A stretch of 42,598 bases of DNA from the NCBI GenBank assembly GCA_021817985.1, contig JAKAFK010000026.1, forward strand, positions 1 to 42,598, written 5' to 3'. This stretch comes from Pseudomonadota bacterium. Its GTDB lineage: Bacteria; Pseudomonadota; Gammaproteobacteria; Burkholderiales; JAKAFK01. This document shows positions 1 to 42,598 of the stretch, piece by piece. The stretch's first letter is position 1. Each line of letters begins with the position of its first letter. The translations under genes were made by a program, and so were the position numbers. Under the pieces are notes generated by a model that saw only the letters and a list, made by a program, of their open reading frames with translations, did not search any database and was not told where the DNA came from.

Positions 1-849
1 GGCCTCATCCAGGATCGCGCGCACGTTGCGCGCATGCGCAGCCAGATCGCCGCTGTCGATCCGCACCGAGCGAATCGCCGTGCCCGTCGCCGCGAGGGTC
101 TGCGCCAGCGCGGCGACCTTGCGCGCCGCCGCCTCGGTGTCGTAGGTATCGATCAGAAGCACGCAGCGTTCCGGCTGGGCCGCGGCAAAGGACCGGAACG
201 CCGCCGCTTCGTCGTCATGGGCCTGGATGAAGGAGTGCGCCATGGTGCCGAACGCCGGGATGCCGAACAGGCGCTCTGCCGCCACATTGGAACTGCCGGC
301 AAAGCCCGCGAGAAAGGCGGCCCGGGCGCCGGCCAGACCGGCATCCTCCCCATGGGCCCGCCGCAGCCCGAAATCGACGAGCTGGGCCCCCTGCGCCGCC
401 AGCACGATCCGTGCGGCCTTGGAGGCCACCAGGCTCTGGTAATGCAGACGGTTCATGACCTGCGTTTCAACGAGCTGCGCCATCGGCAGGGGCGCCGTGA
501 TCCGCACGATCGGCTCGTCGGGAAAGAACACGCAGCCTTCCGGCAGGGCGTGGACATCGCCGGAGAAACGGAACTCGGCCAGGTAATCGATCAGGCTCGC
601 CTTGAAGCGGCCCGTCGCGGCGAGCCACTCGAGCGCGTCCGGGCCAAAGCGCAGGGTTTCGAGAAATTGGAGCACCGATTCAAGCCCTGCAGCCACCAGG
701 AAATTCCGCTTTGCCGGCAGCTTGCGCACGAAGAGCTCGAATACGGCCATCTCCTGCAAGCCTTCGTCGAGGTAGGCCTGCAGCATGGTGAGCTCGTACA
801 GATCGGTGCTGAAGGGCGCACCCTGCGGAAATCGTGCATCGCCGTGCAT
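1..849 (-). CDS. pncB: Nicotinate phosphoribosyltransferase, C-terminal part missing (window edge)
   Basis: The frame reads leftward from ATG at 849 and is still open at base 1, so only the first 283 residues are present. The family joins nicotinate to PRPP, with ATP hydrolysis, to make nicotinate mononucleotide in the cytoplasmic NAD salvage route. The N-terminus carries the family signature STDLYELTM near residue 14, followed by FELFVRKLP. DFGLRRAHG lies near residue 160 and the segment GTMAHSF near residue 200, both typical of the phosphoribosyl-binding barrel. A GGGGA purine run sits about 8 nt upstream of the ATG. The gene follows rdgB on the same strand after a 51-bp gap and may be cotranscribed with it. 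The identification is firm; the missing C-terminal third cannot be judged. Confidence 0.9.
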   Translation of the reverse strand, partial: MHGDARFPQGAPFSTDLYELTMLQAYLDEGLQEMAVFELFVRKLPAKRNFLVAAGLESVLQFLETLRFGPDALEWLAATGRFKASLIDYLAEFRFSGDVHALPEGCVFFPDEPIVRITAPLPMAQLVETQVMNRLHYQSLVASKAARIVLAAQGAQLVDFGLRRAHGEDAGLAGARAAFLAGFAGSSNVAAERLFGIPAFGTMAHSFIQAHDDEAAAFRSFAAAQPERCVLLIDTYDTEAAARKVAALAQTLAATGTAIRSVRIDSGDLAAHARNVRAILDEA

Positions 850-900
850 GAATCGTCCCCGGAGCCTTGCATCTATGCGAAGCGTCACCGTTCGGCGGCG

Positions 901-1521
901 CTAGCCGTCGGCGGAGCGCGATGCGTCGCCGCGCATCCGCGCCTTGAGCTTCTCGACCAGCTGCGCGAGCGCCTTGCCGCGGTGACTGATGCGGTTCTTT
1001 TCCTCCAGCGCGAGTTCGGCGCCCGTGCGCCCCAGCGCCGGCACGAGAAACAAAGGGTCGTACCCGAACCCGCCCTCCCCGCGCGGCTCGCGAAGGATCT
1101 CGCCATCCCAGCGCCCTTCCGCGATGAGCGGCTCGGGATCCTGGGGGTAGCGTACCAGGACGATGACGCAATAATAGTGTGCGGCTCGGTGCTCCGCATG
1201 CGCGAGCGCCTCGAGGAGCTTCTCGTTGTTCGCCAAGTCCGACCGCCCCTCGCCCGCGAAGCGGGCGGAGAAGACGCCCGGCGCGCCGTTCAGCGCATCG
1301 ACACAGATCCCGGAATCATCCGCCAGTGCCGGCAGGCCAGAATGCTCGGCGGCATGGCGCGCCTTCGCCAGGCAGTTCTCCAGGAACGTGGGATGCGGCT
1401 CCTCCGCCTCCGGCATGTTGAAGACCGATTGGGGCAACACCTCCAGTCCGAGCGGTTCCAGCAGTCGCTCGATTTCGCGGAGCTTGCCCGGGTTGCCGCT
1501 GGCGATCACCAATTTCTTCAT
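901..1521 (-). CDS. rdgB: RdgB/HAM1 family dITP/XTP pyrophosphatase
   Basis: This 206-residue protein has the full family length. The family hydrolyses non-canonical purine triphosphates (dITP, ITP, XTP) to monophosphates, keeping hypoxanthine and xanthine out of DNA and RNA. The N-terminal phosphate-binding motif reads VIASGNPGKLREI (residues 5-17). The metal and catalytic segment LADDSGICVDAL lies near residue 67, followed by GAPGVFSARFAG. The C-terminal substrate-binding block is GGFGYDPLFLVP near residue 150, with the conserved SHRGKAL near residue 178. It lies 12 bp downstream of rph and upstream of pncB on the same strand. The rph-rdgB pair is common in proteobacteria and the call is secure. 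Confidence 0.96.
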   Translation of the reverse strand: MKKLVIASGNPGKLREIERLLEPLGLEVLPQSVFNMPEAEEPHPTFLENCLAKARHAAEHSGLPALADDSGICVDALNGAPGVFSARFAGEGRSDLANNEKLLEALAHAEHRAAHYYCVIVLVRYPQDPEPLIAEGRWDGEILREPRGEGGFGYDPLFLVPALGRTGAELALEEKNRISHRGKALAQLVEKLKARMRGDASRSADG

Positions 1522-1533
1522 TATTGTCTTTCC

Positions 1534-2253
1534 TCAGTTCTGACCCAGCACGGTTTTCTGGATCGCAACGAGACGAGCGATGCCCGATTGCGCAAGGCCG
1601 AGCAGCCGGTCCAGATCTCCACGGGTGAACGGCGCCCCCTCGGCCGTGCCCTGGATCTCGACGAACTGCCCCTCTTCGGTCATCACGACATTCATGTCAG
1701 TCTCACAGGCGGAATCCTCGGCATAATCCAAGTCGAGCACGGGAACGCCTTGATAGATGCCGACCGACACCGCAGCGACGAACTGCCGGATCGGGGAATC
1801 GGCCAACGCCCCTTGCGCCTTGAGATGGGCGATGGCATCGCTTAGCGCGACAAATGCGCCGGTGATGCTCGCCGTGCGCGTGCCGCCGTCGGCCTGGAGG
1901 ACATCGCAGTCCACCTGGATCGTGCGCTCGCCCAACCGCGCGAGGTCCACCACCGAACGCAGCGAGCGCCCGATCAGCCGCTGGATTTCCTGCGTGCGCC
2001 CCGATTGCCGGCCCGCCGCGGCTTCCCGCTGCGTGCGGCTATGCGTCGCGCGGGGCAGCATGCCATACTCCGCCGTGACCCATCCTTGCCCCTTGCCCTT
2101 CAGGAACGCGGGCACCTTCTCGTCGATGCTGGCGGTGCACAGCACCACGGTTTCGCCGCACTCGATCAGCACCGAACCCTCGGCATGCTTCGTGTAGTGG
2201 CGGGTCATGCGGATCTCTCTCAGAGCATCCGGGTCTCGACGGCTGGGACGCAT
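1534..2253 (-). CDS. rph: Ribonuclease PH
   Basis: This 239-residue phosphorolytic 3'-5' exoribonuclease trims tRNA 3' ends and other RNAs, releasing nucleoside diphosphates. It forms a ring-shaped hexamer in the family. The start [12 protein letters not shown] is the typical N-terminus, followed by [17 protein letters not shown] and the phosphate-site segment [13 protein letters not shown] with [28 protein letters not shown] and [10 protein letters not shown] match the second half of the RNase PH fold. ATG at 2253 is preferred because family members start at this MRPS, although an in-frame TTG lies nine bases upstream at 2262. It is separated from the PP2C gene by a strong hairpin, so it may have its own promoter. 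Confidence 0.96.
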
Positions 2254-2281
2254 GGTGTTCAATGACCTCTATCGAAAGGGG

Positions 2282-2315
2282 GGCTCGCCTCGCCCGCAGG
2301 CGATCAGGCGAAGCC
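2282..2315 (-). terminator. Long hairpin between the PP2C gene and rph
   Basis: On the minus strand a stem forms from TCGCCT with AGGCGA (2285-2290 and 2306-2311), with an inner CGCC/GGCG arm and an outer GGC/GCC clamp, lying 8 bp past the PP2C stop codon. Only a short CCCCCCTTT follows, so this is a weak intrinsic terminator or an RNA-stabilising hairpin rather than a textbook terminator. Confidence 0.45.
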
Positions 2316-2322
2316 TTGAGAT

Positions 2323-3213
2323 TCACGTATATTTTCGGACGAGCAGAGGAAGCTCGGCAAGCGCCCGCTCGATCTCCTCCTCGCTCACGCGCGCGGCCTC
2401 GCGCCCCGGCTGTGCACGTGCGACGGCTTTCTCGGTCTCCGCGAAGGCGGCCGCCAGGGTCTGCTCGTGCATCGATGAGCCGCCCCAGGTCATGCCGATG
2501 GCACTCAGGTTGTCGGCATCTTCCCCGCCGCGAACCTCGGCATGATTGAGCAGGTGGGTGACCGCCTGCGCAATCGGGTAGCCCCCGATCAACGCGCCGA
2601 TTTCGGCGACCGACAGCCAGCCCCACAGCCCATCGCTGCACAGGAGGACCGCATCGCCCTCCTCAAGAGGCATGGGCCGCGACAGTTCCACCTCGGGCCG
2701 AATCATCCCGCCCAGGCAGTTGTAGATCCGGTTGCGCTCCGGGTGCGTGAGCATCTGGGCCTCGGTAATGATACCGGCGTCGAACAGCTGCTGCACCTTG
2801 GAATGGTCGCGCGTGCGCGCAAGCAGCCGCGCCCCGCGGAAGAGATACAGCCGCGAGTCGCCGACGTGCGCCCAGTAGGCCGTGTCATCCTGCACGATGC
2901 AGGCCACGCAAGTCGTCCGCGGGCTGTCGGCCAGGTCGTGCTGCGCGGCGAAGTCGCCAATGCCGTTATGCACCGCCAGCAGCGCATCGCCGAGGAACGC
3001 GAAGGGATCCTCCAGCCTCGGATGCGCGGCCTTCTGAAAGATCTCGCAGAGCATCCGGACGGTCAGCTGCGAAGCGATCTCCCCGTGCAAATGCCCGCCC
3101 ATCCCGTCCGCCACCGTCAACAGCAAGGCCTCCTTGCTGTAGGCATAGGCTACGCGATCCTGATTGTAGCGCCGGCCGCCTTGCCGGCTCGACTGATACA
3201 CCGAGAACTTCAT
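2323..3213 (-). CDS. PP2C-family protein serine/threonine phosphatase
   Basis: This 296-residue protein is a metal-dependent (PPM) phosphatase. The signature YNQDR near residue 16, DGMGGH at 36-41, VGDSRLYLFR, the RDHS segment, LLCSDGLW and the C-terminal DNLSAIG supply the aspartates that bind the two metal ions. No signal peptide or membrane segment is seen, so it should act in the cytoplasm. It lies just downstream of a Hanks-type kinase gene (66-bp gap, same strand). Such kinase-phosphatase pairs usually act on shared targets, and the phosphatase may reverse the neighbouring kinase; this is inference. A C-terminal extension of about 60 residues after the DNLS motif is charged and may be regulatory. 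The actual substrates are unknown. Confidence 0.93.
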   Translation of the reverse strand: MKFSVYQSSRQGGRRYNQDRVAYAYSKEALLLTVADGMGGHLHGEIASQLTVRMLCEIFQKAAHPRLEDPFAFLGDALLAVHNGIGDFAAQHDLADSPRTTCVACIVQDDTAYWAHVGDSRLYLFRGARLLARTRDHSKVQQLFDAGIITEAQMLTHPERNRIYNCLGGMIRPEVELSRPMPLEEGDAVLLCSDGLWGWLSVAEIGALIGGYPIAQAVTHLLNHAEVRGGEDADNLSAIGMTWGGSSMHEQTLAAAFAETEKAVARAQPGREAARVSEEEIERALAELPLLVRKYT

Positions 3214-3279
3214 GTTCGCACTAAAAATGACGGCGCCGTCCGCGCGCGGCCATGCGCACCCGGATCTGCATCCACCGCG

Positions 3280-4224
3280 TTAGAAGATTTCCTTGGTCAA
3301 GGTGGCGCGCAGGCTGTGCATGAGGGAGCGCTTCCTGGGTGGCTCCGGCACCCGTTCCAGCAGGGCCTTCTGGAGGCCGAAGACACTTTGCGGGCGCGCC
3401 ATATGGTCAAGCCGCAGGCACCAGTCGACGATCTCCAGCAGATGGTCGGAATACTTGCCGCCCCACAGCTTCTTCGTCGACACGAACCTGTCATCCTCCG
3501 CGCGCGCATCGCCCGGTTGCGGCGCGAGACCCGCCATGCAGGCGAAGATGCTCGCCCCTACGCCATAGATGTCGGTCCATGGGCCGAGCGCGTCGCGGTT
3601 CTTGCTGTACTGCTCAGGCGCGGCGAAGCCTGGCGTATACATCGGGGACAGCTTGGGTCCCTGGTCCGTCAACGTCTGCCGCGCGGCGCCAAAATCGATG
3701 AGCACCGGCGAGCCGTCCATGCGCAGATAGATGTTGGACGGTTTGACGTCCAGATGCAGGATCTTGTGGGTATGCACTTCGCGCAAGCCGTTCAAGAGCT
3801 GCGCGAACACGCGGCGCAGGAAAGACTCCTTGAGCGTGCCCTTGTTCGCCTGGATGTGGTCTTGCAGGGTCTTGCCGCGCTCGTACTGCATGACCATGTA
3901 GACCGTGTCATGGGCGCGGAAGAAGTTGAGCACGCGCACCACGTTCGGATGAGAGATGCTCGCCAGCGCGCGCCCTTCCTCGAAAAAGCATTTCATGCCG
4001 TAACGGAACGCCGCCAGGTTGTCGGCGTTGCTGGGCGTCACCGTGCAGCCCCCCTGGCGCAGCGCCAGCGCGCTCGGGAGATACTCCTTGATGGCCACCG
4101 GGGCGCCCTGCTCGTCGTAGGCCAGATACACCATGCTGAAGCCGCCGCCGCTCAGTTGCTGGGCGATGCGGTAGTTCTGCAGCTGATACCCTTCCGGCAA
4201 GGCTTGGTTGGCTTGCGTGCCCAT
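3280..4224 (-). CDS. Hanks-type serine/threonine protein kinase
   Basis: This is a 314-residue eukaryotic-like kinase. The glycine loop reads SGGGFSMVY (residues 25-33), the ATP lysine is in VAIKEY (K46), the catalytic loop is HLDVKPSN (157-164; D159, K161, N164), and the metal motif is DFG (177-179) followed by APEQY. The catalytic loop has Leu-Asp-Val in place of the usual Arg-Asp-Leu, so it is a non-RD kinase and may not need activation-loop phosphorylation. No transmembrane helix or sensor domain follows the kinase domain, so it is probably soluble and takes its signal through a partner. It is transcribed with the PP2C phosphatase gene and divergently from yicC. The substrate is unknown. 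Confidence 0.94.
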   Translation of the reverse strand: MGTQANQALPEGYQLQNYRIAQQLSGGGFSMVYLAYDEQGAPVAIKEYLPSALALRQGGCTVTPSNADNLAAFRYGMKCFFEEGRALASISHPNVVRVLNFFRAHDTVYMVMQYERGKTLQDHIQANKGTLKESFLRRVFAQLLNGLREVHTHKILHLDVKPSNIYLRMDGSPVLIDFGAARQTLTDQGPKLSPMYTPGFAAPEQYSKNRDALGPWTDIYGVGASIFACMAGLAPQPGDARAEDDRFVSTKKLWGGKYSDHLLEIVDWCLRLDHMARPQSVFGLQKALLERVPEPPRKRSLMHSLRATLTKEIF

Positions 4225-4420
4225 GTCCTAGTCACCCACAAATCCGCCGCACTGCGGCAGCTCGCGTCAATTCGCCGTCTTCTGGTCAGCGGCCATCCGT
4301 CGGCATGCCGGAACGGCCACCGCCTGCGCGTCGGGCAGGCCCTCGCGGCGCACTGGCCGGCCTCGCCCGCCCTCAAACAGCATTCTGTGCACTTAGGCCC
4401 ACAAAGTCAAAGGGATCGGC

Positions 4421-4466
4421 CGCCTTTCTAAGGAAAGGCGCGACCCAAGGCTCGCTATGTTATGAT
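4421..4466 (+). promoter_or_regulatory. Candidate yicC promoter region with a perfect hairpin
   Basis: The 356-bp gap between the kinase and yicC has a perfect 8-bp inverted repeat, CGCCTTTC-TAAG-GAAAGGCG (4421-4440). A -10-like TATGAT (4461-4466) follows. No good -35 box sits at the right distance; the hairpin covers that position, so it could be an operator read by an activator or repressor. Beyond this I see nothing coding in the gap. Confidence 0.35.
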
Positions 4467-4580
4467 GTAGCGGGCGGCGCACGCCTCGGCACGAGGCCGT
4501 GCACGCGCGTCCCAATCGGTGCCGAGGGCTCGCCGTTGCGGCCCGCAGCCTTGCTTTTTTCTCCATCCGGAACGTCAACG

Positions 4581-5447
4581 ATGATCTACAGCATGACCGG
4601 CTTCGCCTCAGCCGAGGCCTCCCTCCCGAACGGGACCTTGCATCTCGAGCTGCGTTCGGTCAACCACCGCTACCTGGAGATCGCTTTTCGCCTGCCGGAC
4701 GAGTTCAAGGCGCTGGAACCCGCCCTGCGGGAAGCCATCGCCAAGCATCTCAGCCGGGGAAAAGTCGATTGCCGCCTGCAGCTCGTTCCCCTGGAAGCCG
4801 GCCGGTTGCACCCGGAGCTCAATGTCTCGCTGCTGCAACAGCTGGTGGCGCTCGACGAAACGGTCCGGGCCCATCTGGCGGCGGCCCAAAGCCTGCGCGT
4901 CGTCGACATCCTGCGCTGGCCGGGCATGCTGGGCGCCGACACGCCCAATGCGGAAGCCATACGCGGGGCGACGCTCGATCTCTTGAACACGGCGCTCGCG
5001 CAGCTCACCGACACGCGCGGCCGCGAAGGCGGCAAGCTCAAGTCCCTTTTGCACGAGCGCAGCCAGGAGATGGAGGCGATCACCCATGCCGTCGCACCGA
5101 AGATCCCGGCGCTCGTCAAAGCTTATCAGGAACGCCTGGGCGCGCGCATGCGGGACGCCATGGCCAGCTGCGACGACGAGCGCATCCGGCAGGAACTCGC
5201 CCTCTTCGCGCAGAAGATCGACGTCGACGAGGAACTCGCGCGCCTCAAGGCCCACATCTCCGAACTGCGGCGCATTCTCGATGCCGGCGGCATCGTGGGC
5301 AAGCGGCTGGATTTCCTGATGCAGGAACTCCACCGGGAAGCCAATACCCTGGGCTCGAAATCCATCGCGCTGGAAACGTCGCAAGCCGCCATGGAACTCA
5401 AGGTCCTGATCGAACAGATGCGCGAGCAAGTGCAGAACATCGAATAG
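4581..5447 (+). CDS. yicC: YicC family endoribonuclease
   Basis: This 288-residue protein starts MIYSMTGFA, the invariant YicC N-terminus, which fixes ATG 4581 as the start although the frame is open upstream. LELRSVNHRYLEI, the basic SRGKVDCRLQL and the C-terminal block LDFLMQELHREANTLGSK are family hallmarks (YicC N domain, then DUF1732). Members of the YicC/YloC family act as endoribonucleases and are linked to decay of small RNAs and to stationary-phase survival. It is the first gene of the rightward block yicC, gmk, rpoZ, spoT and lies 177 bp before gmk, an arrangement common in proteobacteria. The family call is firm; the RNA targets here are not known. Confidence 0.94.
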   Translation: MIYSMTGFASAEASLPNGTLHLELRSVNHRYLEIAFRLPDEFKALEPALREAIAKHLSRGKVDCRLQLVPLEAGRLHPELNVSLLQQLVALDETVRAHLAAAQSLRVVDILRWPGMLGADTPNAEAIRGATLDLLNTALAQLTDTRGREGGKLKSLLHERSQEMEAITHAVAPKIPALVKAYQERLGARMRDAMASCDDERIRQELALFAQKIDVDEELARLKAHISELRRILDAGGIVGKRLDFLMQELHREANTLGSKSIALETSQAAMELKVLIEQMREQVQNIE

Positions 5448-5504
5448 CACGGCGCGTCGCCGAAATGACCGACCGGCATAGCGCGGCCGATGCAGTTTGT
5501 GTTA

Positions 5505-5510
5505 TATATT
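5505..5510 (+). promoter_or_regulatory. Candidate -10 element upstream of gmk
   Basis: A TATATT hexamer stands in a short AT-rich patch within the otherwise GC-rich yicC-gmk gap, about 115 bp before the gmk start. No convincing -35 box is visible at 16-18 bp spacing, so this is a weak candidate for an internal promoter. Confidence 0.25.
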
Positions 5511-5624
5511 TCCCGACCACCGGCGCCCAGGACGTCCGCGCCGGAACCGGATCCCATCGAGCGCCGCATGGCCGGTTCCTGTCATCCCGCGCGGCGCAAA
5601 CCCTGACGACAGGTTTTTAACAAG

Positions 5625-6233
5625 ATGCCCGGCAACCTCCTCATCGTGACGGCCCCTTCCGGGGCCGGCAAAACGAGCCTCGTGCAGGCGCTGCTGCGCG
5701 CCGACAGCCATGTCGAGCTTTCGGTCTCCTATACCACGCGCGCCCCGCGTCCCGGCGAAATCGCGGGCCGCGATTACCACTTCGTGTCCAAGGCCACCTT
5801 CGAGCGGATGGCGTCGGCCGGAGAATTCCTGGAAAGCGCCGAGGTCTACGGCAACCATTACGGCACTTCACGGCAGTGGATCCAGCACAGGATCGAGACC
5901 GGCCAGGACATTCTGCTGGAAATCGACTGGCAAGGCGCGGCGCAGGTGCGGCGCCTGTTTCCCGAGGCCATCGGCATCTTCATCCTGCCGCCCTCGTTGA
6001 GCGCGTTGCGCACCCGGCTCACCGGCCGCGGGCAGGATTCGGAGGAGGTCATCGAACGGCGCCTGAAGGCCGCCCGCGACGACATGAGCCATGCGAGCGA
6101 GTTCGACTATGTTATCATTAACAATGACTTTGAAGAGGCCGTCGGCGACCTGGCGGCGGTGGTGCGCGCGAGCCGGCTCACCTATCGCAAGCAGCTCGCA
6201 CGCGACCCGGCGCTCTTCTCGCAGCTGACCTGA
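5625..6233 (+). CDS. gmk: Guanylate kinase
   Basis: This 202-residue enzyme phosphorylates GMP (and dGMP) to GDP with ATP, a required step in GTP and ppGpp supply. The P-loop [11 protein letters not shown] lies at residues 9-19. The GMP-binding block [11 protein letters not shown] and the segment GRDYHFVS are typical, as are [12 protein letters not shown] and the lid with RLKAARDDM. The C-terminus FDYVIINND is the usual last beta-strand signature. ATG 5625 follows an ACAGG-type site at short distance. It sits between yicC and rpoZ, and the pairing with rpoZ and spoT downstream places GTP-pool control beside stringent-response genes. Confidence 0.97.
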
Positions 6234-6298
6234 GGCATACGCGCGGCACGCAGCCGCAGACACGACACGTCACTTGTTTCATCACAGAGGAATACCCT

Positions 6299-6505
6299 AT
6301 GGCCCGCATTACGGTCGACGATTGCCTGAAAAGGATCCCCAACCGCTTCGAATTGACCTTGGCCGCGACCTACCGCGCGCGGCAACTCGCGCAGGGCTCG
6401 AGCCCGATGGTCGAGATGAACCGGGACAAGCCCACGGTCATCGCCCTGCGTGAAGTGGCCCAGGGCAAGGTCGGCCTCGAAGTCCTCAACAAGGGACAGG
6501 CGTAA
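6299..6505 (+). CDS. rpoZ: DNA-directed RNA polymerase omega subunit
   Basis: This 68-residue protein has the usual omega length of short betaproteobacterial forms. It begins [19 protein letters not shown], with the conserved helix and ARQLAQG that wrap the beta-prime C-terminus, and includes [14 protein letters not shown]. Omega helps beta-prime fold and assemble and contributes to one ppGpp-binding site on RNA polymerase in proteobacteria. An AGAGGA ribosome site lies 8 nt before the ATG. The stop is 6 bp before the spoT start, so the two are translated from one message, as in many relatives; this couples a ppGpp target to its synthase and hydrolase. Confidence 0.97.
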
Positions 6506-6511
6506 GTCCTT

Positions 6512-8680
6512 GTGCCGCCCTCCGCCTTCAGGGATCCGGCTGCCCGCCCGCTGCCCGCGCCTGCGGCACCGGATGCCGCAAGCCTCACGAGCCAGCTCGG
6601 CCCCTACCTGAAGCCTGAAGACATCGTTCAGGTGGAGGAGGCGTTCCGCTTCAGCAAGGCGGCGCACGAAGGACAATTCCGCAGAAGCGGCGAACCGTAC
6701 ATCGAACACCCCGTGGCGGTGGCCACGATCCTCGCGCAGTGGCACCTGGACCCGCAGGCGCTCACCGCCGCGCTGCTCCACGACGTCGTCGAAGACACCT
6801 CCATCACCAACGCCGAAATCGGCGACAAGTTCGGCAAGCCGGTGGCCGACCTCGTCGACGGGGTTAGCAAGCTCGATCGGATCGAGTTCAAGACCGAGGC
6901 GCACGCCCAGGCGGAAAACTTCCGCAAGATGCTGCTCGCCATGGCGCGCGATGTCCGCGTCATCCTGATCAAGCTCGCCGACCGTCTCCACAACATGCGC
7001 ACCCTGGGCGCCATGGAGCCGGAAAAGCGCCAGCGGATCGCCCGCGAGACGCTGGAGATCTACGCGCCGATCGCCAATCGCCTGGGGCTCAACAGCATCT
7101 ATCAGGAGCTCGACGACCTGGCCTTCCGCCACCTCTACCCCAACCGCTACCGGGTGCTCGCCAAGGCCGTACAGGCCGCGCGCGGCAATCGGCGCGAACT
7201 GGTGGCCAAGGTGCAGGAGGCCATCAAGGACCGGCTCGCCCACTGCAAGATCGAGGCGAGTGTGACCGGACGAGAAAAGCATCTCTACAGCATCTACCGC
7301 AAGATGCAGGAGAAGTCCCTGCCCTTCTCGGAAGTCTTCGACATCTACGGCTTCCGCGTCATCGTCAAGGACGTGCCCACGTGCTACCTTGCCCTGGGCT
7401 CCCTTCACAGCCTGTACAAGCCCATTCCGGGCAAGTTCAAGGACTACATCGCCATCCCCAAGGCGAACGGCTATCAGTCCCTGCACTCGACGCTGTTCGG
7501 GCCGTTCGGCACCCCCATCGAGGTGCAGATCCGCACCCAGGACATGCACAAGATCGCCGAGGCGGGCGTGGCATCCCATTGGCTGTACAAGACGAGCGAT
7601 GCGACCTTGAACGAGGTCCAGCAAAAGACCCACCAGTGGCTGCAGTCGCTGCTCGAGATCCAGAGCGAAAGCGGCGATTCGGTGGAATTCCTGGAGCACA
7701 TCAAGGTCGACCTGTTTCCCGACGAGGTCTACGTCTTCACGCCCAAGGGCAAGATCATGGCCCTGCCGAAAGGGGCCACGGTCATCGATTTCGCCTATGC
7801 GGTGCATACCGAGCTCGGCAATCGCTGCGTGGCCGCCAAGATCAACCATGAGCTGATGCCGCTGCACACCGAATTGCGCAATGGCGACCAAGTGGAGATC
7901 CTGACCGCGGCCGACGCCCGCCCGAGCCCCTCCTGGCTGAGCTATGTGGTCACCGGCAAGGCGCGCGCCCATATCCGCCACGTCCTGAAGACCATGCACT
8001 TCGACGAGTCGGCCGCCCTCGGCGGGCGCTTGCTCGAGCAGGCGCTGCGCCTGCTGCAGCCCGGCCCGCACGAAGTCGACGAAGCGAGCTGGGAACGCCT
8101 GCTGCGCGATACCGGCGTCAAATCCAGGCACGAGATCCTCGCCGACATCGGGTTGGGCAAGCGGCTCGGCATCGTCGTGGCGCATCATCTGCTCGCCCTG
8201 GGGGAGCCGGCCCCGGGCGAACGCAGGCCCCTGGGCTCGATCACCATCCGCGGCTCCGAAGGGATCGCGGTGCAATTCGCCAAGTGCTGCCGCCCGATCC
8301 CCGGCGACCCCATCATCGGCTTCGTCAGCAAGGACCAGGGCCTCATCATCCATACCCACGATTGCCCGCAAATCAAGCAATTTCGGGCGGATCCCGACAA
8401 GTGGCTCGACGTCGAATGGGACCCGGACACCAAGAAGCTGTTCGACGTGAACATCAAGATCGTGGTCGCCCATCAGCGCGGCGTCCTCGCCACGGTCGCC
8501 TCGGAAATCGCCGAAGCGGGCTCCAGCATCGACAAGATCAACATGGAAGAGGAAGACGGCAGCGCGTATGCCACCATCCTCTTCACCCTCCAGGTGGAGA
8601 ATCGCATGCACCTCGCGCGCATCATGCGCAGTCTGCGCAAGATCCCCGAGGTGGTGAGGATCTCGCGCGTCAAAGGCTGA
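6512..8680 (+). CDS. spoT: Bifunctional (p)ppGpp synthetase/hydrolase SpoT (RSH family)
   Basis: This 722-residue RSH protein starts at GTG 6512. The hydrolase domain has an intact HD motif (HDVVEDT near residue 90) with DRLHNMRTL. The synthetase domain follows with [20 protein letters not shown], and [19 protein letters not shown] near residue 306. KFKD matches the charged RxKD type of bifunctional enzymes rather than the ExDD of synthetase-only RelA, so both activities are expected. A TGS domain (VYVFTPKGK, about 405-465), a Cys-containing [10 protein letters not shown] segment near 590 and a C-terminal ACT domain (about 645-722) sense starvation through the ribosome or partner proteins. 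It is translated directly after rpoZ. Confidence 0.96.
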
Positions 8681-8705
8681 ACACCCACACGACAGGATGC
8701 CCCCC

Positions 8706-9089
8706 ATGAGCAAGACGATCATTCACACCCCCCTCGCCCCGCAGGCCATCGGCACCTATTCGCAGGCGGTGCGCGCAGGCCAGACCCTCTATCTGTCAGG
8801 CCAGATCGGGCTCGACCCGAGCACCATGGAACTCGTGCAAGGCGTCGACAACCAGATCCACCGGGTCTTCGCCAACTTGAGCGCGGTGGCGGAGGCCGCA
8901 GGCGGTTCCCTGGACGACGTGGTCAAGCTCAACGTCTTCCTGACCGACCTCGCCGACTTCGGGCGCGTCAACGAGATCATGCGCGGCTACTTCCACGAGC
9001 CGTTCCCGGCGCGCGCCGCGGTCGGCGTGCCCGCCCTCCCGCGCGGCGCCCTCGTCGAGATGGATGCGGTCGCCGTCCTGCCAGGCTAG
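8706..9089 (+). CDS. ridA: RidA family enamine/imine deaminase
   Basis: This is a 127-residue member of the YjgF/YER057c/UK114 family. RidA hydrolyses reactive enamine and imine intermediates, such as 2-aminoacrylate made by PLP enzymes, so protecting those enzymes. The protein shows [32 protein letters not shown] and the C-terminal [20 protein letters not shown], which carries the arginine that holds the substrate carboxylate. ATG 8706 (MSKTIIHT) is chosen over ATG 8697 because it has an AGG site at proper spacing and matches the usual family start. It sits between spoT and recG on one strand, with 20 bp to recG. Confidence 0.95.
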
Positions 9090-9108
9090 GCCCCCGGAAG
9101 GCCCGTTC

Positions 9109-11163
9109 ATGGCCGGCGACAACCCGGGAGACGCCGCCGCCCCGCCCCCCGCCGTTTCGGGCGCGTTGCGCGAGAAGCTGAGCCGCCTTGGGCTCGCGTC
9201 CTGGCAGGACCTGATCCTCCATCTGCCCCTGCGCTACGAGGACGAGACCCATCTTTTCCCGATCCGGGAGGCCCCCGGAGGACGCACCGTCCAGGTCGAG
9301 GGCACGATCATCCAGCGCGAGGTGCGGCCGCGCCCCAGGCCCGCCTTCGTGCTGCGCGTTCAAGATGCCAGCGGCGAACTCTGGATGCGCCTGTTCCATT
9401 TCTACCCGAACCAGGTCGCGCCACTCACGGTGGGCCGCCGGATCAGGCTTCTGGGCGAGGTGCGCGCGGGCCTGCTGGGCCCCGAGATGATCCATCCCCA
9501 GCACCGCATCGTCGATGGCGACACGCCGCTTGCCGAGGCCCTGACGCCGGTCTATCCGACCACGGCGGGCGTCTCCCAGACGCGGCTGCGGACGCTTGTC
9601 AAGCAGGCTCTGGCGGCCGCCGACCTGAGCGACTCGCTCCCCGAAGCCTTGCGGGCACGGTTCAAGCTGCCCCCCTTCGCGCGATGCCTGCGCCACCTGC
9701 ACGAACCGCCCCCCGACGCCGATTCGGCGGCACTGGAATCGCGCCGGGATCCCGCTTGGCGGCGGATGAAATTCGACGAACTGCTCGCCCAGCAGCTGTC
9801 CATGCGCATGCACTACCGGGAGCGGCGCGCCCAGCGCGCCCCCATCCTCGCCGCGCGCGGGCACCTGACGCAGCACCTGTTGGCGCGGCTGCCGTTCTCG
9901 CTCACGCCGGCGCAGCTGCGCGTCCTGCACGAGATCGGCGCGGATCTCGGAAAGCCGCATCCGATGCAGCGGCTGCTGCAAGGCGACGTCGGCAGCGGCA
10001 AGACCGTGGTGGCGGCCCTGGCGGCGCTGGCCGCCATCGAAAACGGCGCCCAGGCGGCGGTCATGGCGCCGACCGAGCTGCTGGCCGAACAGCATTTCGC
10101 CAAGCTCTCCGCCTGGATGGAACCGTTGGGCGTGCGCCTCGCCTGGCTCGCCGCGGGCCTGCGAAAACAAGAACGAACACAGTGCCTCGCGGACCTGGCG
10201 AGCGGCCAGGCGCAACTCGCGGTGGGCACCCATGCCTTGTTCCAGCCGGAAGTCGAGTTCCACAGCCTGGGGCTCGCCATCGTGGACGAACAGCACCGCT
10301 TCGGCGTGCATCAGCGCCTCGCGCTCAACCGCAAGGGCACGCAACCGCACCAGCTCATGATGAGCGCGACCCCCATTCCCCGCACCCTGTCGATGAGCTA
10401 TTACGCCGACCTCGACGTCTCTGTCATCGACGAACTGCCGCCCGGACGCCAGCCGGTGGCCACGAAGCTCGTCGCGGACCTGCGGCGCGATGAAGTGACC
10501 GCGCGGGTGCGCGCGGCCTGCCTGGCCGGGCGTCAGGCCTACTGGGTGTGTCCGTTGATCGAAGAATCCGAAGCCTTGCAGCTCAAGACCGCGACCGAAA
10601 CCTTCGAACGGCTCGCCTCTGCCTTCCCGGAGCTCCGGGTCGGGCTCGTGCACGGACGATTGCCGGCCGCCGAGAAGGCGGGCGTGATGGCGGCCTTCCA
10701 GCAAGGCGCCCTCGATCTCCTGGTGGCCACCACGGTCATCGAGGTCGGGGTCGACGTGCCGAACGCGAGCCTGATGGTGATCGAGCACGCCGAGCGCATG
10801 GGCCTGTCGCAACTGCACCAGCTCCGGGGCCGGGTCGGCCGCGGCAGCGTGGAGAGCGTGTGCATCCTGCTCTACGCGTCGCCCCTGTCCGAGGCCGCCC
10901 GCGCGAGGCTCAAGATCATCTATGAACACCACGACGGCTTCGAGATCGCGCGACAGGATCTTTTGCTCCGCGGTCCGGGAGAATACCTGGGCACGCGGCA
11001 AAGCGGCACGGCCTGGCTGCGCTTCGCGGACATCGAACACGATCAGGATCTGCTGGACGCCGCGCGGGAGGCAGCCGACGAGCTGCTCGAGGGTTTTCCG
11101 GAGGCCGCGCAGCGTCATCTGGACCGCTGGCTCCCCCACCGCCAGGATTACCTCAAGGTCTGA
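9109..11163 (+). CDS. recG: ATP-dependent DNA helicase RecG
   Basis: This 684-residue helicase regresses stalled replication forks and branch-migrates Holliday junctions. The N-terminal wedge (OB-fold) domain spans roughly residues 45-150, with LILHLPLRYEDET at its start. The helicase core has Walker A GDVGSGKT near residue 292, the DEQH box (AIVDEQHRFGVHQR) near 391, MSATPIPRTLSMSYYADLD, VHGRL and TTVIEVGVDVPNA, with HQLRGRVGRG and the RecG-type C-terminus. ATG 9109 is preferred, since a GGAAGG site lies 10 nt upstream and the frame's earlier ATG would overlap ridA. It ends the rightward housekeeping block. Confidence 0.97.
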   Translation: MAGDNPGDAAAPPPAVSGALREKLSRLGLASWQDLILHLPLRYEDETHLFPIREAPGGRTVQVEGTIIQREVRPRPRPAFVLRVQDASGELWMRLFHFYPNQVAPLTVGRRIRLLGEVRAGLLGPEMIHPQHRIVDGDTPLAEALTPVYPTTAGVSQTRLRTLVKQALAAADLSDSLPEALRARFKLPPFARCLRHLHEPPPDADSAALESRRDPAWRRMKFDELLAQQLSMRMHYRERRAQRAPILAARGHLTQHLLARLPFSLTPAQLRVLHEIGADLGKPHPMQRLLQGDVGSGKTVVAALAALAAIENGAQAAVMAPTELLAEQHFAKLSAWMEPLGVRLAWLAAGLRKQERTQCLADLASGQAQLAVGTHALFQPEVEFHSLGLAIVDEQHRFGVHQRLALNRKGTQPHQLMMSATPIPRTLSMSYYADLDVSVIDELPPGRQPVATKLVADLRRDEVTARVRAACLAGRQAYWVCPLIEESEALQLKTATETFERLASAFPELRVGLVHGRLPAAEKAGVMAAFQQGALDLLVATTVIEVGVDVPNASLMVIEHAERMGLSQLHQLRGRVGRGSVESVCILLYASPLSEAARARLKIIYEHHDGFEIARQDLLLRGPGEYLGTRQSGTAWLRFADIEHDQDLLDAAREAADELLEGFPEAAQRHLDRWLPHRQDYLKV

Positions 11164-11213
11164 GGAAAGATGCGAAGGACACACGCGGCCACGCCATCGG
11201 GGCGCGCCGCCGG

Positions 11214-11229
11214 GCGGCCGACCGGCCGC
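11214..11229 (+). terminator. GC-rich hairpin after recG
   Basis: A perfect GCGGCC-GACC-GGCCGC hairpin lies 51 bp past the recG stop. It has no following T run, so it may be only a pause or processing site. It marks the boundary between the housekeeping block and the pilus cassette. Confidence 0.3.
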
Positions 11230-11327
11230 ACACCCGGATTAAGCCGCTTGCGCCGAGAACTCGATCCCTGGCCGAAGAAGAACGAAACTTTTTCGACCAT
11301 GCTTTGTCTGGTTTAGGGGATCGTCAT

Positions 11328-11397
11328 GGGCAGGCATGCCACCCGTCGGGAGGGGTTTCAAGGCGAAAGACCTGCCCACCGCGGAAGCCGTTGACGG
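11328..11397 (+). other. Possible structured leader ahead of the first pilin gene
   Basis: Within the 393-bp non-coding gap 11164-11556, GGGCAGG (11328-11334) can pair with CCTGCCC (11371-11377), enclosing a GGCATGCC palindrome and a GGCGAAAG segment. A GCCG-TTGA-CGGC hairpin follows at 11386-11397. Pilus operons are often under RNA-level control, but the conserved core of the c-di-GMP-I (GEMM) riboswitch is not visible, so I name no family. No clear promoter or reading frame was found in the rest of the gap. Confidence 0.25.
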
Positions 11398-11556
11398 CCG
11401 AAAACACGCACGCGTCCAACCACTCGGCGTGTGCCCCGCGCCTCGACGCAAGCGCCTTCCCCGCCCCACCCCGTGGGCCGGCGTTCGTCGCAGGCGCATG
11501 ATGCCCGAAAAACGGCTATCGCGCCTGAAGCGGCCTTCTCTTCGTGCGGAATAATT

Positions 11557-11949
11557 ATGCTAAAACAATCATCCGGATTCACGCGCATCGAACTGGCAAT
11601 CGCCCTCTTGAGCATGGGAATGATCGCCGGCATTGCCTACGGAAGCTATAAGGCCTCCCTCCGCCAAACCCATCAAAGGGATGTTGAAGCGTACATGACG
11701 GACCTTGCGCAGCAGGAGCGGCAATATTACCTTGACACCCGCAGCTACACGAGGACTTACGGCTTCCCCGGCTTGAATGACGCGCCGCCCGACACGGTAT
11801 CGCCCTACTACAGGATCACGATCGCGCTGCGCGGCGCCCGCTCCGGGTTCACGATCACGGCAACCCCCATCGCGGGGAGTGCCCAGGCCGGTGCCGATGC
11901 CCTGTCGCTCACCAGTAGCGGCCGCAGAATGCCCGGTTCGGACTGGTGA
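11557..11949 (+). CDS. Atypical type IV minor pilin (PilE-like)
   Basis: This 130-residue prepilin-like protein has a short basic leader, MLKQSSG, then FTRIELAIALLSMG, so the prepilin peptidase should cut after Gly7 and methylate Phe. Glu5 of the mature protein, needed for filament assembly, is present. It then follows the PilE/ComP-like pattern QQERQYYLDTRSYTRTYG and YRITIAL. Two things are odd. The helix-kink proline normally in AYPSY is replaced by Gly (AYGSY). No cysteine is present anywhere, although relatives close the C-terminal loop with a disulphide; the usual end with Cys-Trp reads GSDW here. ATG 11557 follows GGA at short distance. It could be a minor pilin, a competence-type pilin or a decaying pilin. 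Confidence 0.8.
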   Translation: MLKQSSGFTRIELAIALLSMGMIAGIAYGSYKASLRQTHQRDVEAYMTDLAQQERQYYLDTRSYTRTYGFPGLNDAPPDTVSPYYRITIALRGARSGFTITATPIAGSAQAGADALSLTSSGRRMPGSDW

Positions 11950-12240
11950 GGGAGATCAAAGTCGCCCATGGCACCGCCGCTTCTTGCCGTTCTGACGACG
12001 ACAGGGCCGGCTGCCGGCCAAGCGCCAATCGATTGCCGGAGGACCGCCGCGCGGTTACTAATCGCACTAGCCCCATGAGGCTCTCCGCCACATGAAGCAT
12101 TGCGTTTATTTTGCCGACCGTCCAACGCGAGCGGCTTGCCCAACACAAGAATCCTAGAAAACAAATTCTCGCGTGCGGCACCAAAGAAATACCCGCACCC
12201 CTGCTACCTGAACACGCGCGGCGGCGCCCAGACCCCCTGA

Positions 12241-12257
12241 TTGGAGTCTTCTTTGCG
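12241..12257 (+). promoter_or_regulatory. Sigma-54-like promoter in the pilin gap
   Basis: TTGG-AGTCTTCT-TTGCG has GG and GC separated by exactly 10 bp, as in the -24/-12 promoter recognised by RpoN, with TTGG and TTTGC matching the two cores. Pilin genes of Pseudomonas and relatives use RpoN with PilR. The site lies about 350 bp before pilE, so the leader would be long, and a chance match is possible. Confidence 0.35.
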
Positions 12258-12517
12258 CCTCCGCCACCCATCCTCCGATTTCGACCGTTTGTCGGATGTG
12301 CGGCCGAGTTCCCAGAAAAGACTTCAAGATATCGAGAAAACGGCCGCTATATCGGCTACACAACTTTCTATTCGTTTGGTATATTTATGCCAAAGTCATT
12401 TTTGCGCACGAACTTCCGGGGCGGGCCGGTGGAAGGCTGGTGGTTGAGCAACGACGGGGATACCGGGAGCATGCGTGGGGACTGGAGAGCCCTCACGCAA
12501 TTCTGAAACGGCTTACT

Positions 12518-12552
12518 GTCATTGCGAGGGAGCGCGCCCGGCGATGCGCTCC
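12518..12552 (+). repeat. REP-like hairpin element upstream of pilE
   Basis: GTCATTGCGAGG followed by the perfect inverted repeat GGAGCGC (12529-12535) and GCGCTCC (12546-12552) resembles the heads of dispersed REP elements, which often begin GTCATTGCGAG. Only one copy is seen in this window. The rest of the 654-bp gap 11950-12603 has no supported gene and is more AT-rich than its flanks between about 12100 and 12420. Confidence 0.45.
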
Positions 12553-12603
12553 AGATCATTCGTGGGCGAGTTACAAGCCGCCGGCGGACCATGGGAGGGA
12601 CGG

Positions 12604-13053
12604 ATGAAAAGAAATGCAGGGTTCACGCTCATCGAGGCACTGATCACGCTGGTGATTCTTGCCATCGTAGCCGCCATCGCTATCCCGAGCTACATCGATT
12701 ATGTCCGCCGCGGCGAGATCCCCGATGCGACGAACGCGCTCTCGACCCTGTATGTCCAGATGGAACAGGACTATCAGGATAACAACAACTACTCGGACCC
12801 CAACAATGCCTCCCAATGCGCCGTTGGCGCGACGCCTGCCGCGACCAAATTTTTTACCTATCAGTGCACGCTAACGAATAGCGGGCAGAACTACAGCATC
12901 ACAGCCACCGGTGATGCCAATGCGCTGGTGAGCCAGTTCACATACACGATCACCGACCAGAACATTCAGTCCTCGACGGTCCCGGCCGGCTTATCCGGGT
13001 GGAGCAACCCAAGCACCAACTGCTGGGTCACAAACAAGGGGGGGCAATGTTGA
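12604..13053 (+). CDS. pilE: Type IV pilin PilE
   Basis: This 149-residue class IVa pilin has the leader MKRNAG, the cut site before FTLIEALITLVILAI and the canonical AIAIPSYIDYVRRGE helix, with mature Glu5 and the proline kink present. The C-terminal domain carries paired cysteines (SQCAVG and YQCTL, then NCWVT and GGQC), consistent with two disulphides. A GGGAGGGACGG ribosome site precedes the ATG, one of the strongest in the window, suggesting high expression. The stop overlaps the fimT start by 7 nt. It could be the major pilin subunit or the PilE-type minor pilin of this tip cassette; with pilV, pilW, pilX and pilY1 downstream, the minor role is more likely. Confidence 0.9.
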   Translation: MKRNAGFTLIEALITLVILAIVAAIAIPSYIDYVRRGEIPDATNALSTLYVQMEQDYQDNNNYSDPNNASQCAVGATPAATKFFTYQCTLTNSGQNYSITATGDANALVSQFTYTITDQNIQSSTVPAGLSGWSNPSTNCWVTNKGGQC

Positions 13054-13634
13054 TCGCCCCGGTGACTGCGCGGCGGAGCCCTCCACGATGCGCGCCGGGG
13101 TTCACGCTGATCGAAGTCGTGGTGGTGCTCGCCATCATGGCGATTACGGCCGTTCTCGCATTCCCGAACTTTGAGGTATGGCTGCAGAACGAACAGATCC
13201 GCACCGTCGCCGAATCGATCCAGTCGGGGCTGCAACTCGCTCACGACGAGGCCGCGCGACAAAACCAGGACGTCGACTTCGTGTTGACGACCAATGCCCC
13301 GACGTCTGGGGGCGTCAGCCCTAACACAGGCGGCTCGAACTGGGTCGTCCGCACCGACAGCCAGCAGACTTTTATCCAGGGCTTTGACGCAACGCCGTAT
13401 CCGAACGTCGCAGTCAGTTGTTTGACGAGCGCTGGCAGCAGTTGTTCGACAGGTTCTATCGTTTTCCAGTCTATCGGACTGACAAGCTTGACAGGACAGG
13501 CCATCATCCAGGTCAGCCATCGCACCAATGCGAGTAACTACCGGACGTTGAAGATTTTGGTCGGCACAGGCGGCACCATACGGCTGTGCGATCCCGCCTT
13601 ATCCCTTTCGACCAACCCGCAGGGATGCTCATGA
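13047..13634 (+). CDS. fimT: GspH/FimT family pseudopilin
   Basis: This 195-residue minor pilin has a long leader (MLIAPVTARRSPPRCAPG), then FTLIEVVVVLAIMAITAVL, with Glu5 conserved. The C-terminal GspH/FimT domain includes ESIQSGLQLAHDEAARQNQ near residue 55 and a C-terminal FQSIGLTSLTG strand with cysteines at the end (RLCDPAL, QGCS). FimT/FimU proteins prime pilus assembly with PilV, PilW, PilX and PilE, and some bind DNA in natural transformation. The start overlaps the pilE stop and its own stop overlaps the pilV start by 4 nt (ATGA), so translation is coupled through the operon. FimU would be an equally fair name. Confidence 0.88.
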   Translation: MLIAPVTARRSPPRCAPGFTLIEVVVVLAIMAITAVLAFPNFEVWLQNEQIRTVAESIQSGLQLAHDEAARQNQDVDFVLTTNAPTSGGVSPNTGGSNWVVRTDSQQTFIQGFDATPYPNVAVSCLTSAGSSCSTGSIVFQSIGLTSLTGQAIIQVSHRTNASNYRTLKILVGTGGTIRLCDPALSLSTNPQGCS

Positions 13635-14116
13635 TGCGATGCTGCGCCCCCCACCGGCACTCGGGCTTCACCCTCGTTGAAGTCATGGTTGCGCTTGTCA
13701 TCTTTTCCTTTGGCCTGCTGGGTCTCGTCGGGCTACAAGGGACCATGATCAAGAATGCCACCGATGCCAAGTACCGCTCCGATGCCGCCGATCTGGCAGA
13801 CCAGATCATCGGCACCATGTGGGCGGACCAGAGCAACGTCTCGCAGTATGCGTATAACAGCTCCAGCCCTGCGCCCACATGCTCCACCACTACCCCCTCC
13901 TACGCCACCAGTTGTAGCGGATTGAGTCCGGCCTGTAATGTCGCCAACTGGATTTGCGAGGTGAACTCCAGCCTTCACGGCTCACTCGCCGGACAGACCA
14001 TTCAGATCGCCAACGGTCCGAACGCAAACAGCCAACAGGTCACGGTGACCGTGCAATGGCCGGGCAGCGGAACAGCCACTCATGAATTCACTGAAACAAC
14101 CGACATCGGAGGGTGA
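13631..14116 (+). CDS. pilV: Type IV pilus modification/minor pilin PilV
   Basis: This 161-residue protein starts MMRCCAPHRHSG and is then cleaved before FTLVEVMVALVIFSFGLLGL, the signature of PilV with mature Glu5. LVGLQGTMIKNATDAKYRSDA and ADLADQIIGTMW follow, as in family members. The C-terminal domain has several cysteines (PTCS, TSCSG, PACN, WICE). PilV sits with PilW and PilX in the priming complex that holds the PilY1 adhesin at the pilus tip. ATG 13631 overlaps the fimT stop (ATGA) and has AGGG 7-10 nt upstream; ATG 13625 is a less suitable alternative. The pilW start follows after 4 bp. Confidence 0.9.
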   Translation: MMRCCAPHRHSGFTLVEVMVALVIFSFGLLGLVGLQGTMIKNATDAKYRSDAADLADQIIGTMWADQSNVSQYAYNSSSPAPTCSTTTPSYATSCSGLSPACNVANWICEVNSSLHGSLAGQTIQIANGPNANSQQVTVTVQWPGSGTATHEFTETTDIGG

Positions 14117-14120
14117 GGCC

Positions 14121-15305
14121 GTGAACAAGCGCCTACTCGGCTTCAGCCTAGTGGAACTCATGGTTGCCATGGTGGTGGCGCTCGTGACCGTGTACGCGAT
14201 CTTTCAGGTCTTTGGGGGATACGAGGGCCAAAAACGGGTCACCGTGGGCATCGGTAACGCCGAAAGCAATGGCAAGAACGCGCTCTACCTGCTCGAGCGC
14301 GACATCAGGCAGGCAGGGTTCGGGTTGACCAATTCGGCCACCGCGAATTGCCTTTATATATACGGCAATTCCACCACGTTCGCGCAGACCTATTCCCCGA
14401 TTCCCGCCACCATTGTGGACCCCAACACCACAAGCTCGCCGAGACTGCCGGTTTCCATCTATGTCCGCTACGGGAGTTCCGTCGTCGGCGGGGCGACGAC
14501 GGCCGTCACCATCCCTATGCCGAATCCTTCGGCCGAGATCAACGTGAGTTCAACGAACGATATCATGGTGAATGATATCGTGCTCGGCGTGACTGGAAAT
14601 CAGTGCGCCGTGATGCAGATCACGCACGTGCAAGCCACGCCGGGAAAGATCCAGCACGACCCTAACTCGGGTACCATCAATCCCGCGTCCGGTAATTTCG
14701 TCAGTGGGTCGAGCGGCGCGCCGGCTTCATTCCCCGGCCTCGTGGCGGGAGACTCGATCGTCGACCTGGGGCAGGCGCCCGACGTCACGCAATATTCTAT
14801 TCAATATTCTTCGGCGTCCGGTCAAGGCAGCGCCCAAGATCCCGTGCTGCAGCTTCTCCAGCTGAGCGGGCCGAATGCCAGCGCCACGGCCACCCCCCTG
14901 ATCGACAATATCATCAGCGTGCAGGCCCAGTATGGCGTCGCCCAGCCTAACGTCAACCAGAACAACGTAGTGTGCTGGACCAATGCCGTCGACAACAGCA
15001 GCAACAACACCGCCGCCCCCTGCGATCAGAACTGGAGTTCGTCCACGCTCACTCCGGTTCTTGCCAAGCAGATCAAGGCCATTCGCATCGCGATTTTGGC
15101 ACGAAGCCCGATCCCCGCAAAGCCGCAATCCAACGGCCAATGCACCGCGACCTCCGTTATGCCCTACCTGCCCTGGCCCGACGGAAGCAGTTACGACCAA
15201 TTCGACGTGTCGGAGAACGGCGCGATCACCAACTGGAAGTGTTACCGATACAAAGTTTTCTCGACCGTCATCCCGCTCAGGAACGTGCTATGGGCCAACA
15301 TGTAG
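14121..15305 (+). CDS. pilW: Type IV pilus assembly protein PilW
   Basis: This 394-residue minor pilin has the leader MNKRLLG, then FSLVELMVAMVVALVTVYAI with Glu5. ALYLLERDIRQAGFGLTN near residue 60 is the hallmark of PilW. The large C-terminal region, rich in Ser, Thr and Asn, contains cysteines and ends with a typical YRYKVFSTVIPLRN. GTG 14121 is chosen because GGAGGG stands 8-13 nt upstream and the prepilin leader then has normal length; the frame's upstream ATG lies inside pilV. PilW bridges PilX and PilV in the tip complex. The stop overlaps the pilX start by 16 bp. Confidence 0.9.
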   Translation: MNKRLLGFSLVELMVAMVVALVTVYAIFQVFGGYEGQKRVTVGIGNAESNGKNALYLLERDIRQAGFGLTNSATANCLYIYGNSTTFAQTYSPIPATIVDPNTTSSPRLPVSIYVRYGSSVVGGATTAVTIPMPNPSAEINVSSTNDIMVNDIVLGVTGNQCAVMQITHVQATPGKIQHDPNSGTINPASGNFVSGSSGAPASFPGLVAGDSIVDLGQAPDVTQYSIQYSSASGQGSAQDPVLQLLQLSGPNASATATPLIDNIISVQAQYGVAQPNVNQNNVVCWTNAVDNSSNNTAAPCDQNWSSSTLTPVLAKQIKAIRIAILARSPIPAKPQSNGQCTATSVMPYLPWPDGSSYDQFDVSENGAITNWKCYRYKVFSTVIPLRNVLWANM

Positions 15306-15919
15306 CCAACCCACTCGGACGGCATGCCCCCCCCGCGAAGCAAACGGGGGTTGTCCTCTTCATTGCCCTGATCGCGCTGGTCGTCATGATGCTCGCAGCC
15401 ATCGCCCTGGTGCGCACGACCGGCATCGCCAACATCATTGCCGGCAACATGGCCTTCAAGCAAGCTGCGACCCAGGCCGGTGACGCGGGCATCGAGCTTG
15501 CCTTGAAAGCGCTCCCCACCATCGTGCAAAACAATCTGAACACGGCGCTCACCGGCCAGTACTCACCCACCGAACTCATGTGCACAAATGCGAGCGGGAC
15601 CCCCACCAACTGCACCGGTAGCCAAGTGCCGCCCATCGCCTGGGCGAACGTTCCCTGCTACGACCCGCAAGGGAACACATGTACTTCGGCCACAGCTTAC
15701 CAGATCCAATATTTCATCGACCGCCTGTGCACCTCATCCACGCTTCCGGTCACCGATCTTCAGGCGGACTGCGTGATCGGAACGCCGACCGGCACGGGCA
15801 GCGGAAAATCCGGAAGTGTGGTCTTCTCCGGCGCAACACTGGTGTATTACCGCGTCACGGTCAAAGTCCAGGGCCCGAGAAATACCGTGAGCTATGTCCA
15901 GGCCTGGATCACCGATTGA
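15290..15919 (+). CDS. pilX: Type IV pilus assembly protein PilX
   Basis: This 209-residue protein opens with MGQHVANPLGRHAPPAKQTG, then the hydrophobic GVVLFIALIALVVMMLAAIA and the PilX N-domain pattern RTTGIANIIAGNMAFKQAA with AGDAGIELAL. Like other PilX proteins it lacks the strict FTLIE start. The C-terminus holds paired cysteines (ELMCTN, NCTGS, PCYDP, NTCTS). PilX connects the minor pilin complex with PilY1. An AGGAACG ribosome site lies inside the pilW end. The gene is followed after 14 bp by a small secreted protein gene and then pilY1. Identification rests on the N-terminal domain and on the operon. Confidence 0.87.
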   Translation: MGQHVANPLGRHAPPAKQTGVVLFIALIALVVMMLAAIALVRTTGIANIIAGNMAFKQAATQAGDAGIELALKALPTIVQNNLNTALTGQYSPTELMCTNASGTPTNCTGSQVPPIAWANVPCYDPQGNTCTSATAYQIQYFIDRLCTSSTLPVTDLQADCVIGTPTGTGSGKSGSVVFSGATLVYYRVTVKVQGPRNTVSYVQAWITD

Positions 15920-15933
15920 GGGGAGTTCACAAC

Positions 15934-16173
15934 ATGACACGATCCAAACGCAAGCACTCCATGCTGGTTCTCGCCGCAGCCTGCTGGGCCGCGGCAGCCA
16001 CAAGCCCGGTGTCGGCGGTCGGCTTGACCACGGTCGACCTCGCCGCCTTCTCCGGTCTCGAGGCTAATGTCATGCCGAGCCCAAGACCGAAAAAACAGTC
16101 TGCGCCGTGCCCAGGCCCGAATTGCCCCATCCCTGCGAGTGGGCCGACAGGAGCCAATCATGACAGCCGCTAA
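15934..16173 (+). CDS. Small secreted protein of unknown function, between pilX and pilY1
   Basis: This 79-residue frame has a clear signal peptide: basic MTRSKRKHS, a hydrophobic core, and a likely cut after PVSA near residue 28. The mature part is about 51 residues, poor in secondary structure, with a proline-rich tail and one close cysteine pair (PCPGPNC). It has a GAGGGGAG ribosome site and its end overlaps the pilY1 start by 14 bp, so it looks translated and coupled to pilY1. I recognise no family. Pseudomonas has a small pilY2 gene after pilY1, but position and sequence differ here. It might be a periplasmic partner of PilY1 or a leader cistron. Confidence 0.65.
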   Translation: MTRSKRKHSMLVLAAACWAAAATSPVSAVGLTTVDLAAFSGLEANVMPSPRPKKQSAPCPGPNCPIPASGPTGANHDSR

Positions 16174-19100
16174 CCCCAAGCCCCTGGCGTGTATTCTGGC
16201 GGCGGGCCTATGCCTCGCCGTGCTGGCGATCCCTCCCGCCTGGGCCACCGACCTTGCCAATGCGCCCATGGCCGTGCAGTACAGCATCAAGCCAAATGTC
16301 ATGCTCACCGTCGATGACTCGGGCGGGATGGATGTCGATGTCTTATTCCCGGACTACAACTCCATGTATTACGAAACAGGAGTCACCATCAACGAAGCCT
16401 ATTTGAACGGCTTCTTCTACCTGTTCCCGGAAGACCAGCGCTCGAGCAACCCGAGCAGCAGCGACAACTTCTCCGGCTGGATGCTGCTGGGCGGCCTCCC
16501 GTCCGCCCAGGGGGGCGATAATCCTGACAAGAACTCCTGGGAAGCGCGCAGCTCCGCATACAATCCGCAATACTACAATCCGGCAGTCACCTACAAACCA
16601 TGGCCTGGCGTGAACAGCAGCGGGCAAGCTTACACCAACGCGAGCCCGACGGCTGCCTATCTTGATCCCTACAACCCGTCCTTGCGGACGGTCAACGGGT
16701 CAACCACCGTCAACCTGACGTCCACGATCAACTATTACGCCTATACCTACCTGACCACCAAGGGCAAGTGCATCAACTCGGGCTGCACCTCGTATCGCCA
16801 ATACAGCACGTCACTCTATTGGGCGACCTATTATGATGCGTCGGGCAAATGCTATCAGCCCGGCGCGCCATCTTCCGTCACGTCTGTCACGGGTTGTAGC
16901 GCGACCTCATTCCCCAGCGGGCGCAGCGCGACGGACGAATTGCAGAATTTCGCCAATTGGTTCCAGTATGACAGAACGGTGATGCTGGCCCTCAAGGGGG
17001 CGGTCGGCGTCGATCTGGGGCTCATGCAAGGTGCCCGGGTGGGAATGACAGACCTTGCAAGTCCCAATCCGCTATCCCCCATCGCCGACCTGTCGAGCGC
17101 GACCAATCTATCCAATTTGACCACTGCGGTCTATGGTCTTGATCCGAACCTGCAGGACTGGCGCCAGCCGATACATGAGCGGCTCTATAATGTCTGGAAT
17201 TACTACAACAGCACGGGGACGGATGCGCCGATACAGCGCGAATGCCAGCCTAACTATGATGTCCTGGTCACACCAGGGTATTTGAATGAAGACGATCCTG
17301 GGGTCACCAGTTGCTCGAGTGGCAACGCCCCAGGGTTCACCAACTGCTTTACTGGAGACACACCGCCGAACATCTCCCCTACGAACTACGACGGACAGAC
17401 CGGTTCGTCGGACCCCGCCTGGGGCACCGCTCCCTATACCGATGGCTGGAGCAATACGCTGGCAGATTGGGCTGCCTTTTACTACGATGCGCCCTTGCGC
17501 AGTGATCTGACGCCCACGGGGAAGGTGGCCATCCCCCCCAACACACAGGAAACCAACACGAATCTCCATATGACGACCTTCGTGCTGGCCCCCGGTGCCG
17601 AGCCGGAGCTGGAAACGGGTTCCCCGTACCTCAACCCGATGACGGTGAATCTCTTTGGAGATAGCAGCGCCACCCCAGCAGTTCCGGCGACGTCGGTCCC
17701 ATGGCCGCAGCCCGTCTTCGTGGGCCAGAGCACCGTCGACGACCTCTGGCACGCCGCCGTCGACGGACGGGGCGTCTTCGTCAACAGCTCGAATGTCAGC
17801 GCCGGGGTCTCGCAAATGCTGAACACCATCAGCGGACGAACAGGCGCGGCGGCGGCAGTGGCGGTGAGCAACCACGTGGTCACGGCATCGAATAATACCG
17901 TCTACGCATCGTCATATAATTCAGGAAACTGGTCCGGCGATCTCCAAGCCTATCCCATCAACATCACGACTGGTGCAATTGAGACCAGCAGCCCGGTCTG
18001 GTCGACCGACGCCCAGACTCAGCTCGACAATCTCACCTGGACAGGCCGGGCCATTGCGACCTATTCTGGCTCGGCAGGCATTCCGTTTACCTACAGCGCG
18101 CTCAGTGCCGCCTCGCTGACGAACTGGCTCGATTCGCCGGTTAGCCCGCCGGGAACCGGCGATGCGCAGACGGTCATCAATTTCCTGCGCGGGGACCGGA
18201 CCGACGAGGGGACGCTATACCGCACTCGAGCGCACGTCTTAGGCGATATTGTCGACGCGGAACCGGCCTATGTGGGGGCGCCCAACGACCAATACTCAGA
18301 TCCGGGCTATACAAGCTTCGTGAGCGCGAATGCTGCGCGGCAGCCCATGGTATACCAAGGCGCGAACGACGGCATGCTGCACGCGATCAATGCCGCGACC
18401 GGCGCCGACCTGTGGGATTATGTGCCGGGCCTCCTGATCACGACACCCGATGTCGTCACAGGCACCAGCATCGACTATTCCACTACAAGTAGCCTCGTGA
18501 ACCTCACGATGAAGACCGGTTTTACCCACCTCTACTACGTCGATGGGACACCCACGGTCGGCGACGTGGATTTCAGTAGCGCCGGCACCCCCCTTCCCAG
18601 CAATTTGAACGGTTACACGCCCAACTGGCAGACGATTTTGGTCGGCGGCCTCAACAAGGGAGGGCAAGGATACTACGCCCTGAATGTGACTTCGCCGACG
18701 GCTTCGTCGGACGCACAGGTCGCCGCAGACGTCCTTTGGGAATTCCCCGACAGCGCGGCAGGCACGTCGGGCTTTTCGGCCTCGGAAGTCGGGTATAGTT
18801 TCGGACAGCCCGTGATCGTGAAGACCGCAGCGGCTGGCTGGGTGGTCCTGGTGACCTCCGGCTACGGCAACGCCGACGGGAGTGGTCACTTGTTCGTACT
18901 GAACCCGGCCACCGGCGCCCTTATCAAGGATATTGCGGTCCCTGCGACCTATTCGACCACGAACCCAGTCGGACTTGCCCAAATCGCCGCCTCCGCACCG
19001 AGCTGGCCCTACGACAATACCGTCGACCAGGTCTACGCCGGGGATCTTCAGGGCAACGTGTGGCGATTCGACCTGTCCGGATCCACTGTGTCGAGCTGGA

Positions 19101-19855
19101 GCGTGCAGTTGCTCGCCCAGTTGACCGACCCCAGCGGGAGTCCTCAGCCAGTCACCACACAGCCTGAGGTCGCGAACATCATCGAAAGTGGCACCTCCTA
19201 TCGTGTCGTTTACGTGGGCACCGGAGAATATCTCGGTCTATCCGATGTTCCCAACTCACCCTCTGCGGGCACTGCGGCCACCCAGCAGAACACGATGTAC
19301 GCCCTCGTGGACCCGATCAGCAGCGGGCAGAGCACCGGCACCGGAAGCGCGACCACGCCGCTGCTCACGAACCTGCGATCGACGACCGGCGGCCTCTATC
19401 AGGAGGTGATCTCTCCGATCACCGGGACGAGCGAACTCGGCTTCTCGGGCACTGCACCCAATCCCACGGTCGTCTTCCAGCAAGATCACGGCTGGTACCT
19501 CGACCTCCCCAACCCGGATGAGCGTGTCGTGACCGACCCGCAAGTGGCATTGGGAGCGCTCATCTTTACGACGAACATTCCCAGCACCGACGCTTGTTCG
19601 CCGGGCGGCGCCAGCTGGCTCTATGTGCTGGATTACGCGACTGGCAACCACCTCACCAACTCGGCCGCAGCGTGGTCTGCAATCAGTCTCGGCAATGCGC
19701 TCTCCAGCCGCCCCGACCTCGTGATGCTGCCGAACGGCACCGTGCAGGCCATCATCCGGCAATCCAACGCGAACAATCTGGTCCAGCAAGTTCCAACCCC
19801 TCCGTCGGGAGGAGGGGCGAAGCTAGTGAGTTGGAGGGAAATCAACACCAATTGA
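16160..19855 (+). CDS. pilY1: Type IV pilus tip adhesin PilY1
   Basis: This 1231-residue secreted protein has a signal peptide cut near AWA (residue 29). An N-terminal von Willebrand A-like region begins IKPNVMLTVDDSGGMD (residues 43-58). The C-terminal PilC-type beta-propeller contains MVYQGANDGMLHAINAATG, VGGLNKGGQGYYALNV, VYAGDLQGNVWRFDLSG and YVGTGEYLGLSD, and the protein ends with SWREINTN. PilY1 sits at the pilus tip, controls extension and retraction, and can bind surfaces. The metal site motif DxSxS reads DDSGG, with the final Ser lost, and the calcium loop before VYAGD is shortened to DNTVD. Length fits the family. It closes the operon; ubiA follows after 221 bp. Confidence 0.93.
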   Translation: MTAANPKPLACILAAGLCLAVLAIPPAWATDLANAPMAVQYSIKPNVMLTVDDSGGMDVDVLFPDYNSMYYETGVTINEAYLNGFFYLFPEDQRSSNPSSSDNFSGWMLLGGLPSAQGGDNPDKNSWEARSSAYNPQYYNPAVTYKPWPGVNSSGQAYTNASPTAAYLDPYNPSLRTVNGSTTVNLTSTINYYAYTYLTTKGKCINSGCTSYRQYSTSLYWATYYDASGKCYQPGAPSSVTSVTGCSATSFPSGRSATDELQNFANWFQYDRTVMLALKGAVGVDLGLMQGARVGMTDLASPNPLSPIADLSSATNLSNLTTAVYGLDPNLQDWRQPIHERLYNVWNYYNSTGTDAPIQRECQPNYDVLVTPGYLNEDDPGVTSCSSGNAPGFTNCFTGDTPPNISPTNYDGQTGSSDPAWGTAPYTDGWSNTLADWAAFYYDAPLRSDLTPTGKVAIPPNTQETNTNLHMTTFVLAPGAEPELETGSPYLNPMTVNLFGDSSATPAVPATSVPWPQPVFVGQSTVDDLWHAAVDGRGVFVNSSNVSAGVSQMLNTISGRTGAAAAVAVSNHVVTASNNTVYASSYNSGNWSGDLQAYPINITTGAIETSSPVWSTDAQTQLDNLTWTGRAIATYSGSAGIPFTYSALSAASLTNWLDSPVSPPGTGDAQTVINFLRGDRTDEGTLYRTRAHVLGDIVDAEPAYVGAPNDQYSDPGYTSFVSANAARQPMVYQGANDGMLHAINAATGADLWDYVPGLLITTPDVVTGTSIDYSTTSSLVNLTMKTGFTHLYYVDGTPTVGDVDFSSAGTPLPSNLNGYTPNWQTILVGGLNKGGQGYYALNVTSPTASSDAQVAADVLWEFPDSAAGTSGFSASEVGYSFGQPVIVKTAAAGWVVLVTSGYGNADGSGHLFVLNPATGALIKDIAVPATYSTTNPVGLAQIAASAPSWPYDNTVDQVYAGDLQGNVWRFDLSGSTVSSWSVQLLAQLTDPSGSPQPVTTQPEVANIIESGTSYRVVYVGTGEYLGLSDVPNSPSAGTAATQQNTMYALVDPISSGQSTGTGSATTPLLTNLRSTTGGLYQEVISPITGTSELGFSGTAPNPTVVFQQDHGWYLDLPNPDERVVTDPQVALGALIFTTNIPSTDACSPGGASWLYVLDYATGNHLTNSAAAWSAISLGNALSSRPDLVMLPNGTVQAIIRQSNANNLVQQVPTPPSGGGAKLVSWREINTN

Positions 19856-20076
19856 CCGTCGATCCAACGCTCTACAGCGACCGCCCCTGCACCGGTGGCG
19901 GGGCGGGGCTGCCGAGCCCCTGGGCGAACGGGATCTGCGACGAGGCTCGCACCGCGATAGGCAATCGACGCGGCGAGGGCGCTGGCGCGGGCACACCGCG
20001 TGACGCCCGCCGTCCGTTCTGCTAACCTGTCGGCCATCCAAACGATTTCCATGCGCTCGTCCCGTTCGCCAACGCC

Positions 20077-20961
20077 GTGACCACCCTCTCGCGCCTTCTC
20101 GCCAAGCTCGACCAGTACGAGCGACTGATGCGCCTCGACAAGCCGATCGGCACGCTCCTGCTGCTCTGGCCGACGGCGTGGGCCTTGTGGATCTCGTCCG
20201 CAGGCCACCCTAGCGGGCTCCTCATCGGCATTTTCACCCTGGGCACCGTGCTCATGCGCTCCGCCGGCTGCGTCATGAACGACTACGCCGACCGCGACTT
20301 CGATCCCCATGTCAAGCGGACGGCCAAGCGGCCCCTGGCGGCGAGGGAGGTGAGCACCAAGGAGGCCTTGATCCTCGCCGCCTCGTTGAGCCTGCTTGCC
20401 TTCCTCCTCATCCTGAGCCTCAACCGCCTCACCATCGAGCTGTCCTTCGCCGCGCTGTTCCTGGCCGCCAGCTATCCTTTCACGAAGCGCTTCTTCGCCA
20501 TTCCACAGGCCTATCTCGGCATTGCCTTCGGGTTCGGCATCCCCATGGCGTTCGCCGCCAATCTCGGGCGCCTGCCGGAGCTCGCCTGGGCGCTCCTGGC
20601 CGCCAACATCACCTGGGCCATCGCCTACGACACCGAATACGCCATGGTCGACCGCGACGACGACCTCAAGCTCGGCATCAAGACCTCCGCCCTCACCTTC
20701 GGACGTTTCGACGTGGCGGCCGTGATGCTCTGCTATGCGGCGACCCTCGCCATCTTGGGGGGCATCGGGTGGGTGCTGCATTTCGGGGCCTTCTACTATG
20801 CCGGACTCATGGTCGCGTTGGGGATGAGCCTGTATCATTACCAGCTCATCAAGGGACGCGAACGCATGCGATGCTTCAAGGCGTTCAACCACAACAACTG
20901 GTTCGGGGCCGCCATCTTTGCCGGCATCGCGCTCGATTATTTGAAGAACGTGCACCTCTAG
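20077..20961 (+). CDS. ubiA: 4-hydroxybenzoate octaprenyltransferase
   Basis: This 294-residue integral membrane prenyltransferase attaches the polyprenyl chain to 4-hydroxybenzoate, the second committed step of ubiquinone synthesis. Both Asp-rich, Mg-diphosphate-binding motifs are present: [15 protein letters not shown] near residue 68 and [16 protein letters not shown] near residue 188. [17 protein letters not shown] near residue 20 is the family start, and about eight to nine hydrophobic helices follow. GTG 20077 is the probable start; the ribosome site is weak. A 9-codon frame from ATG 20050 ends overlapping this GTG and might couple translation. ubiD follows 56 bp downstream on the same strand. 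No ubiC is seen upstream. Confidence 0.95.
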
Positions 20962-21017
20962 CCGGGCGGGCCAGCCAGGGCCGCGGCAGCGCCAGAACAA
21001 CCTCGGGAGACCTTCGG

Positions 21018-22487
21018 GTGGGCATCCAATATCGGGATCTGCGGGACTTCATCGCCCAGCTGGAAAAAATGGGGGAACTCAAGCGGGTGTCCGTGGAGGT
21101 CGATCCGGTCCTCGAGATGACCGAGATCTGCGATCGCGTCCTCAAGGCGGAAGGCCCCGCCATCCTCTTCGAGAGGCCCAAGGGCCACACCATCCCGGTG
21201 CTCGGCAACCTGTTCGGCACGCCGCGGCGCGTGGCGCTCGGGATGGGCGAAGAAAAGGTCGAGGCGCTGCGCGAAGTGGGCAAGCTCCTCGCCTTCCTGA
21301 AGGAGCCCGAGCCGCCGCGCGGGCTCAAGGACGCGTGGGAAAAATTCCCCGTCTTCAAGCAGGTGCTCAATATGGCGCCGAAGGAACTCGGCCACGCGCC
21401 CGCGCAGGAGATCGTCTGGGAGGGCAAGGATGTCGATCTCTCGCGGCTGCCCATCCAGACCTGCTGGCCCGGCGATGTCGCACCGCTCATCACCTGGGGC
21501 CTGGTGGTCACCCAGGGCCCGCACAAGACCCGCCAGAACCTGGGCATCTACCGCCAGCAGGTCATCGGCCCCAACCGCGTGATCATGCGTTGGCTGCCCC
21601 ACCGCGGCGGCGCGCTCGACTTCCGCGACTTCTGCCAAGCGCACCCGGGCGAGCCGTTTCCCGTCGCGGTCGCGCTGGGCGCCGACCCGGCGACCATACT
21701 CGGGGCGGTCACGCCGGTTCCCGACACCTTGAGCGAGTACCAGTTCGCGGGCCTGCTGCGCGGCGCCAAGACGGAAGTGGCGCGCTGCCTGAGCAACGAT
21801 CTTCGCATCCCGGCCCACGCGGAAATCGTCCTGGAAGGCCACATCCACCCGAACGACACGGCCCTTGAAGGGCCCTATGGCGATCATACGGGCTATTACA
21901 ACGAGAAGGACTCTTTTCCGGTATTCACCCTCACGCACATCACCATGCGGCGCGACCCGATCTACCACAGCACCTATACCGGCAAGCCGCCGGACGAGCC
22001 CGCCGTCCTGGGTGTGGCACTCAATGAGGTGTTCGTGCCGCTCTTGCAGAAGCAGTTCCCGGAGATCGTCGACTTCTATCTGCCGCCCGAGGGCTGCTCC
22101 TACCGGCTGGCGGTCGTCTCAATCCGCAAACAGTATCCCGGCCACGCCAAGCGCGTCATGTTCGGCATCTGGAGCTTCCTGCGCCAATTCATGTACACGA
22201 AGTTCATCCTGGTGGTGGACGACGACGTCAACGTGCGCGACTGGAAGGAGGTGGTCTGGGCGCTCACCACGCGCATGGATCCTGCGCGCGATACCGTGCT
22301 GGTCGAGAACACCCCGATCGATTACCTCGACTTCGCAAGCCCGGTCTCCGGCCTCGGCTCCAAGATGGGGTGCGACGCGACGAACAAGTGGAAAGGGGAA
22401 ACCACCCGCGAATGGGGCGTGCCCATCCGCATGGACCCGGCGGTCAAGGCCCGCGTCGATGAACTCTGGACGCGCCTGGGCCTATGA
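21018..22487 (+). CDS. ubiD: 3-octaprenyl-4-hydroxybenzoate carboxy-lyase (UbiD)
   Basis: This 489-residue decarboxylase removes the carboxyl group from the product of UbiA, using the prenylated flavin supplied by UbiX. The start GTG 21018 gives [15 protein letters not shown] and has a GGGAGA site. Family blocks seen are [40 protein letters not shown], the catalytic-region [15 protein letters not shown] and [15 protein letters not shown]. Length is the usual one for E. coli-type UbiD. It is coupled with ubiA, giving two consecutive ubiquinone steps. No missing key residue was noticed. Confidence 0.95.
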
Positions 22488-22501
22488 ACTGACGCCCCTC
22501 A

Positions 22502-22518
22502 GCCACGGCTATCGTGGC
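22502..22518 (+). terminator. Hairpin after ubiD
   Basis: GCCACG-GCTAT-CGTGGC forms a perfect 6-bp stem 15 bp past the ubiD stop, followed by GGTTCCT only. A second perfect stem, CGGGAC-GAGC-GTCCCG, lies at 22601-22616 in the same convergent gap with dacB. Neither has a T run, so they are weak terminator candidates. Confidence 0.35.
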
Positions 22519-22636
22519 GGTTCCTGACACGCAAGGCGAAACGCCGTGATCCTTGCCTGTCCGGCCGCCTGTTCCAGGCCAAGTCCGTTCGGCGGCACTC
22601 TTCGGGACGAGCGTCCCGCACTGGCCGGCCATTCGC

Positions 22637-24163
22637 TTACAGGTTCTCGTACACCCACTCGAGCAAACGATCTTCCAGTCGGCGCCCGAGCGCCCCGTGG
22701 GCATCGTTGGCGATGCACACGACCACGACATGGTGTCCCCGCCGCGTGTCGACATAGCCCGCGATCGAGGTGACGCCATCGAGCGTCCCCGTCTTGATGT
22801 GCGCGTGTCCTGCTACAGGCTCGCCCAGGAGCCGATGCGCCATGGTCCCATCCACCCCCACGATCGGGAGCGACGACTCGAACTCGCTCGCCCAGGGGCT
22901 GCGAGCGGCCGCGGCCAGCACCTCCCCCAGATGCCGCGGGCTGATGCGCGCAATGCGAGACAGCCCGCACCCGTTGTCCAGGACCAGTTCCGGGAAATCC
23001 AGCCCCTGCCCGTGAAGGAACCCGGCGACCGCCTGCGCGGCCTTCTCCAGCGTGGCCGGCGCGCCCTCCTCGGCCGCCCCCAGGGTCAGGAAGATCTGCC
23101 GGGCCATGACGTTGTTGCTGAACTTGTTCATCGCCCGGATCACGTCCGCGAGCGGCGGCGAGCGGAAGGTCAGGCGCAGCGCGGCATCGGCGGGCACCGC
23201 GCCGCGGCGCACGGTGCCGTCGATCGCCCCGCCCGACTGCGTCCAGAGTTCCCGGAAGATCTGGTAGATATAGTCGTCTTTCGGCAGCACGCTCAAGTTG
23301 ACCGCCGCAGGGCCGCAACGCAGCGGATAGCGTCCCGCAAGACGCACGCTCGGGTGCTCCGGCGTGCCGCCCACCCGGGCGGAAATCCCATCCTCCCAAT
23401 CCCCGCAGGGTCCGGAAGCCAGGGTCATGGCGCACGCGATGCGCAACCGGCGCCCCCCCGGATCGGCTTGCACGCTGACCCGCCCCTCTTGCGCGTCAGG
23501 CAGGAACCTGAACACGGTGTCGTTGAAATTGAACAGCAGCGCGCTCGGCGTCACATTATAGGGACGCAGGGGATGCCCATCGAAGGCCCCCGGGTCCCCG
23601 GGCGGCAGCGCGAAGTCGCTGTCGTCGAGCACCAGGTCGCCGCGAATCTCGCGCACCCCGGCGAGCCGCAACCGATGGATGAGGAGCCAGATGCGCTGCA
23701 AGGTGAGGTCGGGATCGCCATACCCCTTGAGGTACAGGTTGCCGGGAACGACACCGTTCACCACGCCCGGATCCGTGTACACCTCGGTCTTCCAGGTGTA
23801 TGCCGGCCCCAGCAGCGAGAGCGCGGCGTAGGTCGTGACGAGCTTCAGGGTCGAGGCCGGCGCCAGCGCGGCATCCGCGTCCAGGGCCACGGCAGGGCGG
23901 TGTCGGGCCAAGTCCCGCACATACAGCCCGACGCGTGCGCCGTTCTGCCTTTCTGCCGCGAGCAACGCGCGCACGTCGGGAGGAAGCCGCGCGGGAGCGG
24001 CCAGGGCAAGGCTCGCCACGGACAGCAGGGCCAGTCCCAGGGCACAAACGACTCGGGTGGGGACGCGCCGCGGGCGAGGGCTAACGGGGAGTGCCGCCCA
24101 GGGTTTGGGTGTACCAGCGCATGGCCTTCTCGAGTCCTTGCTCGATCGGGTCGCTCGGCTCAT
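22637..24163 (-). CDS. dacB: D-alanyl-D-alanine carboxypeptidase/endopeptidase (PBP4 family)
   Basis: This S13-family penicillin-binding protein acts in the periplasm, trimming D-Ala and cutting cross-links. The catalytic triad motifs are intact: ASTLKL (SxxK, near residue 104), KFSNNVMA (SxN, near 349) and HIKTGTLDG (KTG, near 457). A hydrophobic segment [15 protein letters not shown] near residues 42-56 looks like a signal peptide. The start is uncertain: no ATG, GTG or TTG lies close before that segment in frame. ATG 24163 is the nearest one found and would give an unusually long, basic 40-residue n-region and an 83-bp overlap with the epimerase gene upstream. A CTG start nearer the signal is possible. 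It is last in the leftward set with tviB and tviC. Confidence 0.88.
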
Positions 24164-25121
24164 AGCCCAGCAGGCGGCCTGCCTTGGAAATATCCGCCAG
24201 CGAATGGCGGACATCGCCCGCACGGAAGTCACGGTGAATCGGCTCGACGTCTTTGAGATGCGGATATTCTAGCGCGAGCCGCGCGCGAATCATATGGAAA
24301 AGCGCGTTGAGGCTGGTGCGTTCGCCCACCGCCACATTGTAGACCTGGTCCCAGGCCGCCTCGTTTTCCGCGGTCGCCGCGAGCAGATTGGCCTGCACCG
24401 CGTTGTCGATATAGCAGAAATCACGGCTCGTCTCGCCATCGCCGTTGATATGCGCGGGCTCCCCTCTCAAGAGCCCCGCGATCCATCTGGGAATCACCGC
24501 CGCATAGGCACCCTCGGGATCCTGCCGCCGGCCAAAGATGTTGAAATAGCGAAGCCCGATGCTCCTGAATCCATAGCAGCGGGCGAACACGCCGGCATAA
24601 AGCTCGTTCACGTACTTGGTCACGGCATACGGCGACAGGGGCGCTCCGATGCATTCTTCGACCTTCGGAAGGCCGGGGTGGTCCCCGTAGGTCGAGCTGG
24701 AGGCGGCGTAGACGAACCCCTTGACGCCCGCATCGCGGGCGGCGACCAGCATGTTGAGAAAGCCCGTGATGTTGCATGCGTTCGTCGTCAGCGGATCTTC
24801 CAGGGAGCGCGGCACGCTTCCGAGCGCCGCCTGGTGCAGCACGAAGTCCGCTCCGGCGCACGCCTGGCGGCATTGGGCCAGATCGCGGATGTCGCCCTCG
24901 ATGAGGTGAAAATTCTGCCACTGCCCGTCCCCCACCAGGCTTTGCACCTCTTCGAGGTTATGCCGAAAGCCGGTGGAGAAATTGTCGAGGCCGACGACCG
25001 TCTGGTCGAGGGCCAGGAGGGCCTCCAGCAGGTTGGAGCCAATGAAGCCGGCGACGCCGGTGATCAGCCAGACGCGAGGACTCGCCCGCAAGCCGGCCTT
25101 AAGCGCCTCGAACCGAGTCAT
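24081..25121 (-). CDS. tviC: UDP-N-acetylhexosamine 4-epimerase (WbpP/TviC family)
   Basis: This is a 346-residue short-chain dehydrogenase/epimerase. The NAD motif GVAGFIGS lies near residue 22, [15 protein letters not shown] near 45, [13 protein letters not shown] near 100 and the catalytic [11 protein letters not shown] with YAVTKY (YxxxK) near 140-170. These match WbpP of Pseudomonas and TviC of the Vi antigen route, which interconvert the gluco and galacto forms of UDP-GlcNAc or its uronic acid. ATG 25121 (MTRFEALK) is preferred over an earlier in-frame start at 25205, which would lie inside the upstream dehydrogenase gene. It follows the dehydrogenase gene after 34 bp. The order of the two reactions and the exact sugar are inference. 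Confidence 0.9.
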
Positions 25122-25155
25122 GATCGTCGCCCCCGCTTGCGGCCTTCGAGGGTGC

Positions 25156-26436
25156 TTATAGCCGCCACAGCGAAATGCCCGTCCCCTCGAACAAATTGGG
25201 CGCAAACTGCGCCTTCACATCCATGAAGCATCCCTGAGGCTTGAGCTTGCTCAAGTAATCGCCCACCGGCCGTTCCAGGAACGTCTGGTGCGCGACGGCG
25301 GCCACGATCGCGTCGGCCACCGGGAGCTTGTCCCAGCAGGCCAGATCGAGCCCGTACTCATGATGCGCCTCCTGCGCATCGGGGACCGGATCGTGCACGA
25401 AGACCTCGATCCCATAGGTCTGCAGTTCGCGCACGACATCGATGACCCGCGAATTGCGCAGATCCGGCACATTCTCCTTGAACGTCAGCCCCAGCACGAT
25501 CACCTTCGCCCCCTTGACCGGACTGCCCTGGCGGATCATCTCCTTGACCGTCTGTTCGGCCACGAAGTGCCCCATCCCGTCGTTGATCCGCCGTCCCGCC
25601 AGAATCACCTGGGGATGGTAGCCCAGCATGTCCGCCTTGTAGGTGAGGTAGTAGGGATCCACGCCGATGCAGTGGCCGCCCACCAGTCCGGGACGGAAGG
25701 GCAGAAAGTTCCATTTGGTGCCCGCCGCCTCCAGCACTTCCAGCGTATCGATGCCCAGCCGGTGGAAGAGGAGCGCCAACTCGTTCATGAGGGCAATGTT
25801 GAGGTCCCGCTGGGTGTTCTCGATCACCTTGGCCGCTTCCGCGACCCGGATGCTCGACGCCCGGTGCACGCCGGCGGTGATGACCGACTCGTAGAGCTTC
25901 GCCACCTGGTCGAGCGTCTGGCCATCGTCGCCGGAAACGACCTTGCGGATACGCGTCAGGGTATGTTCCTTGTCCCCGGGGTTGATGCGCTCCGGCGAAT
26001 AGCCCACGTGGAAGTCCTGCTTCCAGCGCAGTCCCGAGTGCTGCTCGATCACCGGCACGCAGACTTCCTCCGTGGCCCCCGGATAGACGGTGGACTCGAA
26101 AATCACCACCGCGCCCCGCTTCATGTGCTGCCCGACCGTCTTCGATGCGGAGACGAGCGGTGTGAAGTCCGGCTGGTGCGCCTGATCGACCGGCGTCGGC
26201 ACGGCCACCACCAGATAATCCGCCTGCGCGAGCATGGCGGCATCGGTGGTGCACTGAAGGCGCTCCGCCGCGCGCAAGGCCTCGCTCGAGACCTCCCCGG
26301 TCGGATCGCTGAAGCGCCGGTAGGCCGCCACTTTCTGCTCGGACAAGTCGAAGCCGATCGTGTGGTAATGCTTTCCGAATTCCACCGCCAGCGGCAGGCC
26401 CACATAGCCCAGCCCGATGACTGCAACTGTACTCAA
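25156..26436 (-). CDS. tviB: UDP-N-acetylhexosamine dehydrogenase (WbpO/TviB family)
   Basis: This 426-residue nucleotide-sugar dehydrogenase oxidises C6 of a UDP-hexosamine to the uronic acid with two NAD. The Rossmann motif [14 protein letters not shown] opens the protein, VVAVPTPVD and [15 protein letters not shown] follow, and the catalytic Cys is in [16 protein letters not shown] near residue 260. [14 protein letters not shown] is the UDP-binding C-terminal block. TTG 26436 is chosen because GGGAG lies 6 nt upstream and the Rossmann strand follows at once; an upstream ATG at 26481 is the alternative. With the epimerase downstream it can supply UDP-GalNAcA or UDP-GlcNAcA for a surface polysaccharide; no glycosyltransferase is present in the window. 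Confidence 0.92.
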
Positions 26437-26545
26437 TTGATTCTCCCAATGTTGTTCGGCCGAGGCCCCGAGGGCCCGCAAGGCCGGACCCGACTCCCCC
26501 GGTATAGCACGGGAACCCGCTTGCCGCTCCGCCCGAGAGCGCGGG

Positions 26546-27952
26546 TCAAATCCCGTATTCGGCTTCGCGCACGGGCACCTCGACCTTCCAGCCCAGGTCC
26601 GTCCGCACCTTGTCGGCGAAGGCCATGGCCGTGCCTTCTTCGCCGTGGATCACAAACGTCTGCCTCGGAGGTGCCGCGAACTGCTTGAGCCACCCGAGCA
26701 GCGCCGCCTGGTCCGCGTGCGCGGACAGTCCGCCGACGGTATAGATGTCGGCCCGCACGGGGATTTCCTCCCTGAAGATGCGCACGACCTTGGCGCCTTC
26801 CACGATGCGCCTGCCCAACGTCCCCACCGCCTGAAAGCCGGTGAACAAGACGGAACATTCCGGCCGCCCGAGATTGTAGCGCAGGTGGTGCTTGATCCGC
26901 CCGGCATCGCACATCCCGCTCGCGGAAATGATGACCGCCCCGCCGCGAATGTCGTTCAAGGCAATGGATTCTTCGACCTCCTGCACGAAGTGGATGCGCG
27001 GTCGCCCACGCGTCGCCTGGCCCCATTCCACCAACTGGCGCCCCTCGCGGTCGAGGAGCTCGAAGTGCCGCAGGACAATCTCGGTGGCGGCGACCGCCAT
27101 GGGCGAATCGACATAGATCGGAAAATCGTCCCTGATCTTGCCCTGATGGATGAGGGCGGTGAGCAGATACAGGATGTCCTGCGTACGCCCCACGGCAAAG
27201 GACGGAATGATGAGATTGCCGCCCTTGCGGTGCAAGGTGTCGTTGACCGCCAGCGCGAGTTCGTCCAGCGTCTCGCCCATGCCCTTGTGCAGACGGTTGC
27301 CGTAAGTCGATTCGACGAGCAGGACGTCGGCGGCTTCGATCGGCGTGGGATCCTTGACGATCGGATGGCCCGGTTGCCCCAGGTCGCCCGAGAACACGAG
27401 CTTGGTCGTGCGGCCGCCTTCGGTCACCCACAGCTCGATGATGGCGGAACCGAGAATATGCCCGGCATCCTGGAAGCGCGCGCGGATCGACGGCTGGGGA
27501 TGAACGTCTTCGCCATAATCGACCGTCTTCAGGCGCCGCAAGCTCGCCTGCGCCTGCGCCACCGTATAAAGCGGCGCCGTCTCGTAGCGCAGCCGCCGGC
27601 GGAACCGGCGCCGCTCGAGGTTCACGTGCTCCGCCTCCTTCTCCTGGATGTGCGCGCTGTCCGGCAGCATGACGGCCAACAGTTCGGCCGTGGCATGCGT
27701 CGTGTAGATCGGGCCCTCGAAGCCTTGCGCCACGAGCCGCGGCAGCAGGCCGGAATGGTCGATGTGGGCATGCGTGAGCAGCACGAACTCGATATCGCGC
27801 GGATCGAAGTCGAAGGCCTTCTGGTTCTTCTGGGTGGCCTCGCGCCCGCCTTGGAACATGCCGCAATCGACCAGGAAACGCGTGCCTTCCGTTTGCACGA
27901 GATAACACGATCCCGTGACCTCGCGCGCTGCCCCCATGAACTTGAGCTTCAT
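26546..27952 (-). CDS. MBL-fold/beta-CASP nuclease (RNA-processing exonuclease family)
   Basis: This 468-residue protein begins MKLKFMGAAREVTGSCYLV. It has the metallo-beta-lactamase metal motif HAHIDH (residues 61-66), then GHILGSA, FSGDLG, the beta-CASP domain with STYGNR, IIPSFAVGRTQDILYLL and SASGMCDAGRI, and a C-terminal RMMBL segment with GGLSAHADQ and VIHGEE. It resembles YsiH/CPSF-like bacterial proteins that act on RNA; the exact substrate is not known. ATG 27952 is taken because AAGGGAGG stands at usual spacing, and ATG 27958 is directly next to that site. It is 109 bp upstream of tviB on the same strand and downstream of bioA. Confidence 0.88.
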   Translation of the reverse strand: MKLKFMGAAREVTGSCYLVQTEGTRFLVDCGMFQGGREATQKNQKAFDFDPRDIEFVLLTHAHIDHSGLLPRLVAQGFEGPIYTTHATAELLAVMLPDSAHIQEKEAEHVNLERRRFRRRLRYETAPLYTVAQAQASLRRLKTVDYGEDVHPQPSIRARFQDAGHILGSAIIELWVTEGGRTTKLVFSGDLGQPGHPIVKDPTPIEAADVLLVESTYGNRLHKGMGETLDELALAVNDTLHRKGGNLIIPSFAVGRTQDILYLLTALIHQGKIRDDFPIYVDSPMAVAATEIVLRHFELLDREGRQLVEWGQATRGRPRIHFVQEVEESIALNDIRGGAVIISASGMCDAGRIKHHLRYNLGRPECSVLFTGFQAVGTLGRRIVEGAKVVRIFREEIPVRADIYTVGGLSAHADQAALLGWLKQFAAPPRQTFVIHGEEGTAMAFADKVRTDLGWKVEVPVREAEYGI

Positions 27953-28089
27953 CGCCATCCTCCCTTGCGCAACCCGTCCGACCCCGCGCGACGGGCCACT
28001 CACAACGCCGGCCCGCAAGCGGCCGCCCCCATGGAGATTCTGCGGGGCGACGCAGGATTTGTCGAGCACAATCCCGCCTGCGGCCGGCC

Positions 28090-29397
28090 TCAAAGCGCCT
28101 GCAGCACCCCCCAAAGGCCGTCGGCCAGGAAGTCCATCTCCGGCTCGCAGATCACATACGGGGGCATCAGATAGATCGTCTGCCCGATCGGACGCAACAG
28201 CACATGGCGGCGCAGGCCCTCCTCGTGCACGCGCAAGGGCGAGGCGCCCCCGTCGGCGAGCTCGAACGCCCAGATCATGCCCAGGTGGCGCAGGTTCCTG
28301 ACGCGCGGATCGCCTTCCAGGGGGGCGAGCCGCGCGCTCAGGTAATCCGCCTTCTGCCGGTTGGCGTCGAGCACCCCATCCTGTTCGAAGATGTCGAGGC
28401 TCGCTAAGGCGGCGCGGCAGGCCAGCGCATTGCCGGTATAGGAGTGCGAGTGCAGGAAGCCGCGGCTCGTCTCGTCGTGGTAGAAGGCGGCGAACACGGG
28501 ATCGGTGGTCATCACGACGGCGAGCGGGAGGTAGCCGCCGGTGATCCCCTTGGAAAGACACAGAAAGTCCGGGCGGATGCCCGCCTGCTCGCAGGCGAAG
28601 AAGGTTCCTGTCCGCCCGAACCCGACCGCAATCTCGTCGGCGATGAGATGAACGTCGAACCGGTCGCAGATTTCTCGCGCGCGCCTCAAGTAGTGGGCAT
28701 CGTACATGCCCATGCCGCCGGCGCACTGGACCAGCGGCTCCACGATGAACGCCGCGACGCGCTGATGATGCACAGCCAGATACGCCTCCAGCGCCTGGGC
28801 CGCGCGTTCGGCCACCGCACGCGCACTCTCTCCTGGCGCACCGTTGCGCGCGTCCGGGCTCGGCACCTGGGCCGCCTCGCGCAAGAGCGGCGCATAGGTA
28901 TCCTTGAACAGCGCCACATCCGTGACGGACAGGGCGCCTAGCGTTTCGCCGTGGTAGCTGTTCGCGAGGCTGAGGAACGACGTCTTCCCAGGCCTACCCT
29001 GGTTGCGCCAGAAGTGGAAACTCATCTTGAGCGCAATTTCGGTGGCGGAAGCGCCATCCGAACCGTAAAAGCAGTGGCCCAGCCCGCGCGGGGCGAGTGC
29101 GGCGAGCCGCTCCGACAGCCGCACGACCGGCTCGTGCGTGAAGCCCGCGAGCATGACGTGCTCCAGCCGTTCCAGTTGGTCGCGCAACGCCTCGTTGATG
29201 CGCGCGTTGCAATGGCCGAAGAGGTTGACCCACCAGGAACTGATGGCGTCCAGGTACCGATGGCCCTCGAAGTCGTACAGCCACACCCCGGCGCCGTGCG
29301 AGATCGGCACCGGAGGCCATTGCTCGTGCTGCTTCATTTGGGTGCATGGATGCCAGACCGCCCCCAGGGTCCTTTGCAGCCATTCCGAATTGCTCAT
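28090..29397 (-). CDS. bioA: Adenosylmethionine-8-amino-7-oxononanoate aminotransferase
   Basis: This 435-residue PLP enzyme converts 7-keto-8-aminopelargonate to 7,8-diaminopelargonate in biotin synthesis, using S-adenosylmethionine as the amino donor. The N-terminus has VWHPCTQMKQHE, the BioA hallmark, then SSWWVNLFGH. FYGSDGASATEIALKMS, the SYHGETLGALSV block, IADEIAVGFGRTGTFFACE and the PLP lysine in LSKGITGGYLPLA follow. ATG 29397 (MSNSEWLQ) has AAGGA at proper distance; an earlier in-frame start at 29430 is less likely. No other bio gene lies nearby, so bioA stands apart from a bioFHCD cluster here. A palindrome upstream may be its operator. Confidence 0.95.
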   Translation of the reverse strand: MSNSEWLQRTLGAVWHPCTQMKQHEQWPPVPISHGAGVWLYDFEGHRYLDAISSWWVNLFGHCNARINEALRDQLERLEHVMLAGFTHEPVVRLSERLAALAPRGLGHCFYGSDGASATEIALKMSFHFWRNQGRPGKTSFLSLANSYHGETLGALSVTDVALFKDTYAPLLREAAQVPSPDARNGAPGESARAVAERAAQALEAYLAVHHQRVAAFIVEPLVQCAGGMGMYDAHYLRRAREICDRFDVHLIADEIAVGFGRTGTFFACEQAGIRPDFLCLSKGITGGYLPLAVVMTTDPVFAAFYHDETSRGFLHSHSYTGNALACRAALASLDIFEQDGVLDANRQKADYLSARLAPLEGDPRVRNLRHLGMIWAFELADGGASPLRVHEEGLRRHVLLRPIGQTIYLMPPYVICEPEMDFLADGLWGVLQAL

Positions 29398-29429
29398 GCT
29401 CGGGGTCCTTGCGTCTGCTGACCCGCCCA

Positions 29430-29442
29430 TTCTAAATTAGAA
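29430..29442 (-). promoter_or_regulatory. Palindrome in the bioA upstream region
   Basis: TTCTAAATTAGAA is a perfect palindrome around a single central base, 32 bp before the bioA start and in an AT-rich patch that could hold a -10 box. It could bind a dimeric repressor. It does not match the BirA operator and only loosely resembles BioR sites, so the regulator is unknown. Confidence 0.35.
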
Positions 29443-29530
29443 GGCCATGCCGGCACAGGCCCGGGACCCGGCGAACGCCATACGAAATAGAGGGACGCCG
29501 CAGCCCCGACTCGTTGGGGGCTCTGCACGG

Positions 29531-29752
29531 TCAGCGAGTTGGGCTCACACGCCCAGTCGCCCGCCTGGTCACCAGCAGATAGACGATCGGGAGGATGCCC
29601 ACGGTATTGAGGGCCAACATGCAGATAAACCAGAGGGTCTGGCCTCGTCTCGCGGCTCGCCAGAGCCCGAGGCCCTTCCAGACGAGGTCCCAGACAATGG
29701 CCAGCGGGAGCCAAACGATCATCCAATGGGGAAGGTTGGGCACGATTGACAT
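29531..29752 (-). CDS. Small membrane protein, DUF5652-like
   Basis: This 73-residue protein has two hydrophobic segments: WMIVWLPLAIVWDLVW (about residues 10-25) and WFICMLALNTVGILPIVYLL (about 41-60), with a basic loop RAARRGQ between them. The pattern, WKGLGLWRAARRG then LWFICMLALNTVGILP, matches the DUF5652 family of uncharacterised two-helix proteins. A strong AGGAGAGAGG ribosome site lies before ATG 29752. It lies upstream of bioA on the same strand with an imperfect AGCCCC/GGGGCT hairpin between them. No role is known; the size suggests a small helper of a membrane complex or a phage-shock-like envelope protein, which is a guess. Confidence 0.7.
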   Translation of the reverse strand: MSIVPNLPHWMIVWLPLAIVWDLVWKGLGLWRAARRGQTLWFICMLALNTVGILPIVYLLVTRRATGRVSPTR

Positions 29753-30071
29753 GGACCTCTCTCCTTTGCCGTCTCACCCTCGCTCAGCAGCCGGCATCAC
29801 ACGCCCTGCGCCAAAGCCGGCGTCGTGGCAGCATACCCGAACGCCCGCGGGGAGCCCGGACGAGACAGTCAATACTGGCGTCGATGCGGCGGGCGCCCCG
29901 GCCCGGATCGCAGGCGCTCGCCTCGGAGATCGAGCAGCGCCCCTGCCGCGCAAACCCACCGCATGTGCAGCATCGCCAGGCCCCTTGGGGCGCCATGGGG
30001 CGATGCCGGACTGGCTACGCGATCCGGGAAGGCGCACTGATGAACAGGGCCTGCGGAGTGCGTCACCCTTG
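29753..30071. other. Gap without a recognised gene
   Basis: These 319 bp hold only overlapping frames without ribosome sites or recognisable proteins. It should include the promoter of the leftward DUF5652-like gene, but I cannot point to a convincing box. Confidence 0.4.
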
Positions 30072-30644
30072 TCACCAATAGTGCCTGTGCCGCTCTTCGT
30101 GGCGCTGCCAGCGCAGGGGCCGCGGATTCGGCACGGGGCCGACATACCGCTTGTAAGCTTGAATCCAGTTCGTGGCGATCGCATGCTGTGCTTGGCGCAA
30201 CCCCAGGACACCGTCGCACACCAGGCGATGCAATCTCCCCTCAAGCCTGTCCTTGGCATACGAGCCCCACCCGCCCTGCACATCATGCGGCTCTGGCCAG
30301 AGGTTGAGGGGACTGGTGGGGCTGCCTCCCAGTTCAAGGCTGATCAGGTGGTCTTCTTCGAATTCTCCCAAACGGTAGCGGCGGCCATAATAAGCAAGGA
30401 CTTGGTGCCACTTCAGGCGTTCGGTGTATCGCTCCGGCGGCCTTACGCTCGCGGTATAGCCCCCCCTTCGGCAGATCGTCTCGTGCAGGCTGTACGGGGT
30501 GACGCGCGGGTCGATCGCGCCGGGCGTCATGCGAGGGTCTGGCAGTGCATCGGCGAGCGGGAAAGTGCGCTGGTGGTACGAATATCCCCACGCCTGCGTC
30601 ATGGGGGACAGCAGGAGGCACAGCAGACAGAGCAGCTCACGCAT
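30072..30644 (-). CDS. Secreted protein with HNH-like DHL core
   Basis: This 190-residue protein begins with a hydrophobic signal sequence (MRELLCLLCLLLSPMTQAWG), with a likely cut near residue 18-20. The mature protein has EEDHLISLELGG (residues 96-107), SPLNLWPEPHD (111-121), then AKDRLEGRLHRLVCDG, a spaced D-H, N and H pattern like that of HNH nuclease folds. Similar secreted proteins with a DHLIPLELGG signature occur in many proteobacteria, usually annotated as hypothetical. ICRRGGYTASVRPP is another conserved block, and a Cys near residue 58 could pair with C143. ATG 30644 has AGGGA about 10 nt upstream. Nuclease activity is inference. It has its own promoter region, with no partner gene nearby. 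Confidence 0.75.
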   Translation of the reverse strand: MRELLCLLCLLLSPMTQAWGYSYHQRTFPLADALPDPRMTPGAIDPRVTPYSLHETICRRGGYTASVRPPERYTERLKWHQVLAYYGRRYRLGEFEEDHLISLELGGSPTSPLNLWPEPHDVQGGWGSYAKDRLEGRLHRLVCDGVLGLRQAQHAIATNWIQAYKRYVGPVPNPRPLRWQRHEERHRHYW

Positions 30645-30920
30645 GGCGGTTGTCCCTATCGGTTTCGCTGCAGTCACACAGGCTCAAGCAGGCTCCGCCA
30701 TCATCTGATGCACGGCGCCCGGCGCCTCGCGTTCTGTGAAACACCGACGTCCCCCGCCTGGTAACGATATCACGTCTCTACGGCCCGGCACTGCCGCGAG
30801 GAAGGCGCTCGATCGTCCCGCAGGGTCCTTCGTCGATCGTAGTCGTCGCCCGAACCTGGGCCACGACGGAGGACATCTCGCCGCACGGAAACAGAAGCTC
30901 ACCGGGCCGCGCAAACTGCA

Positions 30921-30945
30921 GCCCATCCGCTTCAGCGGATCGGGC
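30921..30945 (-). terminator. Hairpin just past the rhlE stop
   Basis: GCCC-ATCCGC-TTCA-GCGGAT-C-GGGC folds into a 10-bp stem with one bulged base and a 4-nt loop, 7 bp beyond the stop of the leftward helicase gene. No T run follows, so it is a 3'-end hairpin of uncertain strength. Confidence 0.45.
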
Positions 30946-30952
30946 GTGTCAC

Positions 30953-32272
30953 TCAGGCGACATCGCTCAAACAGCGTCGCCCCTGCGGGGCCGGCGCTTT
31001 GGCCGTGGCACCGCGAACGGCGCGAGTCGATGTTTCGCTTCGGCTGCGGCCGCTTGTCGCACGGCCGGATCCCGCGCGCACGTTCGCGTTCCGATTGCCC
31101 GCCGGGCGTTGCACGATCGGCATCGCCCGAACCGATGGATCCGGCTCATAGCCCGGAATCACGCCTTTCGGAATCTCCCGCTTGAGCATCCTTTCGATAT
31201 CGGCAAGCAGCTTGTGCTCGTCCATGCAGACCAGCGAAATGGCATCGCCCTCGTTGCCGGCCCGCCCGGTGCGGCCGATGCGATGCACATAGTCCTCGGG
31301 GACGTTGGGCAACTCGAAGTTCACCACGTGCGGGAGCTGATCGATGTCCAGCCCTCGCGCCGCAATGTCGGTCGCGACCAACACGCGCACGGCGCCCTGC
31401 TTGAAGTCGCTCAGCGCGCGGGTGCGTGCCCCCTGACTCTTGTTGCCGTGAATCGCAGCGGCACGGATGCCGTCGCGCTCCAGCTGCTCGGCAAGACGGT
31501 TGGCGCCGTGCTTGGTGCGCGTGAACACCAGCACCTGCTTCCAATTGCGGGAGCCGATCAGGAACGAGAGAAGCTCGCGCTTGCGCTCGCGGTCGACAAA
31601 ATGAACGCTCTGCGCCACCCGCTCGGATGCGGTATTGCGACGGGCCACTTCGATCAACGCGGGCGAATTCAGCAGGCCATCGGCGAGCTTCTTGATTTCA
31701 TCGGAAAAGGTCGCCGAAAAAAGCAGATTCTGCCGCGTCTTGGGCAGAACGGCCAATATTCTTCGGATATCGCGAATGAATCCCATGTCGAGCATGCGGT
31801 CGGCTTCGTCGAGCACCAGGACTTCGACGTGAGACAAGTCCGCGGTCTTCTGGCCCACGTGGTCGAGCAGGCGGCCCGGCGTTGCGACGAGAATGTCCAC
31901 GCCGTTTCGCAGCTTCTCGATCTGCGGCTTGATATTGACGCCGCCGAAGATGACCGCCGAACGCACGGGCATGTGCTTTCCGTAGGTGGCGACGCTCTCG
32001 CCCACCTGGGCGGCCAGTTCGCGCGTGGGCGTCAGAATCAGGGCGCGGATGGTGCGCCGCGCCCCCTTGTGGGCATCGGCCTTCAAAAGCTGCAACAGCG
32101 GCAACGTGAACGCGGCGGTCTTGCCGGTGCCGGTTTGCGCGCCGGCCATGATGTCGCGTTTTTCCAGGATCGGGGGAATGGCCTGGCGTTGTATGGGCGT
32201 GGGGTCTGCATAGCCTTTTTCAGCGACCGCACGCAGCAATTCGGCCGACAGGCCGAGCGTATCGAATGACAT
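30953..32272 (-). CDS. rhlE: DEAD-box ATP-dependent RNA helicase RhlE-type
   Basis: This 439-residue RNA helicase unwinds structured RNA and aids ribosome assembly and mRNA decay. The Q motif lies in [13 protein letters not shown] and [11 protein letters not shown], Walker A is [12 protein letters not shown] (near residue 45), motif Ib is [10 protein letters not shown], the DEAD box [12 protein letters not shown] near 155, SAT in LFSATFSDE, and motif [17 protein letters not shown] near 330. The C-terminal tail, about 70 residues, is basic and rich in Arg, Ser and Ala, an RNA-binding extension as in RhlE. It is divergent from cspA across a 393-bp gap. cspA-rhlE neighbourhoods are seen in other betaproteobacteria. 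RhlE rather than CsdA or RhlB is my best reading. Confidence 0.93.
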
Positions 32273-32536
32273 ATGGAACTGCTCCGAAACCGGCCTGTCC
32301 GAGGCTCACGCCTTGGGTCGGTATAGGCGGGGTATATTGTTGAATTCGAGGCTAGCCGGTGGAGGATGACCGCGAAGAGGTCAGGCGGCATACCGAAATG
32401 CGCCAGAACGATGCACAAGGATAACAGATTGCCCGCCCGAAAGCTCTAACCGTCTGGCCCGTATGTCTTGTGGGCCGCAAAGGTTGCTCTCCGATGGCGT
32501 TTGGAAATAGTGCTGGTGTTCCCTCCACGACTGGCA

Positions 32537-32542
32537 TATAGT
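32537..32542 (+). promoter_or_regulatory. Candidate -10 box of cspA in the rhlE-cspA gap
   Basis: TATAGT stands 124 bp before the cspA start, giving a leader of about 115 nt. This length fits the structured 5' leaders of cold-shock genes. No strong -35 box is seen at 17 bp. The 393-bp gap 32273-32665 should also hold the leftward rhlE promoter. CGGTTCCC at 32578-32585 also occurs after the infA promoter candidate. Confidence 0.4.
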
Positions 32543-32665
32543 GACGCCTGCGGCAGATTTCAAGTCGGCAGTTTCAGCGGTTCCCTCCGGTTACTTCCCG
32601 AATCAACTCCCCAGGACCTGCACGCACAACGCGATTCCGATCTCAATCTTCAAAGGCACACATTC

Positions 32666-32869
32666 ATGGCTACAGGCACTGTCAAGTGGTTCAACGACTC
32701 CAAGGGCTTCGGTTTCATCACGCAGGACAATGGCGGTGCCGATGTGTTCGTGCACTTTAGCGCCATTCAAGGGTCGGGCTTCAAGACCCTGACCGAAGGC
32801 CAGCCCGTCGCGTTCGACGTGGAAAACGGACCCAAGGGCCTGCAGGCCGCCAACGTCGTTCCCGCCTAG
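32666..32869 (+). CDS. cspA: Cold-shock domain protein CspA family
   Basis: This 67-residue single cold-shock domain binds single-stranded RNA and DNA and melts RNA structure. RNP1 KGFGFIT and RNP2 DVFVHFSAI are intact, preceded by [11 protein letters not shown], the usual start. The aromatic residues on the nucleic acid-binding face (Trp, Phe, Phe, His, Phe) are all present. It ends NVVPA. A long leader precedes ATG 32666, and the gene heads a rightward run with an RRM protein, IF-1 and a second RRM protein. Whether it is cold-induced cannot be told from sequence. Confidence 0.95.
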
Positions 32870-33058
32870 CCCCACATCACGACAGGCCTCGACGCCCGAT
32901 GCGTCCCGAGAAACCGGCATGCGGTGAGAACGGGGCTCCGTAGCACGGGGAGACCACGCATTGGCCCATGCTTGCCGGTCCTTCCCGCAGATCAACCGCT
33001 AGCGCAACCTCCCGCAACAGCCGTCCGGGGCCGCTTATTCACAACCGGGGATCGAATC

Positions 33059-33325
33059 ATGAAAACCCTCTTCGTCAGCAACATCCCGCCGCTCGCCACA
33101 GAGACCGATATCAAGGCACTCTTCTCCGCCTACGGTACGGTACGCAAGTTGGAAATGCCCCGCGACATTTTTTCGGGCCGATGCAAAGGCTTCGCCCTCA
33201 TCGACATGGAAGGGCATGAGGCCCGCGCCGCCGCCGCGGGCTTGGATGGCAAGTCGTTCATGGATGCCCAGCTGAGAGTCCGCGACGAAAAACCGGCTCA
33301 AAAGGGCAAGGGACGCCGCAGGTAG
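33059..33325 (+). CDS. RRM RNA-binding protein (first copy)
   Basis: This 88-residue protein is a single RNA recognition motif. RNP2 is LFVSNIP (residues 4-10) and RNP1 is CKGFALIDM near residue 43, where the usual Gly-Phe-Val is changed to Phe-Ala-Leu but both aromatic positions are partly kept (Phe at one). It ends with a short basic tail, KGKGRRR. A GGGGA site precedes ATG 33059. It lies 189 bp after cspA, with no terminator between them, and 317 bp before infA. Small bacterial RRM proteins (RbpA-like) are often cold-induced in cyanobacteria; their role in proteobacteria is poorly known. It shares about the same fold as the second copy at 33982 but has no Gly-rich tail. Confidence 0.88.
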   Translation: MKTLFVSNIPPLATETDIKALFSAYGTVRKLEMPRDIFSGRCKGFALIDMEGHEARAAAAGLDGKSFMDAQLRVRDEKPAQKGKGRRR

Positions 33326-33437
33326 CCCGCGGAAAGAGCGGGAGGACATCCCCCCGCGCAACGATACGGCCACCTCATCCCCCGCGTCTTGAGCGCGATG
33401 CTGCCCGGCCTCACGCACCCGCGGTCCTGAAATGCTG

Positions 33438-33443
33438 TATAGT
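33438..33443 (+). promoter_or_regulatory. Candidate -10 box of infA
   Basis: TATAGT lies about 200 bp before the infA start, matching the hexamer seen before cspA, and is followed by CGGTTCCC at 33473-33480, also found in the cspA leader. No good -35 box is visible. The 317-bp gap holds no supported gene. Confidence 0.35.
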
Positions 33444-33642
33444 GCTGGAATAGGGGCCTGATGCCTCGCCATCGGTTCCCGGGCCCTTCAGGGTCATTTC
33501 CGTGTCGTTTCCTTCCAGCCCTGGTGCCCTCCCTGCCGAGCACCGCGCTGCAACGCTTGGCATTGGGCTTCATTTTTCCACGCGATGGCCTGCCCTGTCG
33601 TGTCACCGGCCCGTCGTGGTCTGCGCTACCGAGGCTATCGAA

Positions 33643-33909
33643 ATGGCTAAAGAGGAATTGATCGAGATGGAGGGCGTCGTCACCGAGGTCCTGCCGGCCA
33701 CGCGCTTCCGAGTGAGGCTGGACAATGGCGTCAATGTGTTGGCGTACGCATCGGGAAAGATGAGGGCGCATCGGATCCGCATCCTGGCAGGCGATAAGGT
33801 GACGCTCGAAATATCCCCCTATGACGTGTCGAAAGCGCGCATACGGTTCCGACATAAGGACGAACGTTCGTTCGTTCCAGCGGCACGCCCAAACGCCACT
33901 CGGCGCTGA
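33643..33909 (+). CDS. infA: Translation initiation factor IF-1
   Basis: This 88-residue S1-like OB-fold protein binds the A site of the 30S subunit and helps IF-2 and IF-3 in choosing the start codon. It starts [18 protein letters not shown] and includes [31 protein letters not shown] and IRFRHKDE, clear IF-1 blocks. It is longer than the 72-residue E. coli form through a C-terminal tail ([14 protein letters not shown]), as in betaproteobacterial paralogues. GAGG lies 9 nt before ATG 33643. Its place between two RRM genes and near cspA, not in a ribosomal protein operon, suggests a second, stress-type infA. IF-1 is cold-induced in E. coli. Confidence 0.93.
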
Positions 33910-33922
33910 GCTGTTTCAATTT

Positions 33923-33945
33923 CGGGGCTGCGGCCCCGCTCTTTC
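33923..33945 (+). terminator. Likely terminator after infA
   Basis: CGGGGC-TGCG-GCCCCG (33923-33938) makes a 6-bp GC stem followed by CTCTTTC, 14 bp past the infA stop. The T run is short, so termination may be partial and allow some read-through to the next RRM gene. Confidence 0.5.
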
Positions 33946-33981
33946 AATCAGGTGTTTCCAGTCAGAGGAGTGTTTTCCAAA

Positions 33982-34314
33982 GTGAGCAAGAAATTATATG
34001 TCGGCAACCTCAGCTACGAAGTGACGGGCGAGGACCTTCAGGCGCTGTTCGCCAACTACGGAGAAGTGCAGTCCGCGCAAGTGATCACTGACCGTGCGAC
34101 AGGGCAATCGAAGGGCTTCGGGTTCGTCGAGATGAGCAACGGGCAAGAAGCACAGACCGCGATCTCCGCGCTGAACGGCAAGGAGCTCAAAGGGCGGAAC
34201 CTCAACGTGAACGAGGCGCGACCCCAAGCAGACAGTGGGAGAGGCGGCGGATCCGGAGGCCCGCGTCGGGACGGATACGGACGCGGAGGCGGGGGAGGCG
34301 GACGCCGATATTGA
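33982..34314 (+). CDS. RRM RNA-binding protein with Gly/Arg-rich tail (second copy)
   Basis: This 110-residue protein is a single RRM. RNP2 is LYVGNL (residues 5-10) and RNP1 is KGFGFVEM near residue 44, both complete. The domain ends near residue 82, then comes a Gly- and Arg-rich tail (SGRGGGSGGPRRDGYGRGG) that resembles the RGG tails of cold-inducible glycine-rich RNA-binding proteins of plants and cyanobacteria. GTG 33982 (VSKKLYVGNL) is taken as the start; AGAGGAG lies 12-18 nt upstream, and GTG 33970 and 33952 are alternatives. It follows infA, behind a hairpin. It is likely an RNA chaperone. Convergent with the histidine kinase gene. Confidence 0.92.
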   Translation: MSKKLYVGNLSYEVTGEDLQALFANYGEVQSAQVITDRATGQSKGFGFVEMSNGQEAQTAISALNGKELKGRNLNVNEARPQADSGRGGGSGGPRRDGYGRGGGGGGRRY

Positions 34315-34751
34315 TCGGCCGCCCAAGGACCTCGAGAAGAAGGCCCGTGTCCACCGTTTTGCCCGCGCCGACCCTGCCGTCGGCCGCATTGACGGGGGCA
34401 CGGCCCGTGGCGGGATCGCGCGCCGGCCGGCGGCCGTTGCCCACCGGCTTGCGTCTTCCATAAGGGAGTCTTGCGCTCCCCGTTTCCGCCTCATTGGCGT
34501 ATGGGTCCAGTCCACTGACGAACGGGACCGGGACGCCGTCGAGGCGGCTCGAAGCGCGCCATGTCGCGCTTGGGGGAAACACGCGAGCCAAATTCAGCCT
34601 TGCGCTCGTGCCCCAGGAGAGGATTGACCCGCCTGTCGAGGCCCTCCACCGCCGGATGAGGCGCGCATGCAATTCGGCCGGTCATGCGGCGGCATGGGGG
34701 CGTGGAGTGCGCGGGTCAGCCGTGCGTGGCAATGCCGCCACCGCCCGGGAT
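34315..34751. other. Gap without a recognised gene
   Basis: These 437 bp between the convergent RRM and kinase genes hold only frames without clear starts or known motifs. I see no convincing terminator with a T run, repeats or RNA gene. Confidence 0.4.
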
Positions 34752-37283
34752 CTACTCGTCTTCCTCCCGCCAGGGGATCCACACCGTGAAAGTCGAGCCC
34801 CGGTCGACTGCGCTCTCCACGCCCACATCCCCTCCGTGTAGCTGAGTCAGCTTCTTCACCATGGCCAGTCCAAGCCCCGTCCCCTCGTAGCGGCGGGAGA
34901 GCGAGTCGTCGGCCTGGGTGAACGGCTGGAAGAGCCTGGGAATGGCCGACGGCGGAATACCGATGCCCGTATCCGTTATCTTGAGCTCCAAGTATTGCGG
35001 AAATTGCATCATCGGCACGCCCTTCCCATCGACGCGCCGCGCCGCCGCGCGGATCTCGCCGCCATTCGGGGTGAATTTCACCGCGTTCGACAGCAAATTG
35101 TAAAGGATCTGCTTGAGTTTCCGGGCGTCGCCCCACAGCCGTCCAAGCCCGCGCTGGACATCTACCGACACATGCACGCCGTGCTCGAGCGCCCGCTCGC
35201 GCACCACCATGACACTGCCTTGCATCAACGCATCGACGTCGATGGGTTCGAGGTTGAGCGTCATCTTCCCGGCCTCTATCTTGGACAGGTCGAGGATGTC
35301 GTTGATCAGGGACAGCAAGTGCTCGCTACTGGCCAAGATGTCGGTCACGAGCCCCTTCTGCTCCGGATCGAGGTCGCCGACCACTTCGTCGTTCAGGAGT
35401 TCGGAGAAGCCAATGATCGCGTTGAGCGGCGTCCGCAGCTCATGGGACATGCTCGCAAGGAAGCGGTCCTTGGCCAGATTGGCGCTCTCGAGCTCCATGT
35501 TCTTCTCCAGCAACGCCTGCTCGATGCGCCGCCGCTCCGTGACGTCGCGGATAGCGCTCGCGACGACGAAGCCCTCCTCGCTTTCGATCGGGCTCGCGGT
35601 CACTTCGATCGGGAATTCCGTGCCGTCGGCCCGCAAACCGTAGAGCTCGCGGCTCGGCCCGGAGGCGCGTGCGCGGACCGCGTCAATGAACCTCCCGCGA
35701 GCACCCGGATGGCCCGCCCGGAACCGTTCCGGCAGGAGCATCTCGATGGATCTTCCCAAGAGCCTCTCGCGCGGAAAGCCGAAGAGATGCTCCGTCTGGG
35801 CATTGACCAACGTGATCTCGCCCGCGTCGTTGAGGATGACCATGGCATCGGGCGCCATTTCAAGAAGCACGCGGAATCGACTCTCTGCCCGCCTCAGTTT
35901 CTCGCTCATGCGAATTTCTTCCGAAATGTCTTTGGAGATGAGGAGATAGCCGATCGCGCGTCCCTGCGCATCCCGTCGGGGCGTGATGACGACGCGGCTG
36001 GTGAAGCGCTCGCCGTTCTTGCGCTGGCGCTCGATGGTGCCCTCCCATTTGCCGTTCCTCATCGCGGCGGCGAGGATTTGCGTCGGCAGGCCGGCCTTCA
36101 CGTCTTCGGGAACGTGGAGGATGGACGAATTTTTCTTGCCCACGACTTCTTCCGGCTCGTAGCCAAAAAGCCTGCGCGCGCCTTCGTTCCACAACAAGAT
36201 GGTGCCGTCCAGCGCCTCGCCGATGATTCCATATTCCGTGGACGACTGCAGGATGCTGGTGATGAAATCGACGACGCCGGCGATATCGCCCACCATCATG
36301 GGGTCGAACATACTGGCCGCCGAGAGCGAACGCGCATAGATTTGGCTCGCCTGGGCAGCAAGATGAAGCTGCTCCTCTTCCGCCTTCTCTTTCGTGACGT
36401 CGCGACCCACGGTCAGAACGCTGACGGGGTTACCGTCCAGACCGAACTCGGGCACGACGCGAATCGCATAATAGAGTTTCTCCCCATTGGCGGCGCGAAT
36501 GACCTGTTCCAGGTCTTTGACCTGTCCTGTCGCCGCGGCATCGTGGATCGCGGCATCCAGGGCAGTAAACCGTCCGTCTGGCGAGAGTTCATGCATCGAG
36601 CGCCCGAGAAATTCGTCGGCTGTGTGCCCAAATGTTCGCGCCAGTGCGGGATTGACATATAAGGCGCGACCGTCGAGATCGTGGCGGCAGATGTTGACGG
36701 GAAGATTGTCGGCAATGGTGCGGAACTTGCGCTCGCTCTCCGCCAATTCCCGAGTGGCCTCTTTGAAATCGTCAAGCGTGGCGGCAAATCGGCGGTAGTA
36801 GCGATGCATGGCCTCCGCGGAAGTGCTGATCACTATCGCAGCCAAGAGGAAGGCCGCGTTCGACAGCACGGTCTCTTTGTGAAATGCGAAGACGAACATG
36901 TGGTACGGCGGCCAGAACAGATAGGTGACGAAAAACACCCCCACCGCTGCAGAGAACAGGCCTGGCCCGAGACCGCCGATCACGGCCGAGATGGCAACCG
37001 CCGGAAAGAACGTCACATACCGAATACCCCAGTCGACAGGAGCGATCGCCAGGCGAATGGGAAGCGCCACCGTCGTCAGCGCGAACGCGTACAGGTAGCC
37101 GCGAAGCGCGTGACGCTCGGGCATGACCAGGGCCGGAAGTCGATCGAATATCCCGCGGCCTGAGGGTGGGGTAGGCATTTTGGGGCGGCTCGCAGTGTCG
37201 GAAGGCCATAACGGTGCGTCGCGATCCATACGGGCAGCGCCGGACTGAGCGCGAAAAAACCGAACGCATGTCGTTGCGTCCAC
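34752..37283 (-). CDS. Membrane PAS sensor histidine kinase
   Basis: This 843-residue kinase has a DUF4118-type membrane segment (about residues 60-155; four helices) with WGIRYVTFFPAVAISAVIGG. Three PAS domains follow (about 185-300, 345-465 and 475-595), with VGRDVTKEK, ISKDISEEI and AIRDVTERR as their exit segments. HisKA has the H-box SMSHELRTPLNAIIGFSE with His614. The catalytic domain has NLLSNAVKFTPNGG, DTGIGIPP and GTGLGLAMVKK. No receiver domain is fused and no response regulator gene lies next to it, so it is an orphan. The second and third PAS domains resemble FixL/nitrogen-type PAS. GTG 37283 has AGTAGGG nearby; ATG 37229 is an alternative. The signal is unknown. Confidence 0.92.
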   Translation of the reverse strand: MDATTCVRFFRAQSGAARMDRDAPLWPSDTASRPKMPTPPSGRGIFDRLPALVMPERHALRGYLYAFALTTVALPIRLAIAPVDWGIRYVTFFPAVAISAVIGGLGPGLFSAAVGVFFVTYLFWPPYHMFVFAFHKETVLSNAAFLLAAIVISTSAEAMHRYYRRFAATLDDFKEATRELAESERKFRTIADNLPVNICRHDLDGRALYVNPALARTFGHTADEFLGRSMHELSPDGRFTALDAAIHDAAATGQVKDLEQVIRAANGEKLYYAIRVVPEFGLDGNPVSVLTVGRDVTKEKAEEEQLHLAAQASQIYARSLSAASMFDPMMVGDIAGVVDFITSILQSSTEYGIIGEALDGTILLWNEGARRLFGYEPEEVVGKKNSSILHVPEDVKAGLPTQILAAAMRNGKWEGTIERQRKNGERFTSRVVITPRRDAQGRAIGYLLISKDISEEIRMSEKLRRAESRFRVLLEMAPDAMVILNDAGEITLVNAQTEHLFGFPRERLLGRSIEMLLPERFRAGHPGARGRFIDAVRARASGPSRELYGLRADGTEFPIEVTASPIESEEGFVVASAIRDVTERRRIEQALLEKNMELESANLAKDRFLASMSHELRTPLNAIIGFSELLNDEVVGDLDPEQKGLVTDILASSEHLLSLINDILDLSKIEAGKMTLNLEPIDVDALMQGSVMVVRERALEHGVHVSVDVQRGLGRLWGDARKLKQILYNLLSNAVKFTPNGGEIRAAARRVDGKGVPMMQFPQYLELKITDTGIGIPPSAIPRLFQPFTQADDSLSRRYEGTGLGLAMVKKLTQLHGGDVGVESAVDRGSTFTVWIPWREEDE

Positions 37284-37590
37284 GTGCCCTACTCACCCGC
37301 AGGAGTGACGATCGCCGGGATCAGGCGGCACTGGCGGAAGGGGTGGTTCCGCTCAATAACTAGGAGGCCCGCCCGCCGGGATTGGTTCCGTATGGCGCTC
37401 CCGATCCCCAAAGCGGATGGCCTTCTGACGCAGACGCAGGGAAATGGGCCCGCGGCTCACGCCCCTCCCATCCCCGGGATGAAGCCCAGGGCGATTCCCG
37501 CGGCAATGGTCAAAATCGAGCGGCCGTCACCACGGGCTGTTTGTCACAATCAGCGCGTAGGATGCGACCCGAGAAAGAATTACCCCCGCT
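37284..37590. other. Gap upstream of the groES promoter
   Basis: These 307 bp between the kinase and the heat-shock promoter have no supported gene. The frame at 37284-37595 has no ribosome site or recognisable protein. Confidence 0.4.
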
Positions 37591-37620
37591 CTTGAATTTT
37601 GTGCGTTCAGCCCCTATCAT
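37591..37620 (+). promoter_or_regulatory. Sigma-32 (RpoH) promoter of groESL
   Basis: CTTGAAT (37591-37597), a 13-bp spacer and CCCCTATCAT (37611-37620) match the heat-shock consensus CTTGAAA-N13-15-CCCCATNT closely. It runs straight into the CIRCE operator, so the transcript should start inside or next to it. Confidence 0.85.
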
Positions 37621-37646
37621 TGGCACTCGTCAAACATGAGTGCTAG
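37620..37646 (+). promoter_or_regulatory. CIRCE operator (HrcA site)
   Basis: TTGGCACTC-N9-GAGTGCTAG (arms 37620-37628 and 37638-37646) is a CIRCE element with one mismatched pair near the outer ends relative to the TTAGCACTC consensus. The 9-base spacer is exact. HrcA bound here would block the sigma-32 promoter that abuts it. Confidence 0.92.
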
Positions 37647-37828
37647 TATTCAAATATTGAGGCTGTGCCGGCATCCCACGGGCATGCGCGACTGCGGCTC
37701 AGGCGCACCTCAAAAAAGGATCTCGCAGACGTGGCTGGGGGAACGCCTTTCTGCCTGAGGCGTGGCCAGGCACGTGTGTGATTATCGACCCGCGACAACC
37801 CTCTACTTACGGTAAGGAGAACAGCACA

Positions 37829-38119
37829 ATGAAAATTCGTCCCTTGCATGACCGTGTGATCGTCAAGCGCCTGGAAGAAGAGCGCAAAACGGCTTCCGGC
37901 ATCGTCATCCCCGACACGGCTGCCGAAAAGCCCGACCAAGGCGAAGTCGTCGCCGTCGGCAACGGCAAGGTCCTCGACGACGGGAAGCTCCGTGCGCTCG
38001 ATCTCAAGGTGGGCGATCGCGTGCTCTTCGGCAAGTACTCGGGCCAGGCTGTCAAGGTCGAAGGCGAGGAACTGCTTGTGATGCGCGAAGAAGACATCAT
38101 GGGTGTCATCGAGAAATAA
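37829..38119 (+). CDS. groES: Co-chaperonin GroES
   Basis: This 96-residue cap protein closes the GroEL chamber as a heptamer during folding. It starts [18 protein letters not shown] and has the mobile loop [18 protein letters not shown] (about residues 17-34), then [20 protein letters not shown] and the end [19 protein letters not shown] ribosome site precedes ATG 37829. The leader from the CIRCE site to the ATG is about 180 bp. groEL follows after 56 bp on one message. Nothing is unusual in the protein. Confidence 0.98.
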
Positions 38120-38157
38120 ATTGCGGCTCGGCGTGAGGCCGACACCAAACTTCTTAA

Positions 38158-39816
<1,659 letters not shown>

Positions 39817-39847
39817 TGTCCCGCTGACCTGGGCCATACCCTTAAGA

Positions 39848-39872
39848 CCCCGCGCTTGTCGCGGGGTTTTTT
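39848..39872 (+). terminator. Rho-independent terminator of groESL
   Basis: CCCCGCG-CTTGT-CGCGGGG (39848-39866) is a perfect 7-bp stem followed by TTTTTT, 31 bp past the groEL stop. This is the clearest intrinsic terminator in the window. Confidence 0.95.
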
Positions 39873-39970
39873 CTTTGGTGCGCGCCATTTGCTCCGTGTT
39901 GCCCTCCCTCTGTGTCAGCAGAGTTGTCCGCCCCCTCCTGTCACCCTTTAAGCGTCGTCAGAGGGCGGAA

Positions 39971-40033
39971 TGGAGTCGATACGTGAGGTATCCGGCAGAA
40001 CGGAAAGAGGCGGTGCTGAAGAAGATGCTACCT
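39971..40033 (+). pseudogene. Remnant of a transposase N-terminus (IS3/orfA-like)
   Basis: The frame reads WSRYVRYPAERKEAVLKKML, which matches the first helix of IS3-type OrfA-like transposases, many of which start RYPAERKEAVLKKM. The similarity ends near base 40033; what follows (PGSGPHQTDSPRAAW and on) is not recognisable as the rest of the HTH domain. The frame stays open from 39875 to 40294 but no full transposase is present. It is best read as a decayed insertion-sequence fragment between the groEL terminator and tRNA-Phe. I could not see terminal inverted repeats. Confidence 0.45.
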
Positions 40034-40252
40034 GGATCCGGTCCACACCAGACCGATTCCCCGCGAGCGGCTTGGCTTTCCCCGAGATTCGGCCCGTCCG
40101 CTCGCTGCCCCCCGATGGCCATCACGCTGATCTTCCCCGGATCCACGTTGGCGTTTTGGCAGGCAGTTTGCGCGCGAACAAAGAAGCACCGTCTTCATGC
40201 CGCCACCGTTGCCGCGCGGTTAAAATGGGATGAAACTCAGACCGAATTCGGT

Positions 40253-40258
40253 TACAAT
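40253..40258 (+). promoter_or_regulatory. Candidate promoter -10 of tRNA-Phe
   Basis: TACAAT lies about 94 bp before the tRNA, with a TGAAAC (40231-40236) as a possible -35 at 16-bp spacing. An inverted repeat ATGTGC/GCACAT (40272-40292) follows downstream. This is a plausible but unproven promoter. Confidence 0.4.
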
Positions 40259-40351
40259 GCTGCCTTTCCTCATGTGCCGTATTTCTGCACATAAGGCCCG
40301 TGCGCACCCAGAATGTGCAGGCGGGGTCTGAAAAAACAATTCAGTATCAAT

Positions 40352-40427
<76 letters not shown>

Positions 40428-40443
40428 TTAACATCAATGACTT

Positions 40444-40470
40444 AGCCTAGCAAACGAAGCTAGGCTTTTT
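40444..40470 (+). terminator. Intrinsic terminator after tRNA-Phe
   Basis: AGCCTAGC-AAACGAA-GCTAGGCT (40444-40466) forms a perfect 8-bp stem followed by TTTT, 16 bp after the encoded CCA of the tRNA. It ends the tRNA transcript cleanly. Confidence 0.92.
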
Positions 40471-40611
40471 CATTTCTGGCACCCGTGTAGGCGTGGTGTA
40501 GGAAAAATTCGGAAATCCTGGGTATCGGAGTCTTGTGGGTGAGTGGTCACGAATGGCACTGTCGCCCCATCCTCATCGTTGTGGTCCTTAACAACAAAAA
40601 AGGGAGGAAAT

Positions 40612-40899
40612 ATGAAACGCTTGTCGCTGTTATCGGTTCTGGCGCTCGGAGCGTGCGCCACAGCCAACCAAACGTATGGGCCGAGCGGGCAGCGCGCGTA
40701 CGTTATCAATTGCTCGGGCGCTGCGCTTAACTGGGGAATGTGCCAGACGAAAGCTGGTTCGCTTTGTGGAACTCGGGGCTATGACGTTGTGGCCATCAAT
40801 GGCGAATCCAACCCGACGGTGCTTGCCAATCCCTACGCCCTCTATGCTGTCCCAATCGTCAACCGAACGATGGAAGTCGCCTGCAAGGCCCAGCGATAG
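40612..40899 (+). CDS. Small lipoprotein of unknown function
   Basis: This 95-residue protein has a lipobox, LGAC, with Cys15 after a short hydrophobic signal (MKRLSLLSVLALGAC), so it should be lipidated. The mature part has TYGPSGQRAYVINCSGAALN, then WGMCQTKAGSLCGTRGYDVV and a C-terminal MEVACKAQR. Its four cysteines (near residues 34, 44, 52 and 92) could pair. The YGPSG, NCSG and CGxxGYDV pattern is shared by small proteins found in many proteobacteria, without a known role. A GGGAGGAAAT ribosome site precedes ATG 40612. It could be a cargo gene of the element. Confidence 0.8.
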   Translation: MKRLSLLSVLALGACATANQTYGPSGQRAYVINCSGAALNWGMCQTKAGSLCGTRGYDVVAINGESNPTVLANPYALYAVPIVNRTMEVACKAQR

Positions 40900-41079
40900 T
40901 CGTTAGTTCTGGGGTGCAAACAAAAACCTGGCTCGATGACCGGGCACTTATCCCCTTCACACCCGCTTGAGCATTTGCCGGTGTTGGCGCAGCAGGGCAC
41001 GTATCGCCTTCATGCCCGCGTCCGTTCGTCGTACAGGCCGTGCAGCAAGGCATTTTGCGATGAACGCGCCTTGCCTTCC

Positions 41080-41544
41080 TCAGTCCTCGGCCCTGTGGAC
41101 TTTCCCCACGGCCTCCATCGCTGTATCGCCTCCCGCTGGCGCTGCCTGCGCCCCGGGGACCATCCGTTCTTGCTGCTCATGACGTCCATCCTCCAATAGT
41201 TCGTTTGAATAATTCGCTAAGCCTTCCGCGTGCGCGCGAGGCACTGTGCCGTTGTTAACTTGCTGCTGCTGCGCAATGTTGGCTTGCTTGACGAAGGCCA
41301 CGGCGCGCGGATTCTTGGCCTCCACGATGGTTTGAAGCGTTGCCCGGCACTGGGCCTGCGCCTTGAGCGCCAGCGCCAGGTGAGCCTGATATTGCGGCAA
41401 ACTGTCTTGCGCCATGCCTCGATGCAGAAGCACTGTAAACAGCGTTTCAAGGGCTTTCGCCTGCATGAATAGCATCGTGTCTATGGGGCGCAGGTCGCCG
41501 TCCTTGCCTTTGACGGCTTCAAGGGGTTTCTTCGGCTTAGCCAT
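41080..41544 (-). CDS. Conserved hypothetical protein of mobile elements
   Basis: This 154-residue soluble protein begins MAKPKKPLEAVKGKDGDLR, then has a predicted helical region: LFMQAKALETLFTVLLHRGM, ALKAQAQCRATLQTIVEAK, and AVAFVKQANIAQQQQVNNG. The QCRATL and QANIA...QVNNG blocks recur in proteins encoded by integrated elements of beta- and gammaproteobacteria, as far as I can recall; no function is established. The C-terminus is Ala- and Gly-rich. The ATG 41544 overlaps the end of the winged-helix gene by 8 bp, so the two are translated together. Confidence 0.7.
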   Translation of the reverse strand: MAKPKKPLEAVKGKDGDLRPIDTMLFMQAKALETLFTVLLHRGMAQDSLPQYQAHLALALKAQAQCRATLQTIVEAKNPRAVAFVKQANIAQQQQVNNGTVPRAHAEGLANYSNELLEDGRHEQQERMVPGAQAAPAGGDTAMEAVGKVHRAED

Positions 41545-41887
41545 TTATGCCCCCTGTTCCGCGTTGCGCGAGCCATCGGTTGATCTTGCGGCGGTCGCGC
41601 TCCGTAAGCGAGTAGACGCCTCGCCTGATACGTTCCCCGTCGCGGTCGAAGTCCTCCACGCGCATGCAAGGGATTTCGAGCCCACGACGCCGAAGCTCTG
41701 CCACCAGATCCGGGCCGTTGGAGCAGCCGGCGGCGCGATCCAGATGTTCTCGGGGCATGGGGCGGCGTTGTAAGGCAGCGATTGCGCGCAAGTGTCGCGG
41801 GTTATCTGTTCCGGCGAACCTGCTATACTCTGGCCTGATGTTCTCGCGCCCGCCCCCGTCCCCACGGTTGTCAGCGGGCGCAATCAT
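41537..41887 (-). CDS. Winged-helix DNA-binding protein (phage-type)
   Basis: This 116-residue protein has an HTH/winged-helix core: RHLRAIAALQRRPMPREHLD, then RAAGCSNGPDLVAELRRRG and LEIPCMRVEDFDRDG, ending GVYSLTERDRRKINRWLA. This resembles the small helix-turn-helix proteins near the ends of prophages and integrative elements (HTH_39-like). ATG 41887 has GGAGG at normal spacing; an upstream frame extension is not needed. Its start overlaps the stop of the AlpA-like gene by 4 nt (ATGA), and its end overlaps the next gene by 8 nt. A role in controlling the element is inference. Confidence 0.72.
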   Translation of the reverse strand: MIAPADNRGDGGGRENIRPEYSRFAGTDNPRHLRAIAALQRRPMPREHLDRAAGCSNGPDLVAELRRRGLEIPCMRVEDFDRDGERIRRGVYSLTERDRRKINRWLAQRGTGGING

Positions 41888-42117
41888 TTGGCGGCCTCCC
41901 CGTTGAGAACGGCAGCAATCGCAGCCACGGGCCACAAGAGACGGCCAGCGCCCGGCGCCTTTACGGGGCGGATTCCGAAGCATGCCCCTTGTTCGCAGTG
42001 ATTCTTGCGGGCGGTTTGCGACGAGATAGTGAAGACTCGTGCAAAGTCCACGGTAGGGATGAAATCGCGGCCAGCAGCGATTTCGGCAAGGCCAGGTGGG
42101 ATGGTAAGCGTAGGCAT
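41884..42117 (-). CDS. AlpA/excisionase-like DNA-binding protein
   Basis: This 77-residue protein reads MPTLTIPPGLAE, then DFARVFTISSQTARKNHCEQ and FGIRPVKAPGAGRLLWPVAA. The pattern of an HTH with SSQTARKN followed by RPVK...RLLWP resembles the small MerR-like, AlpA or excisionase-type regulators of integrative elements. ATG 42117 with GGAG at 9 nt is chosen over the frame's earlier ATG at 42147. It lies just downstream of the ATGGCCC array, whose copies could be its binding sites or those of a recombination factor. Whether it controls excision is inference. Confidence 0.68.
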   Translation of the reverse strand: MPTLTIPPGLAEIAAGRDFIPTVDFARVFTISSQTARKNHCEQGACFGIRPVKAPGAGRLLWPVAAIAAVLNGEAAK

Positions 42118-42167
42118 GTTATGCACTCCATAGAAACCCGTTTGCACGGTATGGAATGCAATTCAAA

Positions 42168-42220
42168 ATGGCCCGATGGTATGGCCCGCAAGTATGGCCC
42201 TATGGCCCAGTGTGGGCCAT
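42168..42220. repeat. ATGGCCC iteron-like array with a terminal inverted copy
   Basis: ATGGCCC occurs at 42168, 42181, 42194 and 42202, three times with 13-bp steps and once with an 8-bp step. The last copy forms a perfect hairpin with GGGCCAT at 42214-42220 (loop AGTGT), and GGCCAT recurs at 42232. It stands between two leftward genes, 50 bp before the AlpA-like gene. Such arrays can be operators, arm sites for a recombinase or iterons of a replication protein. Confidence 0.6.
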
Positions 42221-42247
42221 TATTTCTTCCAGGCCATTTTCTTGGAA

Positions 42248-42409
42248 TCAAGGCATCGCTGCCACGCCTTCTTGAATACGGCCTCCGTGAAGCGCAGGCA
42301 TGATGCACTCCACGTCGGGGGGTAATGGCTTGTGCGGGTCGCGCTTTAGAAGCTCGATAACATCAATGGGTTTGCCGGGGTGGTCCGGGTCCGGTACATG
42401 GTGCGGCAT
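42248..42409 (-). CDS. Small hypothetical protein
   Basis: This 53-residue frame begins MPHHVPDPDHPGKPIDVIEL and includes LKRDPHKPLPPDVECIMPA. AAGGGAT lies a few bases before ATG 42409, so it has a decent ribosome site; a longer form from GTG 42448 lacks one. It is Pro- and His-rich and has no family I recognise. It lies upstream of the repeat array and the AlpA-like gene on the same strand, in an element-type setting. It could also be a chance frame. Confidence 0.4.
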   Translation of the reverse strand: MPHHVPDPDHPGKPIDVIELLKRDPHKPLPPDVECIMPALHGGRIQEGVAAMP

Positions 42410-42508
42410 GGCATCCCTTTCCGATGCGCCCTTCAAGATGGGAGCCACGGCGTCCGGGTGAAAGGTTCCCGGTTTTCGGCCCGCGAAGCCTAGCCGTGGC
42501 GTAATCGG

Positions 42509-42598
42509 TCAGGCCGCCATTCTATCCAGGGGCTTGATTTTCGGCCTTGGCTGCTGCTCGGCCTGCCACATGTCCCATTGCGTTTGCAAACGCAATGG
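42509..42598 (-). CDS. C-terminal end of an unknown leftward gene (window edge)
   Basis: A leftward frame open to the window edge ends at TGA 42509-42511. The 29 visible residues end QPRPKIKPLDRMAA after QTQWDMWQAEQ, a basic C-terminal tail with no recognisable motif. It would be the next gene upstream in the leftward set. The first codons lie within a perfect palindrome, so if that is an assembly artefact this frame may be wrong. Confidence 0.35.
   Translation of the reverse strand, partial: PLRLQTQWDMWQAEQQPRPKIKPLDRMAA
42575..42598. repeat. Perfect 24-bp palindrome at the end of the window
   Basis: CCATTGCGTTTG is followed directly by its exact reverse complement, CAAACGCAATGG, ending at the last base of the window. 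It may be a binding site or hairpin, or a fold-back sequence from assembly or the DNA end. It also lies within an open frame. Confidence 0.75.

Follow-up and report, generated by a model that had tools for sequence, protein, structure and literature searches.

The window, that is the whole analysed stretch of 42,598 nucleotides, contains within 3.4 kb the genes of a DEAD-box helicase, a cold-shock protein, two RRM proteins and an 88-residue IF-1, and all five products listed in the first-pass annotation were recovered (Table 1). The genes csp, RRM-A, infA and RRM-B are read in the same direction with gaps of 189, 317 and 72 nt, whereas rhlE is divergent from these four, so the five genes cannot be one operon. 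Profile searches of the same genome gave three RRM_1 and six CSD matches, and three matches above 300 bits to the window helicase. For a random scatter of the genome's own copies about 4e-10 such clusters within 3.4 kb are expected, a post hoc figure, since the gene set was picked after it had been seen.

Table 1. Genes and other features of the block (positions in the window)
Feature	Position	Strand	Description
rhlE-type DEAD-box RNA helicase gene	30953-32272	-	439 aa; Pfam DEAD and Helicase_C
Divergent intergenic region, rhlE/csp	32273-32665		Compared with the sister genome
csp, cold-shock-domain protein gene	32666-32869	+	67 aa; Pfam CSD E=2e-31
RRM-A, short single-RRM protein gene	33059-33325	+	88 aa; Pfam RRM_1 E=3e-15
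infA, type-2 IF-1 gene	33643-33909	+	88 aa; TIGR00008 103.2 bits
GC-rich hairpin, infA/RRM-B gap	33923-33938	+	Terminator-like in fold; poor in T-run
RRM-B, gene of RRM protein with Gly/Arg-rich tail	33982-34314	+	110 aa; GTG start after AGAGGA

The helicase obtained 728.8 bits with its best NCBIfam model, RhlE PRK10590, just under the equivalog cut-off of 743, and is therefore named RhlE-type only. The cold-shock protein scored 108.1 bits with Pfam CSD (threshold 27) and 117.5 bits with the CspE equivalog NF049933, below the cut-off of 120. Its nearest relatives outside the genus were infA-paired csp genes with 72-73 % identity, a comparison that is biased because the set of loci was gathered largely by infA. 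Both RRM proteins exceeded the RRM_1 gathering score of 20.7, RRM-A with 56.2 bits and RRM-B with 85.4 bits (E=2e-24). RRM-B also gained 122.9 bits with NF058537 Rbp_regulator (cut-off 100). Both RRM-B scores refer to the upstream start at 33952; the GTG start in Table 1 is our choice, made with the preceding AGAGGA in view. RRM-A has a leucine at an RNP1 position that is usually aromatic. It is 97 % identical in the sister genome, while the next relatives reach up to 44-45 %, and in size and sequence it is closest to short RRM proteins that often adjoin rhlE in other families. The tail of RRM-B had been considered more like those of eukaryotic and cyanobacterial proteins. Long Gly-rich tails are also present in six further RRM proteins, encoded in five genomes of the order to which the window species belongs, thus the Gly/Arg tail alone is no pointer to a eukaryotic or cyanobacterial origin.

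In the divergent region between rhlE and csp, positions 32263-32442 are identical to the sister genome at 172 of 180 sites, compared to 88 % over the whole aligned stretch. A small open reading frame in this conserved rhlE leader was rejected, as the differences to the sister genome alter residues in all six frames. The fold of the intergenic region is not unusual. None of the Rfam cold-shock leaders reached its threshold at the locus; the cspA thermoregulator leader RF01766 yielded 39.7 bits against a gathering score of 78, over a span (32560-32869) that takes in the coding region. With this sub-threshold score and leader folds that are not unusually stable, a structured cold-shock leader is unsupported. 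The terminator scan did not call the hairpin downstream of infA. A sigma-70 scan found 0 promoters with 0.7 expected, which says little, and repeats shared between the leaders are short, two-copy and may be due to chance; an operon or a shared promoter is not backed by these observations.

The infA gene had been described as an extra copy away from ribosomal operons, and both points hold. Three infA matches were obtained in the genome: one on contig C120 in the ribosomal operon, between secY and the S13 gene rpsM, one on contig C3 downstream of a csp and near sodB, and the window copy; the latter two are of a second type, here called type-2. The TIGR00008 score of the window protein is above the cut-off of 61.15 bits, its residues 1-72 give a gap-free alignment with PDB chains of IF-1, and a C-terminal extension continues past the usual 72 aa. 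In the tree, the 23 canonical rows, of which 22 are operon copies from the order and one is E. coli IF-1, form one side of a branch with a support of 100/99, and the window IF-1 lies on the other side. The branch between canonical and type-2 IF-1 was present in 100 % of 200 bootstrap trees from only 83 columns, with a bootstrap that had not fully settled. Type-2 infA is well supported as a lineage separate from the ribosomal-operon IF-1. All 20 fetched 5-kb loci of canonical infA had the order secY-infA-rpsM, and none had a csp match. Type-2 infA was present in 27 of 60 sampled genomes according to our sorting, which was checked against the tree. It was the sole infA match in seven of the 60, therefore type-2 IF-1 can probably serve as a working IF-1; these type-2-only genomes also suggest that the ribosomal-operon copy is replaceable.

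The comparison within the genus relied on the one genome returned, with an assembly that is 92 % complete and a contig that ends at the locus. This sister genome retains rhlE, csp and RRM-A, three of the five genes, at 88 % DNA identity. Its contig stops just past RRM-A inside an open reading frame that appears IS-like by eye. The window's infA and RRM-B are absent from this incomplete assembly, as are syntenic matches to most of the right flank of the window. We read the block as two modules stacked side by side rather than as one conserved five-gene system, with a probability of roughly 0.58. The first module, rhlE, csp and the short RRM gene, is common to the sister species. The second, type-2 infA followed by the Gly/Arg-tailed RRM gene, occurs in the window species only, of the two genus genomes seen.

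The two-module reading is compatible with a horizontal acquisition of infA and RRM-B as cargo beside the resident rhlE-csp-RRM-A, an origin that we consider conceivable rather than likely. It would account for the absence of both genes and of most of the right-flank synteny in the sister assembly. The first 72 residues of the window IF-1 are only 67 % identical to the C3 copy of its own genome versus 82 % to copies in other lineages, and in the trees the C3 copy clusters with the sister genome (99/94 and 99/90), the window copy elsewhere. The same identity and trees led us to reject a recent duplication of the C3 gene as the origin of the window infA. The tree position of the window infA is itself weak (83/58 and 81/82). 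A type-2 infA-RRM pair is present on plasmid pTB101 of Aquabacterium olei, one of three loci read out of 119 IF-1-matching plasmid records, but the tree places its infA in the other infA subgroup, not in that of the window copy. In the other two plasmid loci, of Caballeronia and Cupriavidus metallidurans, infA stands without any of the four partner genes over 3 kb, which counts against the two-module reading. Because of the incompleteness and the contig end of the sister assembly, a loss of the infA-RRM-B pair is as likely as a gain. A phage origin was rejected: 16 phage records gave partial matches only, to parts of the helicase or csp, with no more than 31 % of the query covered and 60-80 % identity.

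The gene neighbourhoods were further compared in other genomes, with matches below 25 bits ignored and own-genus rows dropped (two of 28 infA loci, leaving 26; five of 24 RRM loci, leaving 19). The p-values assume independent loci, which related genomes are not. Around type-2 infA, a csp was found at a distance of up to 1 kb in 10 cases versus three at 1-8 kb (26 loci, p 2e-7). For rhlE around RRM genes the corresponding counts were six and none (19 loci, p 5e-6), so these two neighbourhoods are far commoner at close range than farther away. The other links were not strong: csp lay near RRM in one of 19 loci (p 0.13), and RRM near type-2 infA in the 60-genome sample counted one near and one far (p 0.24, not significant). 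Hence the second module and the csp-RRM link draw on few cases. The pairing of RRM with type-2 infA, which adjoined in six of 108 loci, is rarer than the csp-infA and rhlE-RRM pairings. Five of these six came from 80 loci chosen by similarity, the best of at least 421 confirmed relatives of the window infA, and one from the 28 loci that the 60-genome sample supplied, with which the 80 may overlap. A search with RRM-A matched in 59 of 300 genomes, from which 20 regions were fetched. In a mixed collection of 32 RRM loci, most of them selected for resemblance to RRM-A and with the sister genome among them, rhlE was no farther than 1 kb away in 13 loci, csp in four and infA in one.

It is unlikely that the block is a neighbourhood without joint function, in which small, highly expressed RNA-binding genes merely tolerate the same chromosomal context. 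The weak csp-RRM and infA-RRM links agree with such an explanation, as does the varying arrangement in the 36 csp-bearing loci of the best 80, where csp is upstream of infA on the same strand in 25, convergent in nine and otherwise placed in two. The enrichment of csp near infA and of rhlE near RRM speaks against it, and so does the constant csp-infA order in the 28-locus sample, with gaps of 5-205 nt in all 12 csp-bearing loci (own genus included). The expectation that the five genes stay together in relatives failed, since no locus scanned besides the window had all five. The nearest approach was locus L116 of genome G048 with four of the five gene kinds within 3.2 kb. This cluster was rejected as a family trait: the distance between infA and RRM is 2.4 kb in one of the four genomes of the family and 24 kb in the congener G091, and in the remaining two the genes are on different contigs. 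Despite L116 and the low random expectation for a 3.4-kb block of related functions, a dedicated, co-regulated five-gene stress system whose products jointly target the same mRNAs so that translation resumes is very improbable in view of this scatter, the divergent rhlE, the gaps and the two genes missing from the sister assembly.

For the two modules, we infer a mode of action like that in the E. coli cold-shock response: the Csp and RRM proteins may bind mRNA and melt or shield it, RhlE may unwind duplexes, and the extra IF-1 could keep 30S initiation supplied while the assembly of ribosomes falls behind. Cold or a similar stress is the probable inducer of the genes, and more than one promoter is probably involved. 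The literature searched yielded no function for second-type IF-1. Its repeated association with csp, and less often with RRM genes and rhlE, leads to the hypothesis of a stress-specific initiation. In its broadest form, betaproteobacteria and some gammaproteobacterial relatives would keep an ancient, stress-specialised second IF-1 that travels with Csp, RRM and RhlE as an alternative translation-initiation kit, the C-terminal extension and the RRM partner steering the 30S subunit to structured or stress mRNAs. This proposal is doubtful; if true, the window would present the most complete form of the kit.

E. coli has a single infA. In E. coli K-12, cspD is 3.6 kb from infA with clpS, clpA and serW in between, and a control search gave no RRM_1 match, unlike in the window genome. 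During cold shock of E. coli, CspA, IF1 and IF3 rise according to excerpts of one report (PMC6511846), a set with the same protein classes, Csp and IF-1, as the window. An extra IF-1 gene as in the window is listed for Cupriavidus metallidurans in PMC2864759 (infA2, Rmet_5176). The CH34 megaplasmid copy, presumably this infA2, is 64 % identical to the window protein. Unlike the window infA, it is not accompanied within 3 kb by a match to csp, RRM or rhlE, and the window genome differs further by its two type-2 copies. The naming of infA2 is inconsistent, as an extract of PMC7742992 lists infA2 of Bordetella pertussis between secY and rpmJ. Single-RRM proteins also occur in cyanobacteria, where Rbp1 with its Gly-rich tail resembles RRM-B and Rbp2 without a tail RRM-A. 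In the excerpts of PMC9333190, Rbp1 of Synechocystis is required for cold adaptability with a tail that is reported as dispensable for it, and those excerpts describe no link of Rbp1 or Rbp2 to infA, csp or rhlE. The single-RRM protein AB-Elavl of Acinetobacter baumannii is encoded 74 bp from the gene of an ATP-dependent helicase, of a type not given in the excerpt (PMC9313427). RRM-A is likewise found near a helicase gene, but in the window csp separates it from rhlE, which is read divergently.

All five genes for RNA-handling proteins that the first-pass annotation had grouped as one block were located in the window at 30953-34314. The divergent rhlE and csp are separated by 393 nt, csp and RRM-A by 189 nt, RRM-A and infA by 317 nt, and infA and RRM-B by 72 nt, where a hairpin could weaken read-through. 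The block is best read as a stack of recurring gene pairs.

Genes of the RNA-handling block in the window
Gene	Position	Strand	Remark
rhlE	30953-32272	-	RhlE-type helicase
csp	32666-32869	+	cold-shock domain
RRM-A	33059-33325	+	short RRM gene
infA	33643-33909	+	88 aa
RRM-B	33982-34314	+	Gly/Arg-tailed RRM gene, GTG start

Matches in the own genome (184 contigs, 96% complete) were three for infA, three for RRM_1, six for CSD and, above 300 bits, three to the helicase of the block. The window infA is indeed an extra copy away from the ribosomal operon, the third in the genome: the operon copy on contig C120 is flanked by secY and rpsM, and another on contig C3 lies 79 nt after a csp, with sodB nearby. 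In an IF-1 tree of 53 sequences, one branch (100/99) had 22 ribosomal-operon copies and the E. coli IF-1 on one side, the window, C3 and plasmid copies and 27 other non-operon copies on the opposite side. All 20 canonical loci fetched (5 kb each) presented secY-infA-rpsM, and none of the 20 had a csp match. Among 60 sampled genomes, with the own genome included and most families of the order represented by one or two members, infA was present in 59 and the second type in 27 (rows sorted by hand); G047 (98% complete) had no infA match. The second type was the sole infA match in seven genomes (G005, G011, G019, G020, G022, G054, G059), G005 and G054 being single-contig assemblies. The ribosomal-operon copy seems to have been replaced in these seven. 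As the sole match there, the second-type IF-1 can probably serve as full IF-1. Second IF-1 genes are already in print (PMC2864759). Over residues 1-72 the window infA shared 67% identity with the C3 copy versus 82% with copies of other lineages, therefore a recent local duplication was rejected. Its placement was weak in both trees (83/58 and 81/82).

Gene pairs were evaluated in loci of the 60-genome sample outside the genus, comparing matches within 1 kb (near) and at 1-8 kb (far); the p-values take no account of relatedness among genomes. Under this reservation, csp with second-type infA (10 near, 3 far, n = 26 loci, p 2e-7) and rhlE with RRM (6 near, 0 far, n = 19, p 5e-6) gave the lowest values, followed by rhlE with infA (2 near, 0 far, n = 26, p 0.016), csp with RRM (1 near, 0 far, n = 19, p 0.13) and RRM with infA (1 near, 1 far, p 0.24). 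Loci selected by similarity to the window infA (best 80 of at least 421) carried within 1 kb a csp in 36, an RRM gene in 5 and rhlE in 3 cases. The order rhlE-RRM-infA occurred in tandem at L054 and L056, RRM and infA were divergent at L053, L062 and L068, and two of these RRM-bearing loci belong to records titled gammaproteobacteria. The two plasmid loci examined from Caballeronia and Cupriavidus had none of the other block genes within 3 kb of infA. The infA-RRM pair can reside on a plasmid: on pTB101 of Aquabacterium olei, typed non-mobilizable, an RRM gene lies 87 nt downstream of a second-type infA. Since infA of this pair and of locus L110 falls into the subgroup of the C3 copy (97/96) and not into that of the window, the adjacency probably arose more than once, judging from the tree. 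Helicase-RRM adjacency in Acinetobacter has been published (PMC9313427), and no description of a csp-infA2 or infA2-RRM linkage turned up in searches of open-licence PMC papers. A further csp/infA proximity exists in E. coli K-12, with cspD 3.6 kb from infA.

The expectation that relatives keep the five genes together failed, as no other scanned locus held all five. Locus L116 of G048 had csp, RRM, rhlE and infA inside 3.2 kb; within its four-genome family the infA-RRM distance was 2.4 kb in G048 and 24 kb in G091, and both genes were on separate contigs in G131 and G169. The sister G001, the one same-genus genome returned (92% complete), retained only rhlE-csp-RRM-A, aligning at 88% to window 30943-33364, with 97% identity for RRM-A. 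Downstream of RRM-A followed an ORF resembling, by eye, an IS200/IS605-type OrfB, and then the contig end. Both infA copies of G001 lie away from the equivalent place, RRM-B was absent from this assembly, and matches to the right flank of the window were limited to a kinase stretch (78%) and short pieces. On the other flank, window 29400-30943 spans about 1.5 kb versus about 0.3 kb in G001; a possible secreted-protein ORF, HNH-nuclease-like by eye only, lies at 30072-30677 (-). The divergent rhlE-csp region upstream of rhlE (32263-32442) is identical to the sister at 172 of 180 positions versus 88% for the whole aligned stretch and is a candidate shared control region. Comparison with the sister indicated no coding potential there, the fold was unremarkable (z 0.18), and no Rfam family matched at threshold.

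RRM proteins of the fetched loci came in two sizes. The short kind, to which RRM-A belongs, has about 84-90 aa and terminates in a few basic residues, and many of its genes adjoin rhlE; the longer kind, to which RRM-B belongs, carries a tail. Long Gly-rich tails also occurred at six other loci in five genomes (L165, L167, L169, L171, L183, L185), therefore the tail is no sign of a eukaryotic or cyanobacterial origin. The infA-adjoining RRM proteins of L110 and the plasmid have short tails only.

What the genes are, how many copies the genome has, the lineage of the infA and the recurrence of pairs are direct observations. By family, Csp and RRM proteins would bind single-stranded mRNA and RhlE would unwind duplexes, while the extra IF-1 may aid 30S initiation when subunits are short, after the model of E. 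coli cold adaptation (PMC6511846).

Past a tRNA-Phe gene (40352-40427, +), an int-alpA RNA lies near the contig end (42430-42500, -) and may mark the boundary of an integrative element; other contigs of the own genome repeat parts of this terminal region.
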